A DNA stretch of 64,000 bases from the NCBI GenBank assembly GCA_003216375.1, contig QCIZ01000002.1, forward strand, positions 1 through 64,000. Reading direction: 5' to 3'. The translations under genes were made by a program, and so were the position numbers. Positions 1 to 64,000 of this stretch are shown piece by piece. The stretch's first letter is position 1. Each line of letters opens with the position of its first letter. The stretch comes from Prochlorococcus sp. AG-402-O21. Lineage in GTDB: Bacteria; Cyanobacteriota; Cyanobacteriia; PCC-6307; Cyanobiaceae. The notes under the pieces were generated by a model, which had not been told where the DNA came from, made no database searches, and saw only the letters and a list, made by a program, of their open reading frames with translations.

Positions 1-390
1 ATTTTATTAATGATAACAGGGCTTCTTTATTTACTATATTTAGGCTTATCAAACGAAAAAATAAATATCAAAGATTTAATAATAAATAATTCTTTGTCAA
101 TGGTTATTATCTTTACAATAATGTATTCCATAAGTTATTTAAGCTTTAAAATTTTTGGAATTAATTCATTAGGAATGGGTGATATAAAGCTCTCTTCTAT
201 TAGTACAATATGGCTTGGTATTGAATTAAGTTTTTTATCGTTATGTATTTCATTTTTTCTATCAGCCATATATAGTTTATACGGAAAACTTACTAAAAGA
301 TTTTCACCATTTCAACAGTATCCATTTGCACCATTTTTATCAATTGGGATATTTTGTTCTTGGTTTATAGATAAGATTCAAACTTTCTAA
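1..390 (+). CDS. Prepilin peptidase (type IV leader peptidase), C-terminal part, cut by window edge
   Basis: Membrane aspartic protease family A24, which cleaves the leader of type IV pilin-like precursors. The motif GMGDIKLSSI, preceded by hydrophobic segments, matches the second catalytic Asp region (GxGDxK) of PilD-type enzymes. The frame is open back to base 1 (Ile-Leu-Leu before the first Met), so the N-terminus, with the first catalytic Asp and any zinc-binding Cys pairs, lies outside the window. At least three membrane segments are visible, and the protein ends shortly after the last one. The family assignment is good; whether the full enzyme is intact cannot be judged here. Confidence 0.8.
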   Translation: MLLMITGLLYLLYLGLSNEKINIKDLIINNSLSMVIIFTIMYSISYLSFKIFGINSLGMGDIKLSSISTIWLGIELSFLSLCISFFLSAIYSLYGKLTKRFSPFQQYPFAPFLSIGIFCSWFIDKIQTF

Positions 391-441
391 TCCCTTTAAA
401 GGTACTCAAGGTATTAAATTAAATTCAATCACAAAATAGCT

Positions 442-1326
442 GTGTCATTATTCGACTGGTTTGCTGATAGAAGGAAAGGCCAATTTGTTGGCAAAGTTAC
501 TCAGGAATCTGAAGAAAGTGATGGACTATGGGAAAAATGTCCGGAATGTGGACAAGTAGTTTATAGAAAAGATTTAATAGATAATTGTAGTGTTTGTAAT
601 AATTGTGGGCATCACAATCGAATAGATAGCAAAGAGAGAATAAGACTAATTACTGATCCAAATACATTTATATCAATCAATAATCATTTAACCCCAGTTG
701 ACCCTCTGGGTTTCAAAGATCGACGAGCTTACGCAGATAGACTAAGAGAAAGTCAAGCGAGCACTGGACTTAAAGATGGAGTATTAACAGGGACCTGTGA
801 AGTAAATTCTATTCCTATGGCATTGGCCGTAATGGATTTCAGATTCATGGGTGGCTCAATGGGTTCTGTTGTAGGAGAGAAGATTACACGGCTTATCGAA
901 CACTCAACCAAAGAAAAGTTGCCATTGCTAATTGTTTGTGCTTCGGGTGGTGCTCGAATGCAAGAAGGGATGCTAAGCCTAATGCAAATGGCAAAGATTT
1001 CAGGAGCCCTTGAACGACATAGAGACGCTCAATTGCTCTATATGCCTTTACTTACCCATCCCACCACTGGAGGAGTAACTGCTAGTTTTGCAATGCTTGG
1101 AGATTTAATACTTGCAGAACCAAAAGCACTGATTGGTTTTGCGGGTAGAAGAGTAATCGAACAAACACTGAGAGAGAAACTACCTGATAATTTCCAAACT
1201 GCGGAATATCTCCAAGATCATGGTTTCGTAGATACCATTGTACCAAGAACGGAACTCAAAGAAACTTTGACTAAGATACTTCGATTACATAAAACACAAG
1301 AAGTAAAATCAAGAACCAATGCTTAA
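442..1326 (+). CDS. accD: Acetyl-CoA carboxylase carboxyltransferase subunit beta
   Basis: Beta subunit of the carboxyltransferase that, with AccA, moves the carboxyl group from biotin carrier protein to acetyl-CoA, giving malonyl-CoA for fatty acid synthesis in the cytoplasm. An N-terminal four-Cys zinc finger is visible (Cys33, Cys36, Cys52, Cys55), followed by the crotonase-like core with [12 protein letters not shown] and [11 protein letters not shown]. The 294-residue length fits bacterial AccD. The start is GTG, chosen because it gives the conserved MSLFDWF beginning. The last codons overlap the next gene by 8 bases, suggesting co-transcription. Confidence 0.96.
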
Positions 1327-1723
1327 AATAAATCAAGAGATAAAAAATAAATTTAATCATCTCTTGAACATATTAGTACTAATATTAATAATTTTATTCA
1401 ACAGGACAAATATAGTATTTGGAGCAGATATCAATTGGTTTGAAGTTAGTCAAATGCCTGCTGGAGTTCAATATTTAGATAGAGATAGTATTGATATTGA
1501 AGGAAAAGGAATAATAGAACTAACGACAAAATACATAAAAATCGACTCTAGTACTTCAAAGGAAATAAAGGAGAATATTTATATAATGAGAATCAATTGT
1601 ATGACTAATAAATTCAAGGATATTTCAGTTAATGGTAAAAAGAATTTATCCGCAAAATGGGAAGACCCTAATGGGGATAAACTATTAGATGATGTGATTT
1701 CAGATAGCTGCAAAAATGTTTAA
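1319..1723 (+). CDS. Secreted protein of unknown function, adhesin-E-like fold possible
   Basis: A 134-residue protein with a basic start and a hydrophobic stretch at about residues 13-36, readable as a signal peptide or membrane anchor. The mature part begins [21 protein letters not shown] Trp, a Tyr-x-Asp and a Ser-Ile at this spacing are typical of short periplasmic proteins of the surface-adhesin-E-like type, but that similarity is from memory only. Two Cys (in IMRINCMT and SDSCKN) could pair. It overlaps the end of accD by 8 bases, so it is probably on the same transcript, with no evident link to fatty acid synthesis. Confidence 0.7.
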
Positions 1724-1744
1724 ACTCATCATTTATTTAAAAGA

Positions 1745-2845
1745 ATGATCAATACAGATCATCCTCTCCGCATAGCAATTGCAGGACTAGGTTTCGGTGA
1801 AAGTGTTCATATTCCTGCATCATTATCTAATAAAAATATTGAGCTTGTGGGATTGTGGCATCCTCGGCCAGAAAGGCTTCAAGAAGCCTGCGATAAGCAC
1901 AATTTACTTGCCTACGAGAAATGGGAGGATTTAGTCAATGATTCCAATGTAGATGGAATAATCATAGCCACTCCGCCAGCCCCCAGATACGAGCTTGCAC
2001 TAGAGGCAATTAAAGGAGGAAAACATCTTCTACTAGAAAAGCCAACTTGCTTAAACTCTGAGGAAGTAAAAGAGCTTCAAAGAAATGCCCTAAAAAGAGA
2101 TTTAAAAATAGCTGTCGATTACGAATATCGAGCGGTTCCTCTGTTCATGCAAGCAAAGCGAATAATTAACGAGAAGAAACTAGATGAACCATATTTTGTA
2201 AAACTAGATTGGCTAATGAGCAGCAGAGCTAATCCAGATAGACCATGGAATTGGTATTCAGACGAAGATTCTGGTGGAGGGGTACTGGGCGCGTTAGGTA
2301 CCCATGCTTTTGACATGATTCATTGGCTAATTGGTCCAACACATTCATTAAGCGCAATAAATTCAACTTCAATCAAACAAAGATTTTTCACCCAATCAAA
2401 AACCACTAAACAAGTGACAAGTGAAGATGTAAGCATTTCTCAACTACAAATTAAAAGCATTAATAACAATTTGATTCCAGTCCAAGTAAATCTCTCTGCC
2501 GTAACAAAACAAAGCAGGGGTTTTAGTCTAGAAATTTATGGCGGCAATGGAACTCTTATTCTTAGCAGTGACAATCAGAACGATTATGTACACGGATTTG
2601 GGCTGTGGTTCTCAACTAAGGAAGACGTTCTTAAAAGTATTCAACCAGATTCAGATCTTTCTTTTTCAAAAATCTGGACAGATGGACGAATTGCCCCAGT
2701 AGCAAGAATACAAAACTGGTGGGCTCAAAGCATAAAAGAAGGTACACCAGTTATTCCAGGCTTAGCTGAGGGATTAGCAAGCCAAATTGTTTGTGACAAG
2801 ATTAAAGAATCAAACTCGATTGGAATGAAGCTTGAAATCAATTAG
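1745..2845 (+). CDS. Gfo/Idh/MocA family NAD(P)-dependent oxidoreductase
   Basis: Predicted cytoplasmic sugar- or inositol-type dehydrogenase of 366 residues. The N-terminal Rossmann fold shows AIAGLGFG at residues 11-18, and the family EKP motif (LLLEKPTC) lies at 98-100. Further on, GVLGALGTHAFDMIHWL matches the conserved region with the catalytic His in a GxHxxD arrangement. The C-terminal half is the beta-sheet domain typical of the family. The substrate cannot be told from sequence. It starts 22 bases after the preceding gene and may be read from the accD promoter. Confidence 0.85.
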   Translation: MINTDHPLRIAIAGLGFGESVHIPASLSNKNIELVGLWHPRPERLQEACDKHNLLAYEKWEDLVNDSNVDGIIIATPPAPRYELALEAIKGGKHLLLEKPTCLNSEEVKELQRNALKRDLKIAVDYEYRAVPLFMQAKRIINEKKLDEPYFVKLDWLMSSRANPDRPWNWYSDEDSGGGVLGALGTHAFDMIHWLIGPTHSLSAINSTSIKQRFFTQSKTTKQVTSEDVSISQLQIKSINNNLIPVQVNLSAVTKQSRGFSLEIYGGNGTLILSSDNQNDYVHGFGLWFSTKEDVLKSIQPDSDLSFSKIWTDGRIAPVARIQNWWAQSIKEGTPVIPGLAEGLASQIVCDKIKESNSIGMKLEIN

Positions 2846-2942
2846 AGAAATTCACTAAATAAAAAAAAAATTTTTTAGGTGTCATAAGCCACAAAAAGGG
2901 CCTTTGATATGGAATAATCTTAAGGAAATTTTTGTTGCATAA

Positions 2943-4010
2943 ATGGCACTCTCGTACTACGCAGAAGAACTAAAGAAAACAGCAAGTGCCATAGCCCAGC
3001 CAGGCAAAGGGATTCTTGCTGTCGATGAATCAACTAAAACAGTAGGTAAAAGGCTTGCTTCAATAGGTGTTGAGAACACTGAGGACAACAGAAAAGCATA
3101 TAGAGGTATGCTTTTCACCACAGAAGGTCTTGGAAACTTCATAAGCGGAGCGATCCTTTTCGAAGAAACTCTTTTCCAAAACCATCCAGATGGTGAGCCT
3201 ATGGTTAAGAAGCTTGAAAAGCTAGGCATTATTCCAGGAATCAAGGTTGATAAAGGTCTAAGACCATTAGCTGGTGGACACGATGTAGAAACTTTTTGTT
3301 CAGGTTTAGACGGTCTTGTTGAAAGAGCTGCTGATTATTACGAGCAAGGTGCAAGATTTGCTAAGTGGAGAGCAGTGCTTCAAATAACAGACGATGGTTG
3401 TCCTTCTAAACTTTCTATCAGAGAAAACGCTTGGGGTTTAGCAAGATACGCTAGATCTGTACAAGAATCTGGCTTGGTTCCAATTATTGAACCAGAAATC
3501 TTAATGGATGGTTCACATTCAATTGAAAAGACAGCAGCAGTTCAAGAAGAAGTAATTAAAGAAGTTTACTTGGCTTGCCAGGTAAACGGAGTACTTCTAG
3601 AGGGAACTCTTCTAAAGCCATCAATGACGGTTCAAGGTGCTGACAGTTCAACAAAAGCTGATCCTCAGCAAGTAGCTGAAATGACAATCCGTACAATGGA
3701 ACGCTGTGTACCTGCAAGTGTCCCTGGTATTACTTTCCTTTCAGGTGGTTTGAGCGAGGAAGCAGCATCAGTTTATTTAAATCTGATGAATAAGATCGAC
3801 AGAAAGGCTAAGTGGAATGTTTCATTCTCATATGGTCGTGCTTTACAACATTCATGTCTAAAAGCATGGAAAGGCTCGAACACTTCTGATGGACAAAAAG
3901 CACTCATAGCTAGAGCGCAAGCAAACTCTGAGGCATCAAAAGGATTGTATGTTGCTGGTTCTCAGCCTTCTTCTGATGAACAATTATTTGTAGCTGGATA
4001 CAAGTACTAA
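2943..4010 (+). CDS. fda: Fructose-bisphosphate aldolase class I
   Basis: Interconverts fructose 1,6-bisphosphate with dihydroxyacetone phosphate and glyceraldehyde 3-phosphate (and probably sedoheptulose bisphosphate) in glycolysis and the Calvin cycle. The Schiff-base lysine is K225 in LLEGTLLKPSM, and other conserved active-site stretches are ILAVDEST, KVDKG (101-105) and ARFAKWRAV (K141). The 355-residue length matches class I enzymes of plants and animals. The gap of about 97 bases upstream and the strong terminator downstream suggest its own transcription unit. Codon choice is more uniform than in neighbours, in keeping with high expression. Confidence 0.96.
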   Translation: MALSYYAEELKKTASAIAQPGKGILAVDESTKTVGKRLASIGVENTEDNRKAYRGMLFTTEGLGNFISGAILFEETLFQNHPDGEPMVKKLEKLGIIPGIKVDKGLRPLAGGHDVETFCSGLDGLVERAADYYEQGARFAKWRAVLQITDDGCPSKLSIRENAWGLARYARSVQESGLVPIIEPEILMDGSHSIEKTAAVQEEVIKEVYLACQVNGVLLEGTLLKPSMTVQGADSSTKADPQQVAEMTIRTMERCVPASVPGITFLSGGLSEEAASVYLNLMNKIDRKAKWNVSFSYGRALQHSCLKAWKGSNTSDGQKALIARAQANSEASKGLYVAGSQPSSDEQLFVAGYKY

Positions 4011-4025
4011 GCTAAAAAAGCTAAC

Positions 4026-4062
4026 AAAAAGCTGCTATCTCTCTTTGATAGCAGCTTTTTTA
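4026..4062. terminator. Hairpin terminator between convergent fda and purQ
   Basis: Perfect 9-bp inverted repeat, GCTGCTATC (4031-4039) and GATAGCAGC (4047-4055), with a 7-base loop. A-rich sequence flanks the left side and a T-run follows the right side, so the stem can extend by A-T pairs. The A-tract/T-tract symmetry means it can serve both fda (plus strand) and purQ (minus strand). Confidence 0.9.
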
Positions 4063-4080
4063 ATGCATTGATTTATAAAT

Positions 4081-4734
4081 TCAAGAAAGTAGTGTACTAA
4101 GAATTGACTTGCCATCAATATTACCTAAAGCATCATCACAAGCTCTTTCAGGATGTGGCATCATCCCCAAAACATTTCCTTTTTTATTTGTAATTCCAGC
4201 AATATCATTGATTGATCCATTTGGGTTATGAGCGTATTTTAGAGCAATCGAATCATCATCCTGCAATTTTTTCAAGACGTCATTGCTACATTGATATCTA
4301 CCTTCTCCATGAGCGATAGGTAGTGAAATGGAATCATGTATTTTATAATTTTTCATCCAAGATGATTTTGTGCTTTCAATAGATAAATTTGCTCTATCAC
4401 ATATAAAATTTAGATTCTTATTTCTTGTCAAAGCTCCTTGCAAGAGACCAAGTTCAGTAAGTATTTGAAACCCATTACAAATACCAAGAACTTTTCCACC
4501 TTTATCAACAAAAGAGATTAAAGAGTTTAAAACAGGTGCGAATCTTGCTATTGCCCCACAGCGTAAATAGTCTCCATAACTAAACCCCCCTGGAATGACA
4601 ATTGCGTCATAACTACTTAAATCAGTAGTTTCATGCCATAGAAAACTTGTAGGAATTCCTAGGCATCCTTCAGTAGCCCACCTAACGTCCCTGTCGCAGT
4701 TCGATCCAGGAAAAACAATAATTCCGATATTCAT
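4081..4734 (-). CDS. purQ: Phosphoribosylformylglycinamidine synthase, glutaminase subunit PurQ
   Basis: Class I glutamine amidotransferase subunit that supplies ammonia to PurL for the fourth step of purine synthesis. The nucleophile Cys86 sits in VLGICNGFQ, and the catalytic His194-Glu196 pair lies in [10 protein letters not shown] near the C-terminus. The 217-residue length matches the small PurQ of the three-subunit system, and the adjacent purS confirms that type. Only 4 bases separate it from purS, so the two are co-transcribed. purL is not in this window. Confidence 0.96.
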
Positions 4735-4738
4735 TTAT

Positions 4739-5011
4739 TTAGTTTGTAAGAGTTTTCTGTTCGTCCTTAAATTCCAAAGACCAGTCCTCAATAACAGGGT
4801 TTGCGAGCAATCGATCACTCATCAACTCAATCTTCGATCGAGCTTCCTCCTTATTTGCCGCTTCGATCTCAAGTTCAATAGATTTACCAATTCTTAGTTG
4901 AGTAACTCCATCTATTCCTAATCTCTTAGTAGCTGCCCTAGTAGCCTCTCCCGCCGGATCCAAAACAGAAGGTCTTAAATGAACAAAAACTCTTGCTTTA
5001 AATAAAGACAC
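4739..5011 (-). CDS. purS: Phosphoribosylformylglycinamidine synthase subunit PurS
   Basis: Small subunit that bridges PurQ and PurL in the PurSQL complex. The sequence FKARVFVHLRPSVLDPAGEA with TKRLGI and RIGKSIEL is the standard PurS pattern. At 90 residues it is slightly longer than the common 80-85. It leads the purS-purQ pair; the upstream gap of about 100 bases must hold the promoter, though no box is clear enough to call. Confidence 0.95.
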   Translation of the reverse strand: MSLFKARVFVHLRPSVLDPAGEATRAATKRLGIDGVTQLRIGKSIELEIEAANKEEARSKIELMSDRLLANPVIEDWSLEFKDEQKTLTN

Positions 5012-5118
5012 TTTTAAAATTCAATGGGATTTTCTACACCGTTCCTTTAGTTAATCCAAGGAATAAGGTTACAAAGTTATTGTAGATAATATTTGATAAA
5101 TTTCTAATTGATACTTTC

Positions 5119-5289
5119 TCATTGTTCACTTATTAATCCTTTACCTAGGCATGTCAGACAAGTGTGATAACAATTTGGGCTAGATTTCATATAACCATTA
5201 CCGCCACATTTATTGCAGGTCTTCAGGTTCAAAGCATTAGCAACACTCTGAACTTCATTTTTCTGGGTAGTGGAAACTGCTTGACTCAC
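5119..5289 (-). CDS. Small zinc-ribbon protein of about 56 residues, DnaJ-like CxxC pairs
   Basis: A short minus-strand frame ends in TGA at 5119 and encodes two CxxCxGxG-like elements: TCNKCGGNGY and, after a His-containing linker, HTCLTCLGKG. An extra Cys sits in SSPNCYHTC. This spacing is typical of a zinc-ribbon or DnaJ central-domain module. Two stop codons bound it upstream; the only plausible start is GTG at 5289, without a strong ribosome site. It lies between purS and the COG0523 GTPase, a family of predicted zinc chaperones, so a zinc-dependent role is conceivable but not shown. The plus-strand frame across the same bases has no recognisable features. Confidence 0.68.
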   Translation of the reverse strand: MSQAVSTTQKNEVQSVANALNLKTCNKCGGNGYMKSSPNCYHTCLTCLGKGLISEQ

Positions 5290-5420
5290 GACAAAAAGTC
5301 CGGGAAGAAACTATTAGAAAATTGGTTTAAGAGGATTATCTCCTAACTCACAAAGAATCGCGGATAAAAATAAAAATACAACCTATTTTTAATATAAATA
5401 TAATAATTTGAACTGATTAA

Positions 5421-6464
5421 TTAAAAGGAAGATTCAAAAGCTTTTTCAACTCCGCTTTTCAGGCTCAAAGAGACTAAATCAATCCCAGCCTTAGAAGGTT
5501 TCCAAGAATCATCATTCACACTCTCAAACCATGAATTAAATCTAGATCCAACCATTTGGATCTGAAGAGGCAAAGCCTTACCCTCTATCCAGCATCTCCC
5601 TTTTATACGAAGAATTTGATATTCCCGAACAAGTTTTAAAAGAACTTCTTTCAATACATCTTGATCAATTGGGAATTCAAATCTTAAATGCTCACTTATT
5701 ACATCAACATGGTCATGGTCATGGTCATGGTCATGGTCATGGTCATTTTGATCTGATCGAGAAATATTGTTTTGTTCTTTGCAAAGGCCTAGAATTACTG
5801 AAGGTTCAATTTTTCCATTAGATATTGGCAGAATATTAGTAATGGAATTCCCTTGCTTTTTTACCTCATCCCTAACCAATGAAAAACTTTTTTCAGAAAG
5901 CAAATCAGACCTACTAATCAAAACGAGATCAGCAGAAATCAATTGGTCTCTAAAAAGACCATTTATTGGAGTTAAATGATCAATACTATTATCATTTGTT
6001 ATTTGTTCATTAATACTTTTTAAATCACCCACTGGACTTCCGTTTGAGAGAGCATATCCATCAACCAAAGTTACGACACCATTAATGAAAACCTTACTTC
6101 TTATTGCAGGCCAATTAACAGCTTGAAGTAAAGGCTTTGGCAAAGCAAGACCACTGGTTTCAATAATGATTCCATCAAGCTGGTTTGATCTAAGGAGCAA
6201 GGCTTCCATTGCAGGTAAGAAGTCCTCTTGAACAGTGCAACATAAACAGCCATTATTCAATTCAACTATTCTTTCATCTACTTCATCATCAGGGCAAAAG
6301 CCACAGGTCTTAAGAAGGTCTCCATCTAAGCCTACTGTTCCAAATTCATTAACAACTACAGCTAGACGTTGACGAGCTTCACTTAAAAGATGTCTCAGGA
6401 GTGTTGTTTTGCCGGAGCCCAAAAACCCTGTAACCACAGTAACTGGTATACGACTATCACTCAT
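5421..6464 (-). CDS. COG0523 metallochaperone GTPase (CobW/ZNG1/YjiA family) with His-Asp tract
   Basis: P-loop GTPase of the G3E family, whose members load zinc, cobalt or nickel into client proteins. Walker A is GFLGSGKT (13-20), and the family metal-binding CxCC motif is Cys73-Cys75-Cys76 in NNGCLCCTV. The base-recognition motif reads SRSD (184-187), a variant of NKxD. A run of six Asp-His pairs at 241-252, in the linker before the C-terminal domain, is a likely extra metal site. Length 347 fits the family. It lies 20 bases after the pentapeptide gene and is probably in one operon with it. The exact metal cannot be assigned. Confidence 0.88.
   Translation of the reverse strand: MSDSRIPVTVVTGFLGSGKTTLLRHLLSEARQRLAVVVNEFGTVGLDGDLLKTCGFCPDDEVDERIVELNNGCLCCTVQEDFLPAMEALLLRSNQLDGIIIETSGLALPKPLLQAVNWPAIRSKVFINGVVTLVDGYALSNGSPVGDLKSINEQITNDNSIDHLTPINGLFRDQLISADLVLISRSDLLSEKSFSLVRDEVKKQGNSITNILPISNGKIEPSVILGLCKEQNNISRSDQNDHDHDHDHDHDHVDVISEHLRFEFPIDQDVLKEVLLKLVREYQILRIKGRCWIEGKALPLQIQMVGSRFNSWFESVNDDSWKPSKAGIDLVSLSLKSGVEKAFESSF
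5708..5743. repeat. Six perfect copies of a 6-bp unit (CATGGT) encoding the Asp-His tract
   Basis: Six uninterrupted copies of CATGGT on the plus strand read as GAC-CAT (Asp-His) on the coding minus strand. Every pair uses the same codons, which is the state expected of a repeat that grows and shrinks by slippage. Changes of one unit stay in frame, so the metal-binding tract can vary in length without breaking the gene. Confidence 0.93.
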
Positions 6465-6484
6465 CTTTATTTTTGTTCAACAAG

Positions 6485-6997
6485 TTAGCAACCAAGACTA
6501 TAGCTTGTATCCTCCTCGGTCTTTGAATTTGTTCCAGAAGCCATAGAACATAGTTCCTTTTGTTGTATTCGACTTATTACCGCATCTGTAAAGTCAGCTC
6601 CTTCAATAAGAGCATCTGTGAAGGTACTTTCCATCAATAATGCACCATTGAAGTCAACATCCCTTAAATCAGCTCCTTCGAAATCAGTTGCATATGCCAA
6701 AGCGTCATTTAGCTGCGCACCATGCAAATCCGCTCCATTCAATTTACTATTATTAAACACTGCTCCTGTCAGGTTTGATTCACTGAAATTTATGCCCTTT
6801 AGATCTAGTTTTACGAAATCATTTCCACTTAAATCCTGGCTAGACATATCCTGGGAAATATTTAGTTCTTCTTGATTGCGAATCTCAGCAGGAGTTCTAG
6901 CGAAAACACTTTGAGCAGGAAAGATCAAAACAAAAATAAGTAATGCAGCAAAAACAATTGCTTTAAAATCAGAGATGAAAGAAGTTTTTTTGTTCAT
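6485..6997 (-). CDS. Pentapeptide-repeat protein with signal peptide, probable thylakoid lumen or periplasm
   Basis: A 170-residue protein. Residues 1-34 form a signal peptide (basic start, long hydrophobic core, SVFA cleavage region). From about residue 55 the A(D/N)LxX pattern repeats, as in GVDFNGALL-like and EGADLRDVDF units, giving a right-handed quadrilateral helix of about 15 turns. The size and layout resemble the lumenal pentapeptide proteins of cyanobacteria and chloroplasts, whose function is unknown. A Cys close to the end (SLGC) and another about 20 residues earlier could pair. It begins the minus-strand unit that continues into the COG0523 GTPase. Confidence 0.85.
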   Translation of the reverse strand: MNKKTSFISDFKAIVFAALLIFVLIFPAQSVFARTPAEIRNQEELNISQDMSSQDLSGNDFVKLDLKGINFSESNLTGAVFNNSKLNGADLHGAQLNDALAYATDFEGADLRDVDFNGALLMESTFTDALIEGADFTDAVISRIQQKELCSMASGTNSKTEEDTSYSLGC

Positions 6998-7068
6998 TGG
7001 AGCTTAAAAGGACTTTTAACAGGTAATTTAATTATTCACGTTATGGCAAATAGGGCCAAGAATGAATC

Positions 7069-7686
7069 ATGTCAATGAGCTTAAGAGTAATAGTTCCTCC
7101 GCACCCACTCATATCACATTGGTTAACTATTTTAAGGAACCCTACTACCCCAGAAATCCTCTATGCAACAGGCCTAGAACAACTTGGTACCTGGCTCACT
7201 TATGAAGCTCTGAGAGATTGGATCCCAAGTAAAAAAGAACAGCTCACTACTTCAGCAGGAACAACTGAATGTTCAATTATTGATCCAAATATTCCTATTT
7301 TGGCAATTCCTTATTTGCCTGCAGGGCTTGAGCTCTTTAGAGGTGCTAGAAATTTAATTCCTAATTTAAATTTGTGTATTGGCGGGCTGCCTAAAGAAAT
7401 TGAGGAAAATGCAGGAATTATTTTTTACATAGATCAAATAACAACCGGTAAACAACTTTTAAAAGATTTAAATCATCTTAAAGATAAAAAAATTGATGCA
7501 AGAAGGATAAGAGTAATTTCAGCATTAGCCGCTAATCAAGGACTTAAAGAAATCGGTGAAAATATTCAAGATTTGAATATTTATTGTGCTTGTATAGATC
7601 CTGAATTAATATCAGAAAGTGAAATATCACCCGGAATTGGTGATCCATCATTACGTATCAAAACCAGAGTCACCTCATCGGACTAG
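7069..7686 (+). CDS. Uracil phosphoribosyltransferase homologue with altered PRPP loop
   Basis: 205 residues, collinear with UPRT (salvage of uracil with PRPP to UMP). The N-terminal VPPHPLISHWLTILRN and the C-terminal ISPGIGDPSLR (compare PGLGDAGDR for uracil binding) fix the family. The PRPP-binding loop, normally DxMxATGG, here reads IDQITTGKQ: the first acidic residue, Thr and Gly remain but the second Gly is Lys. Several other charged active-site residues are also not evident. It may be a low-activity enzyme or a regulatory relative, so I do not assign upp firmly. It starts at ATG, divergent from the pentapeptide gene. Confidence 0.75.
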   Translation: MSMSLRVIVPPHPLISHWLTILRNPTTPEILYATGLEQLGTWLTYEALRDWIPSKKEQLTTSAGTTECSIIDPNIPILAIPYLPAGLELFRGARNLIPNLNLCIGGLPKEIEENAGIIFYIDQITTGKQLLKDLNHLKDKKIDARRIRVISALAANQGLKEIGENIQDLNIYCACIDPELISESEISPGIGDPSLRIKTRVTSSD

Positions 7687-7710
7687 CATTTAAAGAAGTT
7701 ATTCAAAGTT

Positions 7711-8010
7711 ATGAGCCAATACCGAGATTCAAATTCAGGAAGTTTGGCATCATTAATTAGTGGTGCCGTACTTGGAGCTGCAGGTCTAGCTTGGTGGTTA
7801 CTTTCTGAAGCCGAGAAAAGGCAAGAAACCAGAAAGCAAAAGGCAATGCTTTATGCACCAAGAATTCAAGATGGCTCTGAGGCAACTGAATTAGAATCAA
7901 ATACTCTAGGCAATCAAAGCAACGAACACCTTGAGCAACGTGTTGAACAGCTTAATTCGGCGATAGCAGACGTACGGAAACAATTAGAAGACCTGGGATC
8001 TTCTAATTAA
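7711..8010 (+). CDS. Small single-span membrane protein with C-terminal coiled coil, unknown function
   Basis: A 99-residue protein. Residues about 11-31 ([20 protein letters not shown]) form a Gly/Ala-rich membrane helix, followed by a basic patch ([13 protein letters not shown]). Residues 73-96 show heptad spacing of Leu and Val ([19 protein letters not shown]), consistent with a short coiled coil. I know of no function for this type of protein. It follows the UPRT homologue by 24 bases and precedes ilvD by 32, so all three may share a transcript. Confidence 0.7.
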
Positions 8011-8042
8011 TTCTAATTTTTAAACAATTAAATAGAAATCAA

Positions 8043-9713
8043 ATGCTTAGATCAAATGCGATAACACAGGGTATTCAACGGTCACCGAACAGAGCAATGC
8101 TTAGAGCTGTTGGCTTTGATGATAATGACTTTAATAAGCCAATCATTGGAATCGCTAATGGTCACAGCACAATAACCCCATGCAATATGGGATTAATGGA
8201 TCTGGCTAATAGAGCTGAGTCCGCTTTAAAAGAGGCTGGTGCAATGCCTCAAACATTCGGGACCATAACTGTTAGTGATGGCATCTCTATGGGAACAGAA
8301 GGGATGAAATATTCATTAGTTTCAAGGGAAGTTATTGCTGACGCAATTGAGACAGCTTGCAATGCTCAAAGCATGGATGGTGTATTAGCAATAGGTGGAT
8401 GCGACAAAAATATGCCCGGCGCAATGTTATCAATGGCAAGAATGAATATACCTTCAATCTTTGTTTACGGAGGAACAATTAAGCCTGGGAAATTAGACGG
8501 TTGCGACCTAACCGTAGTTAGTTCTTTTGAAGCTGTCGGTCAATTAACAAGTGGGAAAATCGACGAAGAACGTTTAATAGCAGTAGAAAAAAATGCTATC
8601 CCTGGTCCTGGCAGTTGTGGTGGCATGTTCACTGCAAACACCATGTCTGCCGCAATTGAAACGATGGGTTTTAGTTTGCCATTTAGTTCAACAATGGCAG
8701 CTGTAGATGATGAAAAAGTAGAGAGCGCTGCCAAGAGTGCTCAGGTGCTTGTCAATGCAGTAAAGAACGACATCAGACCATTAGATTTACTCACAAAAAA
8801 AGCCTTTGAGAATGCAATAAGTGTCATCATGGCTGTTGGTGGCTCAACAAATTCTGTCCTTCACCTACTTGCTATAGCCAGGACTGCCGGAGTTGATTTG
8901 ACAATCGATGACTTTGAACGTATTAGGCAAACTGTTCCTGTGATTTGCGACCTCAAGCCAAGCGGTAAATACGTAACTGTAGACTTACATCAAGCTGGAG
9001 GGATTCCTCAAGTAATGAAATTGCTCCTCGATGCAGGAATGCTCCATGGAGAATGCCAAACTATTGAAGGTAAAACAATTAGAGAAGTTCTTAGCGATAT
9101 TCCCTCAAAGCCCAAAGATAATCAAGATGTTATCAGGCCAATATCAAACCCTATTTATAAAAAAGGACATCTAGCTATTCTCAAAGGAAATTTAGCTAGT
9201 GAAGGAAGTGTTGCAAAAATCAGTGGTGTAAAAACCCCTGTTTTAACTGGCCCTGCAAGGGTCTTTGAAAGTGAAGAAGAATGCTTGACTGCAATTCTTG
9301 ACAACAAAGTTAAAGCTGGAGATGTAGTAGTTGTTAGATATGAAGGGCCTGTAGGAGGGCCAGGGATGAGGGAAATGCTCTCACCAACTTCAGCAATTGT
9401 GGGTCAAGGGTTGGGAGAGAAAGTTGCACTAATTACTGACGGCCGATTTAGTGGCGGATCATATGGCTTAGTGGTTGGCCACGTTGCTCCAGAAGCAGCC
9501 GTTGGAGGAACAATTGGATTAGTGGAGGAAGGAGACAGTATTACCGTTGACGCTAATAAATTGTTAATCCAATTAAATGTCGAAGACCAAGAACTTGCGA
9601 AAAGGAAAGAGAAATGGCAGAAGCCAAAGCCTAGATATAAGACAGGTATTCTTGGGAAGTATTCCAGATTAGTAAGTTCATCAAGCCAAGGAGCTACAAC
9701 CGATCAAATATAG
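8043..9713 (+). CDS. ilvD: Dihydroxy-acid dehydratase
   Basis: Iron-sulfur enzyme that dehydrates dihydroxyisovalerate and dihydroxymethylvalerate in branched-chain amino acid synthesis. The cluster ligands are all present: Cys47 ([10 protein letters not shown]), Cys120 (GGCDKNMPG) and Cys192 (GPGSCGGMF). The C-terminal [19 protein letters not shown] is the conserved metal and substrate region. Length 556 is normal. Its stop is one base away from the convergent gene at 9715, leaving no room for an intergenic terminator. Confidence 0.97.
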
Positions 9714-9714
9714 T

Positions 9715-10116
9715 TCAAGTCAATAAAGCCGAAGCCTTAAAAATCGTCCTGAGTCTTCTCGCAAGGGACTCAAAAAGTTTTCCATATGAAGGCGTTTCGC
9801 ATTGAACACCAGAAGAGCTATCCATCCAAACAGCATGCTTCCCTTGCCACAATATCGGCCTATCAATTAATGATTTCCAAGATATAGTCATATTTACTTC
9901 ATTCCCACTTTTATACACTTCAAGTTCAATATCCATAGATTCTTCTCTTTCGCCGTCTATATTTCTAGATTGAATTTTAAAAATCAAGTCATCAAGCTCA
10001 TTATCATCATCTAATTGATTTTCTAAAAAAACAGAATGAACATAAGGCTTCATACAAAGATCTGCAGCCTTGGCGACTTCGGCTATCAAACTTTCTTTCG
10101 AATCAGGAGTATGCAC
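9715..10116 (-). CDS. Conserved hypothetical protein, 133 residues
   Basis: I do not recognise a domain. The protein is soluble, acidic in the middle (DDDNELDDL) and basic near the C-terminus (SLARRLRTIFKAS). It has no signal peptide, membrane span or Cys-rich motif. Its start overlaps the end of the CIA30-like gene by 14 bases, implying translational coupling and possibly a related job. Composition and codon use match the neighbouring genes, so it is likely real and long resident. Confidence 0.7.
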   Translation of the reverse strand: MHTPDSKESLIAEVAKAADLCMKPYVHSVFLENQLDDDNELDDLIFKIQSRNIDGEREESMDIELEVYKSGNEVNMTISWKSLIDRPILWQGKHAVWMDSSSGVQCETPSYGKLFESLARRLRTIFKASALLT

Positions 10117-10678
10117 TAATTGACTTAATTAAGACTTTGATAGGACCAGCAAAAAATCCTGAGTTCATTTTGCCTGGCTGACCAAATTTTGAATGAAGTA
10201 CTTGAAATCTATTGATAGAAGTAGGATCAAAACGAAGAGGTAGTCGAACAGGCTTTGCCCGACGAGCCGGTTCCAAATCTTTGAAGGGTATTTTTATTCT
10301 ACTAACTCCATTTTCCTTTGTGGGTATTGATGCAACCCAACGAATATCACCTTTTAGAAGATTTGATAGTGATAAAGGTTTCTTTTCACAGGCAATCGCA
10401 AATTTCAATGTTCTCCCTTCTCCTTCAACGTCAAGAATTAATCCGGAATATTGGGAAAGATTAAATGGCTTATCAAAAATTGGAGATCGGCAACTAACAA
10501 AGCCACCGCCTTCTTCTACTAAGTTACCCTCAAGAAATAAGCCTTTCTCTGAAGAACGACACTTTGCAAGACTTGATCCGCCCATAATTGTGTCATTCAG
10601 AGATTTCCAATCTGAAAATCCTGAACCCTGTATGAGAGGAGTTATTGAAATTTCAGGCAGTGGTGAATCAAGAATCAA
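10103..10678 (-). CDS. CIA30-family protein (complex I intermediate-associated protein 30 type)
   Basis: A 191-residue protein of the CIA30/NDUFAF1 beta-sandwich family. The diagnostic opening WKSLNDTIMGGSS (a W-x3-ND-x-VMGG-like pattern) is present, followed by GLFLEGNLVEEGGGFVSCRS and LILDVEGEGRTLKFAI. In mitochondria the family helps assemble complex I; in cyanobacteria close relatives are linked to NDH-1 or photosystem assembly, but here this is family inference only. It starts 34 bases downstream of pgl on the same strand. Confidence 0.82.
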   Translation of the reverse strand: MILDSPLPEISITPLIQGSGFSDWKSLNDTIMGGSSLAKCRSSEKGLFLEGNLVEEGGGFVSCRSPIFDKPFNLSQYSGLILDVEGEGRTLKFAIACEKKPLSLSNLLKGDIRWVASIPTKENGVSRIKIPFKDLEPARRAKPVRLPLRFDPTSINRFQVLHSKFGQPGKMNSGFFAGPIKVLIKSISAYS

Positions 10679-10712
10679 TTAAGAAGCATGCTCTACTCAT
10701 ACAATAATCTAA

Positions 10713-11429
10713 CTAGGAAGATGCGTAAGCCTCTTTATCAGCTAAGACAATAATTTCAGAGTTTGGTGAAACTAATTTTGCGGGTGTTCGCTCCCATGAT
10801 TCTGATTGATCAAGTAGACGTTTAAGAGCCGTTTGTTTAGCAGATCCACTGATTAGGAAGACCACATTGTCTGCTGAACTGAGTAATTTACTTGTAAAGG
10901 TAATTCTTTTATGACCTTTACCTTCGCCAACAGTTATTAGGCTATCTCTTTCAAATAATGCATCCGAACCAGGGAAGAGGGAAGCTGTATGCCCATCATC
11001 TCCCAAGCCCAATAAAATTAAATCAAATTTTGGTGGATCCCCATCCAAATTATTTTTCAAAATTTTTTCATAATCTTTAGCACTATCCTCTGGCGATGCT
11101 AATTCAACGGTTGAGACACTAAAAAATGATGCCTCTAGAGAAGGGTTACCTTCTTTAAACAATGAATTTTTCAATAGGAAGCAATTACTTTCTTGAGATT
11201 CATTGTCAACCCATCTTTCATCTCCAAGAAACAAATCGACGTTCATCCAATCAATATTTTTTTTACCCAATAAAGAATAAGCAGCCTTAGGAGTTGAACC
11301 ACCGCAAAGGGCAATTTTTGCTTTGTTTTTAATTTTTAAAGTTGACTCAACAATCTGAGCAATCAAATCAGAGGCAGCTTGAGCGAGAGAGTTTTTATCT
11401 TCTGAAACTTGAATTTCATATTTAGTCAT
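10713..11429 (-). CDS. pgl: 6-phosphogluconolactonase
   Basis: Hydrolyses 6-phosphogluconolactone in the oxidative pentose phosphate pathway, which supplies NADPH in the dark. The conserved ALCGGSTPKAAY, DLFLGDERWVD, LGLGDDGHTASLFPG and FLISGSAKQ blocks are all visible. I place the start at ATG 11429 (MTKYEIQV), 5 bases after the gnd stop. A TTG at 11438 would add three residues but overlaps gnd. The order gnd-pgl places two consecutive pathway steps in one unit. Product length is 238 residues from this start, usual for the family. Confidence 0.95.
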   Translation of the reverse strand: MTKYEIQVSEDKNSLAQAASDLIAQIVESTLKIKNKAKIALCGGSTPKAAYSLLGKKNIDWMNVDLFLGDERWVDNESQESNCFLLKNSLFKEGNPSLEASFFSVSTVELASPEDSAKDYEKILKNNLDGDPPKFDLILLGLGDDGHTASLFPGSDALFERDSLITVGEGKGHKRITFTSKLLSSADNVVFLISGSAKQTALKRLLDQSESWERTPAKLVSPNSEIIVLADKEAYASS

Positions 11430-11434
11430 TAGTA

Positions 11435-12853
11435 TCAATCAATCCATTCAGTGTGAAATGATCCAGCTTTGTCTACGCGCTCATAAGTATGAGAGCCAAA
11501 ACAATCTCTCATTGCCTGAACCAAGTTTTGGGGGAGTCTAGAGGTTCTAAAGCTATTTAAATAATCAAGAGTGCTACTTAAACACGGAACTGGAATTCCA
11601 GCATTAGCAGCAGCAGAAACAACCTGAGTCAGACCAGAAAGACGATTATTTACCTGTTCAGTAAACCAACTATCAAGAATAAGATTGCTTAACTTCGGAT
11701 CTTTCTTAAATGCATCCTGAATACGACTCAAAAGAGTAGACCTTATTATGCAACCACCTTTCCATATTTGAGCAATGGAGGGCATATCAAGATCGTAATC
11801 ATATTCATCAGAAGCTAACCTTAGAATATCCATGCCTTGGGCATAGCTAGCTATTGTAGCCAATACAACTGCATCCATAAGCAAGGGCATTCCATCAGAG
11901 GGCTTTCCAAAATCAACAAACGAAGGCTTATTGCCGTTCAAAATTGTTTCTGCATAATTTCTTTGATCTTTCATCGAACTCATAACCCTTCCGTTCAAAG
12001 ATGCATAGATAGTTGGGACAGAAGCTCCAAGTTCAAGCGCGCTGACAACTGTCCACAAGCCAGTACCTTTTTGACCCGCCTTATCCATTATCTTTTCGAC
12101 AAGATCGGAACTGTCATCAGGATCCTTAACTCGTAAACATGCTTCAGTAATTTCAACAAGATAGGAGGAAAGTTCTTCGGTTTTATTCCAATAACTCATA
12201 ACAGATGCCATCTCATCACCACTCATTCCACAAACTCTCTTCATCAAGTCATAGGCCTCAGCCAAAATTTGCTCAATACCATATTCAATTCCATTGTGAA
12301 CAGTCTTAACAAAATGACCTGATCCTCCAGGGCCGATGTAAGTCACACAAGGTCCATCTTCAACCTGAGCTGCCATTTTGTTCAACAAACCCTCAATAGC
12401 GTCGTAAGAAGTCTTTGTGCCGCCAGGCATCATGCTAGGGCCTTCAAGTGCACCCTTAGCACCACCTGAGACACCCATACCAATGTATCCAAAGCTCTTA
12501 CTCTCAAGTTCTTTTACTCTTCTTTCTGTATCCATAAATTGGGCATTTCCGCCATCGATCAGCAAGTCACCTTCCTCGAGGAATGGTGAAATTTGATTAA
12601 TTACAGCATCAGTAGCTGCCCCAGCTTTAACCATCATTAATACTCTTCTTGGGCGTTCCAGCTTTGATACAAATTCTTGAAGATCCTTCGCTCCTTGAAT
12701 TGATTTATTTAAACCTCTACCTAAAAGAAAATCTTCAGTTTTTTGATAAGTACGGTTATAGACCACACTCGAAAAACCATTTCGCTCTGCATTAAGAACA
12801 AGGTTCTCACCCATTACTCCAAGACCGACTAATCCAAAATGTGCCTTGGTCAT
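11435..12853 (-). CDS. gnd: 6-phosphogluconate dehydrogenase, decarboxylating
   Basis: Oxidises 6-phosphogluconate to ribulose 5-phosphate with NADP reduction. The N-terminal dinucleotide fold is GLGVMGENL (10-18), and the catalytic Lys183 and Asn187 lie in HFVKTVHNGIEYG. The C-terminal IWKGGCIIRS and the final SHTYERVD stretch are also conserved. Length 472 is normal. It is the first gene of the gnd-pgl pair, and the gap of about 150 bases to glgC probably holds its promoter. Confidence 0.97.
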   Translation of the reverse strand: MTKAHFGLVGLGVMGENLVLNAERNGFSSVVYNRTYQKTEDFLLGRGLNKSIQGAKDLQEFVSKLERPRRVLMMVKAGAATDAVINQISPFLEEGDLLIDGGNAQFMDTERRVKELESKSFGYIGMGVSGGAKGALEGPSMMPGGTKTSYDAIEGLLNKMAAQVEDGPCVTYIGPGGSGHFVKTVHNGIEYGIEQILAEAYDLMKRVCGMSGDEMASVMSYWNKTEELSSYLVEITEACLRVKDPDDSSDLVEKIMDKAGQKGTGLWTVVSALELGASVPTIYASLNGRVMSSMKDQRNYAETILNGNKPSFVDFGKPSDGMPLLMDAVVLATIASYAQGMDILRLASDEYDYDLDMPSIAQIWKGGCIIRSTLLSRIQDAFKKDPKLSNLILDSWFTEQVNNRLSGLTQVVSAAANAGIPVPCLSSTLDYLNSFRTSRLPQNLVQAMRDCFGSHTYERVDKAGSFHTEWID

Positions 12854-13001
12854 TAAGTTAATAAATTTCTACTTGAGTTAGTGTGACGACTGTGGATTAA
12901 TTTCGCTGCATTAAAGGGCTCAATGTCAGGGTTGAAGGATTCTTTAATAAATATTTGATAATAAAATCTTGAAAAACATGGCTTATTAAATTTCTAAGAC
13001 A

Positions 13002-14297
13002 TCAAATAATAGTTCCATCTGGAATTGTGGCATTTTTTACGATAACTACTATTCCATTACGAATGTAAAAGCCTTGATCTGCTCGATCAGCTTCCTCCAC
13101 ATTATCTTTATTGACTATCGTCACATTGTCGCCTATGCGAGCATTTTTATCGAGAATTGCTCTTTTAACAGTTGTTCCCTGTCCCACTCCTAAAGGAATA
13201 CCCCCTCCATTTCTTAACGCAATTCGCTCTTCATAAGATTCGTAAAAATCAGATCCCATAACTAGAGTTTCGTTTAATACAACGTCACTTTCAATACGAC
13301 TCCTAACTCCCAATACACAATGGTGAATGCTACAAGATTTAAGTATTGATCCCTCGGAAACTATTGAATCGGTTATTTGCGTATCTACAATTTTTGAAGG
13401 TGGCAAATATCTAGGCCTTGTATAGATAGGGAACTTCTCATCATAAAAACTAAATGGAGGAGTTGGTTGCTGAGTTAAAGCTAAATTTGATTCAAAGAAT
13501 GCACCAATAGTTCCTATATCCTCCCAGTAATCATTAAAAACATAACTTTTAAGCTTGTCTCCTCTTCCTAAAGCTTCAGGAATGATTTCTTTCCCAAAAT
13601 CTGTATAAGAAGGAAATTTATTTAATAAGTCAAAAAGAGTGGAGCGACTAAAAACATAAATACCCATCGAAGCTAAATAAGGTTTTTCTCTTGCTTCACT
13701 TTCTTCCAAACCAAACCTAGAAGTATCTACAGCCATTGCTTTCAATGAATCACCCGTTGGTTTTTCGCGAAATTCTTTAATATTGCCCGATTCATCAGTA
13801 CGCATCAACCCAAATGCTTCAGCTTGCGCTGAATCAACTGGCAAAGCGGCAACCGTTAAATCAGCACCTGTGTTTCTATGCTGTTCAACAAATAAGCTGT
13901 AATCCATTCTATAAAGCTGATCTCCAGAGAGAATCAAATATTCATCAACATCCCACTCTTGAAAAAGCCATTGATATTTCCTTACAGCGTCAGCAGTCCC
14001 CTCAAACCAAGATGGCGTTTCTGGTGTTTGCTGAGCGGCTAAAACCTCTACGAAACCTTGGCCAAAAGGTCCGCTTAGATTATAAGTCTGAGCGATATGC
14101 CTGTTGAGTGAAGCGCTATTGAATTGCGTAAGAACATACATTTTACTGATGTCCGAATTTATGCAATTACTTATTGGAATATCTATTAGTCGATATTTAC
14201 CCGCTAATGGAACAGCGGGTTTTGCTCTCATTTTTGTCAATGGATAGAGGCGTGATCCTTTTCCACCGCCAAGAATGATGGCAAGTACTCTCTTCAT
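13002..14297 (-). CDS. glgC: Glucose-1-phosphate adenylyltransferase (ADP-glucose pyrophosphorylase)
   Basis: Makes ADP-glucose from glucose 1-phosphate and ATP, the committed step of glycogen storage. The nucleotide-binding [12 protein letters not shown] is at residues 10-21, and the substrate region appears as [11 protein letters not shown] and [13 protein letters not shown]. The C-terminal half is the left-handed beta-helix that carries allosteric control by 3-phosphoglycerate and phosphate in cyanobacteria. Length 431 fits cyanobacterial GlgC. Its place beside gnd and pgl groups daytime storage with night-time use of glucose. Confidence 0.97.
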
Positions 14298-14402
14298 GAA
14301 GGCACTATTAATCGGCTATTCGGAGCAAACCTACTGGATAGAGTGCTCATTAATCCAGTAAAAAGCGATAAGTAGTAAAAATTTCAAAAGTAAATAACAA
14401 TA

Positions 14403-15728
14403 TCAGTTGTTTTTAGGCTTGTTTAAAGAACTAGAAACATCAAGATTAAACAGTTTTTCAATCACATCAAGAGAATCTCTACGATCATTTCTTGATTGAG
14501 GTGCTCTTAATTTTGTTACTGGAGTGTGAAGTATTTTATTAATGATGCCCTTGCTTAAGGCCTCAACAACTTTTCGTTCTCTAGCGGAGAAATCAGGTCC
14601 CATTCTGCTTAGTGCCTTCTGAAGTTCTTCTTTTCTGATTGACTCCAAAACAGATCTAAGGCAATTAATAGTTGGAACAGCGGCCAAACTATCCCACCAT
14701 TCTAGAAAGATTCGACATTCTTCCTCTATCAATCCCTCTGCCTCTAGGGCGAGCTTTTGTCTTGCTTCTTGATTTCTTGAAACGACTTCTTGAAGATCAT
14801 CAACATCATGAGATTCAATTCCAGAGACTGATTTAGCATCTGAAGAAATATTTCTCGGAACCCCAATATCAATAAGTCTAAGTAAAGGTTTTCTATCGAT
14901 TTTTATTAATTTTTCAGCATCAATAATTGGTTCATTAGCAGCTGTACTTGTAAATACAAGGGTACTGTGAGAAAGGCAGCTATCAAGCTCATCAATCAAT
15001 TGACAATCAATTTTAATATCAGGAAACGCTACTGATAGGTCCTCAGCCCTTTTCTTAGTTCGATTTAGAAGAGTCAGTGAAGAACATCCTTTTGATTGGA
15101 GATGCTGAAGCAACAAACGACTCATCCTTCCAGCGCCAACAACAGCGACCTTTTCAGTCTCTAAACTCATCAATTGATCCCTTCCGTGAGCTTGACCAAG
15201 TTTTAATTGTGCAAGTTCTACAGCCGCAGAACTTATAGAAACTGCTCCAGTTCCAAGATTTGTCTCGCTTCTTACGCGTTTACCAGTACTAACTGCCTGA
15301 GTTAACAATCTATTCAAAATAGGACCTAAGCTTTGATGGTCTTGGCCAAGACGGACCATTTTTTTTACTTGAGATAAGATTTGTCCCTCCCCTAAAACCA
15401 AACTATCCAAACCAGCAGAGACCCTCATCACATGAGAGACAGCTTTCTCTTGGACATAGTTAAATAAGTGTGGGGAAAGGATCTCATCCTCAAGGCCCGA
15501 AAAATCAAGAAGAAAAGATTTAATCGAATCTATTCCTAATTGAGGATCCTTAACTAAGCTATAAATTTCAAGCCTGTTACATGTGCTCAATATGGAGACT
15601 TCAAGTATTTGATCAATTTTCTTTAAATTATTAAAAGATTTTTCAATGAGTTCTTCCGGGATACTTAGCTTTTCGCGCACTTCTACTGGGGCCGTGCGAT
15701 GGCTAAGACCGACGACAGCAATATGCAT
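14403..15728 (-). CDS. hemA: Glutamyl-tRNA reductase
   Basis: Reduces glutamyl-tRNA(Glu) to glutamate-1-semialdehyde, the first committed step to haem and chlorophyll. The catalytic Cys50 is in ILSTCNRLEIY, with GLSHRTAPVEVREKL at the start and AGLDSLVLGEGQI later. The NADPH fold carries VGAGRMSRLLL, and the C-terminal dimerisation helix is present. Length 441 is within the family range. It lies between glgC and glpX on the same strand with gaps of about 105 and 30 bases, so it may be read through from glpX. Confidence 0.97.
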   Translation of the reverse strand: MHIAVVGLSHRTAPVEVREKLSIPEELIEKSFNNLKKIDQILEVSILSTCNRLEIYSLVKDPQLGIDSIKSFLLDFSGLEDEILSPHLFNYVQEKAVSHVMRVSAGLDSLVLGEGQILSQVKKMVRLGQDHQSLGPILNRLLTQAVSTGKRVRSETNLGTGAVSISSAAVELAQLKLGQAHGRDQLMSLETEKVAVVGAGRMSRLLLQHLQSKGCSSLTLLNRTKKRAEDLSVAFPDIKIDCQLIDELDSCLSHSTLVFTSTAANEPIIDAEKLIKIDRKPLLRLIDIGVPRNISSDAKSVSGIESHDVDDLQEVVSRNQEARQKLALEAEGLIEEECRIFLEWWDSLAAVPTINCLRSVLESIRKEELQKALSRMGPDFSARERKVVEALSKGIINKILHTPVTKLRAPQSRNDRRDSLDVIEKLFNLDVSSSLNKPKNN

Positions 15729-15758
15729 AAATAGCCCCTTACTTCATTTACTTACAAC

Positions 15759-16763
15759 TCACTTCAAAGAGATGCTTTGAGCACCATCTTTGATGTGAAC
15801 CGTATTGGTAAATCTTGCTGATTGATCAAGAGTACTAATAACAAGGCTACTAGTTCTAGTGCAATCTTTTTCAAATTTCACACCATCAAAAAGCAATCCA
15901 TCTGTTATTCCACTACCAGCAAAAACAACATTTTCTCCTGAGGCAAGTTCATTTGCTTCGTAGATCTTGTCAATATCAGTAATTCCCATTTCATTCAATC
16001 TTTTGATATTTCCCTCTTTTGTATAGTCTGCCCACTCTGATGTTTGAGCTATAGCAGGATCATAAACAAGTTGTCCCTGAAAATGCCCCCCTAGTGCCCT
16101 CATAGCAGCTGCTGAAATAACACCCTCAGGAGCGGCACCAATACCCATTAAGCAATGCGTACCAGTTCCCTCAAAACCACAAGCTATCGCGGCCTGGACA
16201 TCTCCATCTGAAATAGGTTGAATCCTCGCACCAATAGATCTGATTTCGGAAACCAAGTTTTTATGTCTAGCTCTATCCATAACAACAATAGTTAAATCAC
16301 TAATTGCTATGCCCAGGCAATCACTCAAGATTTTTATATTTTCAGTAGGAGTTTTTCTAATATCAACCTTACCCTTAGCCGCTGGAGGAGCAGCTAATTT
16401 ATTCATATAAAAATCTGGAGCATTGAACAAACCTCCCCTATCTGAGGCTGCCAAAACAGCCATGGATCCACGCTGGCTGTTAGCACATAAATTTGTCCCT
16501 TCACATGGATCTACAGCGAAATCAACTCCAGGTCCTTTGCCTGATCCAACTTCTTCTCCGATATAAAGCATTGGAGCTTCGTCTCTTTCTCCTTCTCCAA
16601 TAACGATCCTTCCCTGCATCTGAATCGTTCCCATTCTCTTTCGCATTGCCTCTACGGCAGCGGCATCAGCCTCATCTTTTTGACCCAAACCAGTCAATTG
16701 AGCCGAAGCAATTGCAGCTTGCTCAACTACTTCAAGAATTTCTTGGACGAGAGTACGATCCAC
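15759..16763 (-). CDS. glpX: Fructose-1,6-/sedoheptulose-1,7-bisphosphatase, class II
   Basis: Dual-function phosphatase of the cyanobacterial Calvin cycle. The sequence shows [11 protein letters not shown], the metal-binding [11 protein letters not shown], and [21 protein letters not shown], as in cyanobacterial GlpX-type enzymes. Length 334 is as expected. No separate class I FBPase is seen in this window. It starts the minus-strand unit glpX-hemA and is divergent from rpe, another carbon-cycle enzyme, across about 200 bases that contain an operator-like dyad. Confidence 0.96.
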
Positions 16764-16904
16764 TTTTTGCAGCTAGGTAAAGAAATTTACGCCTTAAGGC
16801 AGACAATATTGTAAGTAATTGAGGGCATTGAAAAATGCTTAGAAAAAAGTACTCACAAAAAACTTATTATCTGTTGATAAGCGATAATTACTGTATCAGT
16901 GCAA

Positions 16905-16941
16905 GGTCACACTAGAACTTGTGACCATGAATTAATAGAAT
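16905..16941 (+). promoter_or_regulatory. Perfect 7-bp dyad and -10 box upstream of rpe
   Basis: GGTCACA (16905-16911) and TGTGACC (16920-16926) form a perfect inverted repeat around an 8-base centre. A TAnnnT element, TAGAAT, follows at 16936-16941 and ends 22 bases before the rpe ATG. The dyad therefore covers the -35 region, where activators and repressors usually bind. The half-sites look like those of CRP/FNR-class regulators but in the opposite orientation and spacing, so I do not name the factor. Confidence 0.55.
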
Positions 16942-16963
16942 CTCTGGCATAAGACAAAAAACA

Positions 16964-17716
16964 ATGATCCAATCCATTTCATCAGCAATTTTTTCTGAAC
17001 ACCGTCCAGTTCAAATAATCCCTTCAGTCTTGCCTGCAGACTGGGCAAACATGGGTCAGTGCGTGAAAGACCTTGAATTAGCAGGTGTGGACAGAATTCA
17101 ATTTGACGTGATGGATGGGAACTTTGTCCCAAATCTCACCTTTGGACCTGAAATGATTTCCGCATGTCGAAAGTATTGCAAAGTTCCATTTGAGACTCAG
17201 TTAATGGTGAGTCAATACAATTGTGAAACCATGCTAGAGGGATATGTAGAAGCAAGTAAGGGTGCAAACGGAGAGCCAGGGGTAGTAATTGCTCATGCTG
17301 AAGCAAATGTTCATCTTCATCGAATTCTTGGCAAGATTCGTCAATTAGGAGGGTCTCCCTCGGTAGCGCTTAATCCTCATACTCCAATGGATATGGTTAA
17401 GGATGTCCTTGACATGATTGATCACGTATTAGTAATGACTGTTAACCCCGGATTTGGTGGGCAAGCATACATACCAACAATGCTCAACAAAATTACTCAA
17501 TTAAGAAAACTAATCTTAGAAAATGGATACAATGTAGATATAGAAGTTGACGGAGGAATAAAAGCAGATTGGTCATTATCCCAATGCTGTGCTGCAGGAG
17601 CAAACTGTTTCATTGCGGGAAGTGGTATGTTTGCTTATCCAACACTTAAAGAAGGATGTGATGCTCTAAGAAAAGTTGCCAATGATGCACAAAATGGAAT
17701 AATTGTAGAAAAATAG
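16964..17716 (+). CDS. rpe: Ribulose-phosphate 3-epimerase
   Basis: Interconverts ribulose 5-phosphate and xylulose 5-phosphate in the Calvin cycle and the pentose phosphate pathway. The TIM-barrel motifs are present: IIPSVLPADWANMG, RIQFDVMDGNFVPNLTFGP with the metal and catalytic Asp, and VMTVNPGFGGQAYIP. IEVDGGIK carries the second catalytic Asp. The N-terminal stretch before VQIIPSVL (about 17 residues) is longer than in many bacteria, so a later start is possible, but the ATG used is the best available. Length 250. Confidence 0.96.
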   Translation: MIQSISSAIFSEHRPVQIIPSVLPADWANMGQCVKDLELAGVDRIQFDVMDGNFVPNLTFGPEMISACRKYCKVPFETQLMVSQYNCETMLEGYVEASKGANGEPGVVIAHAEANVHLHRILGKIRQLGGSPSVALNPHTPMDMVKDVLDMIDHVLVMTVNPGFGGQAYIPTMLNKITQLRKLILENGYNVDIEVDGGIKADWSLSQCCAAGANCFIAGSGMFAYPTLKEGCDALRKVANDAQNGIIVEK

Positions 17717-17739
17717 TTAATTAATTATTAATTAACTAT
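17713..17739. terminator. 27-bp AT-rich palindrome spanning the stop codons of rpe and ccsA
   Basis: Two 13-bp arms repeat perfectly around a single central base. The rpe TAG (17714-17716) lies in the left arm and the ccsA TAG (complement of 17736-17738) in the right arm. No long T-run follows, and the stem has only two G-C pairs per side, so termination would be weak. A role as a shared bidirectional 3' end is the simplest reading. Confidence 0.55.
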
Positions 17740-18683
17740 GTATCAAAAAACCAACCATAACTGTGCAAGCCGACCCCAAGAAGATTAACTCCAATATAGC
17801 AAACAATGATAACGAAAAAGCCTGCAATAGCAACCAATGCAGGCTTTTTACCTTCCCAGCCTTTTGTTAATCTTGTATGCAGATAAGCAGCATACACTAA
17901 CCAACATATTAAAGCCCAAGTCTCTTTAGGGTCCCAACTCCACCAACTCCCCCAAGCCTCATTAGCCCAAACAGCACCACTAATTAGGCCAACTGTAAGC
18001 AATAAAAACCCAGCAGTTATTGATCTATAACTTAAAGAATCAAGTTGCTCTGCACTAGTAAATTCAACAGGTTGAATTGAATTTAAATTCTCATTACTAT
18101 CATTTAAATATAATTCAGAACTTCGCCTAAATAAACCAGAACCAATAGCGCTATTTCGAATATTAAATTGCTTATTCGAATCAACAAGAAATACACCAAA
18201 AGACAAAATTGAACCTACTAGTAATGCAGCGTAAGAACACATAATTACACTCACATGCATTACCAACCAACTCGAACGAAGTGCTGGAACCAAAGGAGCC
18301 GAGGATTGCAAATTCTCTGGCAAAACAAAGCTAGCAAAACCTATTGAAAGCAATGAGATAGGAGTTGCAACTGCAGAAACTATTGGAGAACTCCATGCCC
18401 TTTCGACGAACAGTTGAGTCAACGAACAACCCCAAGTCAAGAAGCAGAGTGATTCATAAAGATTGCTAATTGGGAAATGTCCGGATTGCCACCATCTCAA
18501 AATCAATTGAGTAGTTAGGAAAAGATTTGCTACTGCAACTAAAAATCTAGCCTTGGAGGAATTACTACTCCCAGCAACCGACCAAAATGAAATAGGCAAT
18601 GAAATTAATAGGGAAAAGAAAGCAACAACCCCAAGGAGAATGACAGGATCAAAAGAAGAGATATTTAAGCGAGAATCAAGCAT
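17736..18683 (-). CDS. ccsA: Cytochrome c biogenesis protein CcsA (system II)
   Basis: Thylakoid membrane protein that, with Ccs1/CcsB, delivers haem to apocytochromes c6 and f. The WWD haem-handling motif is at residues 244-251 (WGSWWSWD) followed by PKETWAL. Several membrane spans and His143 in a hydrophobic helix fit the family. Length 315 is typical. The stop codon is inside a palindrome shared with convergent rpe. It follows the LptG-like gene by 37 bases on the same strand. Confidence 0.94.
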
Positions 18684-18720
18684 GGATATAAAGATACGGA
18701 ATTTCCTTAAAAAGATCAGA

Positions 18721-19908
18721 TCATTTGCTTGCTTGTTTTAACAAAAAACCTCCTCCTAACATAGACAAAAAAACAGGAGTCCAAGCAGCAAAAAAAGGAA
18801 TAATTATGCCTTTGACTCCAAGAGAGCTAAAACCAAAACTCAAAATGTAATAAATAAGTATCAAAATAATACTTAATCCGAAACTTTGACTTCTACCTCC
18901 TCCTTTTTTTTGCATTACCCCAAAGCTACAACCAATCAAGGCAAAAACTGAACAAGCAATAGGCAAAGTAAATTTTTCTTGAATTCTTACCTTCATTTTT
19001 CTTGCTTCTTTAATATTTCCACTACTTTGATATAGCTCCATGGCAGTTTTCGCCTCTCCTAGGTTCATATCATTTGCATCTTTGGGCAATTGAGCAATTG
19101 TCGTAAGTTCAGTTCCTAATGGATATAAAAAGCTCAAGAATTTAGTCCTTGTATTACTTCCATCAGGAATTAAGGTCAAAATATCTCCTTCAAAAAATTC
19201 CCAATTATTTTTATCACTATTCCAAATTCCTTTTTTTGCCTTAAGCATCTGAGTAAAACCTCTTTTCGAGAAATCAATTACTGTGACATCCAACATCTGC
19301 CCTTCAAAAAATCTTCGAGCATAAAAAAGATGTGTAACTCCTCTTTTTTTGTAGTTGGAATATGGGTCTACAATTTCGCCTTTCTTTGAAAAAATTATAT
19401 CCTCTCCCTGTTCATCTGCAAAAGATCTTCCTAAAGAATTTGCTAAAACTATTTCAGCATTTTTATTTGCAATTGGAACAATATTATTATTAAAGATGAA
19501 AGTCATATATGACATAAAAATTGACAAGATTAAACCTGGTAATATGAGTCTATAAATTGATACACCAATACTTTTTAAAGCCTTAATTTCACTATTATCA
19601 TTAAGACTTCCATAAGCTAATAATGTTGAAAGCAACATTGCCATTGGGAAAGAAATAACAATAAAGCTAGGTAGCTTTAACATTAAAATCTGAATAGCAA
19701 TAGACAAGGGAAGTCCAATCTCAACTATTTTCCTTATAAGATCGAATATAACGCCTAAAGAAAGAGAAACTACAGTAAAAGCAGCAATTGAAAAAAACAA
19801 AGGTGGTAATAATTCAAGAAATATCCACCTATCTAACAACGGAATTATTTTCCACTTTCTTTTTAATAAATTATGAAATCTTGTAAAAAAAAATAGAATA
19901 TCAAACAT
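18721..19908 (-). CDS. LptF/LptG-family permease (lipopolysaccharide export)
   Basis: YjgP/YjgQ-type permease. Three membrane helices lie near the N-terminus ([20 protein letters not shown] and the next two), a large extramembrane jellyroll domain runs from about residue 140 to 300, and three helices lie near the C-terminus. [11 protein letters not shown] near the start is the usual opening. Length 395 is normal. Cyanobacteria generally carry one fused-role LptF/G protein, so I do not choose between the two names. The LptB ATPase gene ends 5 bases upstream, giving the expected export pair. Confidence 0.9.
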
Positions 19909-19913
19909 AATAG

Positions 19914-20639
19914 TTAATCAAATGAATTACCAAGATAATTTTCTTTAACTATTTGATTTCTTCTGAGCTTGTTAGAAGACCCATCAGCAAGGATTTCTCC
20001 ATTGTTAAGGATATAAGAGCGGTTAGTTATCGCCAGCGTTGCTCTAACATTGTGATCAGTAATTAATATTCCTATATTTTTATTTTTTAAATTACTAATT
20101 AAATTCTGTAGGTCATTAATAGCTATAGGATCAATCCCTGCAAAAGGCTCATCTAAAAGTAAATATTTCGGACCTAATCGTCCAACGGCTAAAGCTCTGG
20201 CCACTTCACACCTGCGTCTTTCCCCTCCTGAAAGTTGATGACCAAAACGATCAAGAAAAGATACCAAATTAAATTCCTCGATCAATTCTTCACGCTTATT
20301 CCTATATAAAGATTTTGATAAGTTGGCTTGAGAAAGAGCAATATCCAAATTCTCAATAACTGTGAGGTTCCTAAAGACACTTGGTTCTTGTGGTAAATAA
20401 CCAATACCCAGTTGAACTCTTTTTGTCATAGATAAGTTTCTTATACACTTTCCGTCCAAGTAGATATTTCCTTTATTTGGCTTAATCAACCCCACGATCA
20501 TATTAAAAGTACTCGTCTTACCTGCGCCATTTGGTCCCAAAAGACCAACCACTTCCCCAGGCTTAACATTTAAAGTAACCTCTTTTACAATAGTTCTATG
20601 GGATAAGGTTAAATTCAAACTCTCAATAAGTAGAGTCAT
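19914..20639 (-). CDS. lptB: Lipopolysaccharide export ABC transporter ATPase LptB
   Basis: ATPase that powers transfer of lipopolysaccharide from the inner membrane to the outer membrane through LptF/G. Walker A is GPNGAGKT (35-42), the Q-loop region GYLPQEPSVFRNLTV is typical of LptB, the signature is QLSGGERRRCEVARAL, and Walker B is YLLLDEPFAGIDP with ILITDHNVRATL as the H-loop. Length 241 is standard. It is followed after 5 bases by the permease gene. Confidence 0.95.
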   Translation of the reverse strand: MTLLIESLNLTLSHRTIVKEVTLNVKPGEVVGLLGPNGAGKTSTFNMIVGLIKPNKGNIYLDGKCIRNLSMTKRVQLGIGYLPQEPSVFRNLTVIENLDIALSQANLSKSLYRNKREELIEEFNLVSFLDRFGHQLSGGERRRCEVARALAVGRLGPKYLLLDEPFAGIDPIAINDLQNLISNLKNKNIGILITDHNVRATLAITNRSYILNNGEILADGSSNKLRRNQIVKENYLGNSFD

Positions 20640-20714
20640 TTCAGTAAAACCTATCAGGGAAATGCTTATACATAAGAATTATCTGATAACAAATTATACC
20701 TAACATATACAGAA

Positions 20715-22271
20715 TTAATCAATAATCCTCTCAACCCAATACAAGTAGAATTTCTCTGAATCATGAAAAGAATTCTCAAATTTAGAATCTGCAAATACAC
20801 TAAATTTATCAAAATAAAGAGATTCACCTGGCTCCAGATTCTTAATAGCTGATCTCTTACTTAAAAGTAGTAATAATTTATTTACTTTAGGAAATTTTTC
20901 TAAATAAACTTGAACTTCATCTAGTGTCTTAGTTCTTTCTAATGTAACCCTATTCGCCCACTGCGCATAACTTCCTAAACCATTCAACTCAGGCAAGTAA
21001 AATTCTCTATCAAGGTATCCTGATACAGTTGCAACCTCGACATCTCTGGTCGCAAATATTGGGAAATCCTGCCAACCATTAGCTTGTATATATTGAGCAG
21101 TTTCCTTTCCACTTGAATAAGGCAAAAGAAAATCATTGAAAACCATATGTACACCAACAACCATATGAATAGTTAAACAAACAGTCAGTAAGCCAGGGAA
21201 ATAAAATAAATTACCCTTAGTGAATAGATTTTGATCACTAGATGAAATAAATTGTTGGTCTTCGTTAGATTTCGATAACCAAATTGATGAGATAATCAAA
21301 AGGAAATAATACCCATAATGTCTTGATCCAATACCCAAATATAAAAAATAGTTAAAAAGAAATAAAAAAACTAAACCACTAAAAAAATAAGTTAAGGCTA
21401 GAGGGTAACGTTTAATAAAAGTAATAGTACTGAATAGCAAAAACAAAGTAATTAAGGCACATAAACTTAAATCAAAAAAGCTACTTGAGTTAGGAATAAT
21501 GAGAACATATCCACCAAAAAGCTGTCCAAATACTCTAAGAAAATGCCGAAAATCGAGAAAGGAAGATACTAATTCAACTGAATCTCTGACTTGAAAAAGA
21601 CTAAAAGCTCCGAAACACAATAATGCAAAGGTAAAAGTGATACTTGAAATCAAATCATAAATCCATTTTTTATTTCTCATATAATTTTCTCTTTGCTGAG
21701 GGTTTACAAACCAATCAAAGACAAGCGTCATTCCGATAGCAAATGCTAGTGACCAGGACAAGGCTTGTGTATTAGCCAAAAGTCCTATACATAAAGCAAA
21801 AGGGATATATGTTCTCTCTTTTAAATGATAAATAGAGCAAAAAATAAAGATTATTAATTCTGCAATTACATAATGACGACTCACAAAAAAATATTCCCAA
21901 AAAGGAAAGTATCCAAAAGTAAATAAAGATTTAGTCAATAGATTAAAAGGACTAAATCTCCAAAAAATTAAAATAGCCGAACTACCTAAAACCCAATGCA
22001 AAAGTTGCATACTTATTGGGGTACCAGTAATATTTTTCGAAAAATAAATTAATAATGACCAGAGGATAGGATGTCCAGATGGTGCATTATTTTTCCATAA
22101 ATCTATCAAGTTGTCGCTCTGCCAAGCGACTAGCCATCCTTGCATCTCATCTCTCCAAAGAGCATGATTAAATGCACCGAATAACCCAATTACTATAAAT
22201 AAAATAGGTAGGAATATCTCATAAAACTTCTTATCGGGTAATTGTATTTGATTGATTCTTTTAAATTCCAT
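20715..22271 (-). CDS. Polytopic membrane protein, probable GT-C type glycosyltransferase
   Basis: 518 residues with about ten or more predicted membrane helices. An early loop contains HALWRDEMQGWLVA, an Asp-Glu pair after the first helix as in GT-C transferases that use lipid-linked sugars (ArnT/PMT type). GHPILWSLLIYF resembles the next conserved region. The C-terminal 130 residues are mainly soluble and would sit outside the membrane. Its location downstream of envelope export genes in transcript order fits sugar transfer to an envelope glycan, but donor and acceptor are unknown. Confidence 0.6.
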   Translation of the reverse strand: MEFKRINQIQLPDKKFYEIFLPILFIVIGLFGAFNHALWRDEMQGWLVAWQSDNLIDLWKNNAPSGHPILWSLLIYFSKNITGTPISMQLLHWVLGSSAILIFWRFSPFNLLTKSLFTFGYFPFWEYFFVSRHYVIAELIIFIFCSIYHLKERTYIPFALCIGLLANTQALSWSLAFAIGMTLVFDWFVNPQQRENYMRNKKWIYDLISSITFTFALLCFGAFSLFQVRDSVELVSSFLDFRHFLRVFGQLFGGYVLIIPNSSSFFDLSLCALITLFLLFSTITFIKRYPLALTYFFSGLVFLFLFNYFLYLGIGSRHYGYYFLLIISSIWLSKSNEDQQFISSSDQNLFTKGNLFYFPGLLTVCLTIHMVVGVHMVFNDFLLPYSSGKETAQYIQANGWQDFPIFATRDVEVATVSGYLDREFYLPELNGLGSYAQWANRVTLERTKTLDEVQVYLEKFPKVNKLLLLLSKRSAIKNLEPGESLYFDKFSVFADSKFENSFHDSEKFYLYWVERIID

Positions 22272-22428
22272 TGTAATTTACAAGAAATGCCGATCTATAT
22301 ATTTGAATTAATATAATTTTTTTTTAATTTTATTCAAGATTTTACCAAAGCTAAAAAACATTACATAAAAAATTATATAAAATCATCTCACTTTCAATAA
22401 AAAAATTGTAATAGACTTAACAAAGTTT
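22272..22428. other. AT-rich gap between DUF309 gene and GT-C gene
   Basis: 157 bases, very rich in A and T with several A/T runs and no open frame of note. It presumably carries the promoter of the minus-strand gene at 20715-22271. I see no convincing hairpin. Confidence 0.4.
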
Positions 22429-22809
22429 TCAAAGGAAATAGAGAACTGGCACGCTGCAACCATCTAAGTCCTTACCAATTTGGAGAAATTCCAATCTCCT
22501 ACTAACGCATTCACAAAGTCCTACAATATCTAATCCTAAATTAGTTAATTGAAATCTTCTTAACCTACCCAATGCTTCTCCATAAAGTATAGTTGCACCA
22601 TTTATATTGCTATTTTCTAAATGTACTTGAGCAACAGCAACTTGCAATATGCCCTGCAATAATTGCCTTTCAGGTCCGCCAGTCTCATGCCATATCTCTT
22701 CAAAAACATCATGAGATTTGTACCACTGACAAGAATTAAATAATTTCATTCCTATTTCAAAACGACAATCATTTATAAATAAACCATCATGTTTATCTAT
22801 GAGAGTCAT
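22429..22809 (-). CDS. DUF309 family protein
   Basis: A 126-residue all-helical protein. The conserved DUF309 block is clear: FEIGMKLFNSCQWYKSHDVFEEIW, then GPERQLLQGILQVAVAQVHL, then GATILYGEALGRL. The His-Asp and Glu-Glu in the first block are invariant in the family. Function is unknown; related proteins are widespread in cyanobacteria and chloroplast-bearing organisms. Its ATG shares one base with the typA stop (TAATG), so translation is coupled to typA. Confidence 0.88.
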   Translation of the reverse strand: MTLIDKHDGLFINDCRFEIGMKLFNSCQWYKSHDVFEEIWHETGGPERQLLQGILQVAVAQVHLENSNINGATILYGEALGRLRRFQLTNLGLDIVGLCECVSRRLEFLQIGKDLDGCSVPVLYFL

Positions 22810-24611
22810 TATTTTTTCAAATTTTTCCTTGTATTAATTTTTCTCAACCTTATAGATTCAGGAGTAACTTCCAACATCTCTCCTGGTCCAATGTATTCAA
22901 GAGCTCTTTCTAATGTCATTTCAATTGGAGATTGTAATTGATCTAGTTCATCTGCACCCGCTGATCGCATGTTGGTAAGTTGCTTAGCCTTGCAAATATT
23001 TAATTCAAGATCTTGTGGGCGATTATTCTCCCCAATAATCATTCCTTTATAAACTTTTGCTCCAGGAGTAATAAAAAATTGTCCTCGGTCTTCTGCATTT
23101 TTTAAGGAATAGAAAGTAGCGACACCCTCTTCGAATGAGATTAGAACTCCATTTCTCCTTTGTTCAAAATCTCCTACAGATGGCCTGTATTCAAAAAAGG
23201 AATGACTCATAATACCTTCACCTCTTGTTGCACGAATAAATTCACCCCTAAATCCAATCAAGCCTCTCGATGGGATAACAAATTCAAGCTGGGTTCGATG
23301 ATCAGCACCTGTTTCCATATTTTGCATTTCACCTTTTCTTACTCCAAGGCTTTCAATACAAGCCCCAATAGAAGCCTCAGGGACATCAAGAACTAGGGTC
23401 TCAACCGGTTCGCATTTAATTTCATCAATTGTCCTGAAAATGACCTGTGGTTGAGAAACTTGAAATTCATACCCTTCTCTTCGCATTGTCTCTATAAGAA
23501 TTCCTAGATGTAACTCACCTCTCCCGCTAACAGAAAAGCGATCTGGTGAATCTGTATCCTCGACTCTTAATGCAACATTAGTAAGAAGTTCTTTTTTCAA
23601 ACGATCCTTCAACTGACGACTGGTTACAAACTTGCCCTCTTTCCCTGCAAATGGAGAATCATTTACAACAAAAGTCATCTGCAATGTTGGCTCATCTACC
23701 TTTATTAGAGGTAAAGGCTTCGGTTCATCAGGACAGGCAACAGTTTCTCCAATAGAGACATCTTCAAATCCAGCCAAAGCAACTATATCTCCAGCATTTG
23801 CTTCATCTATTTCAATTCTTTTTAAGCCCTTAAATCCTAATAATTTATTGATCCTTCCTTTTTTCAAACTCCCATCTTCTTTTATTAAACAAGTCCTTTG
23901 GCCATTTTTAATTACACCATTATGTACTCTTCCAATAATAATCGTACCCAAAAAATCAGAGTAATCGAGAGTGGTGACTTGTAATTGCAAAGGCTTATTC
24001 TGATCGCCGACCGGAGGAGGAACTTGCCTAATAATTGCTTCAAATAATGGTTTCATATTATCACTTTCGCTTTTCACTTCAGTCTTTGCAAAACCGCCTA
24101 ATCCACTTCCAAATAAATAAGGAAAATCACATTGATCATCATCAGCTCCCAATTCCAAAAATAGATCTAAAACTTTGTCTACCGCGGTTTCAGGTTCTAC
24201 TCTTGCACGATCAATTTTATTCACAAAAACAATAGGTCTTAAGCCCTGCTCTAAAGCTTTTTTCAAAACGAATCGAGTTTGAGGCATTGGCCCCTCATTG
24301 GCATCAACGACAAGAAGACAACCATCTACCATACCCAAAACCCTCTCGACTTCTCCGCCAAAATCAGCGTGACCTGGGGTGTCAACAATGTTTATTCGGG
24401 TGTCGTTATATGTAACAGCTGTATTTTTAGAAAGAATTGTTATCCCTCTTTCACGTTCCAAATCATTTGAATCCATTGCACAAGTTGGGACTTCCTCGTT
24501 ATCTCGAAAAGTCCCAGATTGACTTAAAAGTGCATCAACTAAAGTTGTCTTACCATGATCAACGTGAGCAATTATTGCGATATTCCTTATGGCTTGTATA
24601 TCAAAACTCAT
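22809..24611 (-). CDS. typA: Translational GTPase TypA/BipA
   Basis: Ribosome-associated GTPase involved in stress adaptation and ribosome assembly. G motifs: AHVDHGKTTL (G1), RGITI (G2), DTPGHADF (G3), NKID (G4). EF-G-like domains follow, and the C-terminal BipA-specific region includes GVRKGEMQNM, PSRGLIGFRGEF and VYKGMIIGENNR. Length 600 fits. It is co-transcribed with the DUF309 gene. Confidence 0.97.
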   Translation of the reverse strand: MSFDIQAIRNIAIIAHVDHGKTTLVDALLSQSGTFRDNEEVPTCAMDSNDLERERGITILSKNTAVTYNDTRINIVDTPGHADFGGEVERVLGMVDGCLLVVDANEGPMPQTRFVLKKALEQGLRPIVFVNKIDRARVEPETAVDKVLDLFLELGADDDQCDFPYLFGSGLGGFAKTEVKSESDNMKPLFEAIIRQVPPPVGDQNKPLQLQVTTLDYSDFLGTIIIGRVHNGVIKNGQRTCLIKEDGSLKKGRINKLLGFKGLKRIEIDEANAGDIVALAGFEDVSIGETVACPDEPKPLPLIKVDEPTLQMTFVVNDSPFAGKEGKFVTSRQLKDRLKKELLTNVALRVEDTDSPDRFSVSGRGELHLGILIETMRREGYEFQVSQPQVIFRTIDEIKCEPVETLVLDVPEASIGACIESLGVRKGEMQNMETGADHRTQLEFVIPSRGLIGFRGEFIRATRGEGIMSHSFFEYRPSVGDFEQRRNGVLISFEEGVATFYSLKNAEDRGQFFITPGAKVYKGMIIGENNRPQDLELNICKAKQLTNMRSAGADELDQLQSPIEMTLERALEYIGPGEMLEVTPESIRLRKINTRKNLKK

Positions 24612-24743
24612 AATTTAAAAAATTAAATTGTCTCTGAATTAATTTGAACATAAAGGATATCTCACGATGACTTCATTTAGATCTTTTAAATGCCAATAAA
24701 AATATCGAATATGAAAGTAGAAATAAAAAAGATTAAGTCAAAA

Positions 24744-25454
24744 TTATTTGAATTTTGTAATTTTATTGGCAGGTTCAAATTTCCTCAAAGCATTAACAGT
24801 TCCTTCAAATCTCCAATGCCAAGGCTCATAAGCTACTCCTTGTTTGTTGTTGGGTGGAAATGAAAGAACAAAATGATATTTGGGGGCAAACCTCTTCATC
24901 CATTTAAAAGCAGGCGTTTGCTCAAATTCAACCTCAAAATGGGTATCTGGATAATTCCCATCACCAACATCGATTGCATATCCTGTGCTGTGTTCGGAAT
25001 AACCAGGAGGAGCTGAGACCATAGAACGCTCAACAGCAGTTTGATTCCTAATGGATTTATTTTCATAAAAAATATCTCTTTGCAAATCAATTGATCTGTA
25101 ACCACTTAATAGTTGTAAAGAAATCCCTCTTTGGGCTGCCATAAGTTGCATTTCCTTAAAATTTTCATAAATTTCTTTATGAACGTAAATACCTGGAGAG
25201 AAAAGAATTAACTCATTTTTTGAAGCCTCAGGATAAGGAAGATGTCCCAACAAACTTTTATTTTGTTTTGTCTTAGAGGAGCTAATCACATTATCAAAAG
25301 ATTTTGTTTGACGTAAAAATGATTTATTAGCTAAAAAGCTTAACGATATAGAAAGGCCAACTAATAGAAGTCCTAAACTCAAAAAAGATTTGTTAGAAAG
25401 GGTTTTAATGGATCTAATCCTTTTGGCCAGAGGGATGTCATCTTGATAATTCAT
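24744..25454 (-). CDS. D-alanyl-D-alanine carboxypeptidase, M15B (VanY/LdcB-like), membrane-anchored
   Basis: Zinc peptidase that trims the D-Ala end of peptidoglycan stem peptides. A membrane anchor lies at residues about 23-42. The catalytic domain has LLSGYRSIDLQRDIF, SEHSTGYAIDVGD (zinc His and Asp) and EPWHWRFEG (catalytic Glu and zinc His). Length 236 is normal. A second peptidase of the M15 clan, VanX-like, is found at 31363-32118. It is divergent from chlP. Confidence 0.9.
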   Translation of the reverse strand: MNYQDDIPLAKRIRSIKTLSNKSFLSLGLLLVGLSISLSFLANKSFLRQTKSFDNVISSSKTKQNKSLLGHLPYPEASKNELILFSPGIYVHKEIYENFKEMQLMAAQRGISLQLLSGYRSIDLQRDIFYENKSIRNQTAVERSMVSAPPGYSEHSTGYAIDVGDGNYPDTHFEVEFEQTPAFKWMKRFAPKYHFVLSFPPNNKQGVAYEPWHWRFEGTVNALRKFEPANKITKFK

Positions 25455-25591
25455 ACGATCTGCTTATGGTCAAAACAATTGGGATTCACAAAAATGATGT
25501 TTCGATAGTAACGAGTATCTCTAATCTTTATACTTTCTATGAGATAAGGATGTAAGTTTTATATATAGAGAACTAAATTTTTCATCCAAAG

Positions 25592-26929
25592 ATGTTAAGA
25601 GTTGCTGTTATTGGTGGTGGTCCAAGTGGATCATGCGCTGCAGAAATTTTAGCTAAGGCAGGTGTTAAAACATGGATTTTCGAGAGAAAGCTTGACAATG
25701 CAAAACCATGTGGAGGAGCAATCCCATTATGTATGGTTTCCGAATTTGACCTTCCTGAATCAATTATTGATCGGAAAGTCAGGAACATGAAAATGATATC
25801 CCCATCAAATAGAGAAGTAGATATTATTTTGGATGATATTTATCCAGGAAGCGACAAAGAATATATAGGCATGTTGAGGCGTGAAGTCATGGATTCATTC
25901 ATGAGAAATCGTGCCGCAGAACTTGGTGCAACATTAGTAAATGGATTGGTATCAAAAATAGAAACTGGTACTAATAAACAAGGTCCATATACTCTTCATT
26001 ACACCGAAACACTAAATGACCAAACTGAAGAGAAAGGTAAGCAACTTGAGGTGGATTTAATTGTTGGTGCAGATGGTGCAACAAGCAGAGTTGCAAAAGC
26101 AATGGATGCTGGTGATTACAACTATGCAGTAGCAATTCAAGAAAGGATAAAACTTCCTAAAGAGGAAATGAAGTATTACGAAGACAGGGCAGAAATGTAT
26201 GTAGGCACAGATGTATCACCAGATTTCTATGGTTGGGTGTTTCCCAAATATGACCATGTTGCAGCCGGAACAGGAACAATGAAACAAAATGGTGGTTTGA
26301 TAAAAAGCCTTCAGATTGGTGTCAGAGAGAGAGCAAAGAAGAGGCTCGTAAACGGAGAAGTAATCAAAGTAGAAGCTCATCCAATCCCTGAACATCCAAG
26401 ACCAAGAAGAGTTGTTGGAAGAATGGCACTAGTTGGAGATGCAGCAGGTTATGTAACCAAAAGCTCAGGAGAAGGAATTTATTTCGCTGCTAAAAGTGGA
26501 AGGATGTGTGCCGAGCAAATTGTTGAATCAAGTCAAAATGGGAAAATAATACCCACAGAAAATGATCTCAAAAAATATTTAAAGAAATGGGATAAAAAAT
26601 ATGGAACTACTTATACAGTTTTAGATATTCTCCAAAGAATTTTCTATACCAGTGATGGAGCAAGGGAAGCCTTTGTAGAGATGTGTGGTGACATGGATGT
26701 TCAAAGACTTACGTTTGATAGTTATCTGTACAAAACTGTAGTTGCCATGAAGCCGCTTCAACAATTAAAACTTACCCTATTAACAATTGGTTCTGTTTTA
26801 AGAGGTAAAGCACTAGCACCAAGCACATATAAGCCAGTACCAAGTGCTGTTAGAGATGATAAAGAAGTTAATAAAATGTTAGCAGTAAGTTCAATTAAAG
26901 GTGGTATAAAAACTAGTAAAAAACAATAG
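25592..26929 (+). CDS. chlP: Geranylgeranyl diphosphate reductase
   Basis: Flavoprotein that reduces geranylgeranyl to phytyl groups for chlorophyll and tocopherol. The FAD-binding motif VAVIGGGPSGSCAAEIL is at the N-terminus. KPCGGAIPLCMV, VGADGATSRVAKAM and ALVGDAAGYVTKSSGEGIYFA are family-specific blocks. Length 445 matches cyanobacterial ChlP. The upstream 137 bases, shared with the divergent carboxypeptidase gene, should contain its promoter; TATATATAG just before the gene is a possible -10 region. Confidence 0.97.
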   Translation: MLRVAVIGGGPSGSCAAEILAKAGVKTWIFERKLDNAKPCGGAIPLCMVSEFDLPESIIDRKVRNMKMISPSNREVDIILDDIYPGSDKEYIGMLRREVMDSFMRNRAAELGATLVNGLVSKIETGTNKQGPYTLHYTETLNDQTEEKGKQLEVDLIVGADGATSRVAKAMDAGDYNYAVAIQERIKLPKEEMKYYEDRAEMYVGTDVSPDFYGWVFPKYDHVAAGTGTMKQNGGLIKSLQIGVRERAKKRLVNGEVIKVEAHPIPEHPRPRRVVGRMALVGDAAGYVTKSSGEGIYFAAKSGRMCAEQIVESSQNGKIIPTENDLKKYLKKWDKKYGTTYTVLDILQRIFYTSDGAREAFVEMCGDMDVQRLTFDSYLYKTVVAMKPLQQLKLTLLTIGSVLRGKALAPSTYKPVPSAVRDDKEVNKMLAVSSIKGGIKTSKKQ

Positions 26930-26938
26930 CAAAATTAA

Positions 26939-29101
26939 TTAACTAAGCTTGCTGAAATCAGCAAGTATCAAGGACTGGTTTCTAAGTATCGTCAATAGAT
27001 TAAGCCTATTATTTCTTAGATTAATATCATCCGTCATAACCATTACACTCCCTTCTCCATCAAAAAAATTGGCTAAAGTTTCTGCGCTTGAAACTAAACC
27101 ATCAGCTAACAACTTATATTTAACACGATCACAGTTTATGGTAAGAGGCTTTAATTTCTCCAAAACATTAAACATTTCGCTTTCGCACTCTTTTTCAAAT
27201 AGCGACTTATTTACAAAACCAGAAGGATCTATTACGTCTTTAGCGATAGAACTTTTAACTGCCAACTTAGAGGCTCTAGTCACAACAGTTTGCAACAAAT
27301 TAAGTGTATTATTTTTCCTCATATCCATTAATAATGAGGCACGAAAATCAACATCTGTTGGATCATCTAACAATTTTGATGTTAAGCTTGTGTCTCCCGA
27401 AACAGCCTGAATAATATCAAAGTCGATATCTTTCTCTTCTAATAAACTAATGATTCTTTGACGAAAGAATTCCTTCAACTCGATTGTAAGACTACCTATA
27501 TCAAGAGAAAGAGAAGGGAAAAGTTTCTCCCAATAAATAAGTGAATCATTTAATATTTCATTGATATTTAATTGCCAATCTTTACTCCATAGAATCAACA
27601 ATATTCCATTAGCAGCCCTTCTCAAAGCATATGGATCAGATGAGCCAGAAGGTCTTTCACCCTTAGCATAAATGCTGAAAAGTAATTCAAAGCGTTCAGC
27701 TAATGAAACCACATTGCCAAGGTTATTTGATGGAAGAGAGTCTGCTGTTCCTTTGGGTTTGTAATGTTCTAAAACGCCAAGGCATACATCTCTGGATTCA
27801 CCCTCATGAAGTAAATATTTAGATCCAATAATTCCCTGCAACTCTGGAAATTCGTCAACCATATTGCTAACTAAATCATGTTTAGAAAAATGTGCAACTT
27901 TCACAGATTTTTCAATATCCTCTTGGTCAAATTTAAGTTCTGATGTTAATAATTTAGTAAGCCATTCAATCCGATCTACACGGTCATATAGAGAACCTAA
28001 TCCTTCAGCAAAGGTTACATCTTTTAATTTATTAATACGTGAAGAGCTATTGATTAATAAATCTGATTTTATAAAAAATGAAGCATCAGAAAACCTAGCT
28101 TTTAATACTTTTTCATTTCCTAAAATAATATTTTCTTTTGATGAAGATAATCCATTACTAATACACAAAAAGCTTGGAAGTAATATATTTCTAGAGTCAA
28201 GTGACAAGGGGTCAAGCTGAACATTTACTTTGTATATGGGTATATATCGTTGATGATTCTTCATTACTGTGGACAAAACCTCAGGGGGTAAATCGAGGAA
28301 AGATTCATCAAAACTCCCAGTCACAAGAAAAGGAGACTCAACTAAATCTGTCAGCTCATTTAAAAGGGGTTCAGTCAGATCTGGCTTAACTTTTTTGAGT
28401 TTTGCGTGATTAAGAACTAAATCATTGATATGTGAAAGGCGACTATTCCTGTCAACTGTTACTCCAGCATCCTGCAATTGATCAAAGTATGTTTTCGCAT
28501 TTTTAATTTCTAATTCTGATCCATGCAACCTATGTGCTCTTGAGATATTGCCAATTTGAATTTCTGGATCACAACCTGAAATACTAAAGGGTAAAACTTC
28601 TGAGTCAATCAAAGAAACAATCCAACGGATAGGTCTCGAAAATCGAAAATCCCCTTTAGCCCATCTCATAAATCTTCTTCCTTGAATTTTCGTGATCCAT
28701 CCAGGTAAATATTCAGCTAACAAACTCTCAATTGGCTTGCCTTTCTCAATTAATTTAGCGAAAACAAATGAACCCTTAGGCGTTTCTCGAATCTCTAATT
28801 TTTCAGGAGAAACGTCATATCTTCTAGCAAAACCAATTGCTGCTTTTGTAGGTTTTCCATCATGAAAAGCTTGAGAAACAGGAGGACCTTTTCGTTCAGC
28901 AATATTATCCTCAGAGAATGGAGCAAGCCCATCGATCGTTAATCCAATTCTTCTGGGGGTAGTAGTAACTCTTATTTCACTAAATTTTATTTTAGAAGAA
29001 TTCAAGTCATTACTTACATTCATCTCAAGCTGGGAAATAACAGATTCAGCTAAATCAGCTGGTAATTCCTCAGTTCCGATTTCTAAAAGGTAAGTAGACA
29101 A
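26939..29101 (-). CDS. glyS: Glycyl-tRNA synthetase beta subunit
   Basis: Beta chain of the bacterial alpha2-beta2 glycyl-tRNA synthetase. The opening TYLLEIGTEELPADLAESV is diagnostic, followed by TTPRRIGL, RRFMRWAKGDFRFSRPIRWIV and GERPSGSSDPYALRRAANGI. The C-terminal anticodon-binding region ends with NFFDGEGSVMVMTDD. Length 720 is normal. glyQ is elsewhere. It converges on chlP with a 9-base gap and is divergent from the sulfite reductase. Confidence 0.96.
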   Translation of the reverse strand: MSTYLLEIGTEELPADLAESVISQLEMNVSNDLNSSKIKFSEIRVTTTPRRIGLTIDGLAPFSEDNIAERKGPPVSQAFHDGKPTKAAIGFARRYDVSPEKLEIRETPKGSFVFAKLIEKGKPIESLLAEYLPGWITKIQGRRFMRWAKGDFRFSRPIRWIVSLIDSEVLPFSISGCDPEIQIGNISRAHRLHGSELEIKNAKTYFDQLQDAGVTVDRNSRLSHINDLVLNHAKLKKVKPDLTEPLLNELTDLVESPFLVTGSFDESFLDLPPEVLSTVMKNHQRYIPIYKVNVQLDPLSLDSRNILLPSFLCISNGLSSSKENIILGNEKVLKARFSDASFFIKSDLLINSSSRINKLKDVTFAEGLGSLYDRVDRIEWLTKLLTSELKFDQEDIEKSVKVAHFSKHDLVSNMVDEFPELQGIIGSKYLLHEGESRDVCLGVLEHYKPKGTADSLPSNNLGNVVSLAERFELLFSIYAKGERPSGSSDPYALRRAANGILLILWSKDWQLNINEILNDSLIYWEKLFPSLSLDIGSLTIELKEFFRQRIISLLEEKDIDFDIIQAVSGDTSLTSKLLDDPTDVDFRASLLMDMRKNNTLNLLQTVVTRASKLAVKSSIAKDVIDPSGFVNKSLFEKECESEMFNVLEKLKPLTINCDRVKYKLLADGLVSSAETLANFFDGEGSVMVMTDDINLRNNRLNLLTILRNQSLILADFSKLS
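26948..26965 (-). terminator. Hairpin at the end of glyS, possible shared 3' structure with chlP
   Basis: CTTGCTGA (26948-26955) and TCAGCAAG (26958-26965) form a perfect 8-bp stem with two bases between. On the minus strand it lies within the last codons of glyS and is followed by a moderately T-rich stretch, not a clean T-run. It is also 18 bases past the chlP stop. It may be a weak bidirectional terminator. Confidence 0.35.
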
Positions 29102-29257
29102 AAAAATTTCCTTATGTTCCTTACAAGATTAGATCTAAATCTGAATTACTTCTACATTCTGTGTCCTAGAAAAAATTTAATAATAAATGAACGCATCTTT
29201 TATTATTCATGGCTTGATTTGAACAATTAAGCACCAACTAACAAGAAAAATGATACA

Positions 29258-29280
29258 GTGTAGGTACCGGTGTAGGTACC
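29258..29280. repeat. Tandem 11-bp repeat containing GGTACC, just before the sulfite reductase frame
   Basis: GTGTAGGTACC occurs at 29258-29268 and again at 29270-29280, one base apart (12-base period). The second copy abuts the TTG at 29282. Each unit contains the 6-bp palindrome GGTACC. A possible -10 (TACAGT, 29254-29259) overlaps the first copy. The repeat is either an operator for the downstream gene or a remnant of a recombination region linked to the integrase-like segment. Confidence 0.8.
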
Positions 29281-29281
29281 A

Positions 29282-31426
29282 TTGCCCAAGATCATAGAAA
29301 TACCTGGAAGATCTGGTTTCTACCTTAGGGTTGCTGTCCCAAGAGGTAAATTAAGGGATGCTTTTGGAACATGTGATGTTGTAAAAAAAATAGGTAACAC
29401 TAAAGAAGAAGCCGAAAAGAATATAAGCTCAGCAGAAATAGCTATTCAACAAAAATTCGATGAAAAGCTCAGAGAAGAAGAAGCAAACCAGATCAATAAA
29501 TCATTACCTAAAGGCATAAGACTCGAGGCGATTAAAAAAAGTAATTCAAAAGAGGCTCCTAAAAATATAGAAAAAGACTTAAAAGATGCTGGATTCAGCA
29601 ATGCAGCTATTGAAGCTTTGATGAATTTTGAAGAAAATGAATTTAAAAATTCTGTAGAAAAAGAAGAGACTGTTCCTTCACCTTGCATCGCTAATAATTC
29701 CCCTCGAGCGAAATTCGAACAATTTAAAGCCGATAGTAATTACTTAAATGAGCCTCTTCAAAGTGAATTGATAAACGACAGCGATCACTTTACAAACGAT
29801 GCAGTACAACTACTAAAATTTCATGGTAGTTATCAACAAGATGATCGGGAACATAGAAAAAGAGGCGGCACAGGTAAAGATTGGCAAATGATGCTGAGGC
29901 TAAGAAATCCAGCTGGTTTAGTCCCAGGACCCCTTTTCATAGCATTAGATGATCTATCTGATCGACTAGGTAATAAAACGCTTAGAGCGACCACACGTCA
30001 ATGCTTCCAAATGCATGGAATAAAAAAAGACAATATTAAAGAAGTAATAGGAACAATAGTGAAGTCGATGGGATCTACCCTCGCGGCTTGTGGAGATGTC
30101 AATAGAAATGTAATGGCTCCAGCTGCTCCTTACGAAAAAGGATCATATCCCGCTGCGAGAAAATTAGCTAATGATATTGCCGATGTTTTATCACCCCAAA
30201 AAGCAGAGAAAACATACATTGATTTATGGGTTGATGGCGAGATGAAATATGCTATTAAGCCATCGCCTGAAGTAAAAAAAAGCAGAAAGCTGCAACGAAA
30301 TCATGGTGTTTTTAGTGGGGACAAAAATGAACCTTTGTATGGTGCAACCTACTTACCAAGAAAATTCAAATGTGCAACCACAGTACCAGGAGATAACTCT
30401 GTAGATATCCTTACTCATGACATAGGTCTAGTGACTTTCACGAATGCAAAAGGAGTTTTAGAAGGATGTAATGTCTACGTAGGAGGAGGTATGGGTAGAA
30501 CACACAATTTAGATACGACATTCGCGAGGGTTGCAGATCCTATTGGTTTTGTAGAAGGTAAATACATATTAGAGCTTGTTCAATCTATTCTCGCTCTGCA
30601 AAGAGATTATGGAGATAGAAAAACGAGAAGACACTCAAGACTTAAATATGTTTTGCATGACATGGGTGTGGATTGGTTTAAGAAGCAATTAACAACTAAA
30701 TATTTTACAAAACGAATTGACACCCTTAAGCACGAAGGGGATACAATACTTGAAGATTATTTAGGCTGGCATCAACAATCTGACAAATTATGGTTTGTTG
30801 GGCTACCACTATTATCAGGCAGGCTTACAGGAGAGATAAAGAAAGAGCTTAGAAATATAGTTGAAAAATATGCCTTGGATGTACGCCTAACTCCTAACCA
30901 AGATCTTTTATTGTGCAACATCGGAAATTATCAAAAAGCCAGTATAAAGAATGCATTAATTAATATAGGTTTTTCAGATCCAGGGAGCCCTGAGCCAATA
31001 GCTAGGCATGCAATGGCTTGTCCAGCTCTTCCATTATGTGGACTTGCAATGACAGAAGCAGAGAGATTTTTACCAGAGCTGTTGGAGCGAATAAACAATC
31101 AATTAAAAATTCTAGAAATCAATAAATCAATCTTAATCAGAGTAACAGGCTGTCCAAATGGATGCGCTCGGCCATACATGGCAGAATTAGCTCTTGTTGG
31201 CAGTGGTTTAAATCAATACCAACTATGGCTTGGTGGTAGTACTAATTTAAAAAGGATGGCAACCCCATATTTACAAAAGATGTCTATAAATGAATTGGAA
31301 AAAACATTAGAGCCATTATTCCTTAGCTGGAAAAACACTGGGACTTCATCAAGCCTTGGAGATCATGTGACTAAACTTGGCACTGAAAGCGTAATGTCTT
31401 TGCTTACCTCAAATGCTGCTCCATAG
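29282..31426 (+). CDS. sir: Ferredoxin-dependent sulfite reductase with unusual integrase-like N-terminal extension
   Basis: Reduces sulfite to sulfide for cysteine synthesis using reduced ferredoxin. The siroheme and 4Fe-4S ligands are Cys580, Cys586 (CPALPLC) and Cys624, Cys628 (GCPNGC). KFHGSYQQDDR, LRATTRQCFQMHGI and YLPRKFKCATTVPGDNSVDI are Sir blocks. The conserved enzyme begins near residue 140 (SPRAKFEQFKADSNYL). Before it lies a segment whose residues 8-60 (GRSGFYLRVAVPRGKLRDAF then GNTKEEAE) resemble the N-terminus of tyrosine recombinases. TTG 29282 is poorly placed for ribosome binding; ATG 29621 (Met114) is an alternative start. The last 64 bases overlap the convergent VanX-like gene. 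Confidence 0.93.
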   Translation: MPKIIEIPGRSGFYLRVAVPRGKLRDAFGTCDVVKKIGNTKEEAEKNISSAEIAIQQKFDEKLREEEANQINKSLPKGIRLEAIKKSNSKEAPKNIEKDLKDAGFSNAAIEALMNFEENEFKNSVEKEETVPSPCIANNSPRAKFEQFKADSNYLNEPLQSELINDSDHFTNDAVQLLKFHGSYQQDDREHRKRGGTGKDWQMMLRLRNPAGLVPGPLFIALDDLSDRLGNKTLRATTRQCFQMHGIKKDNIKEVIGTIVKSMGSTLAACGDVNRNVMAPAAPYEKGSYPAARKLANDIADVLSPQKAEKTYIDLWVDGEMKYAIKPSPEVKKSRKLQRNHGVFSGDKNEPLYGATYLPRKFKCATTVPGDNSVDILTHDIGLVTFTNAKGVLEGCNVYVGGGMGRTHNLDTTFARVADPIGFVEGKYILELVQSILALQRDYGDRKTRRHSRLKYVLHDMGVDWFKKQLTTKYFTKRIDTLKHEGDTILEDYLGWHQQSDKLWFVGLPLLSGRLTGEIKKELRNIVEKYALDVRLTPNQDLLLCNIGNYQKASIKNALINIGFSDPGSPEPIARHAMACPALPLCGLAMTEAERFLPELLERINNQLKILEINKSILIRVTGCPNGCARPYMAELALVGSGLNQYQLWLGGSTNLKRMATPYLQKMSINELEKTLEPLFLSWKNTGTSSSLGDHVTKLGTESVMSLLTSNAAP

Positions 31427-32118
31427 ATAGCATTACCTTGCTTGCTTAACCAGGACCATAGTTGATCTCCATAACTAAAATGCCACCACTCGTTTGGGTG
31501 TTGAACAAATCCAACCTGTGACATAACTGAATATAAAAGAGATCTTCTTTTATGAAAAACATGATGTTTTGAGCAAGGCATCATGAAATAGTCTTTCTTA
31601 TAAAAATCAGGAGTTGATTCAGCGCCAATAAAATCAATTTCTCCGCCAAGATCTAATGGATTACCACTCATATCGGCAAGAGTCAAATCAATAGCTGAAC
31701 CTGTGCTGTGAGGAGGAGGCGTAAGAGGATTAGATGATGGTTTTGCCCAGAAACGACCAACCTCTTCAATGACATCAGTAATGTCTCTATTAGCAGAGAT
31801 ATCATTTATATCAATCCCCTTCGACATACAAGTTTCTTCAATAGTGTGATTAAACATAAATTTCTGGACAGCTATTGGTCTCCAGGCATCAAACAAAGCC
31901 AACTGTAATTGAGGATTAATCTCGAAAAGATATTGCTGGGCTTGCATTAATCTTTTCAAAACACTCCTGCGTAAAACCCATGGATCTGCTCCATTAGAAT
32001 ATGGAGCACCTAACGACATATAAGGATGTGGTGTTAATCGAAATATGGTTTCTGGAATTGAAATCAAAGGCTCATTACATTCATTTATTTTTATATTGTT
32101 CCAAGGTCTCAACTTCAT
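31363..32118 (-). CDS. D-alanyl-D-alanine dipeptidase-like, M15D (VanX/DdpX family)
   Basis: A 251-residue zinc peptidase of the VanX type, which splits D-Ala-D-Ala. LALFDAWRPIAVQ carries the conserved Arg, HSTGSAIDLTL gives the zinc His and Asp, and NEWWHFSYGD the catalytic Glu and third zinc ligand. No signal peptide is seen, so it probably acts in the cytoplasm, perhaps in wall recycling and not in antibiotic resistance; no VanH, VanA or VanRS partners are nearby. Its 3' end overlaps sir on the opposite strand by 64 bases. Confidence 0.88.
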   Translation of the reverse strand: MKLRPWNNIKINECNEPLISIPETIFRLTPHPYMSLGAPYSNGADPWVLRRSVLKRLMQAQQYLFEINPQLQLALFDAWRPIAVQKFMFNHTIEETCMSKGIDINDISANRDITDVIEEVGRFWAKPSSNPLTPPPHSTGSAIDLTLADMSGNPLDLGGEIDFIGAESTPDFYKKDYFMMPCSKHHVFHKRRSLLYSVMSQVGFVQHPNEWWHFSYGDQLWSWLSKQGNAIYGAAFEVSKDITLSVPSLVT

Positions 32119-32219
32119 GATTTATAGAAAAAATGTGTATGAAATTTCAAACGTACGAAATATTTATTAAATTCTAACCGTAAAAATAAATGAGTTCAAT
32201 ACTGATAAATAATAAAAAA

Positions 32220-34760
32220 TTAATTTAATTTATTACCAATTTTAAGTTTCTCCCACTGTTCTTTTATGAGCAAACGAAGCTGTGAATTATTTGTAAGCAT
32301 AGGATCGGAATCTAAAATATTTCGAGCCTCATTCCTTGCAAGTTCAAGTACGTCAGCATCATTAGCTAATGATGCTAGAGCAAAATCAGGTAAGCCTGAT
32401 TGTTTTGTACCTAAAACTTGTCCAGGGCCACGAAAACGCAAATCAATTTCAGAAATTTCAAAACCATCATTAGAATTCACCAAAACTTCCAATCTTTGTC
32501 GAGATAATTTATTTTTATTCTGATGACTTAGGAGACAGTAAGACTTGGAGGCTCCCCTTCCCACTCGTCCCCTTAATTGATGCAATTGAGCAAGACCAAA
32601 ACGATCAGAATCCTCTATTAGCATCACACTGGCATTTGGAACATCAACACCAACTTCTATAACTGTGGTAGAGACAAGTATATCGCTTTTTTTATTGAGA
32701 AAATTCTTAATAACTTCTTGTTTTTCTAAGCTCTTCATTTTGCCATGAAGTAATTCAACAGTAAAATCTGAAAAAATTTCAGTAGACAACTGATGATGTA
32801 CGTCAATAGCTGCACTAAGTTCAAGTTTTTCAGATTCTTCAATTAAAGGTAGAACAACATAAATTTGATGTCCTTTATTGATTTCACTTCTGATTAAATC
32901 ATATGCATAAGTTTTATCTTTTGGTGATATCAGCTGAGTATTTATAGGAGTTCGGCCAGGTGGAAGCTCATCTAATTGACTAACATCTAGATCACCATGC
33001 AAAGTAAGCGCCAAGGTCCTAGGTATGGGTGTAGCAGTCATCGTTAGCAAGTGGGGTTGTAATCCTTTGTTCAAAAGCTTATTCCTCTGCTTAACACCAA
33101 AACGATGTTGCTCATCTACAACTACAAGTCCAAGTCGCTCAAAGACAACTGGATCTTCAAACAATGCATGAGTTCCCACAAGAATTTTTGTAGAGCCATT
33201 TGCTAAATCAGTTAGAATTTGTTTACGACGAGACTTGGGTGTAGAACCAGTTAACAAATCTACATTCAACTCAAGCTGTGGAATCCATTTACTGAGTGTT
33301 TGATAATGTTGTGTAGCAAGTACCTCAGTTGGGGCCATAAAAGCACCCTGCCATCCTGATTGAACTGCAGTAAGTAGTGCTGAAATAGCAATAACAGTTT
33401 TTCCGCTACCAACATCACCTTGTAATAATCTAGACATTGGTTCAGCTTTGACTATATCTGATTCAATTTCCTTTAAAACTCTTTTTTGAGCATCTGTCAG
33501 AGAGAAAGGAAGAATGCTTAAGAATTTTCCAACTAGGCTATCAATACTTGGCTCGATACTTAATTTAGGGGAATCACTTTTCTTATGTAAATCGCGTCTT
33601 AAAAGAAGACTAAGTTGCAATAGTAAAAATTCATCGAATACAATTCTTCTTTTTGCTCTAGCCAAAGTTTTTGAATCCTCAGGATTATGAATATGAAAAA
33701 AAGCTTCCTTCTTAGTAGGGAGATCTAGTCTATTTAATGTGACTTGAGGGAGTGGATCATTTATCTCAGACGTCAAATAAAGAATCGACTGTATTAGATC
33801 TCTAAATTTATCGGCAGTAATACCTTCTGTTAAAGAATAAACAGGGAATATCTGACCAATAGTTCTAGATTTCAAATAACTATTAGGACTATCGATAATT
33901 TCTATCAAGGGATCGTTTAATGATTTGCCATATCTACTTTCTTTAACTAAACCACTTACAGCAACAGTCGCACCAACAGCATATAAACTTTGTTGAGATT
34001 TTACATAGGCAATACTCCTACCACGACTACCTGCAAAAAATCTTGTAACTTTAATTCCTCCAGTCCTATCTTTTAAAAACAATTCAAGAATAGAAAGATT
34101 TGGATTTTTAGGACTTTTAAATGAACTACATCGTCTTACTTTCGCAACGATCGTTACATTCTGACCTGCTTGAGTTTTATCTATAGTTTTCAAAGAAGTG
34201 TAATCAACATAATCACGAGGGAAATACTTTATAAGATCACGAATTAAAAAAAGGCCCAGTGTAGACAACCTCTCAGCTTGTTTTGGTCCAACACCCTTAA
34301 CAGCTGAAATCGAACTTCGCAAACTTAATAAATCTACGGAAGAACTTCTGCTAAAACTAATAGACTCATACTTTCTTCTTATTTTTAATTCGTTTGGGTC
34401 TTTTCTATCATTACTTTCTTGATACTTATAAAGACCATGAAGAGCCTGTCTTGTCTGAACTATCAGTCTACGTCTACTGTCCATAGACATAGTAGGATAA
34501 TTTTCATACTTCAAGGCTAATTCCTTTAATTTAGAAAAGTCAGTCTTAGGAAGAGCTATTGAAGGACAGGTTAACAAATATCCACTTACAAAAAATGAAA
34601 ATTTATTAGTTCTACCTTGAATATTAGTAAACCCGTGATCAACTTCAACTGTTAATGCTTGTTGCAAAGATCTAACCCATGTTATTAGTTCACCTGATTT
34701 ACTATCAGGAGTAGCTATTGAATCATTATTGCTTATATTTTGCTTGTGTCCTTCCACCAT
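32220..34760 (-). CDS. recG: ATP-dependent DNA helicase RecG
   Basis: Branch-migration helicase that rescues stalled replication forks. An OB-fold wedge domain precedes the helicase core: LLQGDVGSGKTVIAISALL (Walker A), VVDEQHRFGVKQRNKL (motif II, DEQH), TMTATPIPRTLALTL, then STTVIEVGVDVPNASVM and LHQLRGRVGRG. An extended N-terminal region of about 140 residues before SAVKGVGPKQAERL is common in cyanobacteria. Length 846. Its start overlaps the upstream gene by 28 bases. Confidence 0.96.
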   Translation of the reverse strand: MVEGHKQNISNNDSIATPDSKSGELITWVRSLQQALTVEVDHGFTNIQGRTNKFSFFVSGYLLTCPSIALPKTDFSKLKELALKYENYPTMSMDSRRRLIVQTRQALHGLYKYQESNDRKDPNELKIRRKYESISFSRSSSVDLLSLRSSISAVKGVGPKQAERLSTLGLFLIRDLIKYFPRDYVDYTSLKTIDKTQAGQNVTIVAKVRRCSSFKSPKNPNLSILELFLKDRTGGIKVTRFFAGSRGRSIAYVKSQQSLYAVGATVAVSGLVKESRYGKSLNDPLIEIIDSPNSYLKSRTIGQIFPVYSLTEGITADKFRDLIQSILYLTSEINDPLPQVTLNRLDLPTKKEAFFHIHNPEDSKTLARAKRRIVFDEFLLLQLSLLLRRDLHKKSDSPKLSIEPSIDSLVGKFLSILPFSLTDAQKRVLKEIESDIVKAEPMSRLLQGDVGSGKTVIAISALLTAVQSGWQGAFMAPTEVLATQHYQTLSKWIPQLELNVDLLTGSTPKSRRKQILTDLANGSTKILVGTHALFEDPVVFERLGLVVVDEQHRFGVKQRNKLLNKGLQPHLLTMTATPIPRTLALTLHGDLDVSQLDELPPGRTPINTQLISPKDKTYAYDLIRSEINKGHQIYVVLPLIEESEKLELSAAIDVHHQLSTEIFSDFTVELLHGKMKSLEKQEVIKNFLNKKSDILVSTTVIEVGVDVPNASVMLIEDSDRFGLAQLHQLRGRVGRGASKSYCLLSHQNKNKLSRQRLEVLVNSNDGFEISEIDLRFRGPGQVLGTKQSGLPDFALASLANDADVLELARNEARNILDSDPMLTNNSQLRLLIKEQWEKLKIGNKLN

Positions 34761-35932
34761 TCTTTATTAACCTCTTCTGCTAATGAGCGACCTTGCCAAT
34801 AGCGTTGTTGTTTAATCATACCTAAAAGTACATTTTGAAAATGTTTAATGTCAGCTCTTTTTTTTCTAAGTCTTGGATTATCAAATTCCATATCCGAGGG
34901 AGTAATTAGTAGGCAATCAATATCTAATCCTCCAGGGGCTAATGGATTATTGGTTGGTAATTTAAAAGTAAGAATATTTGATATTGATTTAGAAGAAATT
35001 AGTTGACCTGCCAAAGCAGCATCTAAGATATTAATTGGAACAAGAGTATTTACCAAGCCTGATTTTAAAAGCTCAGTATTAATGGAATCTGATAAATCAC
35101 GCAATCTTTGAACCAAAGCTGAATCTATAGAAATAATCCACTCGTATAATCCAATTGGTGATTGTGGTAAAAGTCTATTGCTTGTTAGGCCTTTAAAAGG
35201 AGGAGACTCATGAGAGGACTCCTCACTCTTTGAATCCAAGTCAATTGGATTAGATTCATCAGTCAATGCAAATATTGACTGCAAAACTTCAATATCTTTA
35301 CTTTTTAAATTAAAGGTTTCGGTGTTCTTATCATCATCTTTTAATGTCTCATACTCATTATTTTTATTCTTAATTAGAGATTCACTTTCAGATTTTGTAC
35401 TTTTCATATAAGTTTCTATATTTTCGATTGAATATGGAGCTGTTAATTCTCCATTCCATCCCTCAGTAATTGATAAGTTTTCCAATGGGGGAGTTAAACT
35501 TATATTAATTGAATTAGCTTTACTAAATGAGTATGATTTTTCAGAATCATTTTTCAAATTAAGTGCATTTGACATTTCATCTTTAGCATTATTCAAATGA
35601 CGAAAATTTTCTTCATCAATTTTCCTAGCCAACTCATTTAAATGCTCAATTGTTATAAGAGAGATATCATCTGAAACTAACTTGTCAATTTTCAACTGAA
35701 ATATCTTTCTTGAATTAACTGTTGAGAAGCCAAAATCATCACCATCTCTATCAGTGATGAGAGAGAATAATGATGTTCTGATCGTTTGAGGTAGAAAATT
35801 TCTCAGTTCCTCAAGATAAATAGACGTAACCCTATATAAATGTGGTGATATATTATTACATTTTTTCTTTAGTAAATTTATTTGATCTAAAGGATCAAAA
35901 TTAGAATCCGGTAAATACTTATTTTTAGACAA
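34733..35932 (-). CDS. Conserved hypothetical protein between tsf and recG, 399 residues
   Basis: I do not recognise a catalytic domain. The N-terminal 100 residues (ISPHLYRVTSIYLEELRNFL) and the C-terminal 150 residues (PIGLYEWIISIDSALVQRLR, SALVNTLVPINILDAAL-like, LRKKRADIKHFQNVLLGMI) look ordered. The middle, residues about 110-240, is acidic, rich in Ser, Asn and Glu and probably disordered. No signal peptide or span is seen. It sits 2 bases after tsf and overlaps recG by 28, so it is translated in the rpsB-tsf unit or right behind it. A ribosome-linked or DNA-linked role is only a guess from position. Confidence 0.75.
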   Translation of the reverse strand: MSKNKYLPDSNFDPLDQINLLKKKCNNISPHLYRVTSIYLEELRNFLPQTIRTSLFSLITDRDGDDFGFSTVNSRKIFQLKIDKLVSDDISLITIEHLNELARKIDEENFRHLNNAKDEMSNALNLKNDSEKSYSFSKANSINISLTPPLENLSITEGWNGELTAPYSIENIETYMKSTKSESESLIKNKNNEYETLKDDDKNTETFNLKSKDIEVLQSIFALTDESNPIDLDSKSEESSHESPPFKGLTSNRLLPQSPIGLYEWIISIDSALVQRLRDLSDSINTELLKSGLVNTLVPINILDAALAGQLISSKSISNILTFKLPTNNPLAPGGLDIDCLLITPSDMEFDNPRLRKKRADIKHFQNVLLGMIKQQRYWQGRSLAEEVNKEWWKDTSKI

Positions 35933-35934
35933 AA

Positions 35935-36591
35935 TTAATCCGAGGTCATTGATGCGACCTCTTCAGCGAAATCAGGTCCTTGAACCTCAATCCCCTCTCC
36001 AAGAGTATATCTAGTAAATCTGCGAACCTTTATATTCTCTCCAGTTTTACCAGCGACTTGCTTTACAAGTTCTTCAACATTTATTGAACTATCTTTTATG
36101 AATGGTTGTTCTAAGAGAGCCATCTCTTTTAATCTCTTTCCTATTCTTCCTTCAACAATTTTAGCTTTTATTTGATCAGGCTTACCTGAGAGGTCATCTC
36201 TTCCCATCTCAATGTCCTTCTCCTTGCTAGCAATAGTATCTGGAATATGATCAACACTTACATATTCAACACTTGGACAAGCTGCCACTTGCATTGAAAG
36301 ATCTCTCAAAAGGCCCTGGAACAAGTCACCTCTAGCGACAAAGTCAGTCTCACAATTCAATTCTAGAAGGACACCGACACGAGAGCCTGTATGTATATAG
36401 CTACCAACCGCTCCCTCAGCGGCAACTCTACCTGATTTCTTTTCAGCACTAGCGATACCCTTTTGTCTTAACCACTCAATAGACTTTTCCATATCACCCT
36501 TGTTTTCAACAAGGGCTTTCTTGCAGTCCATCATTCCTGCTGATGTTTTATCTCGCAATTCCTTAACGAGTTTTGCTGTTATCTCCGGCAT
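35935..36591 (-). CDS. tsf: Translation elongation factor Ts
   Basis: Nucleotide exchange factor for EF-Tu. The N-terminal UBA-like domain [27 protein letters not shown] is standard, followed by [15 protein letters not shown] with the TDFV motif that contacts EF-Tu. Length 218 is the short cyanobacterial/chloroplast type. It follows rpsB by 58 bases, the usual rpsB-tsf operon. Confidence 0.97.
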
Positions 36592-36649
36592 TTTATTTAG
36601 GGGTAGTGAGAAATAATTTAGATAATGATTTAGAGGATAGTTAAGCTAT

Positions 36650-37342
36650 CTACTGATTAGTGCCATGTCTTCCTTCATTAATAGCATCAGCTAATCTACC
36701 CAAAACTAGTTGAACAGATCGAACAGCATCATCATTGCAGGGTATGGGAATTTCACAAAGATCTGGATCGCAATTGGTATCAAGCATTGATACCAATGGA
36801 ATATCTAGCTTCCTAGCCTCAAGAACAGCATTTGTCTCACGCCTTTGATCAACCAAGACGACAACATCAGGGAGACGTCTCATCCCCTTTAGTCCGCCTA
36901 GATATTTCTGTAATCGTTCTAGCTCTCTACGTAAAACAGCTCCTTCTTTCTTGGGGCGCATTGCAATAGCACCACTAGATTCCATCCTTTCAAGATCTTT
37001 TAGTCGATCAATTCTTGCCTTCATTGTTGTCCAATTAGTAAGCATCCCTCCCAACCATCTTTGATTGACGTAGGACGCTCCACATCTAATAGCTTCTTGA
37101 GCAACGACTTCGGAAGCTTGTTTTTTAGTTCCTACAAAAAGGAATCTTTTACCGCTTCTTGCGGCTCCTCTCGTCCATTTATAAGCACTGTTCATACAAA
37201 CAGCGGTTTTGACTAAATCAATAATATGAACCCCATTACGAGCAGAATAGATGTAACGGGACATCTTGGGGTTCCATCTTCTTGTCTGATGCCCAAAGTG
37301 AGCACCAGCTTCCATCATCTCTGAGAGAGAAACTACAGCCAT
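36650..37342 (-). CDS. rpsB: 30S ribosomal protein S2
   Basis: Structural protein of the small ribosomal subunit. The conserved opening [27 protein letters not shown] sets the start at ATG 37342; a GTG at 37372 would add ten residues (EANPEPTKN) not found in the family and is rejected. [25 protein letters not shown] and [22 protein letters not shown] are further S2 blocks. Length from the chosen start is 230. First gene of the rpsB-tsf operon. Confidence 0.96.
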
Positions 37343-37480
37343 GTTTTTTGTGGGTTCCGGGTTCGCCTCCACCCAACAGGGATAAATTAAATGATGATTA
37401 ATAAATCAAAACTTATTTATCACCCGAAACAGTCAGGTGTGCGGTTTTAAGTTTGCGTTACTAATCTAACAAACAATCGC
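37343..37480 (-). promoter_or_regulatory. Leader region of the rpsB-tsf operon
   Basis: About 140 bases upstream of the rpsB ATG on the minus strand. It includes a GC-richer segment (complement of 37350-37385) in which TGGGT and ACCCA blocks can pair around GGAGGCG, so the obvious ribosome-binding-like sequence is about 24 bases from the ATG and partly folded. Such an arrangement would suit autogenous control by S2, known from other bacteria, but this is inference. Confidence 0.35.
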
Positions 37481-38413
37481 TCATCGAAGCCCTAATAATG
37501 ATGCTTCTCTAAAAATTTGTCTCACACCAATCAAATTAAGAGGAAGTCTTAACAATTCCATAGCCGCACCTTGTTGGCCATTTTTGATTAAAAAAGCCAA
37601 GAGAGGTCTTATTGTCTTTGTATTAATGAGTCCACCAAAAGTTAAAAATTCCCATAGGCAACGATGTAAGAAAGTGTATTGAATAATAAATTTTACTCTC
37701 CAAGTTGGATGCTTCCGATAAAAAACCAACCCCATCTTTGCTCTCTCTTTTTCAATTCGAATTAAATGAGGAATTTGATCAAGCGCTAGTGCTGGATGCC
37801 AATGATAGCCAATAGCTTTTGGACATTTAATAAGTTTTACTCCCATATTTCTTAGTCTTTCTCCTAGCTCCAAATCTTCCCAACCATATAGCCTAAAAGA
37901 GGTATCAAAAAGGCCTGATATTTCTAAAACATTTTTATCTATAGCAACATTTCCAGTAGCGAAATAAGCCCAAGACAAGTCTTGAAGTTTAAAAGGTTCA
38001 GAATTGGGATAATTAAAATTAGAAGTATTTATGACAGATCCATAGGTAAAACATCTTCTATTACCAAGTTTTTTCCATGCTTTGAACAAGGAATCAACAT
38101 GGTTAATCAGGAAATATTTATCAACAACTAGATCACTATCTATAAAAACAATTATGTCCCCTCTCGATCTTTCAACACCAAGATTTCTTCCTAGAGCAGG
38201 CCCTCCATGTGATTGCTCAAAAAGTCTTAAATGAGGATAAGTCTCAAAATTATTTCTTAGCCAAGAGACCGTTTCATCTGTTGATCCGTCATCGACTATT
38301 ACAATTTCGAAATTTTGAATTTTATCATTCAAAATTTGGTTTTCTAATGCAACTAGACACTTTTTTAGTATCGGAAGTCTGTTGTAAGTAGGGATAACAA
38401 CGCTTATTAACAT
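37481..38413 (-). CDS. Family 2 glycosyltransferase
   Basis: A 310-residue GT-A fold transferase. SVVIPTYNRLPILKKCL opens the nucleotide-sugar domain, VDDGSTDE is at 40-46, the metal-binding DxD is represented by FIDSDLVVD, and GWEDLELGERLR carries the acidic ED pair typical of chondroitin-polymerase-like GT2 enzymes. The C-terminal 80 residues have amphipathic helices but no clear membrane span. Sugar and acceptor are unknown; capsule or lipopolysaccharide synthesis is likely. Confidence 0.85.
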   Translation of the reverse strand: MLISVVIPTYNRLPILKKCLVALENQILNDKIQNFEIVIVDDGSTDETVSWLRNNFETYPHLRLFEQSHGGPALGRNLGVERSRGDIIVFIDSDLVVDKYFLINHVDSLFKAWKKLGNRRCFTYGSVINTSNFNYPNSEPFKLQDLSWAYFATGNVAIDKNVLEISGLFDTSFRLYGWEDLELGERLRNMGVKLIKCPKAIGYHWHPALALDQIPHLIRIEKERAKMGLVFYRKHPTWRVKFIIQYTFLHRCLWEFLTFGGLINTKTIRPLLAFLIKNGQQGAAMELLRLPLNLIGVRQIFREASLLGLR

Positions 38414-38505
38414 TCTTAATTAAAAAATAAAATCAAAGCTTTAATTTAAAGACTTTAAATTAAAGGATTTAATAAAGAATATTTTTTCATTTAAATATCG
38501 ATTTA

Positions 38506-38661
38506 TCAATCAGCAGCGCCACCGTTATTTGCAGTGCCCGTAACACCATTGCCAGCGCCTTCTCCCCTACCATCATTACGAAGCTTACGTTTCTTAAATT
38601 TTCTGGCATATGCTCGGTTTCTTTCTTGCTTCTCTTTCTTAAGATTTCGCCTTTTGGACAT
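38506..38661 (-). CDS. Small strongly basic protein, 51 residues
   Basis: ATG at 38661 with a purine-rich AGGA about 7 bases before it, TGA at 38506. The N-terminal 28 residues are dense in Lys and Arg (MSKRRNLKKEKQERNRAYAR), and the C-terminal half is Gly/Asn/Ala-rich and acidic only at the last residue. Composition resembles a nucleic-acid-binding or ribosome-associated tail protein. I do not recognise a named family. It lies between the glycosyltransferase and devA on the same strand, 37 bases past devA in the upstream direction. Confidence 0.75.
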   Translation of the reverse strand: MSKRRNLKKEKQERNRAYARKFKKRKLRNDGRGEGAGNGVTGTANNGGAAD

Positions 38662-38698
38662 GCTAGGTTCCTACATTTTTTTATATCTATCTAATTTA

Positions 38699-39391
38699 CT
38701 AAACTGAGGGCAATATTTGGCCATCTTCCATTCGCAAGAGACGATCTGCTACATCCAATATTCTCGGATCGTGAGTAACCATCAATACTGAACAGGATTG
38801 TTCTGAAGCCAGTTTTTTTAATAAATCAACAATTTCTCTACCAGTTGAACTATCTAAAGCAGATGTTGGTTCATCCGCTAATAGTAATTTTGGTCTAGCA
38901 GCGAGAGCTCTAGCAATTGCTACTCGCTGTTTTTGCCCACCTGATAAATCATGAGGCAGTTTAGATAAGTGGTCTTCTAATCCAACAGCTCTTAGCCATT
39001 CTCTAGACTGAGCTCTTCGAGCATTGTATGAAAATCCATTTAAAAGGTCAGCACCCATTTGGACGTTTTGTTCAGCGGTAAGACATCTGAGAAGATTATG
39101 CCCCTGAAAAATCATTCCAATATTTTTTCGAAGATTCTGTCTTGTTTTCCTGCTGGCTCCCAAAAGTTGTTTACCAAATACTCTAAGGTCACCATCTTGA
39201 ACTTTACGAAGCGCTCCAATCAAAGTTAAAAGAGTGGTTTTTCCACATCCTGAAGGTCCAGTCAGTAAAACAACCTCGCCAGGAGAAATTTCCATTGAAA
39301 TGGACTGGAGAACATGTCTTCTCATTTCTCCATGCCCATACCAATGATTCAACGAAGAAATTTTTAAAGTTTTATTAATTATATTTTTCAT
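38699..39391 (-). CDS. devA: DevA-type ABC transporter ATPase
   Basis: ATP-binding subunit of a DevBCA exporter. Walker A is GPSGCGKT (45-52), the signature is LSGGQKQRVAIARAL and Walker B is LLLADEPTSALDS with MVTHDPRILDVADR. Length 230 is standard for MacB/DevA-type ATPases. It is the last gene of pcyA-devB-devC-devA. In heterocyst formers DevBCA exports glycolipids with TolC; the substrate in a unicellular marine strain is unknown. Confidence 0.9.
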   Translation of the reverse strand: MKNIINKTLKISSLNHWYGHGEMRRHVLQSISMEISPGEVVLLTGPSGCGKTTLLTLIGALRKVQDGDLRVFGKQLLGASRKTRQNLRKNIGMIFQGHNLLRCLTAEQNVQMGADLLNGFSYNARRAQSREWLRAVGLEDHLSKLPHDLSGGQKQRVAIARALAARPKLLLADEPTSALDSSTGREIVDLLKKLASEQSCSVLMVTHDPRILDVADRLLRMEDGQILPSV

Positions 39392-39423
39392 AAATTATTT
39401 AAATTAAAACATTGATTTATTCA

Positions 39424-40599
39424 TCAAAATATCTCAGCAGGATCAGCATCTGCTAGTTTTTTCATGGCTGCCAAAGCTGATCCCATACACATAAAAAGTA
39501 TCAGGCAAAATATAATTGATGCTCTACTAAAACTCATTTCAACAGGTAATTTAGTTGATGATCTAACCAAGGCATATAAAGCTTGTCCTGAAATATAAGC
39601 AGGAATATATCCCATAATCGATAAAATAAATCCTTCTCTAGCAACAACCCCTAAAAGGCTTCTTAGGTTATAACCCATAGCCATTAAGGTTGCATATTCA
39701 GGCAAATGATCACTTACATCACTGTAGAGAATCTGATAAACAATTACACAGCCAACAATAAATCCCATTGCAGCTCCCAATGTAAAAATGAAGCCAATCG
39801 ATGTACTACTTTTCCAATAATTCTTTTCAAAATCTATAAATGACTTCAAAGACATAACCTTAACGTCACTAGGCAAACTCAAATTCAAAGACCGTACAAC
39901 TTTGTCGATATCAGATCCCTTTTTTAACCTCACTAAACCAATTTCAATGCTTCCTTTAGGATTACCTGGGGATAATTCTAAGTATGTCTCACTGCTGGTT
40001 ATTAAATTCCCATCTGCGCCAAAGGAAGGACCTAAACTAACTATTCCAGAAACTCTTACTCTTTTACCTGCTACTTCAGTTTCAACTAATCGTCCTGATT
40101 TAAACCATAAAGATATAGGACCAAATTCATCTCTGGAAAGATCGTCAAACAAAACCCTACCTTTATTTTTTAATGTATTAGCCTTTCTTTCAAAATCAGA
40201 GTCCCTCAATAAAGGCTTACTTGGCTCAAAACCTAAAGCAAGAATAGATCTTGTTGATAAATTTTCAGGGTTTCGCCAAAGCAAAAAATTCCAATTGACA
40301 GAAGTTGTCCCAATAACATCTCTATGAGCCATTGCTTGAACTAATCTTCTTCGAGGAAACCCGCTCATACTTATTGAACTTTTTGAGCGTGGACTAATTA
40401 AGACCAGATCTGCGTCAAATAACTTATGAACAGTAACACTTGCATCAAATAAACCATCTCTAAAACCTAATTGCATAAACATCAAAATCCCAGCAAATGC
40501 TATTCCTGCAATAGCCACCAATATTCTTAAGGGTTGTCTTGTAAGTAAAAGCCAAGCAAGAGGTATTTTTCTTTTTTTAAAAAAATTGTTTACTTCCAC
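39424..40599 (-). CDS. devC: DevC-type ABC exporter permease
   Basis: MacB/FtsX-like permease of 391 residues. One membrane span follows the basic N-terminus (LAWLLLTRQPLRILVAIAGIAFAGILMFM cannot be quoted fully; it runs from about 14 to 43). A periplasmic domain covers residues 45-250, and three spans close the protein. The start is GTG, sharing one base with the devB stop (TAGTG), so translation is coupled. Together with DevA and DevB this makes a complete inner-membrane exporter. Confidence 0.9.
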   Translation of the reverse strand: MEVNNFFKKRKIPLAWLLLTRQPLRILVAIAGIAFAGILMFMQLGFRDGLFDASVTVHKLFDADLVLISPRSKSSISMSGFPRRRLVQAMAHRDVIGTTSVNWNFLLWRNPENLSTRSILALGFEPSKPLLRDSDFERKANTLKNKGRVLFDDLSRDEFGPISLWFKSGRLVETEVAGKRVRVSGIVSLGPSFGADGNLITSSETYLELSPGNPKGSIEIGLVRLKKGSDIDKVVRSLNLSLPSDVKVMSLKSFIDFEKNYWKSSTSIGFIFTLGAAMGFIVGCVIVYQILYSDVSDHLPEYATLMAMGYNLRSLLGVVAREGFILSIMGYIPAYISGQALYALVRSSTKLPVEMSFSRASIIFCLILFMCMGSALAAMKKLADADPAEIF

Positions 40600-41516
40600 T
40601 ACGGCAGAAAGCGAGCAATGACTTTCATTCCAGTTAGATGAGAAACCTTTTTAGCTGATGCATTATCAAGCTTGACTCTAACCTCAACAACTCTTGAATC
40701 AGCATCGCCTGTCGGATCGGTTGAGAGTACTCTTCTTTGCCTAACTTGTGGGCTAATCAAACTCACTTGACCTCTTAAAGACCCATCAAATCCGCCATTT
40801 TCACTAATTAAATCAACAGCTTGACCAATTTGAACTCTATCAATATCGGATTCATAAACTTCAATAAGCGCTTCCATTAATTGGTTAGCTCCAACATTAA
40901 TAACACCAGACGAATTGGGCCTCTCTCCCTCACGAACCAAGATTTGGAGAACAATTCCATCAATTGGACTTTTTAATTGTGTTTGTTCTAAATCAACTTC
41001 AATTGCATCGATAGCAGATTTTAGCTTTAAAATTCTGGTCTCAGAAATAGACAAATCATCTTTCATCTTGTCTAAAACGATAAGCGCCACTGCTCCTTTA
41101 TCAACGAGAGTTTGATATCTATTAATTTCCCTTCTTTTTATACTAATTTCACTCATTAATATATTTAAATTAGCTTGTGCAGATTTCAAATTAGCTTCAA
41201 GTTTAGGGCGATTGTCAAAAACAGCTAAGATTTGCTCCTTATAAACAGAGTCACCCTCTCCAATTAATAATTTAGATAATCTTGGAGTACCACCTTTTCC
41301 ACTATTTGGAGCTGCTAATTTCCTTACTTCACCAAGAGGATTTAATTGACCTAAAGCAGCTACAGATTCAATCCTATCAACTAATTCATTATTATCCAGA
41401 TTTTGATTTACCTCAATGTCTTTATTATTGCATCCACTAATCCAGAGAAGACACAAGGGTGAGATACCGAGAAAGAATAAGAATTTAAAAGATATATATT
41501 TAAACATAACTAACAT
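40599..41516 (-). CDS. devB: DevB-type membrane fusion protein (HlyD family), probable lipoprotein
   Basis: Periplasmic adaptor of the DevBCA exporter. The N-terminus ends in a lipobox-like LLWISGC, so it is probably lipid-anchored. The lipoyl half-domain, a helical hairpin with coiled-coil character (residues about 95-165), and the second half, PIDGIVLQILVREGERPNSS, follow the HlyD pattern. Length 305 is shorter than many homologues because the hairpin is short. ATG at 41516 overlaps the pcyA stop; ATG 41507 is an alternative. Confidence 0.88.
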   Translation of the reverse strand: MLVMFKYISFKFLFFLGISPLCLLWISGCNNKDIEVNQNLDNNELVDRIESVAALGQLNPLGEVRKLAAPNSGKGGTPRLSKLLIGEGDSVYKEQILAVFDNRPKLEANLKSAQANLNILMSEISIKRREINRYQTLVDKGAVALIVLDKMKDDLSISETRILKLKSAIDAIEVDLEQTQLKSPIDGIVLQILVREGERPNSSGVINVGANQLMEALIEVYESDIDRVQIGQAVDLISENGGFDGSLRGQVSLISPQVRQRRVLSTDPTGDADSRVVEVRVKLDNASAKKVSHLTGMKVIARFLP

Positions 41517-42235
41517 TCAAATAGGACTTTATTGATGTATTCATCTGCCCAGGTTGAGCCGAAAAATCTAGTTAAAATAACCCTGGTCTTATCATTTCGT
41601 TTTTGATTTAAGCAATATCGTTTTTGATAATTAAATCTATCCATTGTATTAAACGAATTGATTTCGTCTTCTCTTACTCTAACTAATGAGGATAATAGTA
41701 GTGACAAATATTGATCAATGAGTTTTAAAAATAATTTTTCTTCTAGACTATCAACTGGTCGAATAAAGCAAACATATGGTGAAAAGATAAATCCCCACTC
41801 TGGAAGCTTTCCAGGTTCATTGAACTTGGGGACTTTTAATGATCTCATTTGAGAAATCAAGGAATCAGGTAAATGCTTTCCAACAGGTGACAAATCAACA
41901 ATGGCGGCTGAAATATTATTTGAATTAAAAACCAAATCAGCTCCGAATATAGGAAGTTCATAGCATGGGTCAGGGAAAAAGACACAATGAAGTATTTCCA
42001 ATGATTTTCCAAGCTTTGCAACTTCTAAATGTATTTTTCTAAATCCTTTCGCTTGATAAAACTCATTATTAATAAATAATTCCTGCTTATTTAGGTTGCT
42101 GTAAATCTTGATCGAATTGGGATCAATATTTAGAGGTTTAACATCAGTCAACGCATTGATTCTATTCTTGATAAGTTTGAAAGCTTCAAGCAAAAGAGGA
42201 TTAAATTTACTTTGATTGCAAAAAACTGTCTTCAA
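41510..42235 (-). CDS. pcyA: Phycocyanobilin:ferredoxin oxidoreductase
   Basis: Ferredoxin-dependent bilin reductase that converts biliverdin to phycocyanobilin. The catalytic residues known from Synechocystis PcyA (Glu76, His88, Asp105) align with Glu71 (IHLEVAK), His83 (ILHCVFFPDP) and Asp100 (PIFGADLV), all with the same offset of five. AAIVDLSPVGK follows. Length 241 is normal. A cell of this type lacks large phycobilisomes, so the product would serve residual phycobiliprotein or a photoreceptor. It overlaps devB by 7 bases. Confidence 0.95.
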   Translation of the reverse strand: MKTVFCNQSKFNPLLLEAFKLIKNRINALTDVKPLNIDPNSIKIYSNLNKQELFINNEFYQAKGFRKIHLEVAKLGKSLEILHCVFFPDPCYELPIFGADLVFNSNNISAAIVDLSPVGKHLPDSLISQMRSLKVPKFNEPGKLPEWGFIFSPYVCFIRPVDSLEEKLFLKLIDQYLSLLLSSLVRVREDEINSFNTMDRFNYQKRYCLNQKRNDKTRVILTRFFGSTWADEYINKVLFEC

Positions 42236-42603
42236 AACTAAGAACTCAAGCTAAATGGGAATGGCTAAGATTCATAGAAACTGTTTATTTTTGAATATAC
42301 TTACATAATATTATATGATTATTAAGGTAAAAAAGAGCTGAAAAAGAGATTTCTTTTATGCAAATAGAAGTGAATAAGCACAAAAGGCTAAAAGGTTTAA
42401 TTTAGAAAAAGAATAATATTCCAATAATAAATCAAGTAAATAAGGAAAATTTAAATATAAAATTAAATATAGATCTAAAAAACATTTAAATACTGAATTA
42501 TTCTTGTACAGTTAAAGATTTATACATCTAATTCTAAAATTACAAATGTTATCAGCATAGCTTCATATAGCATAAAGATTTAGTGTGCTTTAAGATATTT
42601 AGA
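42236..42603. other. Intergenic region between divergent pcyA and M16 peptidase genes
   Basis: 368 bases, extremely A-rich, without an open frame longer than about 15 codons. It must hold the promoters of pcyA (minus) and the M16 pair (plus). I see no dyad, repeat or hairpin strong enough to call. Confidence 0.5.
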
Positions 42604-43836
42604 ATGAAAGTAAATTATTGGTCATTACCTAATGGTGCTAGCTGTGTAGCAGCTGATATAGAACAATCAACATTGACTTGTATTGACTTTTGGTGCAAGG
42701 GAGGAAGTCTTTATGAAATGAAAGATGAAGAAGGGATGGCACATTTCTTAGAGCATATGATATTTAAAGGAAGTAAAAACCTTAAAGAAGGTGAATTCGA
42801 TTTGAAAATTGAGTCTCTTGGTGGAAGTAGTAATGCTGCGACGGGACTAGATGATGTGCACTATCATGTTCTAGTCCCACCCGAAAAGATAGAAGAAGGA
42901 CTAAATTTAATATTAGAACTATTATTATTTCCTAAATTTGAGAAAGAGGCATTTGAGATGGAGAAAGAAGTAGTTTTAGAAGAAATCGCACAAAATATTG
43001 ACCAACCAGATGAAATAATTTATATGAAATTATTAAAGGAATGTTTGACACCTCATAGATATTCTAAACCAATACTGGGTAATGAAAAAACTGTAAAAAG
43101 TATAAGTCCTAAACAAATGAAATCATTCCATGAAACTCATTATGTAGGTAAAAACTGTACACTTTGCATAGCAGGGCAATTACCAAACGATATTTTTTCA
43201 ATCATAAACAATAGTAAACTGAATGAATTAAAATCAATCTCAAAAGAAAAAAATATAAACACCAAAACCACTTTTAATAAAGGTTACAAAAAAGAAACTA
43301 TCCCTAGACTTGAAGGCGGAAGAATATTAAAAGCATGGAAACTTCCTCCTGCAAAAGAACAGATATTGATTTTAGGGGCAGAAATTGCTGCAACAATTTT
43401 ATGTGAAGGTAAAAATAGTCTTATTGTTAAGGCCTTAAGAGAAGAAAAACGTATTATCGATTCAATAGATATAGATTTACAAATCCTTGAAAAGGGTGGA
43501 TTAATTCTTCTAGATGTCAGTTGCCAAAAGAAAAATCTTAAAATTGTTGAAAGTGAAATCAATAAAATACTAAAGGAATTGAAGAGAGATTTAGTTACTA
43601 ATAAAGATTTAGAACGTGCTAAAAGATTAGTCATAAATAATATTTATTTTGGTCTAGAATTGAGCACTCAAATCGCCTCAACATTAGGAAATCAAGCTCT
43701 ATGGGGACGACATCAATCAGTATTAAAATCAATAGAGGATATTTCATATTGGACAACCTCACGTTTAAATGAATTAATTTTTCCGTTGTTTAATCCAGAA
43801 AATGCATTTACATTTATTGCTTTACCTGAGAAATAA
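42604..43836 (+). CDS. M16 family zinc peptidase, catalytic member of a pair
   Basis: Processing-peptidase-like protease (pitrilysin clan). The inverted zinc motif HFLEH is at residues 47-51 from ATG 42604, followed by GTSSNAATG-like GSSNAATGLDDVHYHVLV and the downstream acidic ligand in VVLEEIAQ. A GTG at 42583 would add seven residues; I prefer ATG 42604 because the family begins close to the NYWSLPNG beta-strand. The second, non-catalytic partner starts 2 bases after the stop, so a heterodimer like bacterial M16B pairs is likely. Confidence 0.9.
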   Translation: MKVNYWSLPNGASCVAADIEQSTLTCIDFWCKGGSLYEMKDEEGMAHFLEHMIFKGSKNLKEGEFDLKIESLGGSSNAATGLDDVHYHVLVPPEKIEEGLNLILELLLFPKFEKEAFEMEKEVVLEEIAQNIDQPDEIIYMKLLKECLTPHRYSKPILGNEKTVKSISPKQMKSFHETHYVGKNCTLCIAGQLPNDIFSIINNSKLNELKSISKEKNINTKTTFNKGYKKETIPRLEGGRILKAWKLPPAKEQILILGAEIAATILCEGKNSLIVKALREEKRIIDSIDIDLQILEKGGLILLDVSCQKKNLKIVESEINKILKELKRDLVTNKDLERAKRLVINNIYFGLELSTQIASTLGNQALWGRHQSVLKSIEDISYWTTSRLNELIFPLFNPENAFTFIALPEK

Positions 43837-43838
43837 AT

Positions 43839-45086
43839 ATGAACATAATCCTAGATAAACTTAATAGCAAGAATATAATGTCCGCAAAGCTATGGATAGA
43901 AGATGGTAGTAGAAATGATCCAAAAAATCAGAAAGGGATTCATCAACTTTTAAGTTCAACAATGCTTAGAGGTTGTGGACCATACAATAATCAGGAAATT
44001 GCTGAAATTGTAGAGAGTTCTGGCGCAAACTTAAATTGTGATACATACGAAGATGGTCTTCTAATAAGTCTTAAATGTGTCAAAAGTGATGCTTTTAAGC
44101 TTCTACCTTTAATTGGTTGGATGATTACAAAACCTGTACTTCAAAAAGATCAGATTGAATTAGAAAAAGATCTAACGATAAAAGCCATTAAAAGACAAAA
44201 AGAGAGTACATATCAATTAGCTTTTGATGGTTGGAGAAAAATGGCATACCTTGATGGACCATATGGACATGATCCACTAGGATCAATCGATGATATAAGT
44301 AAAATCAATAAAGAACATATATTGCCAATTGCAAGTTCATTAATTCATAGAAAAAAAAACTTAGTAATTTCAGGAAAGTTTCCAAATGATGTAATAAATT
44401 ATATAGAGAATACAAACGCATTTAAAGGTATCAGTAAAGATTTCACTAATCAAAGTCAACTATATAAAAATAATAATAAATTTGACATTATTTCTAAACC
44501 AAAAGCTACTCTTTGTACACATTCATTAAACACAAAACAAGTCATTCTTTTACTAGGTAAAACAACAATTAGATATGACAACAAATCAGATATTCTGCTT
44601 AGATTATTATCATGTTATTTAGGTTACGGAATGTCAAGTTTATTATTTAAGGTTCTCAGAGAAAAATATGGAGTAGTTTATGAAGCAGGCGTTTATCATC
44701 CTATTAGAGAAAATCAAATACCATTTATCATGCACGCTTCTACAACTGAAGAGAAAGCAATTATTACTCTTCAATTACTAAAAGAGTGTTGGGAAAAAAT
44801 GATAAATAATGAAATATCTCCTGAAGAATTAAATCTTGTAAAGACAAAATATAGGGGTCAAATGGCCCATTCATTACAGAGTATTAGTCAACGAGCTGAG
44901 CATAAAGCTCATCTTTTAGGAATTGGTATAAAAAAGGATCACGATAAAGAAATACTACTAAGACTTGAAAGCATAACTAGTAAGGAAATAAAGGATGCCG
45001 CAAATAAATATTTAAGAGAGCCATTGCTAAGCGTATGTAGCAGCAAAGAAGTTATTCGGAAAATCAGCAAAGACTGGGAAACTTAA
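43839..45086 (+). CDS. M16 family peptidase-like protein, non-catalytic partner
   Basis: A 415-residue protein with the same two-lobe fold as its neighbour. The zinc motif is absent: the aligned region reads GIHQLLSSTMLRGCG in place of HxxEH. VLREKYGVVYEAGVYHPI matches the conserved C-terminal R/Y substrate-binding region of partner subunits. The gene follows by 2 bases, so equal synthesis of the two chains is expected. Substrate unknown; signal or transit-like peptides are digested by relatives. Confidence 0.88.
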   Translation: MNIILDKLNSKNIMSAKLWIEDGSRNDPKNQKGIHQLLSSTMLRGCGPYNNQEIAEIVESSGANLNCDTYEDGLLISLKCVKSDAFKLLPLIGWMITKPVLQKDQIELEKDLTIKAIKRQKESTYQLAFDGWRKMAYLDGPYGHDPLGSIDDISKINKEHILPIASSLIHRKKNLVISGKFPNDVINYIENTNAFKGISKDFTNQSQLYKNNNKFDIISKPKATLCTHSLNTKQVILLLGKTTIRYDNKSDILLRLLSCYLGYGMSSLLFKVLREKYGVVYEAGVYHPIRENQIPFIMHASTTEEKAIITLQLLKECWEKMINNEISPEELNLVKTKYRGQMAHSLQSISQRAEHKAHLLGIGIKKDHDKEILLRLESITSKEIKDAANKYLREPLLSVCSSKEVIRKISKDWET

Positions 45087-45098
45087 TAAACTCTAATT

Positions 45099-45326
45099 TC
45101 ATTGGAAGTTATCATCATCCAAAATCTTAAGTCTTTCAGAAGGAATCAAGAAATTGCCCCTTCTGAATTTCACTTCTAATAAATCATTTGGTCTTATCCC
45201 AATAATTAGTCCAACCTCATCAAGAGAAACAAGGTCTGGAGGCCTTAACATTGATATGAAATCCGCTGTCTTCAAGTATGGCAAAGGAACTTGTAAAGAT
45301 ACTTTTTCTCCAATTGAAAATTTCAT
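45099..45326 (-). CDS. sipA: SipA-like regulator (DUF3148), NblS-interacting protein
   Basis: A 75-residue SH3-like beta-barrel. LPYLKTADFISMLRPPDLV and the later GLIIGIRPNDLLEVKFRRGNFL match the conserved pattern of cyanobacterial SipA, which binds the sensor kinase NblS and affects its signalling under high light and nutrient stress. Identification is from the recalled family pattern, so the symbol is tentative. It converges on the M16 pair with a 12-base gap. Confidence 0.72.
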   Translation of the reverse strand: MKFSIGEKVSLQVPLPYLKTADFISMLRPPDLVSLDEVGLIIGIRPNDLLEVKFRRGNFLIPSERLKILDDDNFQ

Positions 45327-45411
45327 TATGACTAAATAGCTCTAAATCATCTTATTGACATATCAATCAATTTGTAAATAATTAATGTATGAGACCTACT
45401 AATTAAATTCA

Positions 45412-45984
45412 TTGAAAAAATTTAGTAGCTGGGTACAAGCAATAACAGGAGTAATGTTGATCATAATATGCGCAATGATACCATCATCTATAATTTTCCC
45501 TAAAGAAGGCTTATCTCTATCAAATATCCCACTTAGTAGCAATTGGCAAATTCAAGGGCTTCTTTTGACTTCATTGCTTTGCGGCCCACAAATAGGAATA
45601 ATTTCTGCGATTTCCTATCTAATTATAGGCTTATTCTATTTACCTGTTTTTCATGGAGGAGGCAGTGTTGGTTACATCTTAACGCATGAATTTGGATACT
45701 TATTAGGATTTATTCCTGCTGCTTGGATATGCGGTTTTTTAGCCAAACAAAACCAAAAAGATAATTTAATTAATTATTCAATTTATACTTTATTATCATT
45801 GAGCATTCTTCATATTACAGGTATTATTTATCTAGTTTTTAATAAAATATTTGGTAATTGGTCCGATAATTTATTCGATCTTATCTTGATAAATACTTTC
45901 ATACCTTTTCCAACACAATTTTTACTATGCATATCAATAAGTCTATTATCAATTTTATTGAAACGTATTTTAATAGTAAAATGA
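45412..45984 (+). CDS. bioY: Biotin transporter substrate-binding subunit BioY
   Basis: S-component of an ECF transporter, 190 residues with about six membrane helices. PVFHGGGSVGYILTHEFGYLLGFIPAA carries the BioY signature (P-V-F-x-G-G and G-Y-L-x-G-F). The start is TTG in a context lacking ATG nearby. The ATPase and T-component genes are not adjacent, so it probably uses shared ECF modules or works alone. The stop overlaps lspA in an ATGA arrangement. Confidence 0.85.
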   Translation: MKKFSSWVQAITGVMLIIICAMIPSSIIFPKEGLSLSNIPLSSNWQIQGLLLTSLLCGPQIGIISAISYLIIGLFYLPVFHGGGSVGYILTHEFGYLLGFIPAAWICGFLAKQNQKDNLINYSIYTLLSLSILHITGIIYLVFNKIFGNWSDNLFDLILINTFIPFPTQFLLCISISLLSILLKRILIVK

Positions 45985-46463
45985 TTTCATTTAAGAGTAG
46001 AAGTTTGAAAACATTAGTTTACTCTTTATACATTGTTTTATTAGATCAAGTTAGTAAATTTTTAGTATTAAGTACATTAGGATTTGAAAGATCAAAAAAT
46101 ATTATTCCTAGTTTATTAAATTTTAGTCTAGTAAAAAACAAAGGAGCTGCATTTAGTCTTTTTAGCAATTCTACTAATATTCTTACCATTACAAGTATTC
46201 TAGCCTCATTATTATTAATTACTATTATATTAAAATCCCCACCAAGATCTTTTTGGAATTTAACTGGCCTCGCTTATCTTTTAGGTGGGACGGTAGGAAA
46301 TGGAATTGATAGATTTTTTAAAGGCTACGTTCTAGATTTTCTTGAGCTAGTTCCAATTAATTTCCCTATTTTTAATGTGGCAGACGTATCAATAAACATT
46401 GCTATAATATGTTTTATTATTGATATAATTAAAACTAAAGACAAATCGAGAATAAAGTATTAA
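45981..46463 (+). CDS. lspA: Lipoprotein signal peptidase (signal peptidase II)
   Basis: Membrane aspartic protease that removes lipoprotein signal peptides. Catalytic Asp residues lie in GNGIDRFFKGYVLDFLE and FNVADVSINIAI; VKNKGAAFSLF is also conserved. I use ATG 45981, which overlaps the bioY stop (ATGA) and gives 160 residues with four membrane helices; an upstream ATG at 45927 would add 18 residues inside bioY and is less likely. Substrates in this window include the DevB-like lipoprotein. Confidence 0.94.
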   Translation: MISFKSRSLKTLVYSLYIVLLDQVSKFLVLSTLGFERSKNIIPSLLNFSLVKNKGAAFSLFSNSTNILTITSILASLLLITIILKSPPRSFWNLTGLAYLLGGTVGNGIDRFFKGYVLDFLELVPINFPIFNVADVSINIAIICFIIDIIKTKDKSRIKY

Positions 46464-46480
46464 AAGATGATTATTATTAT

Positions 46481-48034
46481 ATGAAAATCTATAATTCTAA
46501 AAAAATAATATTTTATATATTCATAATTTTCATAAGCCTTATACTTGTAGGATTAGTTGGAGCAATAATTAGACTAATAAATATACCTACCATATTAATT
46601 ACATTGTTAATAATAGGTAGTTTAAGTTATTCAAAAAAAATAAATTGGTTTCAAGACACCCTGAAATCTTTTTTCCAAAATAAAAATAAGAAAAAAATAT
46701 TAGATTTTTCACTGATAAGTAAGAAAGAAGCTGCAGGAAAATCATTAAAGACAATTGATCAATTGATCACATTAATTAACGACAAAGTCAAAGCAAAGGC
46801 ATTAAAAGATGAAAAGAATAGAGTTTCATTAGAATTAGATAGAGGTGATATAATTTTAGTAGTTTTTGGAATTGGTTCTAGTGGCAAAACATCATTAATA
46901 AGAGCTCTGCTAAAGAGAATAGTAGGTAAAGTCAGTCCTGAGATGGGCTCAACAAAAAAACAAGAGGCGTTCAGACTAAAGCTTAAAGGGCTCCCTCGAG
47001 GAATAAAAATTATTGATACCCCAGGGATATTGGAAGCAGGTATACAAGGTAGAGAAAGGGAAAAAAGTGCATTAATAGAAGCTCGTAAATCTGATTTAAT
47101 GTTAGTAGTAATAGAAGGTGATTTACGTTCTACAGAAACAAGAACAATTAGAACTTTATCGAAATTAGGCAAAAGGCTTTTACTCGTTCTTAATAAAATA
47201 GATTTAAGAGGAGAGAACGAGGAAAAAAGATTAATTGAAATTCTTAATTCTAGATGTAGTGATTTTATTGAACCAAAAGATATTATTTGTACAGCAGCAT
47301 CACCACAAACAATCTCAATCCCTGGCAGAAAGCCCTATCAGCCTGCTCCTGAAATCAACAGTTTAATTAGAAGATTAGCAAATATATTACATGAAGAAGG
47401 TGAAGAGTTGATAGCAGATAATATATTGCTTCAATGCAGCAATCTTGGTAAAGAAGGGAAAAGATTATTGGTTAAGCAAAGAAGTCAATCAGCAAAAAAA
47501 TGTATTGACAAGTATGGTTGGCTTAGTAGCGGAGCATTAATATTAACACCATTACCAGTTATCGATATGATCGCCGCAGCGGCTGTAAATGCACAGATGG
47601 TTATTGAAATCGCAAAAATATATGGTGTTGAAATAACAAAAGATAAAGCAAAAAACTTAGCATTTTCGGTAGGAAAAATACTTGCAACTATGGGTTTAGT
47701 TAAGGGTGGGGTTTCATTAATAAGCTCAACATTAAGTTTGTCACTCCCAACCTTAGTTGTTAGCAAAGTAATTCAAGGTATAAGTGTATCTTGGCTAACT
47801 AGGATTGCTGGAGCAAGTTTTATAACTTATTTCCAACAAGATCAAAACTGGGGAGATGGTGGAATCCAAGAAGTTGTTGAATATCATTACAACTTAAACA
47901 AAAGAGATGAATATTTTAAAAGTTTTATTCGAAGAGCTTATGAAAGGGTTATTGATCCTTTAGTTGAAAAAAAATTCAAAAAACTACCGCCGAGATCAAG
48001 GCCTCGGAGGGGGGAGGACTCATTGGACCTCTAA
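46481..48034 (+). CDS. Membrane-associated GTPase with C-terminal DUF697 domain
   Basis: 517 residues. Two N-terminal membrane helices (about 9-50) precede a Era-like GTPase domain: GIGSSGKTS (130-138), DTPG, NKID and TAASP as G1, G3, G4 and G5. The C-terminal part (GALILTPLPVIDMIAAAAVN and GGVSLISSTLSLSLPT) is the hydrophobic DUF697 domain seen in cyanobacterial and plant GTPases. Function is unknown; membrane remodelling or thylakoid biogenesis would suit the architecture but is unproven. Its last 59 bases overlap a minus-strand small gene. Confidence 0.85.
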   Translation: MKIYNSKKIIFYIFIIFISLILVGLVGAIIRLINIPTILITLLIIGSLSYSKKINWFQDTLKSFFQNKNKKKILDFSLISKKEAAGKSLKTIDQLITLINDKVKAKALKDEKNRVSLELDRGDIILVVFGIGSSGKTSLIRALLKRIVGKVSPEMGSTKKQEAFRLKLKGLPRGIKIIDTPGILEAGIQGREREKSALIEARKSDLMLVVIEGDLRSTETRTIRTLSKLGKRLLLVLNKIDLRGENEEKRLIEILNSRCSDFIEPKDIICTAASPQTISIPGRKPYQPAPEINSLIRRLANILHEEGEELIADNILLQCSNLGKEGKRLLVKQRSQSAKKCIDKYGWLSSGALILTPLPVIDMIAAAAVNAQMVIEIAKIYGVEITKDKAKNLAFSVGKILATMGLVKGGVSLISSTLSLSLPTLVVSKVIQGISVSWLTRIAGASFITYFQQDQNWGDGGIQEVVEYHYNLNKRDEYFKSFIRRAYERVIDPLVEKKFKKLPPRSRPRRGEDSLDL

Positions 48035-48140
48035 AATCTAAAACAAAAACCAGTGCTAAATAAATTAGGCCAATCAAAATTGATATAAAAGCTGTTATTA
48101 GAGCTAAAATGTTTTTTTTATTAAAAAAATCCTTATTCAT
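47976..48140 (-). CDS. Small single-span membrane protein, 54 residues
   Basis: ATG at 48140, 7 bases after the stop of the PLP decarboxylase on the same strand, TGA at 47976. A short basic N-terminus (MNKDFFNKKN) is followed by one membrane helix (ALITAFISILIGLIYLALVF), then LDFRGPMSPPPSEALISAVV. The Arg-Gly-Pro and triple Pro after the helix look conserved-type, not random. The 3' end overlaps the convergent GTPase gene by 59 bases. I do not recognise a named family; photosynthetic complexes contain many one-helix subunits of this size. Confidence 0.65.
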   Translation of the reverse strand: MNKDFFNKKNILALITAFISILIGLIYLALVFVLDFRGPMSPPPSEALISAVVF

Positions 48141-48147
48141 TTTAAAA

Positions 48148-49518
48148 TCAAACGATTGAAAGATTAATAAGATTAGCTAGATTTTTTAAATCATCAAATT
48201 TAGTATTAGGGTTTCCCATAACAGCTTTTAAATAATATCTATTTCCATACATTGGTCTAGAGAGCATAAACTTATTAGCTAACAAAGAGTTTCTCGTTTT
48301 TATAGACCATTCTAGGGCTTGAGAAGAAGTATAATTTACAGGTGTAAAAGACAAAAGATGAAGAGGTCCTGATATTATTTTAAATTTTGATGTATCAATT
48401 ATTGATTCTACATAACATCTTTTTTTTATAGACTCTATAAGTATTTTTTCTATTCCATCTTCACCCAATTGTCTTAAGCCAATCCACAACTTCAATGACT
48501 CAGCGGATCTCGTACCTTGAATTCCAAGTTCCCCTCCATGAAAGTCATTACCTGTAAGGGGCTCGGCATAAGGTAGTCCAGTAGAAAATGTAGAAGAGAG
48601 ATGGTTTTTATTAGCTACAAGTAATAAAGAGGAAGTTTTTGTGATTCCCAATAATTTCTGGGGATTAACAGTTAATGAGTCTGCGGAGCCTAAGCCTTTA
48701 ACAATTTCCGAAGTAATTTTTGATAGACCATAAACCCCACCAACTGCTCCATCAACATGAAGCCAAACTTTCTCTTTTTTGCAAAATTGAACAATCTCAG
48801 AGAGTGGATCAATAGCTCCTCTCACAGTGGTACCTGCTGTCGCAACGACAGCGAAGCATTTTTTCCCCTCAGATCTAATTTTATTTAAACTTGATCGCAA
48901 ACTTGGAATTTGTAATTGACCATTTTCATCTGTAGGAACTTTTTGTAGGGATTCCTGTTTCAAACCCATAATCCTAAGAGCTTTAGAGAATGAGACATGA
49001 CAATCATCACTAGCAAAAAAGACAGCATCAGAATCGCTTTCTAAACCAGCAATATTTCTTGCCATTACTAAAGCCATTAAATTACTTAAACTTCCCCCGC
49101 TAGCTGCAACACCTCCTGACAAATCACCAAAACCCAACCTCTTACAAAACCATTTACATAGGTTTCTTTCTAAGGATGACAAGCTGGGTGATAATTCTTC
49201 GGCTAAAAGATTATTGTTTAAACCTGCGCAAATTAGATCTCCCACTATTGAAGCTGATAAAGGAGGTGGATCCAAATGAGCAAGTGATCCTGGATGAGAT
49301 GGTCGATAGGAAGCATTCATTAACAATTTAAGTTCGCTCAATAAAACATTATTAGAAACACCTTCTTTGGCTGGATAGACCTCTGGCAATTCAAACGACT
49401 CAGGCATTGGACTTTTACTACCTGTTTCAGCAAACCAATCACAAAGATTACTTGAGGCCTGAGCAAGTAAAGAATGCAGTTCTCTATCTAAATTGTGAGG
49501 TGATGCGAAAGGGTCCAA
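48148..49518 (-). CDS. PLP-dependent group II amino acid decarboxylase-like protein
   Basis: 456 residues, fold type I. ASGGSLSNLMALVMAR, the His174 stacking residue (DDCHVSFSKA), WLHVDGAVGG with Asp256, and the Schiff-base lysine K288 in VNPQKLLGITK identify the family of glutamate, aromatic and diaminobutyrate decarboxylases. The usual HKW triad is QKL here, so the substrate is uncertain. A TTG is taken as start because no ATG occurs between the upstream stop and the conserved region. Downstream, the small membrane protein follows after 7 bases. Confidence 0.82.
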   Translation of the reverse strand: MDPFASPHNLDRELHSLLAQASSNLCDWFAETGSKSPMPESFELPEVYPAKEGVSNNVLLSELKLLMNASYRPSHPGSLAHLDPPPLSASIVGDLICAGLNNNLLAEELSPSLSSLERNLCKWFCKRLGFGDLSGGVAASGGSLSNLMALVMARNIAGLESDSDAVFFASDDCHVSFSKALRIMGLKQESLQKVPTDENGQLQIPSLRSSLNKIRSEGKKCFAVVATAGTTVRGAIDPLSEIVQFCKKEKVWLHVDGAVGGVYGLSKITSEIVKGLGSADSLTVNPQKLLGITKTSSLLLVANKNHLSSTFSTGLPYAEPLTGNDFHGGELGIQGTRSAESLKLWIGLRQLGEDGIEKILIESIKKRCYVESIIDTSKFKIISGPLHLLSFTPVNYTSSQALEWSIKTRNSLLANKFMLSRPMYGNRYYLKAVMGNPNTKFDDLKNLANLINLSIV

Positions 49519-49624
49519 AGAAAATAAGTCTCTATTTGTAGTATTGAGTGATCCAGTTCAAACAAAAAAAATGATTAATCTGTAGAAAATCATTTTATTT
49601 GATAATTCTCCAAAGATCTAAAAA

Positions 49625-50134
49625 TTGTCAAAACCAATCGCATTGAGTCAGGAAGAAAAAATAAAGTGGATGACAAGGTTGCTAACCAAAGCAAACCTTG
49701 TAGGAGAGAGAGGGGAAGTTCCAATTGCTGCAGTTATTCTCGACAAAAGAGGAAGATGTATTGGCTATGGGGAAAATAGAAGGGAAGCAATGAAAGATCC
49801 TTTAGGTCATGCCGAGTTAGTAGCTCTCCGGCAAGCTTCTTGGATAAATAATGATTGGAGATTTAATGACTGTACATTGATAGTAAATCTAGAGCCATGC
49901 CCAATGTGCGCGGGTGCATTAATACAGGCAAGGATGGGGAAAATTATCTATGGATCTGAAGACCCAAAGAGAGGCGCGCTAGGTGGAACTATTAATCTCG
50001 CGGAACATAAAAGTGCCCATCATAAAATGATTGTTGAAAAAGGCCTTATGGAAGAAGAATCAAAAAAGATTATCGTGGATTGGTTTAAAGATAAAAGATT
50101 ATTAGGCAAGGATTTATTATCTAAACTTAGGTAA
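49625..50134 (+). CDS. tadA: tRNA-specific adenosine deaminase
   Basis: Deaminates adenosine 34 of tRNA-Arg to inosine. Zinc ligands and the catalytic acid are His62 and Glu64 (GHAELVALRQ) and Cys92, Cys95 (EPCPMCAGALIQARM). RMGKIIYGSEDPKRGALGG follows as in TadA. TTG 49625 is used as start since it gives the helix before GERGEVPIAAV; ATG 49670 would shorten it by 15 residues. The end overlaps the convergent aminotransferase gene by 18 bases. Confidence 0.93.
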   Translation: MSKPIALSQEEKIKWMTRLLTKANLVGERGEVPIAAVILDKRGRCIGYGENRREAMKDPLGHAELVALRQASWINNDWRFNDCTLIVNLEPCPMCAGALIQARMGKIIYGSEDPKRGALGGTINLAEHKSAHHKMIVEKGLMEEESKKIIVDWFKDKRLLGKDLLSKLR

Positions 50135-51277
50135 TTCAGTTTCAAAAATATTTATTATCTTATCTACATTTGTAGAAGTTGAGTTATATCCCATCAAACC
50201 AATTCGCCATACTTTTCCACCCAGATCACCAAGGCCTCCTCCTATCTCAACACCAAAATTATTTAGTAAATGCTTAGTAAAGGCCTTGCCATCAACACCA
50301 TCAGGTATTTTTACAGTTGTAAGAGTAGGTAATCGCAATTCTTCTTTAACGTGTAATTCCAAACCAATCTTTTCCAACGAATTCCAAAGCGATTTTGCAT
50401 TTTTTCTATGTCTATCCCATGAAACTTCCAATCCTTCTTTTGCTAAAAGTCTGAGTGCTTCTCGAATGCCAAAATTCATGTTTACAGGGGCTGTGTGATG
50501 ATAAACACGATCACTACCCCAATATTTATTTAGTAAAGATACATCTAAATACCAGTTAGGAACTTTATCTTTTCTATTACTCATTTTATTTTCAGCCCTT
50601 TCATTCATTGAAAAAGGGCCTAATCCTGGAGGACAACTTAATCCTTTTTGACTGCAACTATAAGCCAAGTCAATTTTCCACTCATCCAAATAAAGAGGAA
50701 CGCCTCCCAAAGAAGTTACTGTGTCTACAAGAAGTAAACAATTATATTTTCTGCATAAATCGCCAATTCCATCCATAGGTTGACAAACACCTGTTGAAGT
50801 TTCGGCATGAACAATTGCAAATACAGCTGGATTATGTTTTTTCAGTGCCTCCTCTATTTCATCAAGTGAAAACGCATTACCCCAATCATTATGAATGGTT
50901 TCTACATTTGCCTTATATCTACCTGCCATATCCGCAAGGCGATGTCCAAAATATCCTTTAATAGCAACTAAAACCGTATCTTCTGGCTCAACAACATTTG
51001 CCAATGTTGCCTCCATTGCTGCACTTCCTGTACCACTCATGGGAAGTGTTAATCGATTGCTAGTTTGCCACGCATATCTAAGCAATTCTTGAACCTCACT
51101 CATCAATTCCACATAAAAAGGATCTAAATGACCAATGGGAGGTTGTGAGAGCGCTTTCAAAACAGCAGGATCTGCGTTTGATGGGCCTGGCCCAAGCAAT
51201 AACCTTTCAGGAGAAACAGTTGGACCAAAATCTTTACGATGTTGATTATCAACAGAAGGAAGAATTTGAGTGGCCAA
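50117..51277 (-). CDS. Class V aminotransferase, alanine/serine-glyoxylate type
   Basis: 386 residues. GPGPSNADPAVLKAL opens the family, LPMSGTGSAAMEATLANV binds PLP phosphate, HAETSTGV and LLVDTVTSLGG hold the ring, and K211 (SCSQKGLSCPPG) forms the Schiff base. In cyanobacteria such enzymes act in photorespiratory glyoxylate metabolism; older records call them soluble hydrogenase 42 kDa subunit, a misnomer. TTG is the likely start. It is divergent from glnA, both linked to amino-group metabolism. Confidence 0.9.
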   Translation of the reverse strand: MATQILPSVDNQHRKDFGPTVSPERLLLGPGPSNADPAVLKALSQPPIGHLDPFYVELMSEVQELLRYAWQTSNRLTLPMSGTGSAAMEATLANVVEPEDTVLVAIKGYFGHRLADMAGRYKANVETIHNDWGNAFSLDEIEEALKKHNPAVFAIVHAETSTGVCQPMDGIGDLCRKYNCLLLVDTVTSLGGVPLYLDEWKIDLAYSCSQKGLSCPPGLGPFSMNERAENKMSNRKDKVPNWYLDVSLLNKYWGSDRVYHHTAPVNMNFGIREALRLLAKEGLEVSWDRHRKNAKSLWNSLEKIGLELHVKEELRLPTLTTVKIPDGVDGKAFTKHLLNNFGVEIGGGLGDLGGKVWRIGLMGYNSTSTNVDKIINIFETELPKFR

Positions 51278-51422
51278 GAAAACAGATCGGTTTATATACT
51301 TCGAGCCTAAAAGGCGATAGGCAAAGTCGGGGTATTTTTTTTAGGGATTGCAATAGGAATTTGCTAGATATGCTCTAATAGGCAAAAAAAAATCAAAGTT
51401 TTCTGTTAAAAGTCCAAAAAAA

Positions 51423-51464
51423 GTGCATCTTGATACAAAAAGAGATGCAATCTGTTATTACGTT
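51423..51464 (+). promoter_or_regulatory. NtcA-type activator site and -10 box of glnA
   Basis: GTG-N8-TAC at 51423-51436 matches the NtcA consensus GTA-N8-TAC in five of six fixed bases. Exactly 22 bases later, TACGTT (51459-51464) fits the TAnnnT -10 box. This is the canonical class II NtcA layout, which replaces the -35 box in nitrogen-regulated cyanobacterial promoters. The glnA ATG is 36 bases downstream of the -10. A GCATCT/AGATGC repeat (51425-51430, 51443-51448) overlaps the site. Confidence 0.75.
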
Positions 51465-51500
51465 CATAATTAAGTATCTCTGTTGTAAATCAAATTCATC

Positions 51501-52922
51501 ATGAGCAAGACCTCTCAAGATGTTCTTCGTCAAATTAAGGATGAAGGCATTGAGCTAATAGATCTAAAATTCGCTGACTTACATGGAAAATGGCAGCATT
51601 TAACCGTAGCTTCAGATCTTATTGAAGAAGCCTCTTTCACAGAAGGACTGGCATTTGATGGTTCTTCTATTCGCGGATGGAAAGCTATTAACGAATCAGA
51701 TATGGCAATGGTTCCAGATCCATCAACAAGCTGGATAGATCCTTTTTACCATCACAAAACTCTTAGCTTGATTTGTTCAATTCAGGAACCTAGAAGTGGA
51801 GAACCGTATGCCAGATGTCCAAGAGCTTTGGCACAAAAAGCATTGGACTATTTAGGTAGCACTAGTGTTGCAGATGCTGCATTCTTCGGTCCTGAACCAG
51901 AATTCTTTATTTTTGATGACGTTAGATATAACTCAGGGGAAGGTGGGAGTTTTTATAGCGTAGATACGATAGAAGCCCCTTGGAACACAGGAAGAGTTGA
52001 GGAGGGTGGCAATCTTGGATACAAAATTCAACTTAAAGAAGGATATTTCCCAGTCTCTCCCAATGACACAGCGCAAGACATGAGATCTGAAATGCTTCTT
52101 TTAATGGGTGAGCTTGGAATACCTATTGAAAAACATCACCATGAAGTAGCAGGTGCTGGACAACATGAATTGGGGATGAAATTCGCACCCCTAATCAACG
52201 CTGCAGACAATGTGATGATTTACAAATATATTGTCAGAAATGTAGCCAAAAAATACGGAAAGACTGCAACTTTCATGCCTAAGCCAGTCTTTAATGACAA
52301 TGGAACAGGAATGCATGTTCATCAAAGTTTATGGAAAAGTGGTCAGCCTTTATTCTATGGCGAAGGTACTTACGCCAATTTATCTCAAACGGCTAAATGG
52401 TACATAGGAGGAATTCTGAAACACGCCCCTTCATTCCTTGCATTTACAAACCCAACTACCAACAGTTACAAAAGATTAGTACCAGGATTTGAAGCACCAG
52501 TTAATTTAGTTTATTCACAAGGTAATAGATCAGCTGCTGTAAGAATTCCTTTGACAGGACCAAGTCCAAAAGCAAAGAGGCTTGAATTTAGATCAGGTGA
52601 TGCATTAGCTAATCCTTATATTGCTTTTTCAGCGATGATGATGGCAGGTATTGATGGGATCAAGAATCAAATTGATCCTGGGGATGGCGTTGACGTTGAC
52701 CTTTTTGAACTACCTTCAGAAGAATTATCAAAAATAGATACTGTCCCTTCCTCGTTAAATGATGCATTGGAAGCATTGAAAAGTGACAACAAATATTTAA
52801 CTGAAGGAGGAGTATTTACTGACGATTTCATTGATAACTGGATAGATCTTAAATACGAAGAAGTTCAACAGTTAAGACAAAGACCTCATCCTCATGAATT
52901 CACTATGTACTATGACGCCTAA
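51501..52922 (+). CDS. glnA: Glutamine synthetase type I
   Basis: Main ammonium-assimilating enzyme, glutamate plus ammonia plus ATP to glutamine. [58 protein letters not shown] and SAAVRIPL are the substrate and metal motifs. Length 473 fits the dodecameric type. The residue aligned with the enterobacterial adenylylation Tyr appears to be Phe402 ([11 protein letters not shown]), in keeping with cyanobacterial enzymes not being adenylylated. It has its own NtcA-type promoter and a strong terminator. The small inactivating factors are not seen here. Confidence 0.97.
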
Positions 52923-52952
52923 AATAAATTCATAGATTAATTATTAGAACTC

Positions 52953-53002
52953 AAAAAATTAGGGTCTACGTACAAATTGTGCATAGACCTTAATTTTTTT
53001 TT
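52953..53002 (+). terminator. Hairpin terminator of glnA
   Basis: Arms ATTAGGGTCTA (52958-52968) and TAGACCTTAAT (52984-52994) pair with one mismatch; a 15-base loop separates them and a T-run follows immediately (52994-53002). The A-run before the left arm can extend the stem. It lies about 30 bases after the glnA stop. Confidence 0.88.
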
Positions 53003-53064
53003 AGTTAACTGGTCACTAATCAATTAAATCTGTTAGATAATAAAAAATATTCTGTCAAGGGTTC

Positions 53065-54126
53065 ATGGCGACGCCAAGCCTTAAAAAAATTGCTTATCAC
53101 ACTCTTCAACAGGGGAAAACGTTGGCTGGCTTAGCTCATAAAGAGTTGAGTACAAAATTAATGGAGGTTTTCGCACCAGAAGCTGCTCCAGGCCAATTCC
53201 CAGTCGATCAAGTTCTAATAAAAGAAGTTAGAAGATCGATGGAAAAGCTTGAAAGAATTGATTGGCAAGAAGCAGAGGAAGGCATTTATCCAAAATCTCA
53301 ACTTTTTGAAGCCCCTTGGTTGGAATGGGCAAAGAAATATCCTTTAATTTGGCTTGACATGCCCAAAACCTGGGAAAGACGTAAAAAGAATAAAACAAGA
53401 GAAATTCCGCGAGACATTAAAGAGGAAGATTACCCAAAATACTATCTTCAAAATTTTCATCATCAAACAGATGGATACTTAAGTGATCATTCCGCTGAGA
53501 TTTACGACTTACAAGTTGAGATTCTTTTCAATGGAACAGCCGATTCGATGAGAAGAAGAATTTTGTCTCCTTTGAAAAGAGGTCTAAAGAAATCTTTGTC
53601 TGAAAGCTCAAAGAAAGTAAAAGTTTTAGACATTGCTACTGGAACCGGAAGAACTCTCCAGCAAATACAAAGTGCGTTACCTGAAGTAGAACTTTATGGT
53701 CTGGACTTATCTGGTTCATACCTAAAACAGGCTAGTAAATATCTAAGTTCCAGAAGTGGTGATCTTGTACAACTGACAAAAGGGAATGCAGAAAATATGC
53801 CTTATTTATCAAACAGTTTTCAGGGATTAACTTGTGTTTTCCTTTTTCATGAGCTTCCTAGAGATGCTCGACAAAATGTTTTGAACGAATGCTTTAGATT
53901 ATTAGAACCTGGCGGAACTCTTGTCCTTGCGGATTCCATACAGATAAAAGATTCTCCAAAATTCACTTCAATTATGGAAAACTTTCATAAAATTTTTCAT
54001 GAACCTTATTACAGAGACTACATAATAGATGATATAAATTTAAGATTAGATGAAAGTGGGTTTACATCAATAACTTCTGAATCACACTTCATGACTAAAG
54101 TATGGAAAGCAAATAAACCAATTTAA
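53065..54126 (+). CDS. SAM-dependent methyltransferase, class I
   Basis: 353 residues. The first 140 residues are family-specific (FEAPWLEWAKKYPLIWLDMP, NFHHQTDGYLSDHSA), and the Rossmann methyltransferase domain follows with motif I VLDIATGTGRTL, the acidic LYGLDLSGSYL and the post-motif region LRLLEPGGTLVLADS. UbiE/COQ5-like similarity in the core suggests a small lipid or quinone acceptor, but the acceptor is unknown. Similar proteins with this N-terminal extension occur in plants and cyanobacteria. Confidence 0.85.
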   Translation: MATPSLKKIAYHTLQQGKTLAGLAHKELSTKLMEVFAPEAAPGQFPVDQVLIKEVRRSMEKLERIDWQEAEEGIYPKSQLFEAPWLEWAKKYPLIWLDMPKTWERRKKNKTREIPRDIKEEDYPKYYLQNFHHQTDGYLSDHSAEIYDLQVEILFNGTADSMRRRILSPLKRGLKKSLSESSKKVKVLDIATGTGRTLQQIQSALPEVELYGLDLSGSYLKQASKYLSSRSGDLVQLTKGNAENMPYLSNSFQGLTCVFLFHELPRDARQNVLNECFRLLEPGGTLVLADSIQIKDSPKFTSIMENFHKIFHEPYYRDYIIDDINLRLDESGFTSITSESHFMTKVWKANKPI

Positions 54127-54170
54127 TTTAAAAAGATGCCCAAGAATACACTTAAAAACAACCTAGTATT

Positions 54171-54428
54171 ATGATCAGAAAAGATAAACTCATTTGGTCA
54201 GAAAAAGCCAAGTCTCTTGCCAAAGATCTTCATAATGAAATCAGTCTTGACAATTATAATTGGCATGAATTCAGGGGAAACAAACAAAGAAGAAGTGCTG
54301 AATTAATTACTTCTGCAATTTCACAGTTAATTAATGATGGAGACGAAATAGAAATAGAAAACCTACTCAATCAAGCAATATTATGGATAAGAGAAGAGAT
54401 AAAAGATAAAGGATGTAAGAGTCACTAA
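54171..54428 (+). CDS. Conserved small protein, DUF6439-like
   Basis: An 85-residue helical protein. WHEFRGNKQRRSAELITSAI followed by a C-terminal helix ending IKDKGCKSH is the pattern I recall for a cyanobacterial family of unknown function (DUF6439). No span or signal is visible. It follows the methyltransferase by 44 bases and converges on the kinase-like gene with 4 bases between stops. Confidence 0.7.
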   Translation: MIRKDKLIWSEKAKSLAKDLHNEISLDNYNWHEFRGNKQRRSAELITSAISQLINDGDEIEIENLLNQAILWIREEIKDKGCKSH

Positions 54429-54432
54429 AGAA

Positions 54433-54831
54433 TTATTTTTTTAGTGATAACTGAAGTCTATTCCCTTTGCTACTCCATCTAACATCATCAAAACATTTAT
54501 GAATTAAATATATTCCTCTTCCACTATTAGCGTCAATATCTATAGGTAAAGAACTTTGCCTTTTATTTTTAACTATACCTATTCCTTCATCTTGAATTTG
54601 CCAAATGAACCAATTTGGAGTGAGAATTCTTCTAACACGAACAACTTTATTAGGATTGGATAAGTTTCCATGTACTACAGCGTTAACAAGAGCCTCATGC
54701 AAACCTAATTCAATTTTTTTTGCAGTTTCTTTACAGATTACAGGCTCTAAAAGAGTTTCAACAAATGATGCTAGTTTTAAAGTAGAGGGGTGAATAAATA
54801 CAGCCCAATTTTTAAAAGACTCCACAAACAA
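54433..54831 (-). CDS. Anti-sigma-factor-like ATP-binding protein (RsbW/SpoIIAB type)
   Basis: 132 residues of HATPase_c fold. The N-box is LGLHEALVNAVVHGN (Glu46, Asn50), the G1 box is DEGIGI (81-86) and the G2 box is GRGIYLI (104-110). Such small stand-alone kinases bind sigma factors or phosphorylate STAS-domain antagonists. No antagonist or phosphatase gene is adjacent, so the partner is unknown. It is transcribed alone, with a gap of about 120 bases upstream. Confidence 0.85.
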   Translation of the reverse strand: MFVESFKNWAVFIHPSTLKLASFVETLLEPVICKETAKKIELGLHEALVNAVVHGNLSNPNKVVRVRRILTPNWFIWQIQDEGIGIVKNKRQSSLPIDIDANSGRGIYLIHKCFDDVRWSSKGNRLQLSLKK

Positions 54832-54953
54832 AACACTCTTAGTAAATTAATCTTCTGATCAAAGAATTAGTCTATAAATAAAAAATACATATTAAATTTA
54901 ATTCATTAATAGTATTCGATGAAAAAAATTAAACATTCCTCATTAAATGGTTA

Positions 54954-55670
54954 TTAGATTTGATCTTTTAATGCTTGATGATTTAGCAAGGCATCCATCA
55001 ATCGAACACCTCTAAGCTGATTAACTAATGGCATGTGACCATTTGGTGCTTCAATTGACCAATTAAACGCTTTAGGATATCTAGTCCAAACTCCATCTTT
55101 TTTCCAACCTATTCGAGGCCAAAGCTTGTCATATCTTCCTCCTACTGAATTTAGTATTTTTGCTTGAACTGTAAAACCAAATTTACCTCTAGAATACAAC
55201 AACCAAAGTTTATCCAAAGTTGACAGATCAATAGTAGGTATTAATTCAACCTCAGAAAAATAAACATATCCTCTTTTTACAGCCTTTTCTCCTGCTAGCT
55301 CTCTAAGTTTTGAGCTTGTGAAACGATCAGCATCCTCATAACTTTCATTTAATAAATATTGCTGTAAAGGCGAATAATCAAACCCAACTTCTGAAGATGC
55401 ATTGAACCATGAAAGGTCTTCGCAATTGAGATTGTTTTTTATGAAATTGCCATCAGTTTTATGAATGAGTTGCAAAATAAAACCAGCTGCCCAGTCGCTG
55501 GAACCTGGATCAAAGCCAGACATTAAAGATGGTCCTAAGGAAAGAAGATCCTCAACTCTTTCTTCTAAAACATTTAACAAGCCAAGTCGTTTCCTTTCTG
55601 AAGCCATTATGAAAGACTCCAAGAACTCCTCTATGCTTTCTTTATTTGGATGTGATTTTTCTTCAGTCAT
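54954..55670 (-). CDS. GUN4-domain tetrapyrrole-binding protein
   Basis: The GUN4 domain binds protoporphyrin IX and Mg-protoporphyrin and stimulates Mg-chelatase. The C-terminal half shows LDKLWLLYSRGKFGFTVQ, WKKDGVWTRYPKAFNWSIEA and NGHMPLVNQLRG, the standard GUN4 blocks. The N-terminal 90 residues form the helical bundle found in cyanobacterial members. ATG 55670 is preferred over a TTG two codons earlier. Cyanobacteria can have several GUN4 paralogues, so I do not give the symbol gun4 outright. It is divergent from mnmH. Confidence 0.9.
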   Translation of the reverse strand: MTEEKSHPNKESIEEFLESFIMASERKRLGLLNVLEERVEDLLSLGPSLMSGFDPGSSDWAAGFILQLIHKTDGNFIKNNLNCEDLSWFNASSEVGFDYSPLQQYLLNESYEDADRFTSSKLRELAGEKAVKRGYVYFSEVELIPTIDLSTLDKLWLLYSRGKFGFTVQAKILNSVGGRYDKLWPRIGWKKDGVWTRYPKAFNWSIEAPNGHMPLVNQLRGVRLMDALLNHQALKDQI

Positions 55671-55709
55671 GATCAACTGCCGGCCTAAAATGACCTGAGC
55701 ACTAATACT

Positions 55710-56765
55710 ATGTCAGAGAAACGTACCAATTCAGCCTATCCCGTTACGGATTTTCGGAATTTAACCAGTCCAATAGTTGATGTAAGAAGTCCTAGCGAAT
55801 TTTCACAAGGTCATTGGCCAGGCGCTATCAATATTCCTTTGTTTTCTGATACGGAAAGAGAAGCAATAGGAAAAAGCTATAAGAGAGAGAGTCGCTTAAA
55901 AGCTGTATTAATTGGTTTAAAAGTGACCCTTCCAAACACTTCAAAACTTTTGGAAATAATAATAAAAACAATTACAAAAAGAAAGGGGGAAGATAAATCA
56001 TTAAGAATTTACTGCTGGAGAGGTGGGATGAGATCGGGTGCGTTTGCCTGGCTTGCAAGAACAATTGGAATTAAGACCTATTTATTAGAAGGTGGATATA
56101 AAAGTTATAGAAAATGGGTTTTAAATCAGTTTGAGGTTGTTTTACCCATAAGACTTATTGGAGGTAAAACAGGTACAAGGAAAACAGATCTCCTCAATCA
56201 CATCAATAAAGAAAATATACATGTCATTGATTTAGAGGGAATTGCTAATCATAGAGGAAGTAGCTTTGGGTCATTAGGCATGGAGAAGCAACCAACAACT
56301 CAACAATTTGAAAACATCCTTGCAGAGTCGCTTGAAGAATTTCACAAAAATGACAACACTATTGAGATATGGCTAGAAGCTGAAAGTTCCAATCTAGGGA
56401 AATGTCGCATACCAAATATGTTCTATTCGCAAATGCAAAAAGCACCAATCCTTGAAATAATAAAGACTAAGAATGAACGTATAGAAAATTTAGTCAATAT
56501 TTATAGTCAAAACTCTCAAAAGGAATTAGAAAACGCTGTAGAGAGAATACAAAAAAGATTAGGGCCACAAAGAACAAAAGAAGCATTGCTTGCGATTAAG
56601 AAAAAAGAATGGTCAAAAGCCTGTGAAGCCATGCTGGATTATTACGATAAGTGCTATGAATACGAACTTAATAAAAGAAACAATATAGATTCGATTGACC
56701 TTAGTGGTCTAAGCCTAAAATTATCATTAATTAAAATCTTAAATAAGAACCTCAATCCCTTATAG
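55710..56765 (+). CDS. mnmH: tRNA 2-selenouridine synthase (MnmH/SelU) with altered P-loop
   Basis: Replaces sulfur by selenium, or geranylates, the wobble 2-thiouridine of some tRNAs. An N-terminal rhodanese domain has the catalytic Cys102 in YCWRGGMRSG. The P-loop domain opens RLIGGKTGTRKTDLL; the Gly directly before Lys in the usual GKTGSGKT is Arg158 here (codon AGG). IDLEGIANHRGSSFG and IWLEAES are further MnmH motifs. Length 351. selD was not seen in this window. The change raises doubt about ATP-dependent activity. Confidence 0.9.
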   Translation: MSEKRTNSAYPVTDFRNLTSPIVDVRSPSEFSQGHWPGAINIPLFSDTEREAIGKSYKRESRLKAVLIGLKVTLPNTSKLLEIIIKTITKRKGEDKSLRIYCWRGGMRSGAFAWLARTIGIKTYLLEGGYKSYRKWVLNQFEVVLPIRLIGGKTGTRKTDLLNHINKENIHVIDLEGIANHRGSSFGSLGMEKQPTTQQFENILAESLEEFHKNDNTIEIWLEAESSNLGKCRIPNMFYSQMQKAPILEIIKTKNERIENLVNIYSQNSQKELENAVERIQKRLGPQRTKEALLAIKKKEWSKACEAMLDYYDKCYEYELNKRNNIDSIDLSGLSLKLSLIKILNKNLNPL

Positions 56766-56807
56766 TTTTCAATAAGTTCATATCTATTAATAACATCAAA
56801 AGAAAAG

Positions 56808-57149
56808 ATGACTGAAATCAAGGATGTAGTTTCGATTCAATTCGTTAAAGGGGAAAACGAAAAAAACCATCCTGAAATACGTTTATTCAGGGACTTGGAT
56901 GGCAAAAAAGGTAAAGCAGTATATAAGTTTTTTAGTCCTAAAACAATCACACTAGAGAATTTTAAATCGATACAAAAAATGTATTTAATTGATAAAGAAG
57001 GTGAGCTTCTAACAAAAAAAATTAATTTGTCTATTTCAGAGAATCAAATTAAAGAAGTAACGTCTACATACAACTGGTATACAGAAAAAGAATTTGAAAG
57101 ATTCATCCGTTTTTCTATAAGGTATTCAAATTCATTGACTAATAATTAA
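56808..57149 (+). CDS. psb28: Photosystem II assembly protein Psb28
   Basis: A 113-residue protein that binds the RC47 assembly intermediate of photosystem II and protects it. VVSIQFVKGENEKNHPEIRLFRD, the ATFRFENP-like AVYKFFSPK, MYLIDKEGEL and ERFIRFSIRYS follow the Psb28 pattern throughout. Length is normal. It starts 43 bases after mnmH and precedes the PerM-type gene by 9 bases. Confidence 0.93.
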   Translation: MTEIKDVVSIQFVKGENEKNHPEIRLFRDLDGKKGKAVYKFFSPKTITLENFKSIQKMYLIDKEGELLTKKINLSISENQIKEVTSTYNWYTEKEFERFIRFSIRYSNSLTNN

Positions 57150-57158
57150 ATATTAACA

Positions 57159-58235
57159 TTGAAACTAACTACTTTACTATCATTTACAGCTTTAATCATT
57201 TCTATATTGATTTTATGGAGCTTAAAAGAAATAATCATTTTATTTTTTGCTTCGATAGTTATAGCAATGGCTCTTTGCACTATTACTGGTAAAATTCGTG
57301 ATTTCTGTCATATCCCAAGATGGATATCTTTAGGAATAACAATAATATCCATAATACTAATTTCAAGTTTTTTAATAGTTATAATAATACCTCAATTCAC
57401 AAGTGAATTTCAAGAATTAATCAATCAAATACCATCAGCAGCAAGTAAACTATGGGAGCTTTTACTTAATACATTTTTTGATTTTGCAGAAATTATATAT
57501 AAAGATAGAATCCCAAACCTAACTGACAGATCACTCCTAACAAAGCAGCTCAGCATTATCCCAGACAGTGCAACACTGGCTAGTGGCGTAACAGATAGTA
57601 TTACAAAGTTAATAAATATAGTCAGCAATGTTGGGATAGGAATTCTTCAACTATTTTTCATAGTCTCTGTTGCATTAATGATAACATTTCAGCCAAATTC
57701 ATATAGAGAAGTTGCTATATTACTAGTCCCATCATTTTACAGAAGGCGTGCAAGAACTATTTTGTTGACATGTGGTAATGCCTTAAGTAGTTGGATGGTT
57801 GGAGTTGTACTTAGCTCAATATGTGTAGCGATACTTGCTTCTATTGGACTTTATTTATTAGGAATAAAATTAGTAATTGCTAATGCTTTAATTGCAGGTC
57901 TTTTAAACTTCATTCCAAATGTTGGACCAACAATTAGTACTATTTTCCCTCTTTCTGTTGCATTACTAGATACCCCATGGAAATCACTTGCTGTTTTAGG
58001 CTTATATATAGTTATTCAAAATATTGAAAGCTACGTAATAACACCTTCAATAATGCACAAACAAGTAAAGTTGCTTCCAGGGCTAACAATTACCGCGCAG
58101 TTTATATTTACTATTCTTTTTGGACCAATAGGGTTGTTGTTAGCAATTCCAATGGCTGTAGTAATTCAAGTATGTGTGAAAGAAGTAATTATTAATGACA
58201 TATTAGAAAAAAATTATTTTTCTAATCAAACCTAA
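57159..58235 (+). CDS. AI-2E/PerM family membrane transporter
   Basis: 358 residues with about eight membrane helices. A long hydrophobic N-terminus, a loop domain (EFQELINQIPSAASKLWELL), and the C-terminal signature (LLNFIPNVGPTISTIFPL, then YVITPSIMHKQVKLLPGLTI and GPIGLLLAIPMAVV) define the AI-2E exporter family. Substrates are poorly known; some members are sodium/proton antiporters. The start is TTG, 9 bases after psb28, so co-transcription is likely. Confidence 0.9.
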   Translation: MKLTTLLSFTALIISILILWSLKEIIILFFASIVIAMALCTITGKIRDFCHIPRWISLGITIISIILISSFLIVIIIPQFTSEFQELINQIPSAASKLWELLLNTFFDFAEIIYKDRIPNLTDRSLLTKQLSIIPDSATLASGVTDSITKLINIVSNVGIGILQLFFIVSVALMITFQPNSYREVAILLVPSFYRRRARTILLTCGNALSSWMVGVVLSSICVAILASIGLYLLGIKLVIANALIAGLLNFIPNVGPTISTIFPLSVALLDTPWKSLAVLGLYIVIQNIESYVITPSIMHKQVKLLPGLTITAQFIFTILFGPIGLLLAIPMAVVIQVCVKEVIINDILEKNYFSNQT

Positions 58236-58609
58236 AGAACAAGATGGAAACAATTATTATGCTTCCCAAGGATCAGTCCATGAAGAAATACCTTTTATGT
58301 ATTTTTAGATAAATTTCTGTCTTTCAAATCAACCATTCACATTACATCGAATTAAGAAGCCACGCTGAGATTGACTTTTAGGGCCATCATCAATCAATCA
58401 ATCTAATTTGATAAGGTTTTAATTTTTTCCACTTCTTATACTGAATTTTCCAAATTTCTTCAGGCGTTTGCTTAGCAAGATTTCTTATTTATATATTGTT
58501 ACTAGTTTTTTTCTGCAAGCCCAAATGAATATTGTTAAATATATAAAATTAATTTTATGAATCCTATAAGAAAGAGCTCAAAATACTATTAAAAGACTAA
58601 TTGATTTTA
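58236..58609. other. Gene-poor stretch with degraded coding remnants
   Basis: 374 bases without an intact gene. On the minus strand two short open stretches look protein-like: one at 58390-58488 reading NLAKQTPEEIWKIQYKKW and onwards, and one ending near 58254 reading KGISSWTDPWEA. Neither has a start codon, and stops separate them. They look like pieces of one or two lost small genes. Confidence 0.4.
58390..58488 (-). pseudogene. Possible remnant of a small gene
   Basis: A 32-codon open stretch ending TGA at 58390, bounded upstream by TAA, contains a natural-looking charged sequence (EEIWKIQYKKWKKLKPYQ) but no ATG, GTG or TTG. It could be an exon-like tail of a decayed gene or chance. Confidence is low. 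Confidence 0.3.
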
Positions 58610-58813
58610 TTAATCATCAAATTCAGGTTTAGGTTTCTTTTTAACCTTACCTGAAAGCAGTTGATGTAGAGCATCTAAGGAGTTATATACCTCTTTAAGC
58701 TCAGACAACTCAGGCAACAACCCATATTGCCCAAGCATTTGATCCAAGTCTCGAAGCTCCTGCCTGATATAACGCAAATGAGAACTAACTTCTTCTCTCT
58801 TACTAGTAGACAT
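58610..58813 (-). CDS. Small helical protein, paralogue of the gene at 61825
   Basis: A 67-residue soluble protein. REEVSSHLRYIRQELRDLDQ, YGLLPELSELKEVYNSLDAL and a basic tail KKKPKPEFDD align end to end with the protein at 61825-62040 (KRDEAKSILSYVRQELRYMD, DGLLPELSSLRSVYEQLSTL, KKKEKPEF). Function unknown; the heptad-like Leu spacing suggests a coiled-coil hairpin. Both copies have their own upstream gaps. Confidence 0.75.
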   Translation of the reverse strand: MSTSKREEVSSHLRYIRQELRDLDQMLGQYGLLPELSELKEVYNSLDALHQLLSGKVKKKPKPEFDD

Positions 58814-59076
58814 TAAAAAATAGATTAAATTGCTTCAATCTTTTGATTTTAGCTTAAGACAAGTATAGTAAGCATCTGGATTTTTACAAAGTTTATAAAC
58901 TTCGACTATATCAACAGTTTTTAAACGCACTTAATTATTTATAAAATATTGATTACTTAAAACTTTGCCAAAATCAATCTATATATATCTCATCTCAATG
59001 AATTCAAGAGATTGCGAAGAGAGTATAATTACTTTTTTGTAAAAAAATAAGAAATATACTGGGATATATCTAAGAG

Positions 59077-59391
59077 ATGGTTAAGAATATATATATGGAT
59101 CATCAAAGAAGAAAAGACCTCAATCTCAGACTAGGCAATTTAATAATTGCAATATTTCTTGCTACTGTCCCCACAGCCATAACTTATGGCACTCTTAGTA
59201 TTCATGGTTTAAATATTTGTAGAACCCTTAGTTCAAAAGTAGCAAACTCTAGTGAAATCAAAACAACTTGCTACAAAGCTTCTTGGGATACTACAAAAAG
59301 TTATATATTTTTAATTGGATTCTTTATTACTTTACCAACCTGGATGTGGTTTTATTGGTCAATGAAACGTAGGGAAACTGATATAAAATAA
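59077..59391 (+). CDS. Hypothetical two-span membrane protein, 104 residues
   Basis: Two membrane helices (LGNLIIAIFLATVPTAITYG and SYIFLIGFFITLPTWMWFYW) flank an extramembrane loop with two Cys (NICRTL and TTCYKAS) that could form a disulfide. Both ends are basic, so both are probably cytoplasmic. I do not recognise a family. It converges on the DoxX gene with 11 bases between stops. A later ATG (residue 7, MDHQRRKDL) is an equally good start. Confidence 0.6.
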   Translation: MVKNIYMDHQRRKDLNLRLGNLIIAIFLATVPTAITYGTLSIHGLNICRTLSSKVANSSEIKTTCYKASWDTTKSYIFLIGFFITLPTWMWFYWSMKRRETDIK

Positions 59392-59402
59392 ATAGTTTTT
59401 AA

Positions 59403-59960
59403 TTATGATGACAAGAAACTAGAGAAAGGAAATTCGAAAAATTTATCTTGCTTTAATTTATTAGTAATTTCTTTTTTAGTCTTAATTTCAACATTTAAAT
59501 TTCTTTTTTCCATAGAACTATTTTCAAGAGGGTTTAACTTATTTATAAAAATTTCGTTAATCAAATAATCAGCCGAGAATTTTCCAGGGCCTAGCAATAC
59601 TATTGAAATAGCAGAGGAAAAGTACAGCGCAAGTAATTCTAAAAGGTAGATATTAAAACCTGAAGTAACCAAAGCATGATAAATGGCTACACTCATTGTC
59701 CCTAAGATTGCAAATGCCCCCAATCTGGTCCCAAGGCCGATTATCAATGACCAACTCCCAACTATTTCTGAAGCAGCAGCGAGGTAAGAGAGAGTTATAG
59801 GGAAAGGCAAGTGAAGGGGACGAACAAAAGCGTCAGCAAAATTATTGATATCATTTAATTTTTCAAACCCATGGTGGATCAGAAGCGCACCAGTAAAAAC
59901 TCTTAAAAGAAGGATGGCTAAATCCTTAAATATTGTTTTAAAGAGGATGGAACTAAGCAA
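59403..59960 (-). CDS. DoxX family membrane protein
   Basis: 185 residues with four membrane helices. LLRVFTGALLIHHGFEKLND, LAAASEIVGSWSLIIGLGTRLGAFAI and the last helix follow the DoxX/SURF4-like pattern, and the GxxxLxxG-type spacing is typical. The C-terminal 60 residues are hydrophilic and basic, a tail not usual in the family. Roles proposed for the family concern quinone-linked redox or membrane stress. The start is TTG. Confidence 0.8.
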   Translation of the reverse strand: MLSSILFKTIFKDLAILLLRVFTGALLIHHGFEKLNDINNFADAFVRPLHLPFPITLSYLAAASEIVGSWSLIIGLGTRLGAFAILGTMSVAIYHALVTSGFNIYLLELLALYFSSAISIVLLGPGKFSADYLINEIFINKLNPLENSSMEKRNLNVEIKTKKEITNKLKQDKFFEFPFSSFLSS

Positions 59961-60363
59961 TTTAACCTAAATTCATTAACTCGAACTTTAATTGCACAGG
60001 GATATAAAGCGTGGACAGAAAATGCTACAAGAAGGAGGATAAGTATTAATACTCAAGTGATGGCCGTTGCTCGCCAAGCAAAGAATTGAATTAGTTCGAT
60101 AAAGATGAATTGGCATTTTAACTATGAAAATTTTCTCAAGGGATATTTCTATCGGGCCATTTGTGCAACTTAAAAAAAGAATAAATAAATCACTGAAAAT
60201 AGTATTAATACTCACAACAAGATTACAAGCATTGTATTAAAATTTTTTTAATTAGTAAGTGATCGTGAGCACATCTCTCCTTGCGGCTACGGCATCTGTA
60301 GGAATAATATTGGTTGCACTGCCAGCCTTGATTGCTTCGCTTGGATAAATTATCTGAATAACA
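59961..60363. other. Long intergenic region with weak coding signs
   Basis: 403 bases. A short plus-strand frame (from ATG 60124, MKIFSRDISIGPFVQL and onwards) and a minus-strand open stretch running into the end of the flavoprotein gene (AIKAGSATNIIPTDAVAARR, stop at 60252) are both possible but lack good starts or known motifs. The sequence 60270-60340 is richer in G and C than its surroundings. Confidence 0.35.
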
Positions 60364-61602
60364 TCAAGGGCTAGTAAGTTTCTTTTGTTTAGACGAAATT
60401 GCGTTAGCGGCAACCCAAGCACTTGTCCAGCAATGTTGAAAGTTGAAACCACCAGTTATACCATCAATATCCAATACCTCGCCTGCGAAGAACAAACTCT
60501 CACATATCTTACTTTCCATAGTTTTGAAATTAATTTCCTTAAGTGAAACTCCACCAGCTGATACGAATTCCTCACCAAAAGGACCACGGCTGTTTATTAT
60601 AAAACTTTTCATTATTAAACATTTCACTATGGAATCTTTTTGGTATTTGGATAAATCCGCCCATTTTAATTGACTATCAATATTTAAGTTTAAGAGAAGT
60701 GCTCGCCATAAGCTTCTTGGCAAATCATTGAAGGGTTTATTGTTTAATACAACCTTCTTAGCATTTTCTAATTTATAAAAATCAAGTTTTGACCTGACCT
60801 CATATTCCGTCATACAAAGCCAATTTATTCTTAACTCACCCTGATATTTATTAGCATGTAGACTTCTAGCACTAAAAGCAGAAAGACGAAGAATCACAGG
60901 GCCACTAAAGCCTTTATGTGTTATAAGAATAGAACCAGTTTCAGTATATTTTTTTTTATTAACCGTAAGCTTAATCTGAACATCTAAAGTTACACCTGAA
61001 CAAGATCTTAATAAATTTTCAGGAGTAGATAATGAAAAAAGGGATGGAACAGGTTGAATAATTGAGTGCCCAAGACTCTTAGCCAATCTGCGTCCACTAG
61101 GATGACCACCAGTACAAATCAAAATATTTTTTGCTTCGAAAGAATTATTTCCTTTAACTAATAAATTAAAACCCTCTTTTTTTATGATTATTTTCTTAAC
61201 ATGTGAATTAGTAAATACCTTTACACCTGATCTTTTCGCAACATCTGTTAAACATTTTATAACGTCTTCAGAAGAATCAGAGCTAGGAAATACACGTCCA
61301 TCTTTCTCAATTTTAAGATCAAGTCCTTTATTCTGAAACCAATCAAATGCCTCTGCAGTAGAAAATCTATTAAACAAGCCTAATAGTTGCTTATCTCCCC
61401 TAGGATAATTATTTACTAAATCAGATATATCCCAACATGAATTAGTTAAATTACATCTACCACCACCACTTATTCTAACTTTTTCAAGTACTTTTGGGGT
61501 GCCCTCCAGGATAACAACAGATCTAAGACCATTACTAATCGCAATGATTGCTCCCATAAAACCAGAAGCACCACCACCAATAATGACAAGATCTGATATC
61601 AT
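60364..61602 (-). CDS. HI0933-family FAD-dependent oxidoreductase (YhiN/BaiN-like)
   Basis: 412-residue flavoprotein. DLVIIGGGASGFMGAIIAIS is the FAD dinucleotide motif, RISGGGRCNLTNS is the family signature after it, LICTGGHPSGRR and the C-terminal FFAGEVLDIDGITGGFNFQ complete the pattern. Substrates are unknown for most members. The C-terminal WVAANAISSKQKKLTSP is free of further domains. It is transcribed alone; a perfect hairpin lies about 90 bases upstream. Confidence 0.9.
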   Translation of the reverse strand: MISDLVIIGGGASGFMGAIIAISNGLRSVVILEGTPKVLEKVRISGGGRCNLTNSCWDISDLVNNYPRGDKQLLGLFNRFSTAEAFDWFQNKGLDLKIEKDGRVFPSSDSSEDVIKCLTDVAKRSGVKVFTNSHVKKIIIKKEGFNLLVKGNNSFEAKNILICTGGHPSGRRLAKSLGHSIIQPVPSLFSLSTPENLLRSCSGVTLDVQIKLTVNKKKYTETGSILITHKGFSGPVILRLSAFSARSLHANKYQGELRINWLCMTEYEVRSKLDFYKLENAKKVVLNNKPFNDLPRSLWRALLLNLNIDSQLKWADLSKYQKDSIVKCLIMKSFIINSRGPFGEEFVSAGGVSLKEINFKTMESKICESLFFAGEVLDIDGITGGFNFQHCWTSAWVAANAISSKQKKLTSP

Positions 61603-61688
61603 TAAATAATAGAATTCAATGAATTATATTTTAATGAAATAATATATAATTCTTCTATTTATTACTTTTATTTATTGAAAAAAATTAG

Positions 61689-61728
61689 AATTAAATGAAA
61701 TCACAGAACAATATGATTTCATTTAATT
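61689..61728. promoter_or_regulatory. Perfect 15-bp inverted repeat between the flavoprotein gene and the small helical protein gene
   Basis: Left arm 61689-61703 and right arm 61714-61728 are exact reverse complements around a 10-base centre. On the minus strand the stem is followed by a T-rich run, as in a terminator or attenuator placed ahead of the flavoprotein gene; on the plus strand it is followed by AAGGAG but no start codon. It could equally be an operator for both divergent genes. Confidence 0.6.
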
Positions 61729-61824
61729 TAAAGGAGAAAAGATTTTAACTAGGAACACATTGTCTTGATACGCAGTTGAAATCGTAATTCAGTTCTATTT
61801 TGTTGTATCTTTTGGAAAAAAAAT

Positions 61825-62040
61825 ATGGCTGGCCCTAAAAGAGATGAAGCAAAATCTATTCTTTCCTATGTGCGACAAGAACTTAGATACATGGACGAAG
61901 ACCTGAGAAACGATGGTTTACTTCCCGAATTGTCATCACTAAGATCAGTATATGAACAACTTTCAACTTTACTAGAGCTTTCTGACGGAAGGAGAAAAAA
62001 GAAAGAGAAACCAGAGTTTCCTGAAGACAAAAAACATTAA
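61825..62040 (+). CDS. Small helical protein, paralogue of the gene at 58610
   Basis: A 71-residue soluble protein with a basic tail (GRRKKKEKPEFPEDKK). It aligns without gaps over its whole core with the 58610-58813 product, with YVRQELR against YIRQELR and GLLPELS in both. ATG at 61825 is preceded by a purine-rich stretch. Function unknown. The two copies lie 3 kb apart in opposite orientation. Confidence 0.75.
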   Translation: MAGPKRDEAKSILSYVRQELRYMDEDLRNDGLLPELSSLRSVYEQLSTLLELSDGRRKKKEKPEFPEDKKH

Positions 62041-62211
62041 AAAGCTCCAGTCAAATTAATATATTTAAAAACTCAATTTATATAAAAATACATCCTTGAA
62101 GGATTTATATATCTCTTTTTTTTTTTTCTATAGAAAAGCACTTCAATAGTCTATTCTAGGACTGGACATATCAAAAACTCAAATCAAGAAATACCTCTTT
62201 GGGTTGAACAA

Positions 62212-62388
62212 ATGCCTAAACGACATACAAATTCTGGTGGTGAATCTAATCTTCTAAGCTTTATGAGTGGAGTTCATTTCTGGGAAAAAGGAGAAATGGC
62301 ATATTCAGCTCTAAAAAAAATTAATGAGCATAAAGCTAATAATGAATTGGAGAAAGCTCAAATAATGTTAGATGATTGGATTTTATAA
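62212..62388 (+). CDS. Small hypothetical protein, 58 residues
   Basis: ATG 62212 to TAA 62388. The sequence MPKRHTNSGGESNLLSFMSG, then VHFWEKGEMAYSALKKINEH, and a Glu/Lys-rich helix ending LDDWIL, has normal protein composition and amphipathic helices. The frame stays open upstream to 62134 without ATG, GTG or TTG. I do not recognise a family. It is too short for usual length cut-offs. Confidence 0.6.
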   Translation: MPKRHTNSGGESNLLSFMSGVHFWEKGEMAYSALKKINEHKANNELEKAQIMLDDWIL

Positions 62389-62472
62389 AAATAATACGTC
62401 AAGAAAGAAATAAACCAATTGAAATTCAATCAATAGGTAAAGTAAGTTAAATTTTATGTCATACAGGTATAT

Positions 62473-62871
62473 ATGCCCTCCACAAGGAAAAGGATTGGCT
62501 ATCTGCCCTCAATTAATGCTCATGAGACGATAACCAAAATTGCAATAAAAGAAAAACTAAGCCAATCAAAAGTGGTTGGCATATTAGTTGAGGAGGCCTT
62601 GATAGCTAGAGATAAATTAGATGTTCATAATTCAAATGATTTCAATAAACATAAACTTTTTAGCGAAAAAATTAATATAGATAAATCATCATTCGAATAT
62701 AGTGATTTCGACGAGTTAATATCAGACAAAGGTGTAAGTTATAATACAAATAATTATAAGAATCATTCAGAGGATAATTTATTCGAACCAAAAGGAAAAT
62801 ATAACGAAGAGTTATTTGAACAGTTTAAACAATTTATTATGTTTCAAAAAATGATTCAGAATAAACAATAA
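62473..62871 (+). CDS. Ribbon-helix-helix-like putative DNA-binding protein, 132 residues
   Basis: The first 50 residues (STRKRIGYLPSINAHETITK, then IAIKEKLSQSKVVGILVEEA) have the strand-helix-turn-helix pattern of CopG/MetJ-type regulators: an R-x-x-Y-L-P strand, then an S-x-S-x-V turn and L-x-x-E-A-L helix. The remainder is polar and probably disordered apart from a short C-terminal helix. No toxin partner is adjacent. Homology is inferred from pattern only. Confidence 0.6.
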   Translation: MPSTRKRIGYLPSINAHETITKIAIKEKLSQSKVVGILVEEALIARDKLDVHNSNDFNKHKLFSEKINIDKSSFEYSDFDELISDKGVSYNTNNYKNHSEDNLFEPKGKYNEELFEQFKQFIMFQKMIQNKQ

Positions 62872-63060
62872 AAATATTTCTAAAGTAATTGAAAAGTATC
62901 TATCTAAATTTATAAACAACTAAAATAGTAAAACATTCAAAGAATGCAGAGATCAACAAAAATCACGCATAAAACAAATCAATGGACTAGAAAGTATGAG
63001 TATTAGTTCTTCTAAGGATCACTCAACAAGTTTTTTTTATAAGAAATCTTAAATATAAAA

Positions 63061-63327
63061 ATGACAACAACAAAAACTCGCCCAAAATCAAACTCATCTA
63101 ATCTCCTTGAGGAAGCCTTAAATCAGCCTCCTATTGGAGAAACAGCTAATTTTGCATGGAATGCAACACCCTTAGGGATAGCTGCAATTTATAAAGGAAT
63201 TTCCCCTTCAAAACCTCCATATGAGCAAGCAATTAAAGAGGGTGAGGAGTTAGCTATGGATCTAAGTCGAGAAGAAAAAGAATTTCATCTCACTCAAAAA
63301 GGGCTTGCACTTATTTTCTACTCTTAG
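63061..63327 (+). CDS. Hypothetical protein, 88 residues
   Basis: A Pro-rich N-terminal half (LNQPPIGETANFAWNATPLG and SPSKPPYEQAI) and an acidic helix at the end (EEKEFHLTQKGLALIFY). No signal peptide, span or known motif. ATG follows an A-rich stretch. It is likely a real gene given even codon use, but no function can be suggested. Confidence 0.55.
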   Translation: MTTTKTRPKSNSSNLLEEALNQPPIGETANFAWNATPLGIAAIYKGISPSKPPYEQAIKEGEELAMDLSREEKEFHLTQKGLALIFYS

Positions 63328-63380
63328 ACATAAATCAAAATTTTATAACCTCAAATCAAACAAATTTGAGTTAGGTTTTA

Positions 63381-63716
63381 TTAATTGTCTTCAACAGATG
63401 AGTCTATGACCCACTCTTCAGACAATCCAAGTAGCACAAGAGCTTTGTCCTCCCAATCTGTATCAATTGACCAATCGTAAGGTACTTCAAAAGATATTTT
63501 TATCTCATTTTGATTTTTAGTATATGTTTTACTTTTAGGGAACCTTTTACTAGAAATTTCGTTTTCTAATATAAATATATCGTTGGCATTAACGTATTCA
63601 ACGTATCCTAAATTCTTTATTTCAGCCTCAAACTTGAGTTCCAGTCTTACATTAAAACAATGAGCCTCATCCCAGTCTGAATAGTGTGAAAAATATTTAT
63701 CCCAGGAATTTGACAT
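63381..63716 (-). CDS. Hypothetical protein, 111 residues
   Basis: A soluble acidic protein with several aromatic and Asp residues near the start (SWDKYFSHYSDWDEAHCFNV) and alternating beta-type pattern (VRLELKFEAEI, NEIKISFEVPYDW). It converges on the preceding gene with a 53-base gap. No family recognised. Confidence 0.6.
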   Translation of the reverse strand: MSNSWDKYFSHYSDWDEAHCFNVRLELKFEAEIKNLGYVEYVNANDIFILENEISSKRFPKSKTYTKNQNEIKISFEVPYDWSIDTDWEDKALVLLGLSEEWVIDSSVEDN

Positions 63717-63855
63717 TTTAAATTCTAAACCACAATGGTTAGACTACTCAAGGATAAGAAAAATTATCCAAATCAACTGATGAAAGTGTATTAAATTATA
63801 AAATATTTAAATTAATGAAAAATAACAAGTAAATAAAAAATATTAAAAAGAATTT

Positions 63856-64000
63856 TTAGTTCGTAAAAGTAAGAAAATTAAAATCATTAAGCACCCAAGT
63901 ACCTAAAGTCAGTAAGCCAAATCCAGCAACGAACATCATCAAAGCCGCAACCTTATATCTTGTAGCCTCTGCCCCTCTCCTAAGCAGAAAGGTGTCAGCT
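63856..64000 (-). CDS. Partial membrane protein, C-terminal 47-48 residues, cut by window edge
   Basis: A minus-strand frame is open from base 64000 to TAA at 63856. It encodes RRGAEATRYKVAALMMFVAG, a hydrophobic helix continuing FGLLTLGTWVL, and a short tail LNDFNFLTFTN. One membrane span is clear. The start lies outside the window, and the family cannot be decided from this part. Confidence 0.6.
   Translation of the reverse strand, partial: ADTFLLRRGAEATRYKVAALMMFVAGFGLLTLGTWVLNDFNFLTFTN

Follow-up and report, generated by a model that had tools for sequence, protein, structure and literature searches.

Organization of the sir locus

In the window (the whole stretch of 64,000 nucleotides of Prochlorococcus sp. 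AG-402-O21 that was analyzed) the sulfite reductase gene sir is a forward-strand frame of 714 aa (29282-31426) that starts with TTG. Upstream of it lies a divergent glyS-like frame, running from 29101 downwards, and downstream a convergent frame similar to D-Ala-D-Ala dipeptidases, both named from their translations. The dipeptidase-like frame and sir overlap tail-to-tail by 64 nt (window 31363-31426). Pfam matches to NIR_SIR (E 1.9e-39) and NIR_SIR_ferr (E 3.2e-27) identify the fused product as carrying the domains of a ferredoxin-sulfite reductase. The residues C580, C586, C624 and C628, which from their motif we take to be the cysteines of the 4Fe-4S/siroheme site, are invariant in 20 fused Sir sequences (20 of the 23 complete ones). 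The Sir core was present in 189 of 201 family genomes searched, and in all 131 of the more complete ones.

The coordinates of the features are listed in Table 1. Ahead of K144, the first residue of the KFEQFKADS block, the fused Sir has 143 residues, of which ca. 119 are recombinase-like and ca. 24 resemble a native Sir N-terminus. A previous interpretation of this DNA, made from its letters alone (the sequence-only reading), had put the extension at about 139 residues, close to the actual length, of which the recombinase-like part makes up only those ca. 119. It had also held that related Sir proteins begin near FEQFKADS, in agreement with the unfused relatives, in which merely short open frames of about 25-58 residues precede this block. 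A PCIA-type block was recognizable in 17 unfused sirs with inspected N-terminus (of 19).

Table 1. Features of the sir locus in the window.
Feature	Position	Strand	Remarks
Putative extended -10, TGnTACAGT, found by eye	29251-29259	+	8 of 10 columns before repeat 1 invariant, 30 loci of the genus
Tandem repeat copy 1, TGTAGGTACC	29259-29268	+	9 of 10 columns invariant, 30 loci
Tandem repeat copy 2, TGTAGGTACC	29271-29280	+	9 of 10 columns invariant
Start codon TTG, flanking the tandem	29282-29284	+	GTG instead in L008 and L016
DUF6538-like recombinase N-terminal block, codons 1-66	29282-29479	+	R10, G12, Y14, P20, K36 invariant; pN/pS 0.089
Variable linker, codons 67-92	29480-29557	+	pN/pS 0.232 (codons 67-93); pLDDT 72 and 52
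Second conserved block, codons 93-119, KDLKDAGFSNAAIEAL	29558-29638	+	Aligned with LEQRLKKAGF in L071 and with a similar part of L064
Probable native Sir N-terminus, codons 120-143, SPCIAN block	29639-29710	+	Similar block in unfused sirs; junction approximate
Sulfite/nitrite reductase core of sir	29711-31426	+	NIR_SIR and NIR_SIR_ferr domains

The leader is related to tyrosine recombinases

In a six-frame search of 400 genomes of the family, residues ca. 2-67 of the leader matched seven recombinase ORFs of 424-453 aa (33-50% identity, E < 1e-6). With direct matches at E values down to 7e-11 the similarity exceeds chance. For comparison we used a set of 24 recombinase frames of 396-482 aa, found among 36 loci fetched by place. 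Phage_integrase matches were present in 23 of them (the exception is L152), 18 above Pfam's cut-off, and DUF6538 was found at the N-terminus of 17 (E < 0.05), its cut-off being exceeded in two, L143 and L151. In alignment A1, which comprises the leader and the recombinase N-domains, the five invariant residues of the first block are shared by all 21 rows. Together, homology and shared invariant residues place the leader as the N-terminal domain of a picocyanobacterial recombinase. The nearest one was L064 (48% identity over the N-domain), and L071 was the second nearest as judged by the second block. In both, the stretch aligned to KDLKDAGFSNAAIEAL precedes the core-binding region, so that sir has retained the N-terminal part of a recombinase but neither its core-binding nor its catalytic domain.

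The leader alone had no recombinase match in Pfam or PHROGs at E values up to 10. DUF6538 (PF20172) gave no row in Pfam at that limit either, its curated cut-off not being reached. For the fused protein Pfam gives the Nir/Sir domains and one sub-threshold match of the leader to DUF4473 (E 0.008, below the cut-off), the Phage_integrase catalytic domain (PF00589) being absent. As it lacks this domain and falls short of the DUF6538 cut-off, we do not file the fused Sir as a recombinase. The leader shares with DUF6538 N-termini their N-terminal position and the G-R-x-G-x-Y ... P ... K pattern, although it has no DUF6538 row itself. Our literature search found no paper naming DUF6538.

The sequence-only reading had proposed an in-frame fusion of sir to the N-terminus of a DUF6538-type integrase. 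The motifs that it quoted (Y-x-R..., K-x-(I/L)-G-N-T...) are present in the frame, and the proposal is borne out by pairwise and profile comparison and by the DUF6538 matches of the recombinases. The HMM search that it recommended for the leader did not retrieve recombinases from Pfam or PHROGs, the relationship emerging instead from the pairwise and profile comparisons. Where it had asked if close relatives share the extension, we found it common to them, with the integrase similarity kept along with it.

A class-wide scan with A1 matched 4 of 291 genomes, all of them within the family of the window. Among viral contigs three scans found no relatives, and a fourth gave a single 26% C-terminal match. 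In phage records neither the leader nor recombinase L064 was matched.

The structure predicted for the leader has three strands and a long helix, with pLDDT of 89-92 over residues 11-60, dropping in the linker to 72 (residues 71-80) and 52 (residues 81-90). Foldseek comparison of this model with PDB and BFVD gave nothing at E 0.001 or better. Of 109 chains, VIA-align listed 37 as weak matches (Z 2.0-3.6), with mitoribosomal proteins at the top, and several of them are presumably double-stranded-RNA-binding folds. The arm-domain structure of a P4-like integrase (3rmp_C) ranked sixth, below mitoribosomal proteins (Z 3.3, rmsd 3.3, 49 aligned). The best result of a PDB sequence search with A1 was a designed protein (E 0.024). 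A model of the full-length fused Sir was discarded as unusable (mean pLDDT 50). The predicted fold of the leader is compatible with an arm-binding domain, for which the leader is a candidate.

Distribution and origin of the fusion

The leader is present in frame in 30 of the 41 genomes of the genus (g1, Prochlorococcus) and in G101, which belongs to another genus; 23 of the leader-bearing loci come from Prochlorococcus single-cell genomes. The 5' end of sir is unassembled in the remaining 11 genomes of the genus: four had no match, six had only a relative at 26-31% identity, probably another reductase, and one had a C-terminal fragment at a contig edge. Pairwise and profile searches (400 genomes each) revealed no further sir with the leader in the family.

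In the Sir tree, which takes the 30 best-scoring loci of the 201 genomes searched and not the full sample, the 11 fused proteins form one clade (support 100/98), so that a single gain suffices; the unfused g27 adjoins it (87/85). The distance from the glyS motif to FEQF was 621-662 nt in the 11 fused loci, all of them scored, versus 174-212 nt in 14 of the 19 unfused (the other five were unscored), i.e., a net in-place gain of ca. 440 nt between glyS and the next gene. The motif of the convergent neighbor is kept in 30 of 30 loci and the gene order is unchanged by the fusion. The tree needs one origin, located at this site. The leader had been described earlier as a mobile-element fossil. A local fossil is contradicted by its occurrence in 30 genus genomes plus one from another genus, by its apparent single origin and by purifying selection.

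Translation and selection

The start codon is TTG or GTG in all 30 loci of the genus and in L078, 1-3 nt after the second repeat. In five of the 30 (L022, L024, L026, L027 and L031) there is an in-frame ATG further upstream, and since the frame is open through the repeats to that ATG, a longer product is possible there. We calculated pooled pN/pS from the 27 of 31 loci with equal length, leaving out L012 (incomplete) and L027, L031 and L078 (other length). Codons 2-66 gave 0.089, codons 67-93 gave 0.232, codons 93-116 gave 0.087 and codons 117-143 gave 0.384; in the Sir core, represented by its first 470 codons, the value was 0.116. The recombinase blocks of the leader are thus under purifying selection as strong as that on the enzyme core. 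Within codons 2-119 the variable sites were 45, 29 and 111 at codon positions 1, 2 and 3, respectively. The conserved start and the purifying selection indicate that the leader is translated, and we regard the fusion and its constraint, taken together, as practically certain.

A silent or relic leader, with translation from ATG 29621 or later, had also been considered in the sequence-only reading. It could draw on the start codon, which is of a rare type (TTG/GTG) and never ATG at that place in the 30 loci. However, codons 2-116 are under purifying selection and TTG and GTG replace each other exactly at the start, observations that contradict a silent leader and make it hardly credible.

Tandem repeats upstream of fused sir

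The two copies of TGTAGGTACC are located 12 bp apart. In the window a single base separates the second from the TTG start, and the first shares one base with the TGnTACAGT block. The sequence-only reading had missed both the tandem and the putative -10. Over the 30 loci of the genus 18 of the 20 repeat columns are invariant, versus neither of the two columns of the spacer. Upstream of the -10 block 1 of 38 columns is invariant when counted ungapped, or 6 of 38 gapped, and as 25 of the 38 gapped columns reach at least 90%, repeats and upstream DNA differ in degree. The TGTAGGTACC tandem was found once per genome in 30 of the 41 genomes of the genus, in all 30 at sir (the control gave 0; up to 3 mismatches), and in 17 of the 17 more complete ones. 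In G101, TGTTGGTACC is found twice before the fused sir. Single copies of GTAGGTACC were not enriched in the genome of the window (4 matches versus 10 for the backward control), and two other GTAGGTACC sites in it were rejected as targets, one lying in an opposite-strand frame and the other in none of the frames listed (80 aa or longer). An CACTTTATTGAA-like element is found upstream of unfused sirs (e.g., L046, L047, L052, L055 and L056), and the fused loci retain an TTTGAACAATTA-like stretch upstream of the repeats (about 29215-29230 in the window).

Repeats upstream of recombinase genes

We scanned ca. 86 nt around the N-domain start of the recombinases for direct repeats, allowing periods of 10-17; positions are relative to the N-domain start rather than to start codons. 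An upstream repeat of at least 9/10 was present in 15 of the 24 recombinases, eight of them with 10/10, and the period was 12 or 13 in all 15. Random windows from the same loci (n = 390), which are not matched promoter regions, gave 13 at 9/10 or better and none at 10/10. At the level of clusters (50% identity), 10 of 15 have a member with a repeat of at least 9/10; the upstream regions of unfused sirs gave 0 of 19. The other nine recombinases, L071 among them, had no repeat of 9/10. The repeats of L064 are TTGTAGGTAC/TTGTAGATAC, with the core TGTAGGTAC common to L064 and sir, and the genome of L064 has this tandem at a single place, in front of that recombinase. From one recombinase to the next the repeats vary in sequence and keep their layout. 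Similarity of the N-domains correlated with that of the repeats (Mantel r 0.32, p 0.0002, n = 25; r 0.21 when limited to pairs with less than 60% identity), a modest correlation that shared descent alone could give. The 25 members of this set include three short frames, two Rieske fusions and two sirs.

A GACCTG.A...CCA-like element, which may be an attachment core, was seen ca. 80-110 nt before the N-domain in L062, L063, L065, L066, L068, L072 and L079. ARAGORN found no tRNA or tmRNA in 33 loci, and no RNA family of Rfam was matched in 10 loci. Four short frames, L063 (111 aa), L069 (112 aa), L072 (177 aa) and L074 (141 aa), have the N-domain without a catalytic domain and are either decayed recombinases or free-standing proteins. 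In one genome of the genus a complete recombinase of this kind (G002:C1:130057-130242; L028, L079) is located ca. 43 kb from a fused sir and has different repeats, TGGTAGGACC.

A possible autoregulatory capture

We propose that the ancestor of genus g1 and lineage g66 gained, before its native sir, the 5' piece of a mobile-element recombinase gene. This piece would have included the promoter -10, two tandem sites of ca. 10 bp and the start codon, together with the coding sequence of the N-terminal region as far as the core-binding domain. Joined in frame to the native coding sequence, it would have given a single protein with an arm-binding-type domain, a linker and a complete sulfite reductase. 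The direction of capture would be from recombinase into sir. In the recombinase, the N-terminal domain would bind tandem sites that overlie the promoter of the recombinase gene. As a part of Sir the domain would still bind the same two sites, over the transcription start, and sir would be repressed when Sir is abundant. The repression would perhaps be tuned by the substrate (sulfite), siroheme or redox state, as in a PutA-like trigger enzyme, with a putative coupling to Sir catalysis.

Leader and repeats are both kept by selection, suggesting possible control by the enzyme of its own gene. Both halves of the recombinase layout were inherited and kept. The simplest mechanism would be that the domain still binds both sites. 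On balance, binding of the leader domain to the TGTAGGTACC tandem sites seems somewhat more probable than not, and for the autoregulation of Sir by this domain we see about an even chance. Equally balanced, in our view, is the complete proposal that sir took the promoter, the sites and the cognate DNA-binding domain of a recombinase and may repress its own promoter.

Other explanations can be considered for the conservation of leader and repeats. The captured domain might have been kept for a role at the protein level (oligomerization, partner docking or Sir stability), the repeats persisting as promoter or short 5' leader. The second block (codons 93-116) is indeed as constrained as the first, and beyond the repeats, too, the upstream DNA shows fair conservation. 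However, a protein-level role does not account well for invariant bases in two 10-bp copies around a variable 2-nt spacer, and many recombinases have the same layout of repeats without Sir, so that we find it unlikely. The leader could also provide Sir with a general affinity for DNA or the nucleoid, rather than control of its own promoter, like in the plant plastid sulfite reductase, which is reported to bind and compact plastid DNA, with negative effects on transcription (PMC4154389). The exact conservation of the repeats, and a tandem that occurs once per genome, point instead to a local target, and general affinity appears quite improbable. Finally, given their position directly before the start codon, the repeats might act in the 5' end of the mRNA, on translation or stability. 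But the constraint on the leader is on the protein, as the distribution of variable sites over codon positions indicates (45, 29, 111), and among recombinases it is the layout that is constant while the repeat sequences vary; we give a role in the mRNA very little weight.

Comparison with known systems

Trigger enzymes such as PutA carry a DNA-binding-type domain through which they could act on their own gene, a feature that the proposed autoregulated Sir would share. Its domain differs in having a mobile-element recombinase as its source, the sites apparently having come along with it, and the regulation is putative. The promoter of the KplE1 integrase gene intS is reported to overlap the arm-type sites, with IntS repressing itself (PMC2951348). 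The likeness is in a gene promoter that overlaps arm-type sites bound by the N-terminal domain of the protein; however, the regulator there is the whole integrase, whereas the fused Sir keeps the N-terminal domain alone, on a metabolic enzyme and with putative binding. BzdR (PMC3602430) joins an N-terminal DNA-binding domain to a metabolic-enzyme domain whose activity was lost, and the enzyme chimera described there is a laboratory construct. The fused Sir has the same join, but it is a natural chimera that retains its enzyme core. With the plant plastid sulfite reductase DCP68 it shares a DNA-linked activity (putative in the fused Sir), although that of DCP68 is a general DNA compaction, and the excerpted PMC4154389 makes no mention of a recombinase-like N-domain. 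In its proposed way of working the fused Sir would resemble both a trigger enzyme and an autoregulated integrase, and we file it as neither.

Among the papers listed by our literature search (open-licence sources) there was no report of a recombinase-sir fusion. Here a part of a mobile element has turned into a constrained component of a core metabolic enzyme, apparently together with its own DNA target, and a function and sites can be proposed for the uncharacterized DUF6538-like domain. If the proposal is true, one event is enough to bring an enzyme under feedback control, with one domain and one tandem site.

Fusions to Rieske oxygenases

The same kind of N-domain was found fused to a Rieske/Ring_hydroxyl_A protein in two loci of g41, L067:1311-2630 (+, G388) and L073:590-1900 (-, G407), and both fusions are homologous throughout. 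The first is preceded by a perfect 9-bp tandem and the second by an imperfect pair (7/9). Such a fusion was detected in 1 of 121 g41 genomes at E 1e-20; the second case (G407) was found by the leader search and is apparently outside that sample. We put forward, tentatively and with somewhat less than even confidence, that the one-step gain of an arm-binding domain and its operator gave a ready-made autoregulatory circuit, kept across the genus, of which the Rieske fusion would be a second, independent case. If true, streamlined genomes would have gained new regulation repeatedly by capturing the fronts of recombinase genes. A KASIII-like frame (named from its translation) is located near the Rieske fusions.
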